Below, piece by piece: positions 1 to 64,000 of a DNA stretch of 64,000 bases. Source of the stretch: Armigeres subalbatus (lineage: Eukaryota > Arthropoda > Insecta > Diptera > Culicidae); assembly GCF_024139115.2 (NCBI RefSeq), contig NC_085141.1, positions 177,828,994 to 177,892,993 of the forward strand, written 5' to 3'. The translations under genes were made by a program, and so were the position numbers. The notes below the pieces were generated by a model. That model saw only the letters and a list, made by a program, of their open reading frames with translations. It was not told where the DNA came from and made no database searches. Numbering within the stretch: the stretch's first letter is position 1; each line of letters opens with the position of its first letter.

Positions 1-390
1 AAAAAGTCAAAATTTGAATCACTCTAATGGACATACAGATGTGCTCGACTTGCGGTTAGCGGCAGTGTATGTATGTATGTGTTTGTACATCAAAATGTGA
101 AACACACTTTTTGTTCTTAGTCTTGTTTTGTTCTTAGTCTTTGTTTGCAACAGGTTGCAATCGACACTGAATCCTACCTGTTTTTTGCTATTGAAAACTG
201 GCCCAATCGATCTTTGCGTTCCGATTTTTTTTCAAAATCGAAAGATTTTTCTTTAAAGCTGCAATAAAAGTGAAATGATGGATATCATTGAATCTATCTA
301 ACTAAAGTGCAATTTTGACCTTTCTTATATGCTTCCCTCGTTACATTTATAATACACGAGAAGGGCACCATCAGCGCTAGGTGGATCATT
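1..390 (+). repeat. Family A TIR repeat, copy 1 (left end outside or lost)
   Basis: Non-coding interspersed repeat. It carries a TGTA-type microsatellite (about 65-90), a TTGCTATTGAAAA segment near 187, and a right end with an ACACGAGAAGGGCACCATC motif followed by CGCTAGGTGGAT near 355-388. The same three landmarks occur in order at 8337-8713 and in reverse at 46975-47400, so this is one repeat family. Its left part holds a solo hairpin arm (36-65) matching the right arm of 55385-55462. Established knowledge: GCCTTTCTCG-ended repeats with GTATG tracts are very abundant in Aedes genomes; I cannot name the family. Confidence 0.7.
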
Positions 391-399
391 CTGTTTTTT

Positions 400-2560
400 T
401 TTTTCAAAATACCGACATACAAATATTTTACTTTTCAAAGGTATACTACTCAATTTTCAATGTCTTTTTTTTAAATATATGTGTTGAATTTTGAAATTTA
501 ACTTAAACCACATTTTAACAAACATTGATATTTATATTGTGAACAAAAACAAAAAAAATCTTATTCTGAACAGTTGAATACGGTATTACAAAAATATAAT
601 CAATGTACCCGTCTAAAGGCGGTCTTGTACATTATAGGGTTGATTGGCGTACCCAAACCCAAACGAAAGTTATGCCATCTTGATATAATTCTTCTTTCGT
701 TTAAAATTTTTCTGCGCCTCACTCATTTTTCACGAAAATTTTTGGGGAGCAATAATTAAAATTGTATGACCGCAACGAGATTCAAACGTATACCATCAGC
801 AAAAATGACGTAAGAATGCGCTCACTCTAGCCACAAAAATTGCTTATAAGAGTCAGGTTGTTGGATCCATAAAGGCTGCTAAGGTTGACATTGGTGAAGA
901 CACGGGGTGGATGAAAGATTGAAAAAGAGCAAATCAACTTTTCGCGGCACTGGAAGTGACAGAAAAATGGTTACCACTTATCAATTTTTTTTTCTTTTCC
1001 GCAAAACTATGTCTCGGCAAAATATATATGACTGAGCAGGTCTATTCGTGAGACTCTACGTAAATTATTATCTTACTTTGACAAAAGTAGTACATCAAAA
1101 TTATAAGCATTGAGTAGTACCACCATTATTGTCCCCGACTTTGATTACTAAACCGCCTTCTTACAGAATTATTTAGGTTTTGATACTTGGCTCTGAGATG
1201 TACAAAAGCTCAAGGCCACTCGCACGAAGTTACTTAAGATGATCGCGGACGGGAATACGGGGTACGTCCCAAATATAGGTCTCGTCGCTATGAATGGAAC
1301 ATCACAACATGCCCGTGAGACCAGTTTAGTTAACTTCTATCCAATTTAACTCTCATCATCACTGTCATCACCTTTCTCATTCACATTGACTTTCCATGTG
1401 TAATGCTTTGCACATGGAATGGTAGCTTTGCGCCAAATCATGAGGAAGCAGTTTCATGTTGATTTTTGCCAAATGCTGACGAACGCAAATGTGTTGCTTG
1501 TTTAACCTTTCGCCGAAATGATCAGATACGCCAGAAAGCTGTGAAAATGATTACTCATGTTCTATTCAAAAAGAAAAAAAAACTGATAAATAACCCTGTT
1601 GAACTCATCAGCTTAATGACAAATTATTTGAAATGACTTGCGCGGATTGGGCGGCGATTTTTAAATGAAATCTGACTCCGTTGATTAACCTGAGGATATA
1701 TGTCCGGGGTTCTGCCAAACCACACCAAGCGCCAACAAAAAAATACTCAAACTTTCGGTTAACAGAATCAATTGATCACAAATCGTATCGAATATCTCGC
1801 AACCTCTTAATTGAGGATATCTTTCAACAATTGTACGAATGAATTGATATGAAATGATGTCCGTTTTCTTTTTGCGAACAAAATAACGCATATCAGTCCA
1901 AAAGCCGCTTGGTGCGGTTTAGCTGAACCCCAACCATATGTAAAATGGCAAGTTTGTTTTGCAACTCCATGAGTAAGCCTTTGCTCAAGTTTGTCAAATA
2001 ATAGATGATAATTTGATTAATTATCTGGACTGTATTGTTTGGAGCTCATACTTATATTGCTTTCAATTCAAACTTTTCAAAGTCAATTTCAAAGTAAAAG
2101 TTTTGAATAGGGGTAAAGGTGGTAAAATGAACAGTTAGCTTTATTTATAATAAAACACTATTTAGGCGTATGTTAACCATGCACACGTTTTCCTCGAAAT
2201 AAAATAAGGTACCTGAGCAAATATTTTGGTTTTGAGACCGAAAGATTGGCTTTTACTATCCAAAATACCAAAATGAGGCCGTAAAAATAGGGCTTTTTTC
2301 ACAATTTTAACTTAATAAATTCATCATAACATTGGGCAAACCTGTTTAAACTACAACGACAAATAGGACAACCTTCACAAAAATGTTGCAGGGATAATTA
2401 GTAAAATTATTGGTTTGCATCGTTATAGGAAGAGTTATTTATCACATGGCATGTATGCAAGTAAAATGAACAATTGTATCAAACTTACCTAAATTTATGA
2501 TAAAGTTGTGCAATTGTGAAGCGGAAGTTCAAGGAACAAACCATATCAAATAACCAAGAT
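400..2560. other. No gene recognised (about 2.1 kb AT-rich DNA)
   Basis: Open frames are short (61-68 codons), on both strands, without domain-like composition. No tRNA, TIR pair or LINE motif was found. It may be host intergenic or intronic DNA or old transposon sequence. Confidence 0.5.
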
Positions 2561-2859
2561 AAAGCTTTGAATATGTGGAAGGAAGGAAGGATTGGTGGTC
2601 GGTAGACGCAGTAGATGCAGAGGTAAACACGGTCTTCGAACAGCAAAAACCACCTACTAAAAATCCTTCCCTCTTCCTAACTGACTATAAGGCCGCATTT
2701 GCATCCTCAATGACAATATTTACATCGTGTGTTGGACATTCTCCGTTGGCCTTATCAAGGCTCTCATAGAACTCATCCTTCATGTCATCAGGCTTATCGT
2801 TCGTTGGGGGCATAGATGCTGATCAGGCTATAGTTGAAGAATTTGCCCTTCATTCTAAA

Positions 2860-3749
2860 GACAGTGTTTGGCATGAAGGTTTGGTTGTAAAATTGATGAA
2901 TTTTAATTTTCCTCTGTACATCATTAAACTGATCCAAAATTATTTATCAGATCGCTCACTGCAGGTAAACTATCAGAATACTTAATCTGATAGATTACCT
3001 GTAAGGGCTGGTGTCCCCCAAGGCAGCATACTAGGGCCCATATTGTATAACATTTTTACTTCTGACTTACCTGATTTACCACCAGGGTGTCAAAAATCTT
3101 TGTTTGCAGATGACACGGGCCTTTCAGCCAAAGGGCGAAGCCTTCGTGCCATTTGTAGTAGATTGCAAAAAAGTTTGTATATTTTCTCCACTTACTTGCA
3201 AAAATGGAAAATTTCCCCGAATGCTTCCAAAACTCAGCTTATAATTTTCCCACATAAGCCGAGAGCTTCTTATTTGAAGCCTTTTAGCAGACATATTGTC
3301 ACTATGAATGGGGTTCGATTAATTGTTCCAGCGAAGCTAAATATTTAGGACTTCTGCTAGATCAAAAATTAACTTTTAAAAATCACATTGAAGGCCTTCA
3401 AGCCAAATGTAACAAATATATTAAGTGCCTATATCCACTTATAAACAGAAAATCAAAACTTTGTCTTAAGAACAAAGTTTTGATTTACAAACAAATTTTT
3501 ATACCTGCCATGTTGTATGCTGTGCCAATATGGACTAGTTGCTGCAATACCAGAAAGAAGGCACTTTAGAGGATTCAAAATAAAATTCTGAAAATGATTC
3601 TGAAGTTGCCTCCGTGGTATAGTACCAATGAACTTCATAGAATTTCTAATATTGAGACATTGCAACAAATGTCCAACAAAATAATTTCCAATTTTAGACA
3701 AAAATCGTTGAAATCTTCTATTGCAACGATTAACTCCTTGTACCCTTAG
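2860..3749 (+). pseudogene. ORF2 reverse transcriptase fragment, Jockey type
   Basis: Relic of the LINE polyprotein. Readable RT blocks are an AGVPQGSILGP segment near 3008-3042, the catalytic FADDT motif near 3103-3117, and the thumb-side WKISPNASKTQLI segment. Downstream come the YLGLLLDQKLTFKNHI block and the CCNTRKKAL region typical of the Jockey C-terminus, ending at the TAG at 3747-3749. The frame is broken several times: a stop near 2985, and a shift near 3320 between the first 101 codons and the rest. Everything upstream (endonuclease and first RT blocks) is missing because of 5' truncation, so it cannot be active. Confidence 0.85.
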
Positions 3750-3785
3750 TATAAAATAGGTTAAGTTTAGTTTAAGTTAAGTAAA
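2860..3785 (+). mobile_element. 5'-truncated Jockey-clade (Juan-like) LINE with 15-bp target duplication
   Basis: Non-LTR retrotransposon fragment covering the end of the reverse transcriptase and the C-terminal part of ORF2. The insertion is flanked by an exact 15-bp direct repeat, GCCCTTCATTCTAAA, at 2845-2859 and 3786-3800. It starts inside the RT coding sequence (DSVWHEGL) and ends in a TAAGTTTAGTTTAAGTTAAG-like tail. A 5' truncation plus a long target duplication is the signature of target-primed reverse transcription. The clade call rests on the RT sequence style; Juan-like is a guess from the tail. Confidence 0.85.
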
Positions 3786-3804
3786 GCCCTTCATTCTAAA
3801 AACG

Positions 3805-4135
3805 CAAACGCGCAAAACGCTTATCGGCTTCCACCGGATAACACGCTTCATCTGCTTCTCGATCACCATGAATCCAACTCCTCGTTCTGCTCTGTCACCG
3901 CCGCTATAGTAGATGTGGTACTTGAACGAAGTGTTCGCTATGAGATCCACCGCCCGGAATTCACGTTCTCCAGTTCAGGGCTACCGTATTTCCTGGATTG
4001 CTGCCACACTCACGCCGACCTTCTGCAGCTCTCGAGCCAGGAGCCCAACACGTGCGGGTTCATTCAACGTTCTCACGTTCCAAGATCCGACTTTCCAATC
4101 GTTGTCCTTTATTCGTTGCCGGGTCTTCTTCTTCT
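3805..4135 (-). pseudogene. APE endonuclease fragment of an RTE-like LINE (antisense)
   Basis: Read on the minus strand from about 4130 down to 3810, this shows the N-terminal part of an apurinic-like endonuclease: TLNEPARVGLLARELQKVG, a VSVAAIQEIR block whose E is the usual catalytic acidic residue, then FRAVDLIANTSFKYH and RGVGFMVIEKQMKRVI. An in-frame TAG falls just after the QEIR block. It appears to be of the same LINE type as the sense-strand element at 5170-7603 but in opposite orientation. It may be the 5' part of that insertion inverted, or a separate copy. Confidence 0.75.
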
Positions 4136-4159
4136 TGGCTGTACATTCCAACTGGAACT

Positions 4160-4402
4160 TGGCCTGCTTTTCAACTTAGTATTCTATTAGCATTTCCTCA
4201 GTTATCAATTGAAAGTTTTCTCTGCCCGCCATGACATGAGTATGTACCTTGTGTGGCATTTACAATGGATACACTATGCCGAGGGTCCCGAGAAAGTTTC
4301 CAACCCGAAAACATCTTAAACCGGACCGAAAATCGAACTCGTCATCTCCGGATTGGCAATTTTACGCCTTTGCTCGCAAGGCTATTGGAGACCCCTTCGT
4401 TG
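4160..4402 (-). mobile_element. tRNA-headed SINE, minus orientation
   Basis: On the minus strand a tRNA-like head (from about 4400) contains an A-box-like TAGCCTTGCGAGCAAAGG and, about 45 bp on, a B-box-like GAGTTCGATTTTC. It is followed by the TTTCTCGGGACCCTCGGCAT body and a tail near 4165. The layout matches the Feilai-like copies at 46.1, 46.5 and 51.2 kb, but the sequence differs enough to be another subfamily. The B box is degenerate, so the copy is probably silent. Confidence 0.55.
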
Positions 4403-4905
4403 CCGGGTCCGTTGCCGTGGAATCAATCCGTTTGCTCTACTTTTGCCTTTCTTGGTAGCTGTAGAATCTTCGGTAGGCTACCTTACCAGGGTTGCGTTAC
4501 CTACATCGTGTAGAAGGGTCTGCCTTCTCGATGCTGGCACGATGCAGCATGATGTGCACAGTTTAGTTTAGAGTCCCTCGCTGGCACTCGGACGATGATT
4601 AGCCGTCCCTAACATGGGGCACAGACGCTGTTGTGAGCCGCTCCTAACATGGAGAACAAACACTCGATCAGATTTGCACCTCCGGAGAGGAGCAAATCCC
4701 CCCTTCCCTGTCAGCATACGACCATAGTTCCCACCGGGGTTGGTTACCCGATATTTCCTAAGGTTGTTCGTATCCCGGCCAGCGCCACGAGGAGGTAGGG
4801 ATAGGAGTTGCTGGATAAGAGGCTAAGGACCGCAAAATGGGGTCTATTTTATTCCTTCAGGTACGCGAAGTATCAATGGTACGCTTTACCCAGTATTTGC
4901 TATGC
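4403..4905. other. Unassigned GC-richer sequence
   Basis: Contains a short direct repeat (CCGTCCCTAACATGGGGCAC near 4606 and CCGCTCCTAACATGGAGAAC near 4638) and a CGCCACGAGGAGGTAGG block. It looks like untranslated LINE or SINE-associated sequence, but no domain or boundary could be fixed. Confidence 0.4.
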
Positions 4906-5130
4906 CGTGCCAGTCTTATTCGGCTAAACGACCATTTCGGGGCCTGTTAGGGCAAACTTCTTTTTCGGCCATATCAACAGTTCGTCTGTATATCGCTTTT
5001 GATCAAATGACATTTCAGGTCAAATAGTTTTCGACCTAATAACTATTTCGCCAACTGAAATACGGATGACTTTTAGCCGAACGTGTTATTAAGCCAAATG
5101 ACTTTCCGATGACCTTTTTTTCTCAATTTA
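4905..5130. repeat. Eroded GGCCGAA-type short repeat tract
   Basis: Repeating words such as TTCGGC, AAACGACC, CAAATGAC and CCGAACG recur at about 20-bp spacing in variable forms. The same vocabulary is seen at 13275-13535, 44740-46090 and 55470-55860, and in clean form at the ends of the foldback element 23577-25156. Confidence 0.6.
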
Positions 5131-5185
5131 TACTGAAATTTTCGAAGAATTTCTTATGGACAATACGTAGAAGTTCCAGAAGAAT

Positions 5186-6022
5186 ATGGCCATTCGCAGC
5201 ACCTACTTCCAACACAGCCTTCCGTATCGGTACACCTGGAGATCACCACTGCAGACAGAATCACAAATCGACCACGTTCTGATTGATGGACGGCACTTCT
5301 CCGACATTAACGACGTCAGGACATATCGTGGCGCTAACATCGACTCTGACCACTATCTGGTGATGGTTAAACTGCGCCCAAAACTATCCGTCATCAACAA
5401 TGTTCACTACCGACGACCGCCGCGGTACGACCTAGAGCGACTGAAGCAACCTGATGTCACCACTGCATACGCGCAGCATCTCGAGGCAGCGTTGCCGGAA
5501 GAGAGTGAGCTCGATGGGGCCCCTCTTGAGGACTGCTGGAATACGATTAAAGCAGCCATTAACGACGCAGCGGAGAACAACGTCGGGTATATGGGATGAA
5601 GTCGACGGAACGATTGGTTCGACGGACGGATGCGGCGCGGCGGTCGCGCTGCAGCAAGGTACCCGGCAGAACGTGGAACCTTATAGACGGAAGCGGAGAC
5701 AGCAGACCCGCCTTTTCAGGAGAAGAAACGCCGCCTGGAACAGCTGTGCCGTTCTCAAGAAACACGCAAGTTCTACCAGAAGCTCAACGCATCCCGCAAA
5801 GGCTTCGTGCCGCGAGCCGAAATGTGCCGGGATAAGGATGGGAGCATCTTGACGGACGAACGTGTGGTGATCGAAAGGTGGAAGCAGCACTACGAGGAAC
5901 ATTTGAATGGCGCTGAGAGTACAGGCAGTGAAAGTCAAGGCAGCGGAGGAGATGACTACGTCAGTTCAGCGGACGATGGAAGCCAACCAGCCCCCAACTT
6001 GAGGGAAGCTAAAGATCAATAA
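5186..6022 (+). pseudogene. LINE endonuclease C-terminus and linker
   Basis: One frame runs through this stretch with two stops (TGA at 5597-5599 and a TAG near 5682). The start carries the endonuclease C-terminal blocks TWRSPLQTESQIDHVLIDGR and RGANIDSDHYLVMVKLRPKL; the SQIDHV Asp and SDHYLV Asp-His are the conserved catalytic-side residues of APE-type endonucleases. The linker that follows has EKKRRLEQLCRSQETRKFYQ and RVVIERWKQHYEEHLNG, typical of the spacer before LINE RT domains. The frame ends at 6022 after a roughly 20-bp deletion relative to the copy at 32462-33035. Confidence 0.85.
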
Positions 6023-6026
6023 AGCA

Positions 6027-6848
6027 GCTGGTAAGGATGGTATCGGAGCTGAGCTCATCAAGATGGGCCCGGAAAAGCTAGCCACTTGCCTGCACAAATT
6101 GATAGTCAGAATATGGGAAACTGAACAGCTACCAGAGGAGTGGAAGGAAGGGGTTATATGCCCCATCTACAAGAAAGGCGACAAGCTGGACTGTGAGAAC
6201 TTTCGAGCGATCACCATCCTTAATGTCGCCTACAAAGTGATATCCCAGATCATCTTCCGTCGTCTGTCACCATTAGTGAACGAGTTCGTGGGAAGTTATC
6301 AAGCCGGCTTCGTTGACGGCCGCTCGACAACGGACCAGATCTTTACTGTACGGCAAATTCTTCAAAAATGCCGTGAATACCAGGTCCCAACGCATCATCT
6401 GTTCGTTGATTTCAAGGCGGCATATGACAGTATAGACCGCGTAGAGCTATGGAAAATTATGGACGAGAACAGCTTCCCTGGGAAGCTTACCAGACTCATC
6501 AAAGCAACGGTGGATGGTGTGCAAAACTGTGTGAAGATTTCGGGCGAACTCTCCATTCGAATTCGCGCTCGTTCGTTTCGTTCGTTCGAATCACGCCGAG
6601 GACTAAGACAAGGTGATGGACTTTCGTGCCTGTTGTTCAACATTGCGCTAGAAGGTGTCATGCGGAGAGCCGGGTGTAACAGCCGGGGTACGATTTTCAA
6701 CAGATCCAGTCAATTTATTTGCTTCGCGGATGACATGGACATTGTCGGCCGAACATTTGCAAAGGTGGCTGAACTGTACACCCAAAGACAAAGTACATGC
6801 TTGTGGGCGGAACAGAGCGCGACAGGGCCCGCCGGGGAAGCAGTGTTA
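6027..6848 (+). pseudogene. LINE reverse transcriptase domain
   Basis: RT domain of the RTE-like LINE. Motifs in order: KAAGKDGIGAELIK, then WKEGVICPIYKKGDK and FRAITILNVAYKVISQIIF, AGFVDGRSTTDQIF, motif A LFVDFKAAYDSIDR, the RRGLRQGDGLSCLLFNIALE block, and the catalytic FADDMDI near 6720-6740. The frame is open for over 200 codons from 6063. After the VAELYT block a deletion shifts the frame; coding sense resumes with KTKYMLVGGTERDRARRG until the nested MITE starts at 6849. The catalytic Asp pair is intact but the protein is not. Confidence 0.9.
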
Positions 6849-6955
6849 CCCGAGCAGCACAAATCAGACAAATATGGTTGCAATAACTTGATTGTAACTA
6901 AATCTGGTCACATATGAGTTTCAGTAACTTATGTGAAGCATGTGTGCTGCTAGGA
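6849..6955. mobile_element. 107-bp MITE, copy 1, in LINE ORF2
   Basis: Starts CCCGAGCAGCACA and ends with the inverse of TCCTAGCAGCACA, giving 13-bp imperfect TIRs. It is flanked by TA at 6847-6848 and 6956-6957. Removing the element plus one TA joins the upstream frame (position mod 3 = 2) exactly to the downstream frame, and the LINE sequence then reads on without loss. A second 107-bp copy sits at 32902-33008. The TA duplication suggests mobilisation by a Tc1/mariner-type transposase. Confidence 0.85.
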
Positions 6956-6956
6956 T

Positions 6957-7580
6957 ACGATAGACGGGGATACTTTCGAGGTGGTCGAGGAATTCGTCTA
7001 CCTCGGATCCTTGGTAATGGCTGATAACAATGTCAGTCGTGAAATACGAAGGCGCATCATCTGTGGAAGTCGGGCTTACTACGGGCTCCAGAAGAAACTG
7101 CGGTCAAAGAAGATTCGCCACCGCACCAAATGTGTGATGTACAAGACGCTAATAAGACCGGTTGTCCTCTACGGACATGAAACATGGACAATGCTCGAGG
7201 AGGACTTGCAAGCACTCGGAGTATTCGAGAGACGGGTGCTTAGGACCATCTTTGGCGGTGTGCAAGAAGACGGCATGTGGCGGCGAAGAAAGAACCATGA
7301 GCTCGCCCAGCTCTACGGCGAACCCAGTATCCAGAAGGTAGCTAAAGCCGGAAAGGTGCGATGGGCAGGGCATGTTGCAAGAATGCCGGACAGCAACCCT
7401 GCAAAGATGGAGTTCGCTTCCGATACGGCAGGTACGAGACGACGTGGAGCGCATCGAGCGAGATGGGCAGACCAGGTGCAGAACGACTTGGCGAGCGTGG
7501 GGCGTATTCGAGGATGGAGAGATGCGGCCTCAGACCGTGTATTGTGGCGTCAAATTGTTGATTCAGTGTTATCTGTTTAG
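6957..7580 (+). pseudogene. LINE ORF2 C-terminal region
   Basis: Open frame continuing the RTE-like ORF2 after the nested MITE. It has the post-RT block EEFVYLGSLVMADNNVSREI, then YKTLIRPVVLYGHETWTM, ERRVLRTIFGG, and the C-terminal KAGKVRWAGHVARMPD and RRRGAHRARWADQVQNDL segments typical of this LINE type. It ends with the VDSVLSV stop at 7578-7580, followed by the short AT-rich 3' tail. About 200 codons are undamaged, so this end of the insertion is the best preserved. Confidence 0.9.
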
Positions 7581-7603
7581 ATGTAGACTAAATAAATGAA
7601 AAC

Positions 7604-8336
7604 ATAGAAGTTCCCGTAGAAATCCAAAGAAATTTCCCCAAAGGTAAAGAGCCATTTAAAAGTTAGTGTTTGGTGTATGAGTCACGTTCGGAATTTGAGT
7701 CAACACTTTAGTTCCGATAAGAAATTTCAAAGCCTTTGCTGTGGAAATTTAGACTATTTCTTAAAAAAAATGCAAAATTAATGTTATGGGAAAACTTTTT
7801 CCTGGAAAAAGTTCCTGTTAAATATAAGACTTGAGCTTCATCATAAAAGATAATATCTGTGATTGAAAGTTTATTTCCTGAGAAAGATGGCTGTTAAGTT
7901 GTATTTATTTTGGAAAACAAAAACAGTCGATTCTCCCTATTTCGATATTGAATGGTCCATCAAGGAGAGACCGGGGAATGGAAGAAATATCAAAATTGGT
8001 ACTAGATCGAACAAAGCTTGTTACCATGAAAATCGATAATACAAAAACTTGGAACCAACATTTAGAAATTGGATTTTTATGTGGGTATATTTTATCATAA
8101 AACCGCAATATCTTGGAAATGATAACACCTTGAAAAAAAATACCGTGCAATTTTTCCATTGAATTTTTTTATATAATTGTGTTAGAAAAAATATTTCAAC
8201 ATTTTTTGTAAATTAAAAAAAACTTGTTTGTCCATTATTTCTCCATGTTGATCTACACGGAGTCGGAAAACAACTTACTTTTGGGTTCCTTTCACTCAAA
8301 TCCGCCCTTGCGTGGAAGAAGTCAAAAGTAAGTAAA
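7604..8336. other. No feature recognised
   Basis: About 730 bp of AT-rich sequence. One 84-codon minus-strand frame (8159-7905) has no recognisable composition or motif. No TIR pair was found. Confidence 0.45.
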
Positions 8337-8713
8337 AGGAAGAGACCCATTGTGTTATATACCGATCGACTCAGCTCGATGAACTGAGACAGACATTGCC
8401 TGTATGTGTGTATGTATGTTTGTGTGTATGTGTACACAATTTGTAGACGCACTTTTGGAAACTTAGGCATTAACCGATTTACACGCAACAAGCTGCATTC
8501 GACGGGGAATGCGGTCCCATTGTTTGCTATTGAAAATTGGCCAGATCGGACATTGCATTTCGGAATGATTGAAAAATCATAGTTTTCCCGAAGGTTCCCC
8601 CTTGGAAAAAAAATTCAAAATCGAAAAAAAACTTCCAAGAGAGGTAGTGTGATTTTTTCAACACATTTTATGATACACGAGAAATGAATAATACCCGTTA
8701 GGTAGATTATTCT
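8337..8713 (+). repeat. Family A TIR repeat, copy 2
   Basis: Contains GACCCATTGTGTTATATACC and the CTCAGCTCGATGAA word, a (GTAT)n tract at 8400-8435, TTGCTATTGAAAATTGGCC near 8522, and a right end TACACGAGAAATGAATAATA near 8672. The same words occur reversed at 46975-47230 and in part at 1-390. No coding capacity; no hairpin element in this copy. Confidence 0.7.
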
Positions 8714-9640
8714 GGGTTTTTTGTTTGTGTTATTTTCAATGCAGGTATAAAAACCGAAGAATTTACTTTCTCAGCGTATATTTGTTCATATGGTCCATTT
8801 TTGCCTAAACTATTCAACGAAAACGATTGGACAAGCCTTTTATGAGTTGCAATTTTTCCACAACATTCCAGGTGTTTTTAACCTTCTGAAAGGTTAGACT
8901 TGAGTCTACATGGTTTACTAATGATGCAAAATATATTCTTTGGTCACAAAGAATGCACATGCTAAATTCCTTCATGTAATAATCTATACAAAAATAAATC
9001 GACCTTCGATTCGCTGTGCTTCGTTTGAGTCCCAGAAATGATTTTTTACACAACGGCGTTCTTCATCTTTCCTGATTGACTTTTGTGATGAAAATAATCA
9101 TTTTTTCCACATTTGGAGCTGGGTTTCCCCAACAAGCATTGCTCACGTCCCTATAATTGTGGCATCAATTTTCCAGTAAACCACCATTTCCGAATGTTTG
9201 GCTAATGTAATTGTTCCATCTGGGTTTCAGCAATAGGTGCTGATTGTTTCAATTATTGATCAGGAATGTGTGGAAAGGTTCGCACATCAAAAACGAGAAC
9301 TTTTTTTTGCAAAGAGCTACCACACTTCATTGGAAAACCACCAATTAGCCTTGACCTATCTTTATGAGGTGCGCAGACAGCGCAGATGGTGCGCTGTTGA
9401 AGGCTTTTGACCCTTGGCTGTTTGCTGCTTGGATCGTGTGTGGGCAATTAAGCAATTTTACAGTTTGCAATAAATGGTTCCAGTGATTGATTCTGGTTAT
9501 AGTAAACCTGGAACAGGTGTTCGATGGAAGGTAGGTTAAGAGTTCATCAAATGCCAAGATACGACTTCTATGGGCGTGAGCGTCCTCCGCGTTATTAAAC
9601 TATTTACGCGACGACAACAAGTTATTAGCCGTCCACACCG
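8714..9640. other. No gene recognised
   Basis: Unassigned DNA with short frames only on both strands. Around 9600 the sequence becomes GC-richer just upstream of the small ORF at 9649. Confidence 0.4.
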
Positions 9641-9648
9641 AAGCGAAG

Positions 9649-9735
9649 ATGCGCTGCAGTGTATTTATGTTGGCCGTCTTCCTGCTCGGTGTCATCTATC
9701 AAGTTGACAACCGGGAGAACGTACGAAACAAATGA
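9649..9735 (+). CDS. Signal-peptide-like 28-codon ORF, possible first exon
   Basis: ATG at 9649 opens a 28-residue frame starting MRCSVFMLAVFLLGVIYQ: a basic N-region, a 12-14 residue hydrophobic core and a polar end, which is the layout of a secretory signal peptide. The start context CGAAGATG is acceptable. It ends at TGA 9733-9735. A GTACGA follows the AAC at about 9718 and could act as a weak splice donor, so it may be the first exon of a secreted protein, a tiny secreted peptide or a chance frame. The downstream GC-rich 250 bp is open in another frame but shows no known domain. Confidence 0.25.
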   Translation: MRCSVFMLAVFLLGVIYQVDNRENVRNK

Positions 9736-11100
9736 TTTCCCGTCGTCTCGTGTCTTAGACACACCGGTTTTTCGACACGTTACGCAAGAGGCGTACCAAC
9801 CGGCCGGTCCCGACTGGCGAGGGCGAGGGGTTGTCAAGTTGGTATCTGCTAACTGCACATCCAGTTTCACAGAGTGCGCGATTCGGCATGTGTCGTTCTG
9901 GATCCAACCACAACCGGGTTCCAGCCAGCAGAGGCTAACGGGTCCCTTCGATTTTCACACCACACTCTCGGCATCCAACGGAGTGTGCTGATGGGTGGCG
10001 TCCACTCCACAAGTAGGGTGCCTTAAACTAATATTCTCCCACCGACCGTCTGGTGTAGTTTGCCAGGGGTGGCTGTAAAATGGGACATTCGATCAGTATA
10101 TAAAACGGTGCCAATATGTGTATAAGCTGTGATGGTTCTGTTGACTTAGTCTTCCTTAAGTATTTGGAAGGGTAGTCGTGTTAGGGATTCATCGTTTATC
10201 ATTGGAAAGAGGTTTTCCGTATTTCAAGCAGATTGATTCAACCAGTTTTCAGTCGGATAAGTATACCTCAAAAAAACTTCATATTCGCAATATGGCAGAA
10301 TGAGTATCCTGACTTAGCTAAACAACTTTTGTCGAAGTTTTCTAATAATATTTTCTACGATTCTTTGCCACTCACATTCTCATCCATTAATTTTCGATTA
10401 TGTTTTGATTACACTTGCGTAAAAGTTCCATTTTTGAGGACAGTCATGAATTTTTAAATATCGGATGTATTTTAGACTTTAAAGAGGCTGGAAAAAGAAG
10501 CAGTGTAAGTAAGTACATTATTTTCTGTATAGTGTTAAACGGCTTAGCAATCCGAAGGCCAACTAGAACGCTGATCTGACATTCCGGTACGTTTGTTGGA
10601 CCTATTCTAATGGATTGAAATAGTTCAGTGCTTCATTGTCATAAGCGCCCTTTGGTCCGTTATTATATAGAGCATAATTTGATCAATTATTTTTCTACAT
10701 TCTGTTTAATTTTTTGCTTTGAGAAAAATGCACCAGTTGTCTTTCTTCGAAGAAGAAGTAAAATTACATATACAGTTACTGATGGGTTAGACATGTGGGG
10801 CTCATGAATGGTTTTAGATCTTCCATGCGAAGTCCATTAAAGTCTTCCCTTATTGAAAATAAAATTAAAGTTTATAAAATTAAGTCGTAAAGTCACTTTA
10901 CGACTAACAGAAAATTACATCTCTATATCTTCATAAATTTGTATCTGCAAAAATATTATAAATTTATTATACGTTCAGACAGGGCCGACCCTGGTGGCTG
11001 TAGGATTTGTCACCTTCTGTGAGAAGCGTGTCAGCTTGAAAAATCACATTTTAACCAGATGTCCATTAGTCTCAGTATTCATTCCATTCTACCTTTCTCT
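9736..11100. other. No gene recognised
   Basis: 9736-10080 is GC-rich (CGGCCGGTCCCGACTGGCGA near 9800) with frames on both strands and no motif. 10080-11100 is AT-rich with stops throughout. No TIRs or RNA gene seen. Confidence 0.4.
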
Positions 11101-11640
11101 CTTTACAGCTAAGCTTGCAGATTTCGGCAAGTGGCAACTAAAATAACCTGCTGATCTTGGCACTTTGCCTGTGCGGTGCTTTACTGGCTGGTTTAATACG
11201 TGTGAAAAAGAAACGACGAAAAGAAAAACTTTTGACAAACTGAATAAAAAGTGAAACTCTGCTTACTGAAGCGATATATGTGAGAAAGACAGTCAGAATC
11301 CGCAAGGCGCCGTATCCCCTGTTGAAACCGTTTGGTGAGTGTGACCAACGACAGGTGTAAGATAAAGAAACTGTGAATTTGGTGTTAAAATTGAATGTGA
11401 TTGAATTTAAATTAAGAAGAGTCTACGAAATCCGATCCTAGAACAAGTTCGTCTGCCATTGGTGCATTGAAATCGCTTGTTTTCTGCTTTCAAGTTCTCG
11501 AATCATCCGTGGCTTAATCCGACTATACCCGCGTGGAGAACATAGTGAACGGTTTTTCTTGTGAATAACATCGATACAGAGAGAATCAATCGAACCGAGA
11601 AGAGCAAAACAACGGACAACTAATTAAGGTAATATCTCTC
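11101..11640 (+). other. Exon-like untranslated stretch with splice-site-like ends (speculative)
   Basis: An A/C-rich non-repetitive stretch, starting after a polypyrimidine run ending in TTTACAG near 11108 and ending at AATTAAGGTAATATC near 11625-11640, a plausible splice donor. A second donor-like TTTGGTGAGTGTG lies near 11330. No long frame is present, so if transcribed it would be 5' untranslated. The only support is the splice-like words and the lack of repeat character. Confidence 0.2.
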
Positions 11641-12455
11641 GTTGCGTTTTTATGTACTGTTTTATGTTGCCCCGTGTGAGCACGGTGGGCCGACCTCTTC
11701 GACGGGCTCCATTCAGAATAACTCCCCATGTGAGTGTTTTTTTATGACTATGAGCGGTGCCCGTCATTTACAGGCTTTCAGCATCGAATCAACCAACAGG
11801 TGCGTAAGAGCGAATGCCCGATGGCGATAAAAAAAAAGTTTGAACAAAAGTTCTAATCTTCGGGTCTTACTTTCTTTTGATTGAGGTTCATTGTCCCGTG
11901 ATGCAGAGCAGGCGTACGCAATGGAATTAGTTTGTTTAATCTGGTGCTCGGGTGGAGTGTCAACCAGTTTTTGGTGGCTGCTGTCAAACTTTCTCTCACA
12001 TCATAGAAAGCAAGCTGCGGTTTTATTTACTTGATAATGATAAGTAAAAATTATAGAACTGAAATATGACTCTGGGGAAGATGAATAATACCTAATGGTT
12101 TAAAAATCTTTGATAATATTTATAAATAAGATTACGGCGGGACACTACGGACAGTTTTTGCTTGCACTGGGTCAAAATAAAATTGATTACATATTATGTC
12201 AGATGCAATTTAATATATTTTTTGTTCAGTTTCTTTATTTGGCAGATGTCGTAAAAACAACTCTACGGGATCAGAATCAGTCATTATACAACTATTTAAA
12301 ATTTATATAATTGATAATAGTTCTTTCTTGGAAGCTTAAACGAAGGGATTTTTGCCCGAAATAGCAGTTTTTTCCTCTGATGCAGCGTCCACTGCTGATC
12401 CGATAACAGTGACGGACTCGCTAGCGAGAACAATACACACAATTATATGTATATA
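11641..12455. other. No feature recognised
   Basis: Mixed sequence with short frames of about 60 codons (11642, 12110) lacking motifs. No repeat relation to the rest of the window was noticed. Confidence 0.4.
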
Positions 12456-12456
12456 C

Positions 12457-12800
12457 GTGGCTCAAATTAGTACAAAAAAAATCCTTGGGGCCGCCCGCTT
12501 ATTCCATTCTATTTAATGCCCTGATGACCCCCTGAGCAAAATTTCTGCCAAATCGGTCAACTTTTTGCGGTGCTAAACTCATTGAACGTTAGTATGGAAA
12601 AATGTATGGAGCAGCTTAAAAATAGTAACAATTCGGAGCTAGACGGGCACCATTCATGATGAAGAAGTATGATACTCATTCAGTTCTTGTAGAATTAAAT
12701 ATAAAATATTATGCTGAAAACCACGAGAAGATTAGAGTTTATCAAGCAAAGTTATTAGCATTTCTCTGAAGTGTAGTTTAGGTAAATTTCGTTTCTTTTA
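12457..12800 (+). repeat. Solo arm of the hAT-like foldback MITE
   Basis: Begins GTGGCTCAAATTAGTA, the terminal sequence of the complete foldback at 19557-20258, and continues through the same internal words: CTTATTCCATTCTATTTAATGCC, GGTGCTAAACTC, ATGTATG, ACTCATTCAGTTCTTGTAGA and AGAAGATTAGAGTTT. Only one arm is present. It is about 80 percent alike by eye. Confidence 0.7.
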
Positions 12801-13274
12801 CAGTAGACAAAAGTTGACCGATTTGGATGAAAAAATCACTTCTCGTTTCTTATTTATCACTTCTCACAGTGCGAAGTAAGAATGAGAAATAAGAAGTATC
12901 AACAAAAGAAGTTAAATATATAACATATAACAAAAAGACACGATCCCAGTTTAATTCTCTTGCACCGAAGCAACTGAGGTTTTCGGGAACAAAGCCTCTC
13001 AAATGGAGGTTTCACCGTACCTTAAGACTCGATACTTTAGTTTAGAAGCATATTCCTCATATATTGTTTAACATTTTGTTTCGAATAGGTAGATTGCAAT
13101 GAACATTTTTAAAATCAGTTCATTAGACGTTTTGGTCTTTTCATTTTTTGTAGCACAACCCTTCGTACACTGTGCTGGTTGTGGAGGGCAGGATTCATTT
13201 GGCTTTGATTTGCTGATTGCCATCTTTTTGATTGGAATTGTAAAACATCCGCCATTACGCATTGTTGTTAAGGC

Positions 13275-13535
13275 CTAACGACCAGTTCAACCGAACGACA
13301 TTTTCGACCATATCTCCTTTTGACGGCAAATGACCCGTTTGCCCAAAAAGCATTTCATGCCGTATAACTTGTTCGGTCATAAAGAATGTTCGGCAAAATT
13401 ACTTGTTCGGGTAAATGGCTTCTTCGGCCAAACATCTCATCCGCCCAGCTCATCTTCGGTCCATTTACCGTTTCGGCTAGATGATTTCCGGCGTTGCACG
13501 TTTTATTCGGCCTAATGGAATTCTGCAAAATGGCT
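13275..13535. repeat. Eroded GGCCGAA-type short repeat tract
   Basis: Repeated variants of CGACCATAT, CGGCAAATGACC, TTCGGTCATAAA, TTCGGCCAAACATC and TTCGGCCTAATGG at about 20-bp spacing. This is the vocabulary of the subrepeat that forms the ends of the foldback at 23577-25156. Confidence 0.65.
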
Positions 13536-13856
13536 ATCGGTCGAATGACTCTCCTATTTTTTCGTCAGTTATCATCAATATATTGTTTTTCCTCACTAGA
13601 ATTTTTACTACTTCAGTATTGTGTCGTATTTTTTCTCTCTTCTCCTTTTACACTTTTATTGTGCTGCTTTTTCGTTTCGTCGTAGTTTGTTTCTTGTATG
13701 GCGGAAGGAAATAAAGGAAAGAAGAACAATCAATACACATAAAAAATAGGCGACAATAGAGGATCTACGACGAAGGTTTGTTTTTGTTATGGATAACAAT
13801 GACAAAAATTCGAAAGTTTTTGTCAAAATAAAATATGTAAAAAAGTTCTAGGGTTA

Positions 13857-14040
13857 AGGCAGGCATTTCCGTCTTTTCGTCATAGTCTCAAAAACCAATA
13901 AAAGAGACACTTTTTTGCCAAATTCTTCCTTACCAAATCGTAAGCTCAACAGAAACGTTCTGCTATAATGGATTTCTAGCAAATGGACGTTGCTTTCGTT
14001 GGTTTTAGCCCCTACGACGATGGACGGAAATACCTGCCGT
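13857..14040. mobile_element. Short MITE with about 38-bp imperfect TIRs
   Basis: Left end AGGCAGGCATTTCCGTC, right end the inverse of ACGGCAGGTATTTCCGTC, and the similarity continues inward to AAAACC on both sides. Internal 110 bp is non-coding. The target duplication could not be fixed; a TTA or TA is possible. Confidence 0.6.
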
Positions 14041-14214
14041 GTCCCTATGCGAACTTTTCATCTGGTTTCGTTAACGAATTACGGTTTTTTGCTACAGTAG
14101 TATCTGCTCTTGGAGAAAATATTCAATAATCCAACCATGATTACAAAAATTGCATTATATTTCCGGAAATATTGCTAGGAAAAGTATTCCTGTCATATGG
14201 TGTTCACGTTCAGA

Positions 14215-15252
14215 CAAAAACAAAAATTAAATTCCAAAGGAACTCCCGAGGGTTCTCTCAGAGGAATTTCCGAACGATTTCCCTAAAGGATCTCCCGAGG
14301 GAGTTTCCGAATGAATTGACGGAGGAATTCCGATGGAACTTTCGGAGGAATTCCCGAAGAAATTCCCAAATGATCTCTCGGAGAAATTTCTGAAGGATTT
14401 CTCGGAGGAACTCCAAAAGGAAGTTTTGGAGGAATTTTGGGAAGAATTACCAAAGAAAATCTCGAAGGATTTCTCGGAGGAATTATCAGATAGTTCAGAT
14501 AGTAGTCACGAAGGAATTCTCGAATGAACTTCAGACGGATCTTCCAGAGGAATGTCCGGAGAACTTCCGGCGGAGTTTTCATAGGAATATCCGGAAGAAT
14601 ACCCAACGGAATTTCCAAAAAAACTTCCTGTAGAACTTTTTGGGTTATTTCCTGAAAAAAATCGCGGAGGAGCTTCCTGAAGGAATCCCAGATAAATTTC
14701 TGCAGGATCTTTTGTATTGATTCCCGGAGGACTTCTTGGACGAATTACAGGAGAATTTGTTGGGGAAAACTTCGAAGATATTCTTTGAGAAATTCCCGAA
14801 GTACCCGGACTAGGAATTTGTGGAGGACTTTCCAAAAGACTTCTTCCTTAAAAAAAAGTCTTGTGGTATTCTTGGAGAAATTCTCTTAAGATGTCCTGGA
14901 AATATTCCCGGAGGTATTTCTGAAGAAAAAAAAACCGGAATAATTGATCGTGGAATTCGCGTAGAAATTATTAAGGAATTTCCGGATGAATGCTAAGCGG
15001 GAAATAAATAGAAGAAATTACCGAAAGAAGTCCCAAGGAAATTTTTAGAATAATTTCTGGTGGAATTTTCAGCGGAATGCCTGGACGATTTGCTAAGGAA
15101 TATTCGGAAAGGCTCCTGAAATAATGTTTGAAGGAATTTCACGGAATTTCTTTGGGACTAAATGCAGATATTCCTATGCTTCTTGATTAATTCCTGATAT
15201 TTTTCTGGAAGAATTTCCGAAGGTATTTCTGCAAAATTTCCCGGATGCTATT
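14215..15252. repeat. Degenerate GGAATTCC-type minisatellite
   Basis: About 1 kb built of variants of GGAGGAATTCCCGAAGGAA at 11-24 bp spacing. It ends at the boundary of the foldback at 15256. Long frames on both strands (rich in P, S, I, R or E, F, K) are products of the periodic sequence, not genes. Confidence 0.85.
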
Positions 15253-15481
15253 TTTGAGGGATTACGCGCCGACTCGAACAAATGTTGGCAGCACCCTCTC
15301 AGATTTCGATGAAACTTTCCGGACATGTAAACTTTGTTACAAAAAGCCACTTTGCATTCTTAGTTTTTTCCAAAATTGACCTAGACTATCTTTTGAAAAG
15401 AGCATAAGTTTTTTTCACCGATTTTTTCCAAATGGATATAATCGTAAAACGACGCATCCTACAAAAAAGTGTTGTATGGGT

Positions 15482-16253
15482 CAGTGACGGGAAATGTCAT
15501 ATCGATGTCATGGGACTAACTTGCTAATAACTTTTCTCACAAGTCATTTACAATTATGTTTTCCAATCATTATTGATTTTATTGGCATTTATCGGTGAGT
15601 ACAACATCTAACGTCAAAAGTATGGTAGTAGCGACTACTCTTACCAAGACAGGCTAAGAGTAGTCACCATGCTACTAACCAAGCTGTTCCTGGGTGGACG
15701 TTAGGCAAAATAACAAAGGATTTGTCAATGCTTTTCTCACAACTGGCCCTTCACTAAAATTTCAATTTCTGTTCGTTTATACTGTCGCCTTCCGCAGACA
15801 CCTATCCATACTGTTCTTCATTGTTGCGCTCCCTCTTACTTTGAGCTTTAGATGTTGTACTCACCGATAAATGCCAATAAAATCAATAATGATTGAGTCA
15901 TGTACGGTGATCAAAAAACTTTCCCAATTATGTTTTCCATATAAACATGTAGCCCTCAAATGACCCGAAAACTTTTTCTAATAGGTAATTTCTCTAAATA
16001 TGATATTGGCGGCGTGAGAGCCGAATTAGTGTCAGATGACATTAATGTCATGACATTCCGTGACATTTTTTCAATCTCGCTCTCATGGCTCACACTTTGT
16101 ATTTAGAACAATGATCTGTTCGACAAAGTTCTAGGACCCTTTAAGTACTACATGTTAATAAAAAAATCCGAACTGTAAATGACTTTTGGAAAAAGTTATT
16201 ACGAAATTAGTAATAGCAATGCCATGACATTTTTTTGACATTTCCCATCACTG
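15482..16253. mobile_element. Non-autonomous hAT-like element nested in left foldback arm
   Basis: Ends CAGTGACGGGAAATGTCAT and the inverse of CAGTGATGGGAAATGTCA. The inverted similarity continues inward through TAATAACTTTT and AAGTCATTTAC to give imperfect TIRs of about 80 bp. It is flanked by the exact 8-bp direct repeat GTATGGGT at 15474-15481 and 16254-16261. An 8-bp duplication with ends fitting YARNG is the hAT signature. No transposase frame. It contains a further palindromic element at 15564-15895. Confidence 0.9.
15564..15895. mobile_element. Palindromic element with perfect 47-bp inverted ends
   Basis: The left arm 15564-15610 and right arm 15849-15895 are exact inverted copies (47 of 47 by reading), starting CAATCATTATTGATT. 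The 238-bp interior includes an internal palindromic pair AGAGTAGTC/GACTACTCT near 15632-15665. Perfect arms inside an element with imperfect arms suggest recent arrival. The flanks share AGTCATNTAC and CAATTATGTTTTCC words on both sides, which could be a modified target duplication. Confidence 0.75.
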
Positions 16254-16619
16254 GTATGGGTGACTATCGCAAAATCAGTTTTAAATTTTTATGTTTTAAG
16301 TTTTTAAATAAAAATATTGAAAAAATTCCCAATTGAGTCATACACTGAAAAAAATCGATTTTCAAAATTAAAAGTCGTTTTGCATAAAACGTCCGTTTTG
16401 ATTTTTTTCAGTGTGGTGTTTTCATCCGAGATTAAATCAGTAATCATTTCAGAACACGAAAACTCAATTTGCATTGGGATTTTGTTTATATTAGCAACTG
16501 AACATAGTATTTAACAAATCAAGTTTATACTTCTAAAAATAAATTATATTTTACTCCTTTATTTGTTTGTTTTGTTGCGACTGGTTACGACCAAAATATT
16601 GCGTTCTGCTTGTCGTATA

Positions 16620-18210
16620 TAATTCTTTATGGAATACCTTCGAAAACATCTCCGGGAATTCCTTCCAGAATACCTCCGGGAATTTTTTTGAGAATTCCTT
16701 CAAGAAATTCCTTCAAGAATTTATCCGAAATATCATTCGAAAATTCCTTTGGTAAGGGGCGATTCAAATATGATGTCCACTAATTTTCGAGATTTGTAGA
16801 CCCCCCTCCCTCCTCTGTCTCGTTTTTTTGTCTAGGTATACAATGTACTGTCACAAAATCTTAGACCCCCTCCACCCCTAAAGCTGTGACATCATTTTTA
16901 AATGACCCTTAATTCGTGCAGGAAATTCTTTTTGTGTTTTTCAAGAATTCCTTCTTTCGAAAATTCCTAGGAATTTATCCGGGAGTACCTTCAGAATTTT
17001 TTTGAAAATTCCGTCAGGAATTCTTCCGGGATTTTTTGGAAAAATTCCCAAAGGAATTCTCGGATGAATTTCCGAAGACTTCCCGAGAAATTCCCTGAGC
17101 AATTCCCGAGGGAATCCTGAGGAAATTCATTCGGAATTCAAGAGAAATTTCCGAAGGAATTGCTCCCGTAATTTCTGCGGGAATTCCTTCGGAAATTTCA
17201 TCGGAAATTCCTTCAAGATTTCCTTCGAAAATTCCTCCTCTCAAAAAAATATTTGGGAATTCCTCCGGGAATGCTTTCGGAAATTTCTCCGGGAATTCCT
17301 TCGGAAATTCCACCGGGAATTATTTCGGGAACTCCTCTGGAAAATCCTTCGGGAATTTCTTTGGCATTTTCTTCGGGAATTCCTTCTGGAATTCTTCAGG
17401 GAATTCCTTCGGGAATTCTTCTAGTAATTTTAATTGTAAATTACTCCTGGAATTCCTTCGGGAGTTTCTCCGGCAATTCCATCGGGAGTTTCTTCGTGAT
17501 TTCTTTCAAAAATCCCAGAAGGAAATATCAGAGGAATTTTGTTAGGAAATCCTGGAGGAAATTCCGAAATAATTCCCGAAAGAGGAGGAATTCCCGAAAA
17601 AACCCGAAGGAAATCCCGAAGAAAATCCCGGAGGAATTCCCAAAGAAATTGCCAGAGGAATATTGCCAAAGGAATTCGTTGATGAATAACCAGAGGAATT
17701 CCCGAAAGAATTACCGGAAGAAATCCTGAAAGAAATCCCGGAGGAATTCCCGAAGGAAATCCCCGAGGAATTTTCGGATGAAATCCCGAAGGAATTTTCG
17801 ATGAAATTTCCGAAGGATTTCCCGCAGAAATTACCGGAGCAATCCCTTCGATAATTTTCTTCGGAAATTTCTGTTGGATTCATTTGGGAATTGCTCCGGG
17901 AATTTATTCGAGAATTCCTTCGGAAATTCCTCCAAGAATTCCTTTGGGAATTCCTACTAGAAATCCCGGAAGAATTCCCGAAGGAATTTAAAAAAAATAA
18001 TCTGAAGGAACTCCCGGAGAAATTCCTAGGAATTTTCAAAATAATTCCAGAAGGAATTCTCGACGGATCTCCCAAAAAAATTCCCAAAGAATTTCCCGCA
18101 CGAATTACCAAAGAAATTTTCGAATGATATTTCGGGTAAATTCTTGAAGGAATTCCCGGAGGTATTCTCGAACGAATTCCCGGAGATGTTTTCGAAGGGT
18201 TTCGAACGGA
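16620..18210. repeat. GAATTCC minisatellite core of the foldback
   Basis: About 1.6 kb of GGAATTCCTTCGGGAATTCC-type units, palindromic at the unit level. A non-repeat 170 bp (about 16745-16915, with a CCCCCCTCCCTCC run) interrupts it. Frames of 158-189 codons on both strands here are artefacts of the repeat. Confidence 0.85.
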
Positions 18211-18520
18211 ATTATATACAACAAGCAGAATGCAATATTTTGGTCATAACAGGTCGCAACTGAACAAACAAATAAAGAGTAAAATATATTATATGTTTAG
18301 AAAAATAAACTTGATTTTTTAAATGATATGTTCAGTTGCTAATATAAACAAAATCCCATTACAAATTAAGTTTTATGTGTTCTGAAATGATTACTGGTTT
18401 AATTTCGGATGAAAACAAACTGAAAAAAAAAATCCGAACAAGAAAAAGATGTTTTTGGAAAAACTTGTTTTCCTTAAAAGTGCCCAGCTTGCGATGTATG
18501 GACGGTTGGTAGGGAACATA

Positions 18521-18521
<1 letters not shown>

Positions 18522-18550
<29 letters not shown>
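18522..18550 (+). repeat. (TGA)n microsatellite
   Basis: Nine to ten uninterrupted TGA triplets within the right foldback arm; absent from the left arm, so it arose after the arms separated. Confidence 0.95.
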
Positions 18551-18551
<1 letters not shown>

Positions 18552-18944
18552 TCCCGTCACATACCCCTACAAAGGTTTGATTTATCTATATTGAGACAAA
18601 ATTTCGTCAGGCTGTTTTTTGCAAATCGACTTTTAATTTAAAAAAATCGATTTTTTCAGTGTATGACTTAATTTGGAATTTTTCGATATTTTTATTTAAT
18701 AGCTTGACTGTTTCTGTAGAATCTGACTTTTTTTGTGGGATGCGTCGTTTAACGACTATATCCATTTGAAAAAAATCGGTAAGAAAACGTATGCCCTTTT
18801 CAAAAGATAGTCTAGATCAATTTTGAAAAAACTAAGTATGCAAAGTGGCTTTTTGTAACAAAGTTTACATGTCCAGAAAGTTTCATTCAAATCTGAGAAG
18901 GTGCTGCTAGCCGCATGTACGAGTTGGCGCGAAATCGCTCTAAT

Positions 18945-19548
18945 AGTGGATTGATTTTCATAGAATTAAGAAATCGTTTACTATCACCTTTTTATCGCAT
19001 GATGTCATCTCTACAACACACAGCACTTTTTATTTTTTATTGAAAATAGAACTTTTATTATTTTAATGTTTTATTAGATAGGCTTGCAGCCTTGGGCTTG
19101 GCTCACCTCTAATGGAAATATAAGTCATTTTCTGTATTTGAATCAAAGCGATGCCTTTGAGCCCAAAATCGAGTTTCGCTCCATGCGGAATTAAAATTTA
19201 ACAAATCTACCAAAAACCTAATTAATTTGAAGCACATCTAATTCTTGCTGATAGTTCAGATGTTTCATTTAGTATGGTGATAGTGAATATTGGATGAACC
19301 ATCGATCGACACCTTTCACCAAATAGGAAGTCGGCGGTTGCTACTCGCGAGGAAATAGGTCGACGGAAAATAATCGCAAATAAAACAAAACATTGCTGGC
19401 GACCAATCATGGGCAACTCTTCTGTTTCAGAGCTGTTTTCCAAAATCACGATGAGGAATTGATGAAGCTCGTTTATGTCGAGAATATATATATTCTAAAT
19501 AACAACTTTAATATTTCAATCTTATAAAAGAAGTATAAGATCTAATCA
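18945..19548. other. No gene; one LINE-tail-like remnant
   Basis: Unassigned AT-rich DNA. At 19083-19112 the words GGCTTGCAGCCTTGGGCTTGGCTCACCTCT are, inverted, close to 43440-43475 (GAGGTGAGCCAGCCAAGGGC), probably the 3' end of the same LINE family. Confidence 0.45.
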
Positions 19549-19556
19549 CTCGTGGT

Positions 19557-20258
19557 TAGGGTGGCTCAAAAAACACTTTATCAATTTTTTTGATAAGCCA
19601 CACTCTTATTCAGTTCTATTTGATGCCATGATGCTCTGGAAAAAATTTTATCGGTCAACGTTTGGGCTGTGCTAAACTCGTTGGAAGTTTATATGGAAAA
19701 ATGTATCCAGAAACATCCAAAAACAGTGATTTGCAATTGGACGGCACACTTTACGATCAAGAACCATGACACTCATTAAGTTCTTGTAGAATTAAATACA
19801 GAATGTTATGCTGGAAACCGCAAGAAGATTAGAGTTTATTAGGCAAAGATATTAGCATTTTACTGGAGTGTTGTAGGGGTGAATTTATTTCTTTTCAAAG
19901 GTAAAAGAAACGAAATTTGCTCAAACCCAACTTCAGAGAAATGCTAATAACATAGCCCGGCAAACTCTAATCTTCTCGCGGTTTTCTGCATAACATTCTG
20001 TATTAAATTCTTCAAGATCTGAATGAGTATCATAGTTCTTCATCGTAAGTTGTGCCGTCCAACTGCAAATCACTGTTTTTGGATGTTTTTGCATACATTT
20101 TTGCATATAAATTTCCAACGAGTTTAGCACCGCCCAAACGTTGACCGATTGGCTAAAATTTTGTCCAGAGCATCACGGCATCAAATAGAACCGAATAAGA
20201 AGGCGGCCCATCAGAAAAATTGATACAAGTTTTTCCCATACTAATTTGAGCCACCCTA
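19557..20258. mobile_element. Complete hAT-like foldback MITE with 8-bp target duplication
   Basis: Starts TAGGGTGGCTCAAA and ends with its exact inverse. Long inverted arms of about 330 bp (19557-19885 and 19925-20258) surround a short spacer. It is flanked by the exact 8-bp repeat CTCGTGGT at 19549-19556 and 20259-20266. TAGGG fits the hAT YARNG terminus. No coding capacity. Partial relatives are at 12457-12800 and 39126-39358. Confidence 0.9.
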
Positions 20259-20266
20259 CTCGTGGT

Positions 20267-22780
20267 TTAAAATCACCTTTTAGAAGCAGAACTTGATTCG
20301 GTTTGTCTTAGCTCTGGACAATTGTTAATTCTTCTTCTATTGTGGACTCATTAGACTGCTCAGATTGGTTACATCTCGTCGTTTCCCATGTGATTCCTCA
20401 CCGGCAGCTAATCATTGCTCGTTTCGTTGCACATTGTCCATGATGATATTTCTATTCTGGTCCTCTTCGATGCTGCTGTGGTCAGTTGGTTAGAGCAATG
20501 CGTATCAATATCGATGAATTTCTCTTATTATATGAGACGCGGGAGAGCACCGGGACAAATGAGAAAATTGCCGGTAATCGAGTGTGGAGGTTGAGTTTTT
20601 ATTACTCAATTAAATTTGTTTGTCTGGACCGGGTAAATCCGGTTTATGTTTTTTTTTAATACGTGGGTAAATTAGCTGAAGTGGGATGAGCTGTGGTAGA
20701 AGATCGATCCAATAGTGGCATTTGTGGAATGTCGACACATTTTGCCACTTCATCAATGTCCTATATTGATTGCACTCCAATGGTATGCAGTCTGTTTTAC
20801 ATTCCGATTCATAGAAAATTGTCCGAAACTTCCATTATAGCGAACAAATTAAATCGTACAGTAAACTAGATTACGTTCAGGATTTTCCTACTTAACATCC
20901 TGAAAATGTGATCGGTTTTATGAAAGTGAACAAAGTGTTGATTAAGAGAAGATAAAAAATGATTTCTTACTAGGAACTCTTCAAATAACATCTATATAAG
21001 TTTATGTTCAGAGGCCAGGATAAGAATGAAAATAATATCCGAATAAATCATATATATAATGTCATAATCGCATTAAATTTGCAAAAGCTAACCTTTTGAA
21101 AGTCACAAATTCGTGAACTTTTCTGAATTGCCCTGCATGTGCTGCACATGCTTTTCCTTTCAACTCCACTCAAGTATCGAACCACCAGCATTAATTTGTA
21201 AGCCCATCGCAGTCAGTTGTCGAAAAATCTCAACCTAAAAGAAAACATCCGATCATTAAAATCGGCTCAAGCACTGAACAAACATGGGAACATGAAAGCC
21301 GAAACCTCAGTGACGACGAAAGTATAAACCAAATTGCATCGGGCTAATGGTCCACCAGCATAAACTGCTGGCTTCCCGCATATCATCCGAATTCCTCAGC
21401 GCTTGTCCCTGACTTACAGGCCGGCCAGCAGGAGCCACGCGACGAAGAGGTTATCCAAGTGAGATGATACTCGCAGGCCCCAAACAAGCGAATGTTTGTA
21501 CGTACACCCGAATAGTTATGTTTGAGTTAAATATTTGAAGTTAATTTATTTCATTACAAACATATCTCCTTATAAATTTAGCGAATAATGAAATAATTGA
21601 AGCTTCATTGCAAATCAAGTGTAAGGACAGATAATAAAAGTCATTATCATCAATTCGGCATCAATGCACCTAAGGTTGGGATGGAGAAAAAAATCCATCC
21701 ATAAACATACGCCATTCGTTTGGGTGTGCACTGCGCAATGTTAAGTACTGTTGCCAAAGCAGCGAAAGATGGGAAGAAAGCCCCGGCTATGGAAACATGC
21801 GGCCTCGGAAACCATGCGTGGTTATCGATTTGATCCATAAAGGAGGGAACGAGAGATAGCTTTTCTTCGTAAATGGAAAAACAAATAAACTAAAAATTAG
21901 CCCGTCGAGTGCAGTCTTCACAAAATTGTACCACACACGTATCGGAGAAGCATCGGCGATGTTTGTACATAAGTATGTATGGCTCTGAGCAGACGTATTT
22001 ATTTTAAGTCGGCACGATTTTTTTCCCTTCGTTTCTGATTGTGCTGGAAATCGCCTCTGATTGGTACCAGCGGCAGCGGCGGCGCGACGAAGCTCTGCTG
22101 CCGATACCGCGACACTGAAATGTAAGGCTTTTTAACTTGCTGCGTGGACGGACGGTACAACTCGACTTCTTCCAAAGCTTGGAACTCCCATGAATGGCAG
22201 ATAGAGTTTGTCGTTGCATTCAATACAAATAGCGCCGTTTAATGATATCGATGTGAATAATAAATAAAATAATGCATTATATTATGAATAATAGCGAAGA
22301 CGATTCAATCGTGTAGGAGTTCGGGCAGGCAGTCCGATTATGAACAAGTGAAAAGCGGCACGCGTAATAGCCGTGTAGCCGTGTTGCATGTCTTGTTACT
22401 GCTATAATCGATTGATAAGTTTGAGTGCTATTTTTAATCTGTGGATGCGAAGAAAATATGTTTTATTGATGAGGTATAATAGTTAATTGGCATCGCTACC
22501 AGCTATTGTAAATTAAACCAGAATTAATGGTTTTCATGGAAACCAGCAGTAAGCTAATTCGTGATCTATGACAAATTAGTTGGTTCACAGTTTTTTTTAT
22601 ATACTGATGCTATGCCTTCATGAGCGTTTTGTGTTATTTAATTAATAAATGCACTAGTGTTGTTGTTATGCTTCTACCATTTTATTTAATAGCACGTAAT
22701 AATTAGCGTCAGATGAATGTGCCAAGATTAGAGCAGAAGCGTGGACATATACTTAATATATACTTAATATAATAAATATA
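20267..22780. other. No gene recognised (about 2.5 kb)
   Basis: Low-repeat sequence, possibly host intergenic or intronic. A CG-rich patch at 22040-22200 (CGGCAGCGGCGGCGCGACGA) is open on the minus strand in two frames of 71-74 codons but has no motif. A tRNA D-arm-like GGTCAGTTGGTTAGAGC near 20488 lacks a T-arm. Confidence 0.45.
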
Positions 22781-23022
22781 AGGCCGTTACAAATATTTAA
22801 TTGACTTTTTGTCCTACTAGTCTCCGAAAGGTCAAGAGGGGGGGAGGGGGGGGTAATAAAAAAAAATAAAATCAAAAAACTCCTCGGATTTGTTAAAGAA
22901 TGTTTTGAAAATCCTCAAAATAATCCGAATTTTATTTTGTTGCCCCCTAAAAATATAATTTTTTGTCAAAGAAAATCCGAGTGGGGGGAGACAAAATGGA
23001 TTTTAAATATTTGTATCGGCCT
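22781..23022. mobile_element. MITE with AGGCCG ends
   Basis: Left end AGGCCGTTACAAATATTTAA, right end the inverse of AGGCCGATACAAATATTTAA, one mismatch in 20. The 242-bp body has a G-run (GGGGGGGAGGGGGGGG near 22838) and a CCGAGTGGGGGGAG block. It lies directly beside the 3'-truncated end of the minus-strand Jockey LINE. Confidence 0.75.
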
Positions 23023-23034
23023 AAATAAAAATGA

Positions 23035-23576
23035 TAAACAAACAGTACTGGCAAAATGGTGCGGTGAAATGTGATCACCTGATATTTTGCAACGCTTATC
23101 GTCAGTTTATTCCTCTCACACCACTCAGTGAATAAAGTTATCGATCGTTGTAAAGTTAGACAATCCTCTTCCGTGGGCACCACAATATACATCTTCAAAT
23201 CATCTGCGTAAACTACCTTGAAGCCTTCATTCAGAACTAAAGCAGCATCGTTGGAATATAGTATGAATATTCATACTATACATACTATGCATGCTATAGC
23301 AAAGGCCCGTGATTGCTTCCTTGTGGGACACCAGACTTATTCGAAAAAACAGCAGATTCACAATCATCAACCTTCACACGAAGTTCACGATCCATTAGGT
23401 ACGATTCCACCCAAGACAAGAGTTGCGTGGAAAATCCAAGACGAGCTAACTTATGCAATAGAATTCTTTGGTCAATTTGGTCGAAAGCTGCCTTTAAAAC
23501 CATTTTGAGACAGCAGAAGGGCTCGTAATTGCTCGATAGTTCCCGACATTGTTTTTATCACCACGCTTGGAAACAG
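23035..23576 (-). pseudogene. Jockey ORF2 reverse transcriptase palm
   Basis: Continues the LINE frame beyond the foldback. Readable blocks are KRGDKNNVGNYRAITS directly at the junction, then AAFDQIDQRILLHKLARLG with a motif-A-like Asp, ESYLMDRELRVKV, KSGVPQGSNHGPLL, and the catalytic VVYADDLKMYIVV block near 23190-23220. A stretch near 23250-23295 is overwritten by CATACTATG-type repeats with stops. Only VITFHRT remains after the palm before truncation. Confidence 0.85.
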
Positions 23577-25156
23577 ATGCTGGGCCATTAGGCCGAATGG
23601 TCACTAGGCCGAACGGTCATTAGGCCGAATGGCCATTAGGCCGAATGCAAACTGGGGAGTGACAAGTGAGTAGTGCGAAGTGAGGAAGAAGGATGAAGGA
23701 AGAAGGAAGAAGGAAGAAGGAAGAAGGAAGAAGGAAGAAGGAAGAAGGAAGAAGGAAGAAGGAAGAAGGAAGAAGGAAGAAGGAAGAAGGAAGAAGGAAG
23801 AAGGAAGAAGGACGAAGGACGAAGGAAGAAAGAAGAAAGAAGAAGGAAGAAGGAAGAAAGAATAAGGAAAAAGGATTAAGAAAGAAGGAAGAAGGAAGAA
23901 GGAAGAAGGAAGAAGGAAGAAGGAAGAAGGAAGAAGGAAGAAGGAAGAATGAAGAAGGAAGAAGGAAGAAGGAAGAAGGAAGAAGGAAGAAGGAAGAAGG
24001 AAGAAGGAAGAAGGAAGAAGGAAGAAGGAAGAAGGAAGAAGGAAGAAGGAAGAAGGAAGAAGGAAGAAGGAAGAAGGAAGAATGAAGAAGGAAGAAGGAA
24101 GAAGGAAGAAGGAAGAAGGAAGAAGGAAGAAGGAAGAAGGAAGAAGGAAGAAGGAAGAAGAAGGAAGAAGGAAGAAGGAAGAAGAAGAAGGAAGAAGGAA
24201 GAAGGAAGAAGGAAGAAGGAAGAAGGAAGAAGGAAGAAGGAAGAAGGAAGAAGGAAGAAAGAAGAAGGAAGAAGGAAGAAAGAAGAAGTAAGAAAGAAGA
24301 TGAAAGAAGGAAGAAAGAAGAAGGAAGAAGGAAGAAGGAAGAAAGAAGAAGGAAGAAAGAAGAGGGAAGAAGGAAGAAAGAAGAAGGAAGAAAGAAGAAG
24401 AAAGAAAGAAGAAGGAAGAAGGAAGAAAGAAGGAAGAAGTAAGTAGGAAAAAGGAAGAAGGAAGAAGGAAGAAGGAAGAAGGAAGAAAGAAGAAGGAAGA
24501 AAGAAGAAGGAAGAAGGAAGAAAGAAAAAAGAAGAAGGAAGAATGAAGAAGTAAGAAGGAAGAAGGAAGAAGGAAGACGGAAGAAAGAAGGAAGAAAACT
24601 AAGAATGAAGAAGGAAGAAGGAAGAAAGAAGAAGGAAAAAGGAAGAAGGAAGAAGGAAGGAGGCAAAAAGGAAGAAGGAAGAAGGAAAAAGGAGGAAAGA
24701 AGGAGGAAAAAGGAAGAAAGAAGGAGTAAGAAATAAGAAGGAAGAAGGAAGAAGGAAGAAAGAAGAAGGAAGAAGGGAGAAGAAAGAAGGAAGAAGGGAG
24801 GAGGAAGAAGGAAAAAGTAAGAAGGACGAAGGAAGAAGGAAGAAGATATAAGGAAGAAGGAAGAAAGAAGAAGGAAGAAGGAACAAGGAAGAAGGAAGAA
24901 GGAAAAAGGAAAGAAGGAAGAAGGAAGAAGAAAGAAGAAAGAAGGAAGAACGAAGAAGGAATAAAGAAGAAGGAAGAAGGAAAAAGGAAGAAGACAGATA
25001 GAAGAAGGAAAGTGCAAGAAGGGAGAAGGAAGGAGGCCTAAGGTGAAGAAAGAACTTCTCATTTTTCACTTTTTCTTCTTTTTGCTAATTCGGCCTAATG
25101 GCCATTCGGCCTAATGTCCATTCGGCCTAATGACCTTCGGCCTAATGGCCTGACAC
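23577..25156. mobile_element. Foldback element: GGCCGAA subrepeat ends, purine minisatellite core
   Basis: A 1580-bp insertion flanked by exact 11-bp direct repeats CTTGGAAACAG (23566-23576 and 25157-25167). Its left end has four tandem units of the type GGCCATTAGGCCGAATGG (about 23583-23645), and its right end four units of the inverse (about 25085-25152), so the termini are inverted and made of short tandem subrepeats. The core is a GGAAGAA tract. Removing the insertion and one 11-bp copy leaves a continuous LINE RT frame. There is no coding capacity. The architecture recalls Drosophila FB elements (established knowledge); relatedness is inference. Confidence 0.85.
23685..25050 (+). repeat. 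(GGAAGAA)n purine tract, about 1.4 kb
   Basis: Nearly pure purine on the plus strand, with a 7-bp GGAAGAA unit that is almost perfect from 23695 to 24290 and increasingly varied (AAAGAAG, GGAAAAA, GGAGG) to 25050. All frames are open, which explains the 480-codon minus frame rich in SSFFLLP and the plus frames rich in EEGRRKK; none is a gene. Such tracts can adopt H-DNA in principle. Confidence 0.95.
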
Positions 25157-25167
25157 CTTGGAAACAG

Positions 25168-25755
25168 GAGTAATGAACGATTGTTTCCAGATCCAAGGAA
25201 ATTCTGCTTGCTGAAGTGAGCGATTGAAAATACTACATAATGGGACTGCTAAAGCATCTAACAATTACTGCTGCTGGCAAACCATCAGGACCAAGTGCGA
25301 AAGTTTCAATTTTTTTTGCAGTAAACGTAACCATTTGCGGCCTGACGGCAAATATACCAAGCTCTTCACGAACGGCATCTTCGATTTCATTCCTTGAGGC
25401 GGGATTAGTCGAGAATTAGGATTCAAAGTGATTTGCAAACAACTGGCTTGATTCAACAGCGGAAGTTGCTGTAGACTCACTCAAATGCACATTGGAAGGG
25501 ATCACTGTACTCTTCCTTTTAGAATTAATGAAGCGCCAAAACCCGCGAGGATTATTCTTCAGATTCGTTTGGACACGTAAAATATACGACTTATAGAGAG
25601 TAGAATTTAAAACTCGATACGCATTGCTAGCATGTTGGAAATTTCGTTTGTTGGTCGTTGAGCGATGACTACGTAGCTTCCTTTGACACACATTGCGTGC
25701 CCTTTTCAAACTACGTAAACGGAGGAGGTGTGCTCCAGGCAGGTGAAGGTGGTGG
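25168..25755 (-). pseudogene. Jockey ORF2 linker and first RT block
   Basis: Minus-strand coding relic. It shows the linker typical before Jockey RT (NAYRVLNSTLYKSYILRVQ, NNPRGFWRFINSKRKST, SSQLFANHFES), then in a shifted frame a GPDGLPAAV segment with an ALGPDG motif and an ASRISLDLETIV or WIWKQSFITPV reading. The frame is broken by small indels (near 25480 and 25410). It stops where the 11-bp direct repeat at 25157-25167 begins. Confidence 0.8.
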
Positions 25756-26420
25756 TCGAATTCGGCCCTTACACCGTGTTTGTAAATAGGACACAGGGCT
25801 TGCATCCAATCTTATGCGGCAGAAGCTCCTTCTCCGAAATCTTGGCGATTACCCAGTGTAGCACTCTAGCCAGTCACCGTATTTGAATAACTCTCCTGGT
25901 AGTTGGTCAACCTCAGGGGCCTTGTTGTTTTTTAACCGGCTAATCTTTTTCTGGATTTTCTGGGGATCAGGAGCTGGAAAACGTATGACTAGCGCGTATG
26001 CTAACAGGTTCGTCACCATGCTGCCCTCGTTTCCTGCAACATCGCAATTCAGGTGCTCTTTGTAGTGCTGCCGCCACCTTTGGATCACCTCATGCTTGTC
26101 CGTAGGAAGATTTCCGTTTATGTCCTTACACATGTCAGGCTGCGGCACGTGGCCTTGACGTGAACGGTTCAGCTACTCATAGAACTTCCGTGTGTTACTA
26201 GCGCGGTACAGTTGCTCCGTCTCTTCGCGGTCTCGATCTGCGCCCGTTTATATCGTGCCTCGTTCGCTCTTGTACGGTGTTGCAGAAATCGCGCCCATGC
26301 TTGCATTCTGCTCCTCCACTAACTACTCACATTCGCAGTCATACCAGTCGTTTCTCTGATCTGGGGGCACCGCAAGTGCAGCGGCTGCGGTGTTACCAAT
26401 GGCGGATCAAATATCTCTGC
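25756..26420 (-). pseudogene. RTE-like LINE fragment, linker and start of RT, minus strand
   Basis: Minus-strand frame 26148-25849 carries PQPDMCKDINGN, EVIQRWRQHYKEHLN, KIQKKISRLKNNKAPEVDQL and GELFKYGDWL, a parallel to the linker of the element at 5170-7603 but a different family. It continues in shifted frame with MQALCPIYKHGVRAEF (the RT CPIYKKGD block), where the Jockey element takes over near 25755. Upstream to 26420 the sequence resembles the endonuclease-RT spacer with stops. Heavily decayed. Confidence 0.75.
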
Positions 26421-26835
26421 TTGGAGATACATGTAGCTTTTTATAGAAGTTCAACAAAGTCCATCGTCAAACCTCAATACATCCTAGCAAACGCCAAATC
26501 TCGCAGTGGCCTGAAGAGGGTTCATCAAGCCCATGAACATAGTCCCTGTTATCTCATGTCCATGACAAAATTAGTCTTTTCATCAGATAGTGGTATAAGT
26601 TTTAACCCTTTCAGGCCCACGGGGTTCCATATATGACCCTAACAGAAAAATGGACGTAAAAATCACACGATGGATAAAAGTGAACACTACCTTCAGTAAA
26701 ATTGCTTGAAATTAACTCCCCTATCAGAGAAAAATATCAGGCAAGGCCGGTCAAGGCCCTACGATAACTTAGAACGTCATGAACACGGTGAAGTTACGAA
26801 AGAGAAAATATTAGGTGTATTGGCAGCGAATTTTA
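26421..26835. other. Unassigned
   Basis: Short frames only. An AACCCTTTCAGGCCCACGG word near 26608 followed by TATATGACCC resembles 43780-43810 (TAACTCTTTAAGAACGG, GGGTCATATATG), maybe a shared old repeat. Confidence 0.35.
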
Positions 26836-26839
26836 CAAT

Positions 26840-27890
26840 AAACTATTTGTTAACTTTCTTGGAATTCCTAGGCCATCCAAGCTATCCTTTAGTTCAGTAC
26901 ATTAAATCTACAGCTGTCATCCAAACTGTCCTTGAGTTCGGAACTTGAGATGTACAGCTGCAAGAAAATCGTTTTTCAGTACTCAATGCTCCAGTATACA
27001 TTCAGTTATATCCATTACACCTCTCGGGAGGTCAGGTCTGGGCTATCCGAACATTCCTTCAGTTCGGGACTTACGGTCTACAGCTGCTTAGAAGCTCTTT
27101 TCAATACTCAAAGCTTCAATATGCATTCAATTATATCCATTACATCTTCTAAGAGGCCTACGGATATCGTAAGATATTTTTTTTTTGATATTCTGAGTCA
27201 TCCAAACTATCCTTGATTTCGAGACTTGAAATCTATAGCTGCAAAAGTAGCTCTATTATCACTCAAAGTTTCTAAATGTATTTAACCATGTGCAGTACAG
27301 CTCCTTGGTGGTTAATATATTTACATCGTAAGATAGTTTTTATATTTTCTGCATCATCAAAACTTTTCAGGACTATACTGCTTTGAAGCCTTCTTCTGTT
27401 GCTCAAAGTTTCGATATGTATCCAACAATGTGCGTTACATCTCCTTTAATACGAAAAGATATTGTAAGATAGTTTTTAAATATTCTGAATGGGACTAACT
27501 TTTTTCGAGTCTGGGACTAATCAACAGTTTTGATTGTATCGTTTTCCACTACTCATAGTTTCGATACGTGTTAAACCATTTTCATTACATCTCTTCGGAA
27601 TTATTATCCTTGTATATGTCGGCTGATTTTTTTTGATATTCTGTAAGTCACCAAAACTGTCCTTGAGTTCGAGACTTCAGATCTACTGCAACTAAAAAGC
27701 CTTTTTCGTCACATACATTTTTTGTATGTATTCAACCATGAGTACAACATTTCTTGGAAAGTTAAGTGACACAGTTTTGGAATATTCTAGGTCATTCAAA
27801 CTGTCTTTTAGCACAGAATCTACGATCTTAAGCTTCCAAAGTAGCGTTCTTGTTTCTAAATGTCCCGAAATATGCTCAAACTGGTTCATC
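26840..27890 (-). repeat. ~150-bp satellite array, about 7 units, reverse orientation
   Basis: Recurring landmarks of the type CTTGAGTTCGGGACTT followed by CTACAGCTGC occur near 26931, 27056, 27211, 27364, 27502, 27661 and 27800, that is at about 125-158 bp steps, each followed by a CAAAGTTTC-(A)TATGTATTCAACCAT block. In reverse complement these match the array at 28205-28720. Units are diverged, so the array is old. Confidence 0.75.
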
Positions 27891-27904
27891 ACATCTGCTG
27901 CGAA

Positions 27905-27999
27905 ACTGCTTTTGTAATCAAGAGCTTCTCACCTCGCTGGTGGGCTAATCTGTGCCCACCCACCCGGTGATGTGAGCAGTTCTTGTTTACAAAAGCAGT
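27905..27999. mobile_element. 95-bp palindromic MITE between two satellite arrays
   Basis: Left arm ACTGCTTTTGTAATCAAGA and right arm the inverse of ACTGCTTTTGTAAACAAGA, continuing with CTCACC/GGTGATGTGAG. The GTGGGCTAATCTGTGCCCAC loop is itself palindromic. No coding capacity. It lies exactly in the turn between oppositely oriented satellite blocks. Confidence 0.7.
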
Positions 28000-28204
28000 G
28001 TTGCCCTTTTGAAATATACACATACACACAGCAACTTTGAGAAAATTTGGAATGTTGGTGCCGATATATTGGAGCTTTGAGTCACGGAAACCCCAATTAA
28101 CCATTAGCACTATATTTCTATCAGCTAGTATAAAGCATGTTTGCACTGTGACAGCGTTAGTCGCATGTACGGATTATTTAAATTCTTACGGTTACTTGGA
28201 AAAT

Positions 28205-28720
28205 CTTGCTGGTGCTGTAGATCGCCAATTCTGGACTCAAGGATGGTTTTGATGACCCAGGATGTCCCAAAACCATCTGAACATGTCCCTTGATCTTCAG
28301 GAATGTATTATAGATATGGTTGAATACATATCCAAGCTTGAAGCGATAAAAAAATAGTATCGTGGCTGTAAATCGCAAGTTCTGGACTAAAGAACAGTTT
28401 GGATGACCCAGGATATCCCAAAACCATCTTACCATGTATCCTGACCTTTACAAATAAATTATGTGAATAGTTGAATACATATAAAAGCTTGAAGCGACGG
28501 AAAAAACTAGAGTGGTGGCTGTAGATCGCCAGTTCCGAACTCAAGGACGGTTTGGATGACTCAGGATATCCCAAAACCATCTGACCATGTCTCTTGATCT
28601 TTAGGAATATAATATGGATATGGTTGAAAACATATCCAAGCTTGGATCCCCGAAAAAGCTCGCATGGTAACTTGTAGATCGCAAGTTCTGCACCGAGCGT
28701 TCTTTAGAACACTTTTCTTT
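28205..28720 (+). repeat. ~152-bp satellite array, forward orientation, 3+ units
   Basis: CTGTAGATCGC-type landmarks at 28216, 28367, 28519 and 28671 give steps of 151, 152 and 152 bp. Each unit carries TTCTGGACTCAAGGA, GGATGACCCAGGATATCCC, AAACCATCT, TTGATCTT and GGTTGAATACATATC. Better conserved than the inverted array at 26840-27890. Confidence 0.9.
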
Positions 28721-29299
28721 GCATATATTTTTTTAAATGATTAGGTTTAAGATGTCGAAGAAACTTCTATCGGACACCATTTTTGCAGTCTTTAACGTGA
28801 ACAGTGATATATCAACCGCCATCACTGATGTAACCACGGGGATGATAGTGATTTCAATCCTCATAGCATTTCTACTTGCTGCCAGTTTGCTCTCCGCTGT
28901 TTCTACTGTGTGTCTTATGGCTTTCACTCTTTTGTGGTTAATACAAGACCCTTTTGGATGTTTGTAACAAGACATACGCTAGATGTACCAGTCGTGGCTA
29001 TAGCACCAGTTGTCGTACTAGTGCTTTATATGCCAAATGGCCAATCAAATCACCGCAAACCAAGTTCATATCGATAAAGCATATTCATATGATACGCTTT
29101 GCACCAGTTGTCGAACTAGTGGTCCCAATTTGGCCAATCCCATAAGAAAACAATGGGATTTGCCAAATGGTGCATGTGTTTCTATTATGGATTAATCAAT
29201 TTTTAGGATAATAACAAATTTTATTGTGGTTTTCACAGCTGTTCTAAGGAGCAGGAAGTAAAACCTTTCGCATGATATATAAAGTCCACCCACATGCCT
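28721..29299. other. Unassigned; one hydrophobic small ORF and a short duplication
   Basis: A 76-codon plus frame (28737-28967) has two hydrophobic runs (MIVISILIAFLLAASLL and VCLMAFTLLWLI) but no homology I recognise, and an 80-codon frame opposes it. At 29001-29045 and 29103-29140 a CACCAGTTGTCGNACTAGTG word and a TTGGCCAATC word are repeated about 100 bp apart. Confidence 0.3.
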
Positions 29300-29650
29300 T
29301 TTACTTATCTTTTTAAAAAATGCTCTTCTTATGTATGGAGACAATTGGTACACCCACCCTATTCTTGTGCACATTATGCCTATTCTTGATACTACATATT
29401 GTGTACAAAAATACATATTGTGACAGAAAACATGAAAAAAAATCTTATTTTCCGAAATGTACTGACCATATACTCTAGAAAACACAGATAACACAATTAC
29501 GGATTTACCCACTTCAAACTGCGAATTTGGGTTTTATCTATTGATCTGAAAAAAAAATTGAAAAGATCGGTGTTAATTTGTTTAAAAACATTTTTTTGAT
29601 CTTCGGAGTTATGAAAAATTGAGTTAGGGTAAAACGACCTATTATGGAGG
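29300..29650. repeat. Old repeat related to the MITE at 51496-51857
   Basis: Shares, in order, AAAAATACATATT, GAAAAAAAAT, a GAAATGTA word, TTATCTATTGATCTG, AAAGATCGGTG and TTAATTTGTTTAAAAA with 51560-51830. The TTTGTTTGAGAAACTGCAT ends of the 51-kb copy are not obvious here, so the boundaries are uncertain. Confidence 0.5.
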
Positions 29651-29822
29651 GGTTAAGCACCGTGTCAAAACAGAATTGATTACAAAAATTCTTCAAAAAT
29701 TACCTGTTGGTCGATTTCACATTGTAGTAGTTGAATAGGATGCTCGTTAACTATAGTTTCGTAAATATTACGTCAATTGTGCTGTACTTATATTGTTTTG
29801 TTTTTATCACAATAAAAACAAA

Positions 29823-30152
29823 CTACCGCAATAATAGGACGCAGTTGCCTATCGTTGCGATATTTTTTGAAGGTCAGTCCTATTGTTGCGGTATTGCATG
29901 TAATTCTTATGGGGAGCGATACCGCAACAATAGGACCTTAGCACTACCGCAATAATAGGCTCAAAGGATTCAAATTTTTAACGAAAAATGTTGATTTTTC
30001 ATCATTTTGAACGGAATTTTGACAAACAAAAGCTGTTCTAGTCGTTAATCCGAAGAGTTTTAGCGTACCCACAATTGTTTTCAATGGTATTACATCCAGA
30101 ACGGACTACTTTAACACTACCGCAACATTAGGGCATACCACAACGATAGGAC
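29823..30152. repeat. Cluster of seven 18-bp CTACCGCAAYAATAGGAC motifs, both orientations
   Basis: Direct copies at 29823-29840, 29919-29936, 29944-29959, 30117-30133 and 30136-30152; inverted copies at 29848-29862 and 29878-29893. Spacing is irregular, the intervening DNA is unique, and the motif core CCGCAAYAATAGG tolerates one or two changes. It is not a simple tandem repeat. A degenerate eighth copy may lie near 29636 (ACCTATTATGG). Function unknown. Confidence 0.85.
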
Positions 30153-30154
30153 GT

Positions 30155-32040
30155 TTAGTTTTTTGAAGAACTGATTAAAATAATGAATTCACTTTAAAAG
30201 ATCTTTTTTTTTTTAACAATCGAATCACATTTTTATACATTCAGTTGTGTTTAAATACCGCATTGTGATAATATTGTCCACCAAAATATTTCCCCACAAA
30301 TCTGAATCACTATAGATGACGTAATATTTTGAGAAGAACGGATTTGTTCGTTGGAATTTATGTCACTCCGAGGTAACCCTAAAGCTACAAGCCGCGAAAA
30401 CACAAAAGTAATTTCCTGGCCCAGAATGGAAGTTGAGTTTAATTGGTTTTCACGGAACCAGCACCACCATTATTAGCATCGCACCGGCCGCAGCCTCAGC
30501 TTCCCGTTGCACACGGAATTGCCAATTGAGGTTCAGTAGCTATGCTGCTTGCTGATGGACAAGCTGCGGATCTGGAACGAGGAAAAAAAAGCTCATTGAA
30601 ATGTTGGTGGCATAACATCTTCACTGCATTTTGCCTCCAGTAGAATCGTTCTGATGTGTGTTTAGTTCTCTATTCTCGATGCTAAATGGTTTATTGTTAC
30701 ACCATTCCTGTCCAATGCTGAACCATCCTTGACGGTCGGTCGGTCTTTCGTTCTGATGCTGGTGTGATCAAGTTACGGACGCTAAATGGAAACTTGCCGG
30801 CTGGTATTTTCCGCAACACCATAATCCGCACGCTGGTTGCCGCATTTTCTTTGCCGAGTTTCCCGTTGTCTCTCGGGTTCCACCTCTTTGTGCGATATAA
30901 ATTGAATAATATGCGCATATTTATCCCGTCGTCTATTTAAGGTCAACACGGCAGTTATGCGGTGTGATTTGATTCCAGCAGCATCCCAACTTAATGGCAT
31001 AATGGTTCTTGGATTTGAGGAAGCAATCACGTTGAAACTGTGGCATGGGTCTTGCGGTAGCACACACTCATCTCGCACGTCACGTCCCCGGTGGCAGGAA
31101 TACGCCCGAATGCGCAGAGTTTGTCGTCCGTCGTCAGTCCGGCGGGCCGTGGGTTCTCTCAATGGTTTGGTCACCGAGCCAGCCGCCTTCTGAACTGTCA
31201 TTTCCTCTGTCGCCGTAAGCGGCGCACATCGCCACAATCGTTAGCCGCTGTCGATGTTTATGTTCATCACGATATTCTGATATTTTAATTTGAAATAAAT
31301 TGTTGATAGTACGGTATATGCTCTCCATCGGAGTACAGGTTGGTTAATCGTGGCCTCGAAGAAGATTTTTCCTACTTTTACATATAGGGTGGGCCGCTCT
31401 GTGTAGTGTTGTTAGAAAGTTAGCAATTAATTTTTTCACAAGTAATACATAATAAAAATAAAAATGGCCTTTAACATTTGATTGTACGATTGTACTATTG
31501 ACTCTCAGAGATTTCAACATGAAGCACCCTAACACATGATCGTAGTCATTCGATCACCTTCAAACATAATATGGTTCAGTGTTTCTCAAACGCAGCTTTA
31601 CAAACGTGCAGTAAAACAAATGTGAATCTCGATTTGCTGGTGGTGTTGAGTTTAAATCGTGTATATTTCTAGCTGAGTGCAAAGACAGCACTGGCCTTGA
31701 TTGTGTTTATACAAATTTGACGTATGGACGTATGTTCTATTATATTTTTAGATAGGCAAGATGTAGCAAATATCATTAATTACTTTGATTGAGTTGGATC
31801 AAGTTATATTTTCTCGATAGCTTTAGAAATTTGAAAATTGAATAAATTGACTCCTTTTAGACTGATCTGCTGACATTTTAAAAGTCGTCTTCTTAATTAA
31901 CAATTTTAATGAAATCTCAGTAAATAAACTCCAAAGATCATATTGTTAGCCCGAGCTTCATTGCAAATCGTGAACCGAAATTGGCATAGCTAAGATATGA
32001 ACAAAACTAAGTGTGTACTAATTATTTATTGATCTAACAC
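30155..32040. other. No gene recognised (about 1.9 kb)
   Basis: 30420-31250 is GC-richer (GCATCGCACCGGCCGCAGCC near 30478) and has a 151-codon minus frame and overlapping plus frames, none with recognisable content; it could be host non-coding sequence. The rest is AT-rich with short frames. Confidence 0.4.
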
Positions 32041-32053
32041 AATCGCACCGAAT

Positions 32054-32410
32054 GGTCCCGTAGCGTAGTTGGCTACACGTTCGCCTTATAAGCGAATGGT
32101 CATGGGTTCGATTCCCAGCCCCTCCACCAAACTCTCGTCAGTCGCCGGATGCGCAGCCCATGTGGTGGCCTATTGGGACACGCGCCTATCGTCATGACTG
32201 CCTGATGACGACTGACAACTTGTTCTTCTCGGAGGCATTCCTCCAACGTACCCGGCTAAAATGGCAACCGAACAATGCAACGATCATTGGATGCACGACA
32301 TGGACAAACGGACACAGTGGATTCACGATTAGATGGACTGGGAACGACAACATTAATGGTAATGGAAATATAAAAATAGTGCCTAAACAAATAATTAAAG
32401 GAATAAAAAA
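32054..32410 (+). mobile_element. tRNA-derived SINE with exact 13-bp target duplication
   Basis: The 357-bp element begins with a tRNA-like head: A box TAGCGTAGTTGG near 32061, an anticodon-arm-like stem TTCGC/GCGAA around CTTATAA (anticodon position TAT), and B box GGTTCGATTCC near 32107. An unrelated body follows, ending in an A-rich tail AATAAAAAAAATC. The direct repeat AATCGCACCGAAT flanks it at 32041-32053 and 32411-32423. The acceptor arm does not pair, so it is not a working tRNA gene. Intact pol III boxes and perfect flanks suggest a fairly recent insertion. Confidence 0.85.
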
Positions 32411-32461
32411 AATCGCACCGAATCGATTTAGAGTGCGATGTTGCACTTGCATGTACACATC

Positions 32462-33035
32462 TTGCTGAGCTCAGCTCCGATACCATCTTTTACCAGCTGC
32501 TTTATTGCTCTTTAGCTGTTGGATGGTATCTTTAACTTCCCTCAGGGTGGGGGCTGGTTGGCTTCCATCGTCCGCTGAAATGACGCAATGATCTCCTCCG
32601 CTGCCTTGACTTTCACTGCCTGTACTCTCAGCGCCATTTAAATGTTCCTCGTCGTGCTGCTTCCACCTTTCGATCACCATACGTTCGTCCGTCATGATGC
32701 TCCCATTCTTATCCCTGCACAATTCGACTCGCGGCACGAAGCCTTTTCGGGACGCGTTGAGCTTCTGATAGAACTTGCGTGTTTCTTGAGAACGGCACAG
32801 CTGTCCCATCTCCTCGCCCTCCGCTTCTTCCAGGCGGCGTTTCTTATCCTGAAAAAGGCAGGTCTGCTGTCTATAGCGTTTCACATTCTGCCGGGTACCT
32901 TCCCTAGCAGCACACATGCTCCACATAGGTTACTATAACTCATATATGACCAGATTTAGTCACAATCAAGTTACTGCAACCATTTTTGTCTGACTTGTGC
33001 TTCTCGGGTTGCTGCAGCGCGACCCGCGCTGCGTC
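32462..33035 (-). pseudogene. RTE-like LINE linker fragment, minus strand, carrying a MITE
   Basis: Same family as the element at 5170-7603. Minus-strand blocks: GQLCRSQETRKFYQKLNASR, VPRVELCRDKNGSIMTDER, VIERWKQHDEEHLNG, then DTIQQLKSNKAAGK, after which it is truncated. It retains the DTIQQLK segment that the 5170-7603 copy has lost. A GQLCRSQ-upstream insertion (EEAEGEEM) is present only here. The 5' side is interrupted by a 107-bp MITE at 32902-33008 and ends near 33035. Confidence 0.85.
32902..33008 (-). mobile_element. 107-bp MITE, copy 2, in LINE linker
   Basis: Inverted relative to copy 1 (6849-6955) and the same length. Ends CCCTAGCAGCACA and the inverse of CCCGAGAAGCACA. It is flanked by TT at 32900-32901 and 33009-33010. 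The homologous site in the other LINE copy (GCTGCAGCAAGGTACCCGG, near 5648) is empty, which fixes the insertion precisely. Confidence 0.85.
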
Positions 33036-33039
33036 TTGC

Positions 33040-34730
33040 TCTTCAGAGAGTGGCAAACGGGAAGTGTAAAAATACCGTTCAACGTGCGGAGTTCAAAGAT
33101 GCCAAGAATGCATCGAGAGCCGTCATTAATAAGGCCAAACAGGATAGTTGTGCCGTCATCAATAAGGCCAAACAGATCATCTGATCCTTCAATCCAGAAA
33201 GCTCATCAAAAGAAGTGTGGGACAAAGTCCATAAATTAAATGGGAATAAAAAGCAACAACCCACCAAAATCCAAATCCGAATCTAAACTAATTTCCGAAC
33301 ACCTTGCTGACCACTTCTCCCTCTCTTTTTTATCAGCCAACTATTCCAATCAGTTTTTGTCCCTAAAAGCCTCCCAAGAATCTTCCCCCTTGTTTTGATA
33401 CTGACAATAACCCGGACTACAACTTTGAATTTTCCCACGAAGAGTTAGAATGGACACTACAGAGAGTCAATGGGTCGTCTGCTGGCCCAGACGACGTAGA
33501 CTATCCCCTTTTCAAAAATCTTCCACCCATTGTCAAATCAATTCTCCTTTCCATGTTCAACACCATTTGGAACAAAGGTGAATTACCATAATCCTGGAAA
33601 GAATGATTAGTTTCCCTATTGCCTACTGTATCGGGAAGACTATCGGCGACTATCTCTCTACTGGAATCACAGGAGCTTCTTGACAACAGGCAGTTTGCTT
33701 TCTGTCCCCACAAAAGCACCGTCGACTATTTTACCGAGCTGGATATTTTCGATTCCAACCTCGAGAGACGTTGTCACATACGACCGTGCATAGTGTTTTC
33801 CCATCCTCAAGTCTCTTGAGGAATGGGGAATCAAAGGTCACATGGCTCATTACGTACAAAGTTTCTTGATGGCAGCAGTTTCAGGGTCATGATCGGAAAC
33901 ACCCGCTCTGAGGTAAGGAATCAAGGAAATGGAATTCCTCAAGGCTCGGCAATAGCTGCCACACTTTTCCTGATTTGTATGCAGTCCCTATTCAAAAGCA
34001 TGCTTCCCTATATCTACATCCTTGTCTATGCCGACGACATTATAATGCTTACCTTTTATAACTTCAAAGCACTGGCCAGAAAGAGAATCTAATCCGCCGT
34101 TAACACTGTCTCCGAATGGGCCGATAAACATGGCTTCACAATATCCTCTGAAAAATCTCAACTCCTCCACATCAGCAAGAACAGAAAAGGTGTTATTGAA
34201 TTACCCGATATATCCCTCAAAATCCTTGGTGTCGATCTGGTCACCACGCCGATACCGTTCGAAAGTCAATCAAAACTAATTGCAATTAATCAAACTGTTC
34301 GAATCTAGAATCCCAAGCGGACAAAGGATTCGCATCATAAATGGCTGGTTGTTGCCTAAAATGTATTACGGTGTAGGAGTTTTTAGCAGAGTTGGTGTTC
34401 TCATTACCAAAAAACTTCGCCTTTTAAATAACGAAGCTTTCCGCTATGCATCTGGCGTGATTTCATCACCAGTCTCGCCTCGGACATTATGTCCGAATGT
34501 GATCAACTTCCTTCCGAGCACTTTCTGATGGTCGGCGTGGCGAGGATCCATCAGATGGCTCAGCCTTGGTGGTCGCCAGGAAATCCCGTTAGTCAATAGA
34601 GAAAATAACCTACTTAAATCCCTTAAAAACAGCGAATTGAAGCCAAAAAGCAAAGCTGTTTTACAACGATCCGAGCAGAACACGATTATCTCAAAACCAT
34701 GTTTTCAAAGTTGGCGGTTATTATAAATGT
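33040..34730 (+). pseudogene. I-like (tentative) LINE ORF2 relic
   Basis: Decayed LINE polyprotein on the plus strand. Recognisable pieces are a linker (NKAKQD and NPESSKEVWDKV style, 33110-33240), an RT finger stretch with stops (33430-33830), the NQGNGIPQGSAIAATLFLI block near 33922-33980, the catalytic ILVYADDIIMLT motif near 34018-34055, KHGFTISSEKSQLLHI, LKILGVDL, and a C-terminal RIINGWLLPKMYYGVGVF region. Many frameshifts and stops. The GIPQGSxIxxTLF form suggests the I or a related clade. Confidence 0.75.
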
Positions 34731-34919
34731 TCTAGTTCTTTTTCTGTACGTACGTACACGTACGTCCCCAACCCCCATTTTACGGCAAAACTCAAAATTC
34801 AAAACCATGCAGCTCAGCTTTCTAACGTCTTTTCAAACAATCTTCTGGAATCGATCAACAAATTCTTAAAGTTTTAGGAACCGAGGTTATTTTTTGTGGA
34901 ATGACAATGGTTTCCAATA

Positions 34920-35695
34920 TATTCTGGGGAGTGTTGGGATATCCTCCCTCCCGGAAGAAATGGCCACTAGCAGATCGGCTCTGAAATCCATCTCGCGACT
35001 TGTCAAACTTCATGATTTTGCAAAACAAGTCCACTGGAGTACCGTTTTGACTCGAAGTCCGGACACCTAAGCACTGCAGAATTTTTAGTTCAAAGTTTTT
35101 TTAGTTCAAGTCCGGACACACAGAAAATGTAATAAAAATTTGAAAGCTATAAATTCCAAAGCAATTTCTCTAATTCATGACAAAGATTGCTATCATACTA
35201 TGTTAATAAATCACTGCAAATGATAGACTATAGAAAATATGAGCTTAGTTTTTCTAATGTTGAGTCCTAAGCTGCATCCTAAGAAAAACGAAATTTACCG
35301 TTGATTATGACATGCCTTCAATTTTTAGCTCTAATTTTCAAGTTTTTACCACAGATTACGGATTACTTTCATTTGTTAAAATGGCCTCAAGTCTACGAAT
35401 CGTTCCCTGCATTGATAACCCAGTTTGCATGGTTTGCTCGTTTTGAGTCGAGGTTTCCTGGTTCCCTTGGGGGAAGTGGCCACTTTCCGTTCAATCTTGG
35501 AACCCATCTTGTGACATGTCAAACTTCATGATTTTACAAATAAAGTACACTGAAGCACATTTAGATGGTTGATGGTCTAACTGGCCACCTCCCGGATGTT
35601 CCCGGAACCCGACTCCTTTGGCAAAGTGGCCACTGTTCGTTTAATCTTGGAGCCTATCTTGCGACATTTCAAACTTCATGGTTTTATAAAATAAG
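34920..35695 (+). repeat. ~150-bp repeat, three diverged units
   Basis: Units share GGCCACT(T/G), TCAATCTTGGA, CATCTTG(C/T)GACATGTC and AAACTTCATGATTTT. CTTCATG landmarks lie at 35008, 35524 and 35674, a 150-bp step for the last two; about 370 bp of other sequence separates the first. The third unit is broken by the MITE at 35698-36232, and its remainder resumes at 36233 (CACTGAAGTACATTT). Confidence 0.7.
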
Positions 35696-35697
35696 TA

Positions 35698-36232
35698 CCG
35701 TCAACTGGGGGGAAGATGATCATTGAGGTGAAGATGATCATTTGATGTGTCAGTCAAAAGTGCCAAAATTTTTTATGAAACGGTAGTCAACAATATTCTC
35801 CGTTCAAGTAATGTTACCGCTAGGTAGAAATCCGAGTTTTTCGATTATAATCATGAAAATGTATTTTGTGGACGAAAGAGAGAGATAGTCATAAATGACG
35901 CTATTTTCGTTTCAAATATTGACTTCGTAGACTTCTTTACGTAGTAAATTCAACATTCATACAAATAACCTAGTGTAGTTTGACTTCTAGGTCATAAAGA
36001 TTTTAGTAGAGCTGATTTGATCAACTTCACCCCAAACCAGATTACTCAAAAAATGTGTGATAATTTAATTTATTTTAATAAATGCGAACGCATTTCAGAA
36101 AACTAAAGTTGTTGATTATTGCAACGTATATCAGTACATGTTTTGAAAATATTTGTTTCGATTTAAAATGTAAACACACATTGTTATTGCATGTTTTGTC
36201 CTAAAAATGATCATCTTCCCCCCAGTTGACGG
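35698..36232. mobile_element. TA-flanked MITE with 26-bp TIRs
   Basis: Ends CCGTCAACTGGGGGGAAGAT and its inverse, continuing to GATCAT on both sides. Flanked by TA at 35696-35697 and 36233-36234. The neighbouring repeat unit near 35536 (AAATAAAGTACACTGAAGC) shows the uninterrupted site, so the TA is duplicated. 535 bp, no frame. Tc1/mariner-type mobilisation is inferred from the TA. Confidence 0.9.
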
Positions 36233-36328
36233 TACACTGAAGTACATTTCGACAGCTTCAATTCAACTGGTCACCTGACGGATGAAAAGCAGCTGGCAGA
36301 AAGCCAGACTGCAGAACTCCGCAGACGC

Positions 36329-36430
36329 ATCCCAACAAACATCGGAAGCTGAAAAGGGCCTTATTTCGTAGAAAATAAGCTTCTTCAGCTAAAAAAGTAG
36401 CTTGTTCAGCTTATTTTTTTTGTTGGGATG
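36329..36430. mobile_element. 102-bp MITE-like palindrome upstream of R1 ORF1
   Basis: Ends CATCCCAACAAA and TTTGTTGGGATG, with an internal AGCTGAA/TTCAGCT pair (36346-36400) giving a hairpin. It lies at the junction between the 150-bp repeat remnant and the R1-type ORF1. Confidence 0.6.
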
Positions 36431-37450
36431 GCTGTTACTGGAGCAACTCCAAAGCTTAGTAAGGTCAGTATGGCAACCGACCTGAAGGGAGCTAGCGCCA
36501 AGCCGGTATTGCACGAGAAGAAGGCTACTAAGATCCGATGGGAGAAGGTAGGGCAGGTTGCCGACCCTAAGGAACGACGGAAACCAGTTCCTCCTTCTAC
36601 GAGGACTACCGAAGTTAGCCGGGAGGAAGGCCTGCCCTGAAGGGAAGTTGTGAGTCCCAAAAAGGCGAAGAAGGAGCGAAAAGCAGTAGAGGAGGCAAAG
36701 GCGCCATTGGCCAAGAATAGGGCCCGAAGAGGGACACATTTTCCAATGGTCATGGCAGGAAGGACAGAGGCGAAGCAATTATCGTCAAGGCTGATGGTAA
36801 GAGCTATGCTGACGTTCTTAAGGCTTTGCGGGGCGATAAAAAGCTCACTGGCCTTGGGGATAATGTCAACTGCATCCGCAGAACGAAGAAGAGCGAGATG
36901 ATCCTCGTCCTGAAGCGGGATGCTGCGTGGAAGAGTTCCGCGTATAAAAAGTTGGCAGAAGAGGTGCTGGGTGATGCAGTTCAGGTGAGAGCCCTATGCT
37001 CAGTAGAAGTAATCCAATGCCGAGGCCTAGACGAAATTACCGAAGCCGATGAGCTGGTAGCTGCACTGAGAGATCAGTGTGACGTTGAAATCCAGGATAC
37101 CACGATTCAGTTGCGGAAAGGTTATGCTGGAACGCAGGTTCCCTCATTCCAGGTAGTCGTGGTTGACGCCAAGAGGGACTGGATAAGGTCAAGCTGAATC
37201 GGTATGCTCGGTGAGCGCAAACCAACAACCGCAGGCCGGCTTCATGTGCTTCGATTATGGACATAAGTCATATGACTGCAAAGGTCCTGATCGGAGTTGG
37301 CTTTGCCGCAGAAGTGGAGCTGAAGGTCACAAGGCTCACACCTGCCAGGCTGCACCGCGGTGTTTGATCTGTGGTCCTGGCACAGACAACAAACACCCAT
37401 CCGGTGGGCAGGCCTGTCCGGCCTCCAGACATGCTCGGTCATGCAAGTAG
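36431..37450 (+). pseudogene. R1 ORF1 (Gag-like nucleic-acid-binding protein)
   Basis: Frame pieces 36431-36640, 36650-36901, 36826-37197 and 37211-37450 follow each other with small shifts. The middle has the R1 Gag-like TKKSEMILVLKRDA and SVEVIQCRGLDEITEADEL blocks. The C-terminus has three zinc knuckles: a first with CFDYGHKSYDC, a second with CRRSGAEGHKAHTC (first Cys altered) and a third with CLICGPGTDNKHPSGGQAC. The first 70 codons are Lys/Arg-rich. It ends in TAG 37448-37450 inside the ORF2 start. Confidence 0.75.
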
Positions 37451-38123
37451 CTCAGCTAAATCTCAACCACTGCGAGGCAGCGCAAGCGCTGCTACAACTG
37501 ATGATGTTGCCTTGCTGTCCGACCCGTACCGCATCCCTGCCAAACATAGCAGTTGGGTTGCGGATAAGTCCGGAATAGTGACCATCTGGACTTGCGGGAG
37601 GTACCCCATCCAGGAGATAGTGTCGCCTCCTGATGATGAGGGTTTTGTTATTGCAAAGGTAAACGGAGTTTACTTTTGTAGCTGCTACTGTCCTCCAAGA
37701 TGGAGCATAGAACAGTATACTAGAGTGTTAGATAATCTTGTAGCGAGACTAACTGGTCTTAAATTATTAGTTGTAGCAGGTGACTTCAACGCGTGGGCAG
37801 CGGATTGGGCCTCTCGGTTCACTAACGCTAGAGGTCATACCTTGATAGAGTCTCTAGCGGTACTGAACTTAGTCCTGCTGAACGAGGGCCAAGCGTCAAC
37901 GTTCAGAGAACCGAATGGCGAGTCATGCATCGATGTTGCCTTCTGCAGCGCGGGATGGACTGTGGAGCCTGAATGGAGGATTCACGAAAGGTATACTGCT
38001 ACTGACCATCAGGAAATACGTTTTATGGTCAGCAATACCCCCAACAGAACTACAAGGCGGGTCAGTAAGGCTGACCTAGAATGGCGTACCTCGCAGTTCG
38101 ACCCAGAACTGCTGGAAGAATAA
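37441..38123 (+). pseudogene. R1 ORF2 APE endonuclease
   Basis: The ATG at 37441 overlaps the ORF1 stop in the 10-base string ATGCAAGTAG. The start VAQLNLNHCEAAQALL contains the N-terminal Asn of APE endonucleases. After a frameshift near 37500 the domain continues: DVALLSDPYRIPAKH (the usual catalytic Glu position reads Asp), GVYFCSCYCPPRWS, the catalytic LVVAGDFNAWAADW block, ESCIDVAF and TATDHQEIRF (catalytic Asp-His). About 200 codons are intact up to the stop at 38121-38123. Confidence 0.85.
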
Positions 38124-39125
38124 CTACGATGGGAAAATCGAGCTCTAGGCCTTAGTGGTGATGAGTTATTCGATGTCCTACCACGAGCATGTGACGTGAC
38201 AATGCCCAGAAGGACTATGCCAACTGGCAACCGCAAACCAGTGCACTGGTGGACGAGCACGATAGCTGATCTGGGCAGAACCTGTCTTAGAGCTAATAGA
38301 AGGTTGCGACGTGCTAGAGCCGAAGCGGACAGGCTAGAAAGACGCCGGGTGTTCCCGACAGCGAGCAGAGCTCTGAACTACGAAATCAAATGTAGTAAGA
38401 GAGCCTCCTTCGAAGAGCTGTGTAGGATGGCCAATAATACTCCATGAGGCGATGCATACAGGATAGTGATGGCTAGGACCAACAGCCCTCGTCCTGAAAA
38501 ATCTCCGGAGATGTTAGCTAGGATCGTTGAAGGTTTGTTCCCGAAGCATGACTCATCGGACTGGCCCGCCACACCGAACGAGTCGTTGGATACGGCAGAA
38601 GTTGGTGCTATTGCCTAAGCCTGGGAAAGCCTTCGGCATACAAACAAATTTGCCTACTCGACACAACTGATAAGTTTTTAGAGAGGGTGATCCTGAATAG
38701 ATTGACGGACTATACGGAGTGTGCTGGTGGCTTATCAAGCAACCAGTATGGGTTCCGTAAAGACCGTTCTACCATCGAAGCAATTCGGTCGGTAACGGAA
38801 ACGGCTAAGATAGCGCGTGGTTTGAATAGGAGAGGTATTAGGTAATGTGCATTGATTACACTAGATGTAAAGAATGCATTTAATAACGCTAGCTGGGAAA
38901 CTATAGCTGATTTCCTGCATCGCTTGAGAGTCCCGGATTATCTGTGCTGGATTCTGAAAAGCTATTTTAAAAACAGGATATTGTTACGCTGGTCAGCAGT
39001 CGATTGAAGTGTCAGCAGGTGTTCCACGGGGATCGATCCTCGGACCGATTCTCTAAAACTGGTGTGAAAATAGAAGGCTTTGCGGATGATGTAATGCTAG
39101 AGGTCACAGACGAAACTCTCGACGA
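38124..39125 (+). pseudogene. R1 ORF2 linker and reverse transcriptase relic
   Basis: Linker with PVHWWTSTIADLGRTCL and RRARAEADRLERRR, then RT pieces: a FPKHDSSDWP region, AYQATSMG-like shifted reading of the NQYGFRKDRSTIEAI block (38738-38785), motif A ITLDVKNAFNNASW near 38850-38900, YLCWILKSYFKNRIL, and AGVPRGSILGP near 39015-39045, then KIEGFADDVMLEVT with the catalytic FADD near 39075-39100. Several stops and a deletion before FADD show it is dead. Confidence 0.8.
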
Positions 39126-39358
39126 TCAGTACAGTATCATGGTTCTTGATCGTAAATTGTGCCGTCCAACTGCAAATCACTGTTTATGGATGTTTCTGCA
39201 TACATTTTTCCATATAAATTTCCAACGAGTTTAGCACCGCCCAAACTTTGACTGATTTGGCTGAAATTTTGTCCAGTCAGTGCATCAGGGCATCAAATAG
39301 AACCGAGAGGGCGGCCCATCATAAAAATTGAAAAAGTGTTTTTTGAGCCATCCTAATA
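39126..39358 (-). repeat. Partial hAT-like foldback MITE arm
   Basis: Matches 20025-20258 closely: TATCATGGTTCTTGATCGTA, GTGCCGTCCAACTGCAAATC, TTTCCAACGAGTTTAGCACC, AAATTTTGTCCAG and a TTTTGAGCCATCC end near 39340-39352. One arm only, replacing the 3' end of the R1-type LINE. It is better preserved than the arm at 12457-12800. Confidence 0.8.
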
Positions 39359-39689
39359 TATGTAGAGTTCATTGCGGTTCACGCGTGGCGTTTGCTGTCG
39401 GGTTGCTCGTCTCCTACGCGAGCTTATGATACAGACCGATAGGTTACTATCATAGCTGCTTGCAATCGACGGGTGATGAGGTTACCACCCTTGAAGTCGA
39501 TGTTGCGTTATAACGTCGAGTGTGTTAGCATAAGCGTGAGCGTTCTCATTAGCCCTCCCCTGATTTATTCCTTAATTACTGGCCGGGGGATACTGACAGG
39601 TGAAAGGGTTTTGGTTTTAGTGGGTCGTGTGATCCCATCCCCACACTACCTGAATTAACCTCCTCAGGTGTCTTGCAGATTTCAGTTTA
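39359..39689. other. Unassigned
   Basis: Short stretch with AT- and GT-rich parts and no motif, ending in CGCCAAAAAAAAAATATATCG, an A-tail-like run that may mark a retroelement 3' end. Confidence 0.35.
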
Positions 39690-40320
39690 GCCTCGCCAAA
39701 AAAAAAATATATCGTTTCTCTGATCCGGCGGAACCGTGTCTAGCGCGGATCGAATATTTTCCGGCCATCTTCGAGAGAAGCTGCACCTAACTGCTCTTCC
39801 ATTGGGAGTGCTAACTTCAGCTGCTGCGCGTAGTCTTATCGTCTTGTAGCTGCCCAATGTTAAGCCGCGGTGTTCGACTTTGACGCGTGTTACACACCGT
39901 CGAGAGTTTTGAGCGCAACGAGGTAGCGATTGCTCAGTCGCCCCTCCCTCCCCCTCAAGCGTTACGTAATTTGTACACAAAGCCTTAGTTGGTAGGCGCT
40001 CGATGCCCGCTTTTCCACACTTTCTGTCCAGCCCAGCAGCCCCACAACGTCGTAGTTACAGGGATGTAATTCATCTTAGATTGTCCTGTCGCAAACGGCG
40101 AAACCTAACTAGTTGCAGTTCCATGTTCCAAGCTTCCAATCGTGATCTTTGAGTCATCGTCGCCTAGGTCTTTGTCGAGCGACACACGGTCGCTTTGGCA
40201 GAGTCTGCGGATACATGCAGCTTGGCAGGCATCACAACTCGCAGTTGGCCTGCTGCCCCTGAGCTTTTAGCATGGTTTCGATCATTTAGTACATTAAGTT
40301 TGCGAGGTCGTACGAAAATC
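39690..40320 (-). pseudogene. LINE endonuclease N-terminus and spacer, minus strand
   Basis: On the minus strand near 40165-40120 reads DHDWKLGTWNC, the start of an APE-type endonuclease (Asn of LGTWN), followed by FAVCDRTI and a DVVGLLGWTESVEK-like block with the usual catalytic Glu region altered. The 39980-39690 part is a spacer-like sequence with a 97-codon frame. Most of the domain is lost; family not assigned. Confidence 0.55.
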
Positions 40321-41930
40321 GACCTTCTTTTGTATACATTTGTTCACTAACATAAATTGAATACAACGGATCCTAGTTTTAAAACCACTGTCCTATTCTC
40401 TTCCAAGCTTTGTATGTTGGCATACCTGAGGGCTTGAAGACCGGCCCGCTTAGAATGTAAGATTATTCAAGAAGTCAAGTGGCAGTAACGTAACCAAACC
40501 AACGACATTGGCTGATGCTGCACCACATCAGTTCAACCGTCGTCATCTCGGCTTACCAGCGTTCAGGCGAAATGAGCACCATGTGTGACAAAATGATAAG
40601 TGAAGAAAAAGTGAAGTGCCTGTAAAGTAATTTAGTGTAATTGTTATAATAGCTATAAAATTTCCGCTGCTTGTTCTATTGCTAACAGGCAGGGAGCCTC
40701 TCCATTACCATTGCGCAGCCAGCCGAATAGCGTTGGGACACAGAAAGACACGATCGCTGATGGTCGTTGGAAATCTGCCACTGTAAACAATGGAGATTTT
40801 TTGCGCTTCCTTGCGGAATGGAGTGAATGAATTTATGTAATCGCATAATTGTATAAACCGGGTATGAATTGTGCCTTCTCGGTTGCCTAAGGGTCCTGCT
40901 TATTGTACATACGATCTTCGGTGCGGAAAATAATGCCATTGGGTGTTGTTTACGGAGTGAAGAGAAAGATGCCAATTATTCTATGGCTTTGGGGTGAGTT
41001 TTACAAACATGGGACTGGTTCAAAGCCGACTTTAAGCACATGGCAGCAACATGAAAATAACTAATTGACAAGGGTAATTAGCAGGTTTAGCTTATACTTT
41101 TAATGTGGCATCAAGAATTGTCACCTGTTTTTATCGTGTAGGAAGCATCGCCAGCATGCGGTCGTCACTCCCAACTGCTGACGCAAATGTCATTTGAGGT
41201 TCATTGCTGGCGTATCAGATTGAAAATTTGTTATCTCTCGTGGGTTGCATACATAATTCTGAGCTGTAATACTTTGTTACAGTTAGATTAATTATTGTGG
41301 CGCTTGTTCCATATATGTGTGTCCCAGAATTGTCTCACATTCCAGTTTTTTTATTATCGAATTAGTTATGGGAAACTTAGGTTGCATTAACAGAACATTT
41401 AAAACTAAACTAAAACAAAAAACACACGACAAGGGGTAAATAAATAAAGCAACTGGTTCTGATATTTTACTGCATTTCAGCCATTTATTTCTACTTTTGG
41501 CGTAATGTTCCCGAATCTTCGAATTACCATGACATCAAATGCACAAATACATATACCATTCTAATGTGTGTCACTGGTTTATTGTCCATCATTGGATATG
41601 CAGAGTAGCATAATATCTGTCCATTACGTAAGTGAGAGAGGCAAATTACTATTTAGCACCTAATTACTGGTGCATAATTATGGCGACACTCTGAAAGCGG
41701 ATCGTCATGCAATAATAAATGGTTACATAATAGAGGACTGGTTGACGCTTAAGTGAAAATCATCTGATTTCTCTATACGTGGTTAAGGACAAGCTTATCA
41801 ATTAAATCAATAACAACGGACTTGGTTAGTATTATATTGAATCATTGAATTAGATCACTTTATTTCAATAAACGATGTGTGTGGGAAACTTTCTAGTTAT
41901 GATATGTACTCCAATTAGGAATATAAGACA
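40321..41930. other. No gene recognised (about 1.6 kb)
   Basis: Low-repeat DNA with stops in all frames apart from a 97-codon minus frame (40975-40682) without recognised content. Candidate host intergenic or intronic sequence. Confidence 0.4.
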
Positions 41931-41933
41931 TGA

Positions 41934-42248
41934 TTCAAGAAATTCTACAAAAACAAAAATCAAGCCAAGTTAGATACTTGTAGCATATCAAATCCATTCG
42001 CGCCCACAACTTTACTTTACTCTGATCCTATTCCCATAACACCATACGCGAGAAAAGAAACACTCATCCTGCAGCCTGAAGAAACTGCTTCACCGCAACG
42101 TAAGGGATCGATTGTTGACATTTTGGAGCAAGTGCGAACGGAACTCCAACCAGGTCGATCGACACCTTTCATGATACACGCTGACGGAAGAAACAAGAAG
42201 CTTTGCAACATGTGTTATGATTCTAGTTTCTGCCCGTGTGCACTATGA
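41934..42248 (+). CDS. Open frame without ATG, possible terminal host exon
   Basis: The frame is open for 104 codons between stops at 41931 and 42246. The composition looks protein-like: PITPYARKETLILQPEETAS, GSIVDILEQVRTELQPG, HADGRNKKLCNMCYDSSFC, then the stop. There is no initiator; AG dinucleotides near 41981 (CTTGTAG) could be a splice acceptor. The last residues form a Cys-rich CNMCYDSSFCPC tail. No family recognised. It is not similar to any repeat in the window. It could equally be chance or a decayed transposon exon. Confidence 0.3.
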   Translation, partial: FKKFYKNKNQAKLDTCSISNPFAPTTLLYSDPIPITPYARKETLILQPEETASPQRKGSIVDILEQVRTELQPGRSTPFMIHADGRNKKLCNMCYDSSFCPCAL

Positions 42249-42679
42249 TAAAGTTTCAAACAAAAATGATCTTTTATTATATAAAATGGAATCACCTCGT
42301 TCATTTCATTTTTGGAACGCTAATGTCCAAAATATTATTCGTAATTTGTTTTTCTTATTACCTTACTACTCAGAGATACCATTTCAGAATTTCAAATTTA
42401 TCAAATTTATTAGCAATCTAGCAAAGGCTTGAAACGTTTTGCATTATTTTCAATTCAAATATCAGTCATAGCTAATGAATATAAAGCACAGCTTAAATAA
42501 ATTGTTATTGTTACCATTTTTGACCATCAGAAATTTTATAGTGGCGCCAGTGCGAGTGCTTCAAAAGTGTACACCATTACTCAAGATAAAGCGGCAGCAC
42601 CGACGCGGCGAGCAAAACACAGCGTGCTGTAAATTACATAACACATATTTTACCGTTTGATAAAAAACAGCAAAGCATC
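42249..42679. other. No feature recognised
   Basis: AT-rich sequence with an AATAAA-like CTTAAATAAATTG near 42495. Frames of about 60-70 codons lack motifs. Confidence 0.4.
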
Positions 42680-42940
42680 AATTTACGATCTCCGGTCGAT
42701 CGGACTCGACGCGCGCGGCAACGGGCTGTGTGAATCTGCTCGAACTACCAATCCAGCTACGTACAGTGAAAAGCCGAAGGAAAAAGCGCTCTCCCTGGCT
42801 GCGGACGGGCTTCATTTGTATATTTATGTGTGCTAAGGAAAACTGGTTCATTTGCTTAATGGATCTAGCGAATATCCGCGGATCCATTTCAATAACAACA
42901 AATGAAGCGGCGTTGCACCCTCAGACTAGGAATGTAAGTG
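42680..42940 (+). other. CG-rich exon- or promoter-like stretch
   Basis: CG-rich patch (GATCGGACTCGACGCGCGCG near 42700) within AT-rich DNA, followed by a 92-codon frame and a donor-like AGGAATGTAAGTGG near 42930-42942. The combination is what a first exon with a downstream donor would look like. No protein family recognised and no core promoter element confirmed. Confidence 0.2.
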
Positions 42941-44205
42941 GCTTTGCCCGATCCAATGTGAAAGAAGTTACCGAGCTCGGGTACCAGGAGTATGATTTAT
43001 CCCATTAAAGATGCATCCCGCGGGAGATTAATTGTACGTTTTAAATCGGGGGAAGCCCCCTGACGTTTTTGGAGTAATGCCAGAGGAAAACTAGGTGGCA
43101 AATCCTAGGTTGGTGGTGAATTTTAGCGGCTACTGGGCTATTCATTCAAGGCTGACCTTGAATTAGACTCCTCTATTTTGCGCCGAAGGCGATTTAAGAA
43201 GTTTAATGAGTTCATTGGATTATTCGCGCGTTTTTGAGTAACGGCAGGCAATATTAATCCAATTAACACACATTTTATGGAGCAGTTTTTCGTACTAATA
43301 TGCTATCGAGGTAAATTATATTTGATATTCAAGTTGCTGCAACTGAATAATGGATACAAGCAAGGATACAAGGGAAGTGTGAAGTGAAGTTATCAGTGAT
43401 GCAACCTTTATCTAAACAAACTGAAATTTCACGGGCAGAGGTGAGCCAGCCAAGGGCTGAAAACCTCTTTAATAAAGACGATAATAATAAATACATTTCA
43501 CGCTTTTCGAAACTTATTTTCTTCCCTAGCTAAGCATGACGAGCACTATGGACGATCTCTTATAATTGAGTGAGTGAGATACTTATCCTGACTATTGCGA
43601 AGTGTATTGTGAACAAGTTGATTTGTTAGAAGAAGTTAAGGCTGTGGTTAATAAAGAACACATGTTATGGAGCTGATCTATTGCCAATCGACCTTTTCCC
43701 GGATTTGGCCCAAATACCAAGCCAAACTTATATTCCAAACACTGGTGTTCAACACCGCTCAACATGTGGACAGGGTTAACTCTTTAAGAACGGATGGGTC
43801 ATATATGCCCAGCGTTTAAAATTGACTGTGAAAAATCACAGAAGAGTGCTACGTCCTCACTTTCTTCAGCAAAAATGTTCATCAGGATGTCGGAAAAATA
43901 TTGGAGGTCAAGTTTGACTATACCCTGAAGACCCAGATATCCGAAACTTTGTGAAGATTTCCCTTCTGAGAGCATGCTGATGAATCTGAAATGTTGCATC
44001 CTATACTACATTGTTTGATCAATCTAAACACTCAATCAAGTTTAGTCATCTTAATCGTTGTGACAGTGATCAATTTTCTTGAATACGTGATGTTCAAGGT
44101 ACTCCAAAACGTTCTCAAGTTCAACCCAAAGTATCTACTGGATCAACCAAGACTCAACATCTATATGTTTTTTTTTTCTGCATTTTTTCATGATATTTTC
44201 AAGGC
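42941..44205. other. No gene; one LINE-tail remnant
   Basis: Mostly unassigned. At 43437-43490 GAGGTGAGCCAGCCAAGGGC is followed by CTCTTTAATAAAGACGATAA and ATAATAA repeats, a 3'-tail style seen (inverted) at 19083-19112. A 141-codon AT-rich frame starting at 43991 has no motif. Confidence 0.4.
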
Positions 44206-44209
44206 ATCA

Positions 44210-44720
44210 ACGGCAGAACTATTTGAATTTCATCGAAAAAAATCTGATGAACTTTTCCTCGAAAATTCTCTGTGCTTCGCTGAACATTATTATATAAATT
44301 ATTTTCTAATTTTCCATTGCAACTATTTCGAATTCTTGAGAATGAAATTGTTTCAAGTTTCTACAGGAAAATGTTCGGAAAATTTCTGTTTGTATTCTTC
44401 GAAATTTATACAGTAAATTCTTCAGATTTTCGCCGGGAGATTAATCTAAATATGGACATTAACAAAAATGGATTTCAACGGAAAATTGTTTGAAACTTTC
44501 AAGGAATTCATTGGAATTCGCTAGAGATTTTTTTAAATTTTCTGTGAATTGTGAATTGAATCACGGTGAATTTTATGAAATTTTAACCAAAATTGTTCAG
44601 AACTTCTACGTGATTTTTTTCATCTTTACGGAAAACTTTTCGGTTTACAACAAAAAAAAAACGGAATTTTAAAGGAATTTCTTTGGATTTCTACCGGGAA
44701 TTCTTTGTATTGTCCAATGA
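44210..44720. repeat. Strongly eroded GAATTCC/GAAATTTTC minisatellite
   Basis: Recurring GAAAATT, GGAATTC, AAATTTTC and CGGGAATTC words at 10-25 bp spacing, resembling 14215-15252 after long decay. Confidence 0.5.
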
Positions 44721-44739
44721 AAAATTATTTAATTAAAAT

Positions 44740-46090
44740 TGGCGGAAAGCCATTTGGCAGAATAATACGTTAAATCGAAAATCAATGAACGTTTGGGCAT
44801 AACGGCTCTGCAACGGAAAACAGTTTTACCAAAAAAATATGTTGGCAAAGTGACATACTACTGAATTGATAATTTGGCCAAAAAGCACTCTTCCCTAATA
44901 CGTCGTTTAGACGAATAGATTATAAGGCCGAAATGATGGTTTGACAGAAAGGGTCATTTGGCCGAAAATGTAATTCGGTTCAACAGCCAAATGTTGATTA
45001 CTGAACGGATGTGGTCAAAACTGGGAGGGAGAAACAGATTCGAAAAATGTGTGTGTCAAGCCGAGCCGAAATCTAGTTGTCAATGTGAGCCGAAAACGAA
45101 ACACTCGACAAGCAATTTTTTTTAAAGGAAATATAACAACAATAGCACACAAAACAAAATTTAGTATTTTCAGGTGGCGCCTACGTTGATTGTTTTTTCT
45201 TGTTGAAAATTTACTTGTTGCATGACGACAGTATATATTAAATTTGATGTGCAGTATCTGCCAAACGACCATTTTGGCCAAACAACTTTTTGGACAAACG
45301 ACTTTTTCGGCCAAATGGCCAAATGGCCGGAACGACAATTTCGACCGTATGTCAATTTCAGCTGAATAAAATTGTCGACCAGGTGAGCTTTGGTCTAATG
45401 GTTTGTTCGGTCAAATGACATATTCGGATAAACACCTTTTGGCATTGTGTCTATCGGCCAAATGGCCTTACTTGCCGTTTGGTCGAAAGTCATTCGACGA
45501 AAAGCCATTTATTCGAATAACAGGCCAATAGCCATATAGGCAAATTCTACGTTTGTCGCCGAATTAAACGTTTGTCCGAAACGGTATTAGATCGAAAATG
45601 GTTTGACTGAAAATTACGTTTGGTGGAAGCGACAAACAGCCGAAAGGTCATTCGATCGAATTACTAATTTGACCGAAAAAGTTGTTTGCCCTAACAGTTT
45701 ATTTGGCTGAAATGGTCGAAAATGTCATTTGACCGACTAGATCATTTGGCCATAAATGCCGTTTGGTAGAAATAGTCGTTTGGCATAAAGAGACATTTTG
45801 CCTGAAAATGTCCTTTTTGCATTTGGCATTTTTTGCCAAATTACTTTTTTTAGCTAAACGATTTTTTTTTGACAAAATGATCAATTCAACAGAACGACAC
45901 TTCCGGCCGAATGCTCATTTCGGCCAAATGACCCTTTCGGCCAATTGAGCTATTCGGCCAACTGTTTTTTCAGCCAAAGGAACTGTTCGACCAAATGACA
46001 TTTTCGGCAAAATAATTTTAGACTAGATGGGTTTTAAAAGAATTGTTTGTTTGGTGAAACGACATATTAGGTCAAACAACTTTCGGCCTT
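44740..46090. repeat. Long eroded GGCCGAA-type repeat tract (1.35 kb)
   Basis: Dozens of variants of TTTGGCCGAAATGNC and GGCCAAACGAC in about 20-bp steps, in both orientations. The longest such tract in the window. Frames here (up to 107 codons) are by-products. The central 45010-45260 part is less repetitive. Confidence 0.75.
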
Positions 46091-46116
46091 ACCAACTGTT
46101 TTAGCTATATAAGCTA

Positions 46117-46322
46117 CTTCTTCTTCTTCTTATTGGCATTACATCTCCAAACTGGGGCAGAGCCGCATCGCAGCTTAGTGTTCCACAGTTATTAACTGCG
46201 AGATTTCTAAGCCAGGTTACCATTTCTGCATTCATATATCATGAGGCTACTATGATGATACTTTTATGCCCAGGGAAGTCGAGACAATTTCCAATCCGAA
46301 AATTGCCTAAGGAGGGCCTTGG
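46117..46322 (-). mobile_element. Feilai-like SINE, head deleted, minus strand
   Basis: Starts on the plus strand with the reversed triplet tail CTTCTTCTTCTTCTTATTGG, then the inverted body GCCGCATCGCAGCTTAGTG, TTATTAACTGCGAG and CCCAGGGAAGTCGAGACAAT, ending AAGGAGGGCC near 46322. Compared with 51211-51489 the tRNA-like head is missing between TTAGGC words. Triplet 3' ends are a described Feilai feature. Confidence 0.8.
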
Positions 46323-46519
46323 ACATCTTATGTTCATGGAAATTAGGATCCCATGCCTTTTGAACTGAATTTGCTACATTCTGACGATGAGGACATTGCG
46401 AAAGTCATGATTGATTTAGTAGATACTTTGAATTGAGCTCGAGAACTTTTTGGTGTACAATAAACACCTCGTATTCATGAAAATTGAGTTTACATTATGC
46501 CTATTTGGTCGGATTGGGT

Positions 46520-46757
46520 ATATGCCGACGATTCTTGGTGCCGGTCTAGGCAATTTTCGGTTTGGAAATTGTCTCGACTTCCCTGGGCAAAGTAAATCAT
46601 CTTGTTAGCCTCATGGTATAAGAATGCAGAAATGGTAAAAAATGGCTTAGAAACCTCGCGGTTAATAACTGTGGAAGTGCCTAATGAACACTAAACTGCG
46701 AGGCGGCAATGTCCCAGTGGGGGATGTAATGCCAATAAAGAAGAAGAAGATGTCCAA
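46520..46757 (+). mobile_element. Feilai-like SINE, 5'-truncated
   Basis: Same body as above in forward orientation: GTGCCGGTCTAGGCAATTTT, TCTCGACTTCCCTGGGCAA, TTAATAACTGTGGAAGTGC, GCGAGGCGGCAATGTCCC, ATGTAATGCCAATAAAGAAG and a GAA triplet tail. The pol III head is lost. Confidence 0.85.
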
Positions 46758-46974
46758 GGTCCTCCAAATTGATCTTAAATTAAGATGAATTATTTGGCGT
46801 TTTAGTTTGGGTTCAGTCAGTTCCATTCAAAAACCAGACTGAAACGCCAAAAAAAATCACCGAAAAGTACATCGAAAACATTCGACATCGTCAAAACTTT
46901 AAAGCTTGATCCACTTAGTATTTGGCCGCACAGAATTAGACATTTCTTTGCCAAAAAAGTACATAAATCCCAGA

Positions 46975-47400
46975 TCAATCCACCTAGCGTTGGTGGTGCC
47001 TTTCTCGCGCATTAAAAAAATAAGAAAAACATATAAGAGAGGTCGAAATAGCATTTTAGGGGGATAGATTTTACTTTTTCCATCAATTCATATGCATTTG
47101 CGGTCATTTGAATGCATTGCTGCAATCTCTGAAAAAAATAAGATGTACACACACATACATACATACATACATACAGACATCACCTTAATTCGTCGAGCTG
47201 AGTCGATTGGTATATAACACTATGGGTCTCCGAGCTTTCTATAAAAAGTTTATTTTTGGAGCGATCATATAGCCTTTACGTATACTTAGTATACTGCCGC
47301 TAACCGCAAGTCAGACTTATCTGGATATGGCGTCCATATACAGATAAGTCTGACTTGCGGTTAGCGGCAGTATACGAGAAAGGCAAAAAGGTGGTTCAGG
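46975..47400 (-). repeat. Family A TIR repeat, copy 3, nested in ITmD37E
   Basis: Reverse orientation relative to copies 1 and 2. The ends CCACCTAGCGTTGGTGGTGC and TTTCTCG pair loosely with CGAGAAAGGCAAAAAGGTGG at the other end, so this copy shows both TIR-like ends. It contains (ACAT)n at 47150-47180 and the hairpin 47294-47370 near its end. Confidence 0.7.
47294..47370. mobile_element. 77-bp hairpin element, type 2
   Basis: 37-bp arms with one mismatch around a 3-bp loop, starting CTGCCGCTAACCGCAAGTC. Flanked by TATA on both sides (47290-47293 and 47371-47374), consistent with a TA target duplication. The inner arm reads AGACTTATCTG where the 55385 copy reads GAGCACATCTG. Confidence 0.85.
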
Positions 47401-47454
47401 TTTTATTATACAGGGAATTTAGTAAACTTTGAGGGAAAAAATATCGAAAAATTA

Positions 47455-48972
47455 TTCATTGGCATTTCGGATGAATTCTCGGACTTTTCTCTCAATACCA
47501 CTCGTTATTTTTTGCACAGTAGAACGGTCAACTTAATCTGCTATTTTTTCACACAACTTTTCCATATTAGATGGTTTTCTGATTGTTTTGCACCATTTCT
47601 CAAGTTTCCCTATGATAATTGCCTAATATTTTTCGTAGGGACGAAAATTTGGGCATTTTGGTGGGTTGATAGTTTTTTCAATAACGTCATTATCATTCGG
47701 TTCATACCATTCCATTACATCCCGTCCGTAATGGCAGCTTGTTAAGTCAGGCCAAAGCAACACCAGAGAGTCGTGTGATTGAATGGATGGCAAAAATCGC
47801 TTCTGAAGACACTCCTCCTTGTATATTTGCCCATTTATGGACGCTCCAGTGATGAAAACTCTAGTTTTCTTTCCACAACTGCAGATGCTTTGACATACCA
47901 TCAATTTGTGGGCAATCTTGCCTGCATATACATATTTGAATCTTCCTGGGGCATTACCCGACTAGTTAGTCATAACAAAATTTTATCACAATTATATCAA
48001 TATGTGTTACAAATAACAAAACCTGCAATAATTTTGTTAAAAATTCTCTGCCAAAGATGGAGGAAAAAAAAATTCATGATCGTCATAACATGATTATAAC
48101 ATAATGTGTTATGTTTAATTCTACCGAAAAAAAAATTGCCTACATTTTTGGTAGATAGGAATTGGAAAAAAAGTGAGGTACCACCTGCAGTATATCTTGA
48201 ATCTACATCCAAAGTTGAACCAGCTGGACAAACTTAATTGCCTACATTATGGATAATCATAATCTTTTCAGGAACATAATTTGCTATTGTACAAGCTATT
48301 TTCACCACTTTTCATGTAACACAACGAGTTACATTTTTGTTCATTTAATAACATATTTAGTAATAATTTTGTTTAAACTAGAAGAGATTTTGTTACAATT
48401 TTTGTTATTTTAACTACTAATGGTACATGTTTTATAACAACCGCTGTTATAAAAAATTGCTGTAACAGAATAACAAGGTCTGATATAAATCTGTTACTAT
48501 CTACTGGTCGGGTACCCTTCCGTTTGGAAAGGTAAAACTTATGTCCCGGGAATTGAAAGTCAATTTTAATATTAATTTTTTTGCCCATCGAAATACATCA
48601 ATTGTATTTCGTCAGGTTCTGTTTCAGGGTCCTGTTGGGACGCTTACTGACATCATACGACTTGAAAACTTCGCGCCGACAGATTATGTGAACTGTGCTG
48701 TACGGCCCAGTGAACCTTTTCGCTAAATCACGCAAGGAAATCCCAAAATGGTTCCGAACTGCTCTGCAGACTTTCACTTGTATTTTCTGGTCATATGTTC
48801 CACTTCTACGATTGTTTTGTTCTACGCGATCCAGCAATAGTGTTTCCCGATAACGTTTGACAGTTTTTACAGTAAATTTCGGTAATTTTAGATACTTTGA
48901 AATCATTCCTCTTGAACATGTTGGATTTCCAACGCGAGTGTGCAAAATTTGTTCCCATCTCTCGCATTCCAT
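47455..48972 (-). pseudogene. DD37E transposase, broken
   Basis: Minus strand. The N-terminal HTH region (from ATG at 48972) has GMISKYLKLPKFTVKTVKRY and VCRAVRNHFGISLRDLAKRF, a paired-like DNA-binding domain. The catalytic core resumes after a 556-bp MITE: KTRVFITGASINGQIY, LLWPDLTSCHYG with the second Asp, and FRPYEKYW with the Glu; 37 residues separate them. The first-Asp region near 48570 reads MGKKINIKIDF, so that residue seems lost. The C-terminal part down to about 47455 has one stop. Cannot be active. Confidence 0.8.
47957..48512. mobile_element. 556-bp MITE nested in transposase
   Basis: Ends CCCGACTAGTTAGTCATAAC and, inverted, CCCGACCAGTAGATAGTAAC. Flanked by TA at 47955-47956 and 48513-48514. 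The interior is rich in TTGTTA/TAACAA words (GTAACACAACGAGTTAC near 48315) and has no coding frame. Likely Tc1/mariner type by its TA. Confidence 0.85.
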
Positions 48973-49239
48973 TTTCGATAACTTTTGAACGTGAGCATTA
49001 ATGCGGATGAAACTTTCACCATAAATTAAATAAACCTTCCGCAACGATGTGATGTATTTAATTCTCGGTACGGCCACCAGAAGCGCGGCAGTAATTGGAA
49101 AGAAACGGCCAAATACTAAGTGGATCGAGCTTTAGTTAAGATCAAAATATATACTAATATCTACTAATATCCGGGAAGTCGAAGCTCCGATGCGAGTATG
49201 AGTGACGATGATGGAAATTTAACACGGAATATATAGGAA

Positions 49240-49505
49240 ACTAGTCGACCCGGCAGACTTTGTCCTGCATAGTAGGCGAAAATGCGAGTTGGGAACTGCC
49301 CATACTAAATTTCCATACGAATCTTTATTTTAGTTTTTCACGACTTACTCCACTTTAGTCGTGATTCTCATAGGAAGAAATATCATATAAACCCGTCGGA
49401 AACACTAACGAACATATCTGCTGAAGGGATGAAGAAAATCCATCCCGCCGTTTTCGAGTTAGGCGGATATGAAGACAGACCATTTCATTTTTATTATATA
49501 GATAA
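49240..49505 (+). repeat. Interspersed repeat TAGTCGACCCGGCAGACTTTG...
   Basis: Begins ACTAGTCGACCCGGCAGACT and ends TTTTATTATATAGATAA. This start and end style is widespread in insect genomes as a short interspersed repeat; class unknown to me. Single copy in the window. Confidence 0.5.
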
Positions 49506-49560
49506 AATTTAAAAGGCATTTTTCAAATTAAAAGCAATATTAAATTAAACACACAATTGT

Positions 49561-50250
49561 GTGGGGATTGACCTTCCTGCTAAGCAACTTTGGAAGAACA
49601 TTAAACGATTAGGCTTAAAACAAACAAACACTTGTATGGGTGGAGGGGATGTAAGCGCTGATACTCTGAACTCATTTTTTGTTGCTCATTACACTCCATT
49701 TTCATTCAATCAAAATGACGACATTGAAACACACCCGAATTTCTCATTTAGGTGTGTTGACGAAATACTTACTGAGTTTGTTAAATCTTCTTGTGATGCT
49801 GTTGGCAACGATTCAATTCCACTGAAAGTTTTAAAAATGTCTTTAAGTGTTACTCTCTCATACATTCCGGATATCTTTGATTGTTGTATCACTTCCTCAG
49901 ATTTTCCACTTGATTGGAAAATCGCAAAAGTAATTGACCACCCTGTTATTGAAAGAGACTACCGTCCGATTAGCATTCTTTGTGCCCTTTCAAAAATATT
50001 CGAATCACTACTCTCTCAGCAACTGAATGACTACTTGACACACAATGATCTGTTATGTCCATTCCAGTCTGGATATAGGAAATCATGCAGCACCGTAACC
50101 GTGTTTATGTCGAGCAATGTCCATTCGAATGTGACTGCGGACTTTTTTGCGTTCTTGGATGATTACACCAAACAATACGACTTCCAAGATATTTTAGCCA
50201 ATCGTAAAGATCTGCAATGGCTAGTACAAGTGATGATTGAAGTCCTATAA
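49561..50250 (+). pseudogene. LINE reverse transcriptase fragment (CR1/Jockey-like)
   Basis: A 230-codon open frame starting at a GTG-like position, so a fragment. It shows the linker GGDVSADTLNSFFVAHYTP, then RT blocks SCDAVGNDSIPLKVLKMSL, SSDFPLDWKIAKV, ERDYRPISILCALSKIFES and CPFQSGYRKSCSTVTV. Motif A and everything after is lost: the last 45 codons are unrelated, with NLAND-type satellite sequence beginning near 50250. Surprisingly free of stops. Confidence 0.8.
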
Positions 50251-50580
50251 GCTAAACGGACCTACTTGGATATCATATCCAACACCATTCATAAGTTGAA
50301 TCATTGGATAGTTCAAACGATCTGCGCTCCAGTAAATTTTTAAGAGCCAAAAAGGGTCTGGAATACAGTTGATCCTCGAGATGTAATACAGTCGATATCG
50401 AGATGTGGAACAGAAGTTCTAGAAAAAATGTTCGAAGTAACCGTGAAAATATTTTAGTATGGCATCAATTGTTTCCACCAGTCGATATTGAGTCTTAGAA
50501 CATCGACTCATGGGTCTTCTGTAGCTTGTAAAAGAATTGAGTGAAATTCTATCAGCTCTATGGAACTGCTAAGATGTTTA
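50251..50580. other. Start of satellite region, diverged
   Basis: Repeats of GTCGATATCGAGA-type and GTTGATCC words; probably more diverged units of the array that follows. No coding content. Confidence 0.4.
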
Positions 50581-50589
50581 GTGAAGCAC

Positions 50590-51040
50590 GGAAGCATTCA
50601 GGACTTGGTTGATCGGGTTGATTGCATGTTCGGGATTCCTGGACGCGATGCACAGATACATCGTTCAGGATTTGGTCGATCGGCAAGATTACATGTTATG
50701 AACTCCAGGACGTTTTGAAGAATCGAAAGGCGTGTAGTAGCTTGTAAAAGTAATGAGCAAAATCCTATCGGCTCAATGGACCTGCTGGGATATTCAACGA
50801 TGCACGGATACATCGCTCAGGACTTGGTCGGTTGGGCAGATCGCATATTCTGAACTCCAGAGCGTTCCGAACTCCAGAACGAAAAGGCCTGTAGTAGCTC
50901 GTGAAACTAATGAATGAAATCTCATCGGCTCAATAGGCCTGTTGGGATGTTCATCGATACACAGATACATCATTCAGGACTTGGTTGATCGACTAGATCG
51001 CATGATCTGAACTCCAGGATGTTTCGAGACCTTCAAATAG
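50590..51040 (+). repeat. ~152-157-bp satellite, three units
   Basis: CAGATACATC landmarks at 50653, 50805 and 50962 (steps 152 and 157). Units share TCAGGACTTGGTTGATCGG, AGATCGCAT, CTGAACTCCAGGA, CCTGTAGTAGCT and ATCGGCTCAAT. The AGATCGCA...TCTGAACTCCAGGA core recalls AGATCGCAAGTTCTGGACTC in the 28.2-kb array, perhaps distantly related. Confidence 0.85.
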
Positions 51041-51210
51041 TTTACGTTTATTCAAAACTCGGTTAATTTATGTCTTATGATCACATAGATATTTTGGACA
51101 TACATTTTGTTTGTGTTGCTCCACGATTGGTGCTTTGGGTTCACGTCTCCGGCGATGATGAACTGCCCTGCCGTCTAGTGAGCTTGACTATATCCCTTCG
51201 TAATTCTGCT

Positions 51211-51489
51211 GACCGGTGGGCTCTTCTTAGCCGTGCGGTAAGATGCGCGGCTACACAGCAAGACCATGCTGAGGGTGGTTGGGTTCGATTCCCGGTGCCG
51301 GTCTAGAGAATTTTCGGATTGGAAATTGTCTCGACTTCCCTGGGCATAAAAGTATCATTGTGTTATCCTCATGATATACGAATGCGAAAATGGTAACTTG
51401 GCTTAGGAACCTTGCAGTTAATAACTGTGGAAGTGCTTAAGTGAACACTAAGCTGCGAGGCGGCACTGTCCCAGTGTGGGGATGTAATT
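51211..51489 (+). mobile_element. Feilai-like SINE with tRNA head
   Basis: Best head in the window: TTCTTAGCCGTGCGGTAAG (A box region), a stem-forming GCGCGGCTACA, and B box GGGTTCGATTCCC near 51285, then the SINE body with TCTCGACTTCCCTGGGCAT and GCGAGGCGGCACTGTCCC. The 3' triplet tail is missing; the copy ends at ATGTAATTG next to the MITE at 51496. A few differences from the B-box consensus make transcription possible. Confidence 0.85.
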
Positions 51490-51495
51490 GAACCG

Positions 51496-51857
51496 TTTGT
51501 TTGAGAAACTGCATATGTAACATTTTTGACCAAAATGAGATTTTTATATATTCTGAATCCTCGTCCAAAAATACATATTCTGGCAAAAAATACGAAAAAA
51601 AAATGTTTGTTCAGGAATGTATAAAAAAAATTTCGTTAGTTTGAGAAACTACATATGTCCACGTACTTTGAAGAGCAATTGTGGAGGACTGCTTACATTT
51701 TTTGCACTGAAAGTGCCCCAGGGTGTTGAGTTTTGCCAAAAACTATTGATCTGTATCGAAGAAATCGAAAGATTCGGTGCAAATTAGTTAAAAAAAACAG
51801 TTTTTTGTTGTTTTCTCGAAATAGTGTAAAATGGACTTATGCAGTTTCTCAAACAAA
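51496..51857. mobile_element. MITE with TTTGTTTGAGAAACTGCAT ends
   Basis: The left TTTGTTTGAGAAACTGCATA and its inverse ending at 51857 are nearly exact. 362 bp, AT-rich, non-coding. It sits between a SINE and a Jockey endonuclease fragment and truncates both. The sequence is related to 29300-29650. Target duplication not identified. Confidence 0.75.
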
Positions 51858-52780
51858 TGATTCAATTCCAATAAGAAGTAGTTCGGGTGACGTGCCGTCG
51901 TCGAGATCGACTTGTGTGGGACAATAAGCGACGATGAATGTGACGACTCCGACGGAGGTGCTGACTTCCACTTCAACGGCTTCTATGATTTTGAGCTTGA
52001 AGTCCGGCAGCAGAAGGCAGGCGATGTTGCTCTGCAAGGCGATTGCCACTCCTTTCCCAATGGAGCTTGTTCGGTTGAACCTCACCAGCCAAAAACCCAG
52101 AATTGCTGCACTTATCTCGGGATCTAGGTGGGTGATAAAGCCGCGTCAATCTTTTTCTCTTGAAGGAAATCGCTGAGCTCGACGATTTTGCTCTTGAGCG
52201 AGCAAGCGTTTCAGTTTACCAGACCAAATCTATCATTTTCAATGACGAAAAGGCCCAGAGTGTAGATCTGATCGAACAGGGATTTTCAGCCTCAAAGCCG
52301 AGCCGCAAGTTGGCTGAATACCGGAGCCAGCCGCTCCGGGATGTAAAGTGGAGCGGAATCCTCCGGGAGTAGAGGGTGCTCATCTTGCTGCCGGTGGAAT
52401 CCAGAAGGAGGGAGCTGGAGAGATTCGCTGGAGGATGGAGCAGGCGGTACTGGAGCTTGAACCGACGCAGTGCGGTGGTACCGGTGGGAGGATTGGAATC
52501 GCTCGACTGGGAGCAGCAATGGCCGGATAGTTCATTCCGTTGAGTACAGGAACACTTCTTCGGTAGGGTCCTGGTGGAAGTCTTATTACGGATTTCCAGA
52601 AACTCGTGCCCGAAATTGAAGCTGCGGTTGCTGCTTCTTACATTTCTTCGGCGGATTGCCGGCATATACGTTGCTCTGCAGAAGGTGCTTGGAGGGGTTA
52701 CTCGCGCCTCCAAGATCAGTGTGCTTCGGCACCTTTCCCGCGACCGAGCGGGCCACCGAGTCTCCTATGACGGTTTCGGG
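51858..52780 (-). pseudogene. Jockey LINE 5' part: ORF1 C-terminus and endonuclease start, minus strand
   Basis: Minus-strand endonuclease reads ACSLKSKIVELSDFLQEKKI, then after a frameshift EISAAILGFW, FNRTSSIGKGVAIALQSNIA and VEVSTSVGVVTFIVAYCP, ending at the MITE. Upstream (52760-52260) is a decayed ORF1-like region with VYAGNPPKKCKKQQ and a Pro/Ser-rich stretch, broken among three frames. The 165-codon frame 52713-52216 is an off-frame reading of this. Jockey clade by the GKGVAIA style. Confidence 0.7.
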
Positions 52781-53640
52781 AAAAAATAACGCCAACCCGA
52801 TTGAGTGAAAACGTAAACACAGCGAACAAATGAGAAAAAACACTTGGAAAATATGCGCGAGCAAAAAGCACGTCCGTACGCGGTTACCACTCAGAATAGG
52901 GAAGCTACTGGAGAAGGTAATTCTGAACAATCTGTCGCCGTAGGAGGATTGTCGGGTGAGCAGAATTTGAATCCAAAGGAGAATGAGAAAATCTCTCACT
53001 TATCATGTCTGTATCAAGGGCCTCATACGCCTGTCACTGGCGAACAAAGCTCGTGTACTCTGCATCGAAGCTTAGAACCGGTGTTAGGGCGCAATCGTTA
53101 ATGTGAACATTTTAATATTCGGTTAGTTACTGCAAATAAATTCTTTTTCGAGTCACTATAATCAATCAGGTATCTCAAGCATACCACATCGTTATATTGC
53201 TGCATGATTGAGTGTTTAATTTTGATAAAATATCGAAAACAAAAGTGTGCATAAAAATTGCCTCGCCATAACAAAAAGGTGGTAGAGAATTAACACTGTT
53301 GTTTACAGTTTAGAACCAAATCCAGATGTCGCACATGTTGGGGTAGGGATTCAGTGCTCCACCTTCTCCCCCTGGTCTGTATACACTCTCGATAGGTAGC
53401 ATACCGTGAGAGATGTTTTTCGGTAGCTGTTACGATAATGAACTGATTCGGGGGGCACAACCCAAGATAAATTTCTTTAAATAAGCCCCAATTGCGGGGG
53501 GCACCTGTTCTGATGATGCATTTCAACTTGTTTTACACAGCTGTGCGAAAAAATTATGGTCCCAACATAAAATGAGCGAGAACAAAGCGTTTTACCAAAC
53601 CCCATCGGTGGGGGCCGCCTATCCGAATCAGTTTTTTTAC
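52781..53640. other. Probable LINE 5' sequence, then unassigned DNA
   Basis: 52781-53100 has open frames on both strands (85 codons plus, 137 minus) and probably continues the Jockey ORF1 or its 5' region. 53100-53640 has no motif. Confidence 0.35.
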
Positions 53641-53648
53641 AACTTGTA

Positions 53649-54503
53649 TATAGACCGTCCCAGAAAGAAAGGGCACAACTCCAGTTAATTAAAAAACATT
53701 TGTATTTTTATTTTTATTAACTTTTGTTCTTACATATGGTTTCTCAACATTGTTTATCAACAGTTCATGAAATATGTTCAATGTTTTTTTCATTCATAAG
53801 CAAGTTTTCGAACTTTTCCTCTAACGTTCTTCATAAGGTTCTGCGCAGACTGGTTTGCTACGATTCCAATCTCTTTTGAATTTTTCCACTGTGTCAGCTG
53901 GCTGAACCTGTGTACGAAGATATCTTTTGACCAGAGCCCAAAATTGTTCAATGGGACGAATTTCAGGGCAATTTGGGGGATTCATGTGTTTCGGTACAAT
54001 TATCACATTTTTCGATGTGTACCAGTCCATGGTCAACTTAGCGTAATGACACGAAGCAAGGTCGGGCCAGAATATTACTGGAGTGTCATGTTGACGTATC
54101 AGCGGTAACAGATATTTTTTCAAGCATTGGTTGACGTAAATATCTGCATTCATTACTCCATTTACGATGTATGGCTTCGTAAATTTACCGCTAGAGCAAA
54201 TCGCTCCTTTTTTTCGTCCACTTCGTGGCAGGTCCTCAAGGGAATACTCCTCCCCAAACTTCCGGATCGCAACTTTCGTAGAGATAAGCCCGGAATACTG
54301 CACCATTTGTGCACGATGGCACGGCGTTTTTCAACGGAAATCTTTCCCATCTCTCGAAATGCGCGTGTAACTTTGCTTTGAATTGTGTTCAGTTTGACGT
54401 TTGCATGTAAACAATGAGATGGAGCAGACAGACTACCCGAATAAAAATGTATATTCATGTGGCAGTGTTAGAAACATGTGCCCTTACTTTTTGGGACAGT
54501 CTA
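53649..54503 (-). mobile_element. ITmD37E deletion derivative, TA-flanked
   Basis: Ends TAGACCGTCCCAGAAAG and, inverted, TAGACTGTCCCAAAAAG, both continuing to AAGGGCAC. Flanked by TA at 53647-53648 and 54504-54505. The site ACTTG-TA-CAAGT is palindromic. At 855 bp it is about 450 bp shorter than usual, because an internal piece of the transposase is deleted. A different family from 46902-49132. Confidence 0.9.
53821..54458 (-). pseudogene. DD37E transposase with internal deletion
   Basis: Minus strand. The N-terminal piece has KLNTIQSKVTRAFREMGKIS and EKRRAIVHKWCSIPGLS, an HTH region. After a frameshift, GEEYSLEDLPRSGRKKG is joined directly to KFTKPYIVNGVMNADIYV; the region between, including the first catalytic Asp, is gone. 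The rest is intact: LPLIRQHDTPVIFWPDLASC with the second Asp, and NPPNCPEIRPIEQFWALVKR with the Glu, 37 residues apart. Non-functional. Confidence 0.85.
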
Positions 54504-54505
54504 TA

Positions 54506-55055
54506 CAAGTGCGATAGTTTTGTTTTCATGGCTTGTTATGATTCGTAGAGGTTTTTGCCTCTCTTTTATCGTTGTTCGTTATCTATTGAGAGCGATTCTT
54601 CACACCCTACGGCGAGCATTTTAGGTTTCGGATAGGAAGGTCCACACTGGGCGCCATTAAATCTGTAGTTGGCACTGCAAGCGGTGCACGTTTGACGTGC
54701 ACAATGGTTTATAGTGTGCGCTTCATCAAGCGTAGGATGCTGGTCACTGTTTCATTATTGCGCTGCAGATCAACCTGGTGGTCAAGGAAGACAAGGAGTG
54801 CTACGCCCTCATGGGCGCCCATAGGAATTTTAAGCAGCTACGGTATTCAAATGGTGAAGGGACAACTCGACCAAGGGTAGGTGAACCCGAAGGTGTGTGC
54901 CGGTCCGAAAATCGTCGGCGGCTGCGTTTGTAATAATTTTAGTCGGCGGCAGCGGTCTTTTTGGGCGCCGAAAGCTATTTTAACTGGCTACGGAGCGGCG
55001 GCGTGAATCAGCGTGGCATTTTTTTATTGCATTAGTTTCTTAAGATTTTCTGGAT
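54506..55055. other. Unassigned GC-richer stretch
   Basis: Contains a CAAGGAAGACAAGGAGTGCTACG region (54780-54860) open on the plus strand in one frame (INLVVKEDKECYALMGAHRN), which looks protein-like but is short and unidentified. Could be a gene fragment or retro-copy. Confidence 0.3.
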
Positions 55056-55059
55056 TTGT

Positions 55060-55350
55060 TCGAAATATTTGGATTTTAAACGGGAACTACTTTGAAGTTA
55101 CTATGCGAAATTCTTTGGAATTTCCAAAGGAAGTGCTTCGAGATCCCAAAGAAAATTGTTTGAAATTTCCGCAGAGAATTTTTCGAAATTAACATTTCTA
55201 AATCTTTAGAATATTCACAGGAAATAGTTTCAAATATTTACATGAAATTATTCAGAATTATCATAGAAAATTCTTCGTAATATCCGCGGAAACCCTTAAA
55301 GAGTTTTCACGGGAATTTCTTCAGTATTTCAACGAAAAAATCCCCAGAGT
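55060..55350. repeat. Eroded GAAATTTCC/GAATTCC minisatellite
   Basis: Recurring GAAATT, GGAATTTCC and AGAAAATTC words as in 44210-44720. Confidence 0.5.
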
Positions 55351-55384
55351 TTGTCCAAGATGCGGAATACAACATTAGCCAATA

Positions 55385-55462
55385 CTGCCGCTAACCGCAA
55401 GTCGAGCACATCTGTGTATGGGCCTTCATATACAGATGTGCTCGACTTGCGGTTAGCGGCAG
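55385..55462. mobile_element. 78-bp hairpin element, type 1
   Basis: 36-bp arms with one mismatch around a 6-bp loop, starting CTGCCGCTAACCGCAAGTC. Flanked by TA on the left (55383-55384) and AA on the right. The inner arm reads GAGCACATCTG, shared with the solo arm at 36-65 and unlike the 47-kb copy. Confidence 0.85.
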
Positions 55463-55469
55463 AATAGGA

Positions 55470-55860
55470 GGTAAGGAGTTAAGCCAAAAGTCATCTAGTC
55501 GAATCTTGTTTAGCCGAAATAGACGTTTAGCCGAAACGGTTCTTGGATTGAAAACGGTTTGGCCAAAAATTTCATTTCACCAAAGCGACATATGGCCGAA
55601 CTGGTAATTTGGCCGAAAAAGCTATTTCCCCTAAGAAGCCGTGTGCGAAATAATCATTTAGCCGTAATTTAATCTGGCCAACATTGCCTTTTGACTGAAA
55701 TGGTCGTTCGGTCGAACGTGATACATCCGAAAATGTCATTTGCTGAATAGGTAATATGGCCAATTGTTCTTTTCGGCAAACGGCATTTTAAGTCAAATGA
55801 CTTATTTAGTCAAACTACTTTTTAGCCAAATTACCAGTTCGACCGAACGACATACTGTGA
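55470..55860. repeat. Eroded GGCCGAA-type repeat tract
   Basis: Variants of TTTAGCCGAAANGNC and TTTGGCCGAAA at about 20-bp steps, as in 44740-46090. Confidence 0.7.
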
Positions 55861-55864
55861 AATT

Positions 55865-56899
55865 TTGGAATAGATCGGAAGCGATGTGTTCGAATGGATT
55901 AATGAAAAAGCAGAATCTGCCGCTATGAAATGAGTAGACAGCGCCACCGTAGACCAGTGCCTCCAAAACCTCTCGCATGTTAACCTACATATAGTAGCGG
56001 CTTTGTTTTGATGCGGTGAGTGCAAAATGAGTTACCTAAAATAATCCATTATGTTTCCGGCCTGTGCTGAAGAACCGCCATTTTGTTTTCGATATGCCAA
56101 ATTTCAAATACTCCTTTTGTTACGTCAAAAAACAAAATCCATAAATATGCCATCGACCATTGCAATGGCTTTACTGTTTGAGCCCCCCTCAATGATGAAG
56201 CAAGAGTGGTCGAAGTATAACAGGTTCCACATTCTATTGCCCATTTTGTAACGTTTTACGTTTTTTACCGTTTTGAATTACGTAAATATTCGAAGCTTCA
56301 GACGTTTTTATTTTTTTAAGCAAAATCAAGTGTAAATAAATTTTTGAAGTTAATTTTTATTATTGTTATTGAGTTTAATGGTTTTTACGTGTCGTCTGTT
56401 TTAGTTTCATTTAATATTTGTAGCTTTTAACGTTTTCATCTTTTTAAGTAAAATAATGTTCGAATTCAAATTAAAATCGATACGTGTCAACGAGAAAGCA
56501 ATTCGTCGACATGGTTTGTGTCTCGACTAAATGTTGTGATGATTGAGTACTATGACGACATGAATATGACATTCAGTATGGCAACGATACTTTGTAGTGT
56601 TCTATGTAGTAAAGTTTCCTCGATGTCTCCGAGGGCGCGAACTCTGTGTCGCCATTTGAAATTTAAATTGGCGCAATGGCTAAATAATGAGTTAATTGTT
56701 GTAGAAGGTTTCTTGTTCAAGAACAAACTCAAACTCGGTCATTTCTGCTTCCATAACGGCTGGCATTTAGAAGTTTTGCGAGTTTTAAGAATTTGTATTA
56801 CAGAGTTTGAGTAAAGTTCAGTTTGTCGAGGTATTTAAAGTGATTGGAGTGATCTTGTACGTGATTGTAATTAGATTTTCGTTCGTTTTTTAGATTTTA
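55865..56899. other. Unassigned; may include 5' part of the LTR element
   Basis: Repeated GTTTTACG and ACGTTTT words near 56260-56440. The sequence from about 56500 has an LTR-like style but the LTR start could not be fixed because the 3' LTR is outside the window. Confidence 0.35.
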
Positions 56900-56999
56900 T
56901 TCTGTTGTCGGTATAGCCGACTTTCGCAAATTTCTATTTTGAAAGTGTTTTGTACCAAAAAAAAGGCTACTGTCGAACTATTCGTTATCTCTTAAATGT

Positions 57000-58180
57000 T
57001 AATTAATGTTTCGTGATGGACCTCCAGCGTGTGGCGCTTTTTTGGCACGGGCTGGAATTTTCGAGGTCGACCCGGAGTCGGCGAAAGGGTTTACGGCATT
57101 TCCGCCGTTTGATCGTTGAAGGAGTTTTGTGGAGTCCGTGCGCTCATCAAGGCCCGCCCTTCGGGGTAGCGAAACGAAGTGTGGTGAAGTTTCATGAGTA
57201 CATTGAAGCGAAAGTGAACCGTCGATCGCCAATTAATCGACGGTGGTCCAAACCGTTTCTATACCGTTCAGAGAGCTCGGCGCGTGGAATACGTCGCCAA
57301 TTGCGTACCACAGTGCCGGATTGGAACCGAAGGCGAGGGTTCATTTCATCACGGGCGGTCATAGCCGTAAAAAGCGAAGCCGTGCGGAGGTACGTTGGCC
57401 CTTGTCCGGAGGGGAAGATCAACCCGGGAAGCGCGACATCCGTCGACGCAGCTCTCTCGAGAAAATCGGAGGCCTTCCGTCCAGCCGCCACCCACTTCGC
57501 AACTTTAATTCGGCCATACTAGCACGGGCTCATCAGCTGCGCGCCATCCTGCAGCTAGGCGATTCTTCTGTCGCCGCCATCGTCAAGGACAGCATCGCCG
57601 CCATCGCCACGAACAGGTTCGACGCCATCGTTCTAAACCGGTTCGCCGCCATCGCGCCGTAAAAACCCAGCAAGTCGACGAAGAAGAAAACCTGCGCAGG
57701 TATGTGACTAGTGACATGGCCATGATGTAGATAAACATTTCCATTTCCGTACCAACCCCAAATGTGTTCAACCCGAAACAAATAAATCCTACGAATGTTT
57801 GAGTAAGAAGATCGAGTAGTTTCGTTTTTAGTTCCTTTTAGTTGAAGCAACCGCTGTAAGATCGCTCCGTTTGCTTTCCGTTCCGTTCCGTCATCTACTT
57901 CGGTTATTCACCTTGCATAATTTCTGTCGGGATTTGTTGGCGGGTTTGAAGAGTTTGAGAGTTTGAGTAACGTAACTTGGGAGGTGGCCAAGTTGGGGAA
58001 AACACTTGGCGCAAAGCGTAATTTTAGGTTTCAGCCAGCGACCGTTCGAGTATCCCCTGAGGAGAGAAGTCGAGAAATAGTCGGGCAAAACAACTCGACC
58101 GGTGGTTTTCCGTATCCCGGAAGTGGCGCTTAAGCCACCGGTTATTAATAAACCTCGAGCTGAAGCTACGAACGGTTACA
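57000..58180 (+). other. Probable 5' LTR and leader (start unresolved)
   Basis: The right edge is clear: a poly(A)-signal-like ATTAATAAACC at 58145-58155, then GGTTACA at 58174-58180 (LTRs usually end in CA) and a primer-binding site from 58182. The left edge cannot be placed without the 3' LTR. GC-rich 57000-57700 contains ATCGCCGCCAT repeats and several frames on both strands without motif. Confidence 0.5.
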
Positions 58181-58181
58181 T

Positions 58182-58193
58182 TGGCGCCCAACG
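58182..58193 (+). promoter_or_regulatory. Primer-binding site
   Basis: TGGCGCCCAACG directly follows the LTR end with one base between. TGGCGCC is the complement of a Lys-type tRNA 3' end, commonly used as primer; the exact tRNA was not checked. Confidence 0.8.
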
Positions 58194-58464
58194 TTAAAAT
58201 TATATCTTTCTTTCCGTTGGATCAAATATTATTAAACTCTATATTACATTATTTGAATTTTATTGAATTGGTTGAATTGCATTTTTTTTCTCTAGAATAA
58301 TTTTATTTCACATTTTTCATAGGATAAGTTAAATTTGAATTTTAGAATTGAATTGGATTGAATTTTTAGTTTAAGACTAGGTTAAATATTTTGAATTTCT
58401 TTACTTTATATTTTGTTTGAATTTTGAACTTTGCTTTAAATAATTTCGATTGCTTAAAGCAAAA

Positions 58465-58911
58465 ATGAAGAAATTTTCCTTTTTGCCGACCGCCGAACAC
58501 CTCTTGGAGGAGGAGGTCGATTATGAACTCTTGTTGAGAAAAACGAGACCAGATAAAAGAGAAAGCTTGGAGGATAAAAGACGTTTATTGCGTAGATTAG
58601 TGAACGAAGATAGGAAGCTTAAGCCGTCGTATCTTCCGATTCGAAATATTATGGAGGAGAACTTAAAAATCGAGAAAAGAATCGCAGAAATAGAAGAAGT
58701 ATTGAGCAAGAAAGTTGATCGCGCGTCAGTGTCCAGACTACGACACTATTTGGCTCGAACCATTAACGCGGCAACGGTCGACGACGTCGAAAGAAATGTT
58801 CAGGATGATCTTAGTTATCGCATTCAAGAGATATTCAGGAAGTACAAATTAGAGTTGCGAAACACTGATAGTGAACCTGATAGCGATCAGGAAAATCTCA
58901 CAGAAAAGTGA
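58465..58911 (+). pseudogene. gag, N-terminal part
   Basis: The ATG at 58465 follows the leader. The first 150 codons are charged and probably helical (DKRESLEDKRRLLRRLVNED, EENLKIEKRIAEIEEVLSKK) and end in a stop at 58909-58911. This is the matrix-like start of Gag. It is in a different frame from the next segment, so one or more indels separate them; an authentic short upstream ORF is less likely. Confidence 0.65.
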
Positions 58912-58924
58912 GTAAGAAAAAGAA

Positions 58925-59435
58925 ATGGATGATAAACCAAAGAAAAGGATAGAGTTAGAAAAAGAAACAGAAGAAAAGAAAGAGTTAAATAAGGGAGCGA
59001 GTCAGAAGAAAGAGCCGGAGAAGAAAATTGAAGAAAAGAAAAAGATGGGTAGAATTCAAGAAGAGAAGATTGAGAGTCATGAGGTTTACGAACCTAGAAA
59101 TAATGAAGAAGTTGACTTGGAGAAAGAACGGTTCAGATGTCAAAGAGATCAAGAAAAAGTAAGGTATGAGGAAACGAGAGAAGTTGGTCGGTATAAAGAT
59201 GAAATTAGACAGAAGATGTACGAAACTAAGGATGAAAGAAGAACTCGGAAGGGCTACGAAGATTATGGCGCTGGCAGTAGTAGAAAAGAACTTTTCGAAA
59301 ATGCAAGCGATAGACCAGAAAGAAAACAAGTTGAAAGAATTTCACATCGTAGTCCCGAAGACAGAAATCGGTACTACCGAAAGGAAGAAGAACGAAAAGA
59401 TTCCAAAAGGGCGAAGATTATTCGGAGGATGAATA
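58925..59435 (+). pseudogene. gag, highly charged Lys/Glu/Arg region
   Basis: A frame rich in K, E and R (LEKETEEKKELNKGASQKKE, KYDE-type repeats) runs to about 59410, then a frameshift leads into the Arg/Ser-rich part. Low-complexity charged segments of this kind resemble coiled-coil spacers. No known fold recognised. Confidence 0.6.
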
Positions 59436-59695
59436 TATCAGAAGAAGGGAAAGAAGCTCAAGTCGCAGGAGATCAAATAGAACAAATTGTAGGAGATCTA
59501 GTAGTCCAGAAGATTACTCAAGAAGGTCAAGAAATGTGAGTGGCAGAAGTAAGAAGTATCACTACTCTGATAGTGACAGTTCCACACAGAATTTGAAAGG
59601 AACAGACATCGTGGTTCTAGAAGGAGTCATAGGCGAGGTTCGACCAGTAGAAGCCCTAGCACCGATAGAAGTAGGTATCGGCGGTCTCGAGTTCA
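59436..59695 (+). pseudogene. gag, Arg/Ser-rich (RS-like) region
   Basis: Following one frame from 59436 gives SEDEYIRRRERSSSRRRSN, then CRRSSSPEDYSRRSRN. After a shift near 59585, NRHRGSRRSHRRGSTSRSPS and DRSRYRRSR follow, leading straight into the capsid start. About 85 residues of RS/SR dipeptides, like splicing-factor RS domains. It may bind RNA in the virus-like particle. The two parts are in different frames, so this copy would not make it. Confidence 0.7.
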
Positions 59696-60077
59696 GAACT
59701 GGGAATTGAACTTCTCTGGTGACAGTAGGTCTATACAGGTGGAAGATTTTCTAACTCGAATGAAGAAATTAGCTCGGCACGAAGGTGTGTCGGAAAGAGA
59801 ATTGCTGTTGAATATTCACCACCGTTTAAAAAGGCGAAGCATATGATTGGTGGTTTACCAAAGAAGATAGGTTCACTACATGGCAGAAATTTGAAGGAGA
59901 GATTAGGTTCAGGTACGGAAATCCTAACAGGGACAGAGGAATTAGAGGGCAGATTAGAGAACTAAAACAAAAACGTGGAGAATCATTCATCGCTTACGTC
60001 ACTGAAGTTGAAAACTAAATCAGTGCCTGCAGCGACAATTCTCGTCTCGAACATTATTCGAACTCATATGGGAAAAC
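59696..60077 (+). pseudogene. gag, capsid region, broken
   Basis: The NWELNFSGDSRSIQVEDFLT block (the W..FSGD..SVEDFL start of Ty3/gypsy capsids), then ARHEGVSERELLLNIHHRL, a frameshift near 59840, and DWWFTKEDRFTTWQKF, with RGIRGQIRELKQKRGESFIA. After another shift the end joins the next frame. At least two indels break it. Confidence 0.8.
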
Positions 60078-60599
60078 ATGCGTCCCCATTATCGTTCGAA
60101 ACTTTGCGTCATACATATTGAGGATCTGGACCATTTAATCGAAATAAATCATAAAATCGATGCTAATGACCCTAATCTGTACAGAACAGGTCATAGTTCC
60201 AAGCCTGAAATTCATTACCTACAAGCAGATAGTGAATCTGATGAGGATTATTGCCAAGAGGAGTACAGTAGTACACCAATATGCAATGTTCAAAATACGC
60301 AACCTAAATCTGGGAATAAAGCCCAAAATCCGTCTGGAAAAGCTCAAAAGTTTTCACTGCCACAACAAAGTCGGAGTAATCCGCCAAAGAAAAACCGTTG
60401 TAATTCACAACAATCTCAATCTCAGACACCAATGGTCTTATGTTGGAATTGTTTAAAACAGGGACATATTTGGAGATCATGCAGAGAACCGAAGCGTGTG
60501 TTCTGCTATGCATGTGGAAACATGGGTCGCACCACAAGAAATTGTGAAAACAACCACCCACAATTTAATTCGCAGCCTCCAACAAACTCGACAAACTAG
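60078..60599 (+). pseudogene. gag, C-terminal part with two zinc knuckles
   Basis: Starts in frame with the capsid tail (LFELIWENMRPHYRSKL, 5 codons upstream of the ATG at 60078) and ends in TAG 60597-60599. Two CCHC boxes: CWNCLKQGHIWRSC and CYACGNMGRTTRNC; the second has Arg-Thr in place of the usual His spacing (no His at the fourth position), so it may be defective. An acidic stretch (QADSESDEDYCQEE) precedes them. Confidence 0.8.
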
Positions 60600-60643
60600 A
60601 TGCGAGGTGTTTCTCAGGGAATCCAAGCATCTCGCCATGCAAA

Positions 60644-61267
60644 ATGATTCCCAAACCAGTAACTTTTATTGCAGGAGCAACCCCCACAATACTCCAAGTG
60701 AGGGTCAATCCTATTTCATGTCCTCATATTAAAATAAGCGTTCTAGGAACAGATATTGTAGCTCTACTAGACTCCGGAGCTGGAGTCAGTGTGATAAGCG
60801 AGTTAAACTTGATTGAGTCCCATGGCTTCAAGATTTTTAAGTCCAATGTGAAAGTTAGCACAGCGGACGACACTGTGCATACTTGCCTTGGATACGTAAA
60901 TATACCGTTCACACTCGGAGACGAAACTAGAGTCATTGCGACACTGGTAGTCCCCGAAATTAAGAAGCCTTTGATTTTAGGCATGGACTTTTGGAAAGCT
61001 TTCCAAATAAAACCCATGATAAATAGTAAAAATAGTCTCAAGGAACTGGACTTAACTTGGTCATCTAATTTGACCGGTGAAACCGTAATTAATCACTTGA
61101 AGGTTGAAAACGATATTATTCCCGTAGCTAAAGATCCCATTTCATTGTCAATTCACTTTCCCGCGGAACCTGAGGGAAATGGTGATATTTTCATTCAATC
61201 ACGTCCTGAAGAAGACGACTCACTGGACGTCCCTACACTAGATCTACCTAATGATCCAGAAAACTGA
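60644..61267 (+). CDS. Retroviral-type aspartic protease
   Basis: Open frame of 207 codons with the active-site LLDSGAGVSVIS at about 60758-60795 (catalytic Asp in DSG) and the ILGMDFWKAF flap-distal block at 60975-61005 that marks Ty3/gypsy proteases. It processes the Gag-Pol polyprotein in the particle. It ends with TGA 61265-61267, overlapping the RT frame, which starts one base back (-1), so a programmed or accidental frameshift links them. Confidence 0.8.
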   Translation: MIPKPVTFIAGATPTILQVRVNPISCPHIKISVLGTDIVALLDSGAGVSVISELNLIESHGFKIFKSNVKVSTADDTVHTCLGYVNIPFTLGDETRVIATLVVPEIKKPLILGMDFWKAFQIKPMINSKNSLKELDLTWSSNLTGETVINHLKVENDIIPVAKDPISLSIHFPAEPEGNGDIFIQSRPEEDDSLDVPTLDLPNDPEN

Positions 61268-62463
61268 TCGATAGCATTGAAACAGAGCATGTCCTTTCGG
61301 TTTCGGAAAGGCAACGACTTGTAGAAGTTTTAAAGCAGTTCGCTTACACCAGCGATAAACAGCTTGGTAGGACATCTCTTTTGGAACACCACATTGAACT
61401 GGTGGAAGGAGCAAACTTAAAAGATCTGCCTATGTACAGATACGCTCCAAAGATATGGGATCAAATAGAAACCGAACTAGAAAGATGGAAAGAACTTGAG
61501 GTAATAGAGGAATGCGTAGCCGAATACGCAAACCCGTTAGTTCCTGTGAGAAAAGCGAACGGCAAGATCAGAGTATGCCTCGACTCTCGCCGTATCAATT
61601 TGATCACGAAAAAAGACGCCTATCCGATGAGAAACATGTCGGAAATTTTTCACCGTCTACAAAAAGCGAAATATTTTAGCGTCATAGACCTTAAGGACGC
61701 TTATTTTCAAATTCCCCTCAACGAAAGGTCCAGGAACTTCACAGCGTTCCGTACCCCAAAAGGTTTATATCGGTTTAAAGTTGTACCGTTTGGTTTAAAA
61801 AATGCGCCATTTACGATGAATCGTCTAATGAACCGCGCCATTGGGTTCGATTTAGAACCCAAAGTCTATACTTACCTGGACGACATAATAATAGCAACTG
61901 AAACTCTTGAAGAACATTTCAGATTGCTCGAGGAAGTTGCGAAGCGTTTAAGAAACGCTGGTTTGACAATTTCCGTCGAAAAAAGTAGATTTTGTCGAAA
62001 GCAAGTTAAATATCTTGGTTACCTGTTAACTGAGAATGGACTGACAATCGACAGTGCAAAACTCGAGCCAATTTTAAATTATCCGGCACCAAAAACAGTA
62101 AGGGAGGTTAGGAGGTTGTTAGGTTTAATGGGGTTCTACCAAAAATTCATTCCCCGCTACAGTCACTTGACGTCACCAATAACGGATTTGTTAAAAAAGG
62201 GCCGTAAATTTAAATGGTCAGATGAGGCGAATGAAGCTCTAACACAGTTGAAAGCAGTGCTAACTTCTGCCCCAGTTTTATCAAATCCTGACTATTCAAA
62301 ACCATTTATATTAGAAACAGACGCGTCACAACTAGCAGTTGGCGCAGCACTTCTACAAGAATTTGAGGAGGGCATGCGCATTATCGGTTATTATAGTAAG
62401 AAATTATCTAGCACACAAAGAAAGCATTCCGCAACTGAAAAGAATGTCTCGGAGTACTGCTAG
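61264..62463 (+). pseudogene. Reverse transcriptase and start of RNase H
   Basis: Open 400-codon frame. RT blocks in order: ANPLVPVRKANGKIRVCLD, LINLITKKDAYP-type region, motif A YFSVIDLKDAYFQIPL, PFGLKNAPFTMNRLM, and the catalytic VYTYLDDIIIATE near 61870 (YLDD). The thumb KYLGYLLTENGL and connection PRYSHLTSPITDLLKK follow, then RNase H FILETDASQLAVGAALL with its first Asp. The frame ends in a stop 62461-62463 only because one A is missing in a homopolymer near 62440-62450; catalytic residues are all present. Confidence 0.85.
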
Positions 62464-63719
62464 CAATTGAGAATTTCAGGCATTATGTAGAAGGCACCAC
62501 CTTCAGAGTAATAACAGATGCCAAAAGCCTTACTTGGCTTTTCTCGATCTCCGCTGCAATCGCTAATTCGCGCTTGTTGCGCTGGGCACTTAAATTGCAG
62601 TCGTACGACTTCATACTGCAATACCGAAAAGGCAAGGATAATATTTTAGCCGATTGCCTTTCTAGAATAGAAACAATTAACGTAAATGACCAGAATTATA
62701 TAGATCTAAGGCAGGATATTATCAATAATCCAGGAAAACATTCAGATTTAATGGTAGCAGGTGATAAAATTTATAAATACACTGAAAATCCTGGCAGAAT
62801 CAGTGACAGACGTTTCCAATGGAAATATTTTCCACCAGAAACCGAACGCTCAGATATTATTAGCCAAGTACATGATTCTGCCCATCTTGGCTTTGATAAA
62901 ACGTTAAACGCCCTAAAAGAGAAATACTTTTGGCCTAAAATGTCAGCAGACACCAAAGTTTACTGCAAATCTTGCATTCAATGTAAGAAATCGAAAGCAG
63001 TAAACATAAATACAGTACCACCGATGGGATCACAAAAAAAATTTTGTGACCACCCATGGCAGCTAATTACATTAGATTATGTCGGACCATTTCCGTCCTC
63101 AGGGAAATCTAGAAATACATGTCTATTGGTTGTAACTGATGTATTCACGAAATTCGTCTTAATACAACCTTTCCGACAAGTAACGGCTTCAACACTTGTT
63201 CAATTTTTAGAACAATCGGTATTCCTGTTGTTTGGTGTTCCAGAAATGGTACTTACTGACAATGGAACACAATTTACGTCCAAAGAATTCGCGAGATTAT
63301 TAGGTAATTATGGGGTCAAACACTGGCTAACACCTGCTTATCACCCACAGGTGAATAATACAGAGCGGGTTAATAGGGTAATTACGACTGCCATTAGGGC
63401 TACAATTAAGGGAAATCACAAAAACTGGTCAGACAATATCCAAGAGATAGCTAATGCAATTCGGACGACAGTACATGAATCCACAAAATACACGCCGTAC
63501 TTTTTGACATTCGGTAGAAACCAAATTTCGAACGGATCAGAATACGAAGACATGAGAAATACCAATGCAGATAACTTTATGTTGACGAATCAAGAGAGAA
63601 GTAAATTATATGACGAAATCAGAGAAAATTTAGTTAAGGCTTATCAAAACAATCGAAATATTATAATTTACGTTCTAATAGCAGAGCTCCCAAATATCAG
63701 GGTGGCGAGAAAGTTTTAA
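62448..63719 (+). pseudogene. RNase H end and integrase
   Basis: Continues the polyprotein in the next frame: ALLAIENFRHYVEGT-type region, ITDAKSLTWLF with the RNase H Asp, then the integrase. The zinc-binding part has HDSAHLGFDKTLNALKEKYF and CKSCIQCKK (HHCC). The catalytic triad is readable: ITLDYVGPFP (Asp), MVLTDNGTQFTSKEF (Asp) and NNTERVNRVI (Glu). The frame is open for over 380 codons up to 63719, where an indel near 63670 shifts the C-terminal part. Confidence 0.85.
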
Positions 63720-63849
63720 AAAAGAATACCGTGCTCTCCGATAAGTCCAAAGATTATTGTGCTAAACTAGGACCAAAATATATAGAAGCGTACGTAAACG
63801 CGTTCTTGGCGACAGCTACGAGCTAGTCGACGAAAAGATAATATTTTAG
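63670..63849 (+). pseudogene. Integrase C-terminal tail, two frameshifts
   Basis: After a shift near 63670, RSNSRAPKYQGGEKV reads on, then after a second shift near 63792 KRVLGDSYELVDEKIIF ends at TAG 63847-63849. It resembles the chromodomain-less C-terminus of Ty3/gypsy integrases. It marks the end of pol in this copy. Confidence 0.7.
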
Positions 63850-64000
63850 GTATATTTCATGCAAATTTCCTTAAAAAGTTTTAGAAAAATTGTCCGACAA
63901 TTTAAAAAATTTATTAACTATTTGACAGTTTTCTAAATTTTGCATGAAAAATCGCGTAAGTTTTGACAGTTTTCTAAATTTTGCATGAAAAATCGCGTAA
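63850..64000 (+). repeat. Two tandem 41-bp units at the window end
   Basis: GACAGTTTTCTAAATTTTGC followed by ATGAAAAATCGCGTAA occurs at 63922-63958 and 63963-64000, a 41-bp step. It follows the pol end directly. It might be the start of a 3' untranslated region or polypurine-tract area; an LTR start is not recognised before the window ends. Confidence 0.7.

What the first reader, a model, noticed from the sequence alone, without database searches (positions are those of the whole stretch)
23566..25167. A minisatellite moves as a unit: foldback element splitting a LINE reverse transcriptase
Seen: exact 11-bp direct repeats (CTTGGAAACAG) flank 1580 bp whose two ends are inverted tandem arrays of an 18-bp GGCCGAATGG-type unit and whose core is a GGAAGAA tract. 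The LINE RT frame reads straight across if the block and one 11-bp copy are removed. Known: FB elements of Drosophila have inverted ends built of short tandem subrepeats. Inference: a non-autonomous foldback element whose body is pure minisatellite, which would spread long purine tracts through the genome.
Basis: partly seen in the sequence, partly recalled or inferred. Interest (0 to 1): 0.87.

Follow-up and report, generated by a model that had tools for sequence, protein, structure and literature searches.

The report
Jumping foldback element carrying purine minisatellite
A short, gene-less "cut-and-paste" jumping element, whose folded-back ends enclose a long run of the repeated letters GGAAGAA, has landed in an old retrotransposon; its relatives sit at many other places in this mosquito-like genome, so this kind of element spreads purine-rich DNA around the chromosomes.

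Summary
The finding is real and its reading mostly right. A 1,582-bp element (23576-25157) has inverted arms of tandem 16-bp (not 18-bp) units around a 1,354-bp GGAAGAA tract (98% purine). The target-site duplication (TSD) is 9 bp, TTGGAAACA; the 11-bp repeat adds two chance bases. Seven LINE relatives fetched (of 11 spanning the site) lack the insert and keep one TSD copy. The left terminus occurs 1,393 times in the genome (up to 2 mismatches; reversed control 0). Of 73 loci examined, 52 have both ends: 30 perfect 9-bp TSDs, 8 perfect 8-bp, 9 with one mismatch, 5 none; between loci 0 of 2,652 match perfectly. All 52 carry the tract; one pair at unrelated sites has nearly the same tract, so it moves with the ends. 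This fits non-autonomous foldback Mutator-like elements (MULEs), known from Aedes aegypti. Two MULE transposase loci of this genome have similar 15-bp-period arrays, but no transposase copy with this family's own ends was found. Local slippage is refuted. New member of a known kind; its kilobase purine body is the unusual point.

The parts
23567..23575 (.). left target-site duplication TTGGAAACA
   Evidence: one copy (TTGAAAACA in 5 of 7, a further variant in L095 and L097) in the fetched empty LINE relatives
23576..25157 (+). whole element, 1,582 bp, starts GATGCTGGGCCATTAGG, ends CCTAATGGCCTGACACC
   Evidence: termini shared with other copies; 43 of 52 copies start GATGCTGGG
23583..23647 (+). 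left arm: four tandem 16-bp units (CATTAGGCCGAATGGY)
23648..23682 (+). left spacer, GTGAGTAGTGCGAAGTGAG-type
   Evidence: similar in other copies of the same terminus family
23683..25036 (+). purine minisatellite core, GGAAGAA unit, about 193 copies
25037..25087 (+). right spacer (AACTTCTCATTTTTCACTTTTTC...)
   Evidence: similar in other copies of the same terminus family
25088..25150 (-). right arm: four tandem units (ATTCGGCCTAATGGCC), inverted relative to the left arm
25158..25166 (.). right target-site duplication TTGGAAACA
23400..23575 (-). host LINE, reverse-transcriptase region, one side of the insertion (stretch tested)
25167..25350 (-). host LINE, reverse-transcriptase region, other side of the insertion (stretch tested)

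Best explanation
It is a non-autonomous foldback DNA transposon of the Mutator-like (MULE) kind. Shown: a defined unit (short terminus, inverted arms of tandem 15-16-bp units, purine minisatellite core) inserts at unrelated sites with 8-9-bp duplications, empty sites exist, and the core goes along with the ends. Inferred: a MULE transposase made elsewhere binds the repeated arm units, cuts the element out and inserts it; the core grows and shrinks by slippage between jumps, which would explain tract lengths of 416-2,449 bp.
For: Window empty site: 7 of 7 fetched LINE relatives are continuous across the junction with one TSD copy. Family: 30 perfect 9-bp and 8 perfect 8-bp TSDs among 52 copies with both ends; 0 at lengths 6, 7, 10, 11, 12; 0 of 2,652 cross-locus pairs perfect, 2 with one mismatch over 8 bp. 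Paralogous empty sites with one TSD copy for six other copies: L011, L051, L062, L075, L077, L079. Tract in 52 of 52 copies; L039 and L040, with different TSDs and flanks, have tracts of 1,473 and 1,490 bp, 97.8% identical in aligned bases and 92% counting gaps. 1,393 left termini in the genome against 0 for the reversed pattern. MULE signs: 8-9-bp TSDs and subrepeated inverted ends are what PMC5225508 (passages and two sections read) reports for Aedes aegypti MULEs; 108 MULE-domain places in this genome; both MULE loci that I fetched, L098 and L099, carry 15-bp-period arrays of a related motif, in L099 inverted on the two sides of the transposase frame.
Against: No transposase-bearing copy with this family's termini was found. 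Of the 25 MULE places on C1, 22 lie in the span of the 100 listed exact termini (100 of 1,393 shown); compared by eye, none is within 5 kb, nearest about 13.6 kb. L098 and L099, picked for score and frame length and not at random, lack these termini, and in L098 an array was seen on one side only. 21 of 73 loci lack one or both recognisable ends; 5 of 52 with both ends have no TSD (L033, L043, L050, L068, L072). One of 10 sampled arm sites (L087) is a short element without a tract, and L060 keeps only a trace of one.
Confidence: 0.88

Rival explanations
1. Local birth: the block arose in place by slippage or duplication inside the LINE, and the flanking repeat is a by-product.
For: The core is a slippage-prone 7-bp repeat and tract lengths vary between copies.
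Against: Seven LINE relatives are continuous with one TSD copy; 1,393 termini occur in the genome; in up to 300 bp of flank, 45 of 52 copies show no tract or arm unit and 7 show one stray unit.
Confidence: 0.01
2. A foldback element of another superfamily (for example P-like, as Galileo is) with 8-9-bp duplications.
For: Foldback structure arises in several superfamilies; [quoted passage not shown] No transposase with the family's ends was found here.
Against: A mixture of 9-bp and 8-bp TSDs is what PMC5225508 reports for Aedes MULEs; both MULE loci fetched here carry 15-bp arrays of a related motif.
Confidence: 0.08
3. The tract is not carried but re-grown or acquired independently after each insertion (arms move, core is secondary).
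For: Tract lengths differ widely; distant pairs align poorly over the tract when gaps are counted; L087 lacks a tract.
Against: 52 of 52 copies have it between arms and spacers; L039 and L040 have near-identical 1.5-kb tracts at unrelated sites.
Confidence: 0.05

Closest known systems
Muta families (Muta1-14), Mutator-like elements of Aedes aegypti (PMC5225508; passages and sections 5 and 7 read)
   Same: 8-9-bp TSD; inverted ends made of a short terminal motif plus tandem subterminal repeats (Muta1: nine 12-bp units with 3-4-bp spacers, that is 15-16-bp spacing; Muta5: 8-bp motif plus nine 15-bp units); many non-autonomous derivatives with varying unit number; Muta1 classed as a type 2 foldback element.
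   Different: Its derivatives are described with heterogeneous insides including gene fragments; no word beginning with satellite or purine, and no 'simple sequence', occurs in the main text. The Muta end sequences are in supplements that I could not read, so identity with a Muta family is open; Muta1's terminal motif is a 10-bp imperfect palindrome, which GATGCTGGGT is not by inspection.
Tetris, foldback transposon of Drosophila virilis (PMC4079207; abstract and passages read)
   Same: Non-autonomous foldback, 8-10-bp TSD, tandem repeats inside the element that seed satellite arrays.
   Different: Its repeats are about 220 bp and part of the inverted ends; here a 7-bp purine repeat fills the core between the ends.
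FB elements of Drosophila (recalled, no call)
   Same: Inverted ends built of short tandem subrepeats, 9-bp TSD.
   Different: Subrepeat lengths differ by recall; no sequence comparison was made.
Transposable elements that propagate minisatellites in rice (Inukai 2004; seen only as a citation and title in PMC4079207)
   Same: By its title, a transposon disperses a tandem repeat.
   Different: Different host; the paper itself was not seen, so its structure cannot be compared.

Membership tests
Mutator-like elements (MULE superfamily) | 8-10-bp target-site duplication | tested here: met
   30 of 52 perfect 9 bp, 8 of 52 perfect 8 bp; 0 of 2,652 cross-locus pairs perfect
Mutator-like elements (MULE superfamily) | long terminal inverted repeats (often above 100 bp), in Aedes mostly with short subterminal tandem repeats | tested here: met
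   inverted arms of tandem 15-16-bp units, between 2 and 9 units detected per arm in complete copies; the window copy, at about 65 bp per arm, is on the short side of the length criterion
Mutator-like elements (MULE superfamily) | transposase-encoding copy with the same termini | tested here: inconclusive
[quoted passage not shown]
   GATGCTGGGT and GGTGTCAGGC do not fit the description in PMC5225508 by inspection; the Muta1 sequence itself was not available
Muta5 (Aedes aegypti) | 8-bp terminal motif plus nine 15-bp subterminal repeats of given sequence | not testable with these tools
   architecture is compatible; the sequence is in a supplement that could not be read
Drosophila FB (features recalled) | inverted ends of tandem subrepeats and 9-bp TSD | tested here: met
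   8 of 52 copies have 8 bp instead
Drosophila FB (features recalled) | sequence relationship to FB or NOF | not tested
   no FB sequence on hand; so 'works like', not 'is a' FB

The most novel reading that the evidence does not exclude
Two terminus families (GATGCTGGG and GGTTTAGGG starts) carry a purine core bordered, by inspection, by similar GTGAGAAGTGAGTAG-type spacers. A selfish polypurine minisatellite cassette may thus have been kept by, or swapped between, foldback MULEs because purine tracts help the ends come together or extrude (triplex or hairpin), making these elements the main source of GGAAGAA arrays in the genome.
Probability: 0.2. Interest if true: 0.65.

Novelty: new member of a known kind. 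Interest (0 to 1): 0.42.

Why it matters
It shows at base-pair level how a simple purine repeat of 0.4-2.4 kb can be dispersed by cut-and-paste transposition rather than born in place. If the small sample holds (9 of 10 sampled arm sites carry a tract in one orientation or the other) and if most of the 1,393 left termini belong to elements of median length, the family would add on the order of 1-2 Mb of purine-strand DNA (inference; broken copies are included in the count). Such tracts are candidates for triplex structures, replication stalling and assembly errors, and TSD-bearing copies give ready presence/absence markers.

Tried and rejected
Considered and rejected: local slippage or a LINE-internal duplication; a literal 11-bp TSD (counted from the shared ends no copy exceeds 9). 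Looked for the autonomous partner: MULE-domain search (108 matches, 150 of 167 candidates scored), comparison by eye of 22 of its 25 C1 places with the 100 listed termini (nearest about 13.6 kb), two fetched MULE loci (related arrays, other termini), and frames in nine arm loci that were odd (no transposase recognised by eye, no domain search run on them). Text search for arm motifs in papers: 40 papers, 20 listed, none on transposons by title. Searches for foldback or minisatellite-carrying MULEs listed Muta1, Tetris, Tm1 and others, but I saw no description of this family; Repbase, Dfam and TEfam are not held, so it may be catalogued there. PMC8449440 (abstract only) concerns MITEs that target microsatellites. 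PMC8277862 (passages asked for) had the word Aedes only in its reference list. Tm1 (PMC3169594) was seen in listings only.

Samples were not random: the 39 loci besides the window in the first set came from a full-element query that favours tract-bearing copies (40 of 7,671 candidates scored); 33 came from a left-arm query (40 of 941 scored, 7 of the 40 already fetched). The 10 sites are spread over the first 100 of 336 places, all on C1. Dropped before the TSD count: 21 of 73 loci without both ends (16 of 40 and 5 of 33). For each remaining locus the pair of ends with the best TSD was taken; nearly every locus offered one pair.

Full report
WHAT IS THERE. The element proper runs 23576-25157 (1,582 bp). 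It begins GATGCTGGGCCATTAGG and ends CCTAATGGCCTGACACC. The core (23683-25036, 1,354 bp) is 98% purine with a 7-bp GGAAGAA unit. The duplication is TTGGAAACA, 9 bp; the C and G that make it look like 11 bp are the last and first bases of the element matching its neighbours.

EMPTY SITE OF THE WINDOW COPY. The joined flanks (16 of 16 candidates scored) matched LINE copies elsewhere. Eleven listed places other than the window have a match that spans the junction; seven of them were fetched. All seven run on across the junction with one TSD copy: TTGAAAACA in L091, L092, L093, L094 and L096, and further variants in L095 (with one extra base) and L097. One relative (L092) has an open frame, FPWIWKQSFVTPVFKRGDKNNVANYRAITS, through the point of insertion. 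In the window the same frame reads FPWIWKQSFITPVSKRGDKNNVGNYRAITS once the element and one TSD are left out. The window's LINE copy is otherwise broken by stops and frameshifts, and by the coordinates it lacks some 155-170 bases that several relatives have between query positions 96 and 97.

THE FAMILY. A full-element search gave 39 other places, fetched as L009-L047. A left-arm search gave 33 more, L048-L080. With the window copy that is 73 loci; 52 have both ends recognisable with up to two mismatches per end (24 of 40 and 28 of 33). Of the 52, 30 have perfect 9-bp TSDs, 8 perfect 8-bp, 9 one mismatch, 5 none. No copy has an exact repeat of length 6, 7, 10, 11 or 12 at the shared ends. Of 2,652 cross-locus pairs none matches perfectly and 2 match over 8 bp with one mismatch. 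Six other copies have paralogous empty sites with one TSD copy among the loci already fetched: L011 (98.0% to L058, 87.6% to L056; three more distant relatives show a 1-base gap there), L062 (96.9%, and that empty site is in this very window at 7150-7407), L077 (94.9%), L079 (91.8%), L051 (81%, imperfect TSD) and L075 (80.7%, window 16748-16911). L056 shows a 2-base difference at or near the junction in all of its relatives, and the flanks of L037 are a satellite, so neither is counted.

THE CORE TRAVELS. All 52 copies have the tract (416-2,449 bp, median 1,314), although in a few it is interrupted by other sequence (L050, L064, L072). L039 and L040, with different TSDs and unrelated flanks, have tracts of 1,473 and 1,490 bp, 97.8% identical over aligned bases and 92% counting gaps. 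Other close pairs differ more in length, so slippage seems to go on. Of the 5 arm-query loci without a right end, four still have the tract and L060 only a trace. Among 10 sites taken from the first 100 of 336 exact 31-mer arm matches (336 against 0 for the reversed control; sites), 7 carry the tract in the standard orientation, 2 in the opposite orientation behind a different spacer, and 1 (L087) is a short element without a tract. The left terminus occurs 1,393 times with up to two mismatches, against 0 for the reversed pattern. These counts include broken copies.

WHAT KIND. The TSD length, its 8/9 mixture and the subrepeated arms fit the Aedes aegypti MULEs of PMC5225508, whose Muta1 is classed there as a type 2 foldback element. 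This genome (1.336 Gb, three large contigs, unnamed) has 108 places that match the MULE transposase domain. I fetched two, picked for score and frame length. L099 has arrays of about 15/32-bp period inverted on either side of a 329-aa frame (62-nt arms 81% complementary), with units such as ATTCGGGGTAATGGCA (picked by eye) against ATTCGGCCTAATGGCC here, 13 of 16 identical by position. L098 has a TTATGCCAAACGACT array on one side only. So the architecture is that of local MULEs, but a transposase copy with the family's own ends was not found. That step remains inferred.

MECHANISM, shown and inferred. Shown: insertion of a unit with 8-9-bp duplication; core carried along; arms of variable unit number that, in the window copy, pair strongly as a single strand. 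Inferred: MULE transposase acting in trans; arm units as repeated binding sites (compare the passage on Galileo in PMC4079207); tract growth by slippage. No function of the tract is shown.

NOVELTY. Foldback MULEs and transposons that carry tandem repeats are both known. A family in which the sampled copies nearly all have a kilobase-scale purine repeat as their body was not described in the listings and passages that I saw, but repeat libraries are not held here. I rate it a new member of a known kind.

Noticed in passing
window 44740-46090, 55458-55850, 13260-13540: Decayed arrays of 16-17-bp GGCCAAATGACC-type units; inverted pairs of 18 nt or more in the first two stretches, none in the third; probably other foldback MULE remnants.
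   Followed up: partly
window 7150-7407 and 16748-16911: Empty sites: relatives of these stretches elsewhere carry the same element (copies L062 and L075), with one TSD copy here.
   Followed up: yes
window 61255-63719: LTR-retrotransposon-like frames with RT, RNase H and integrase domains; described only.
   Followed up: no
window 6003-6917, 37368-38123, 49549-50250: Further LINE-like pieces: RT domain, endonuclease domain, and a weak RT match below the Pfam cut-off.
   Followed up: no
window 28214-28644 and 50646-51017: Two medium-length tandem arrays, periods 153 and 157 bp.
   Followed up: no
L014, L015, L032, L039, L040, L041: Second terminus family (GGTTTAGGG start, same CCTGACACC end) with the same kind of purine core and, by inspection, similar GTGAGAAGTGAGTAG-type spacers, suggesting a shared or swapped core.
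   Followed up: partly
L087, from about 145 in the orientation: Short related element without a purine tract whose right end looks like the inverted left end (GATGCTGGGTCATT on both sides).
   Followed up: no
L088, L089: Purine tract in the opposite orientation behind a different spacer: perhaps another subfamily.
   Followed up: no
L099 1094-1234, 3401-3478, 3539-3634: MULE transposase frame flanked by inverted arrays, with two opposed arrays on its upstream side.
   Followed up: partly
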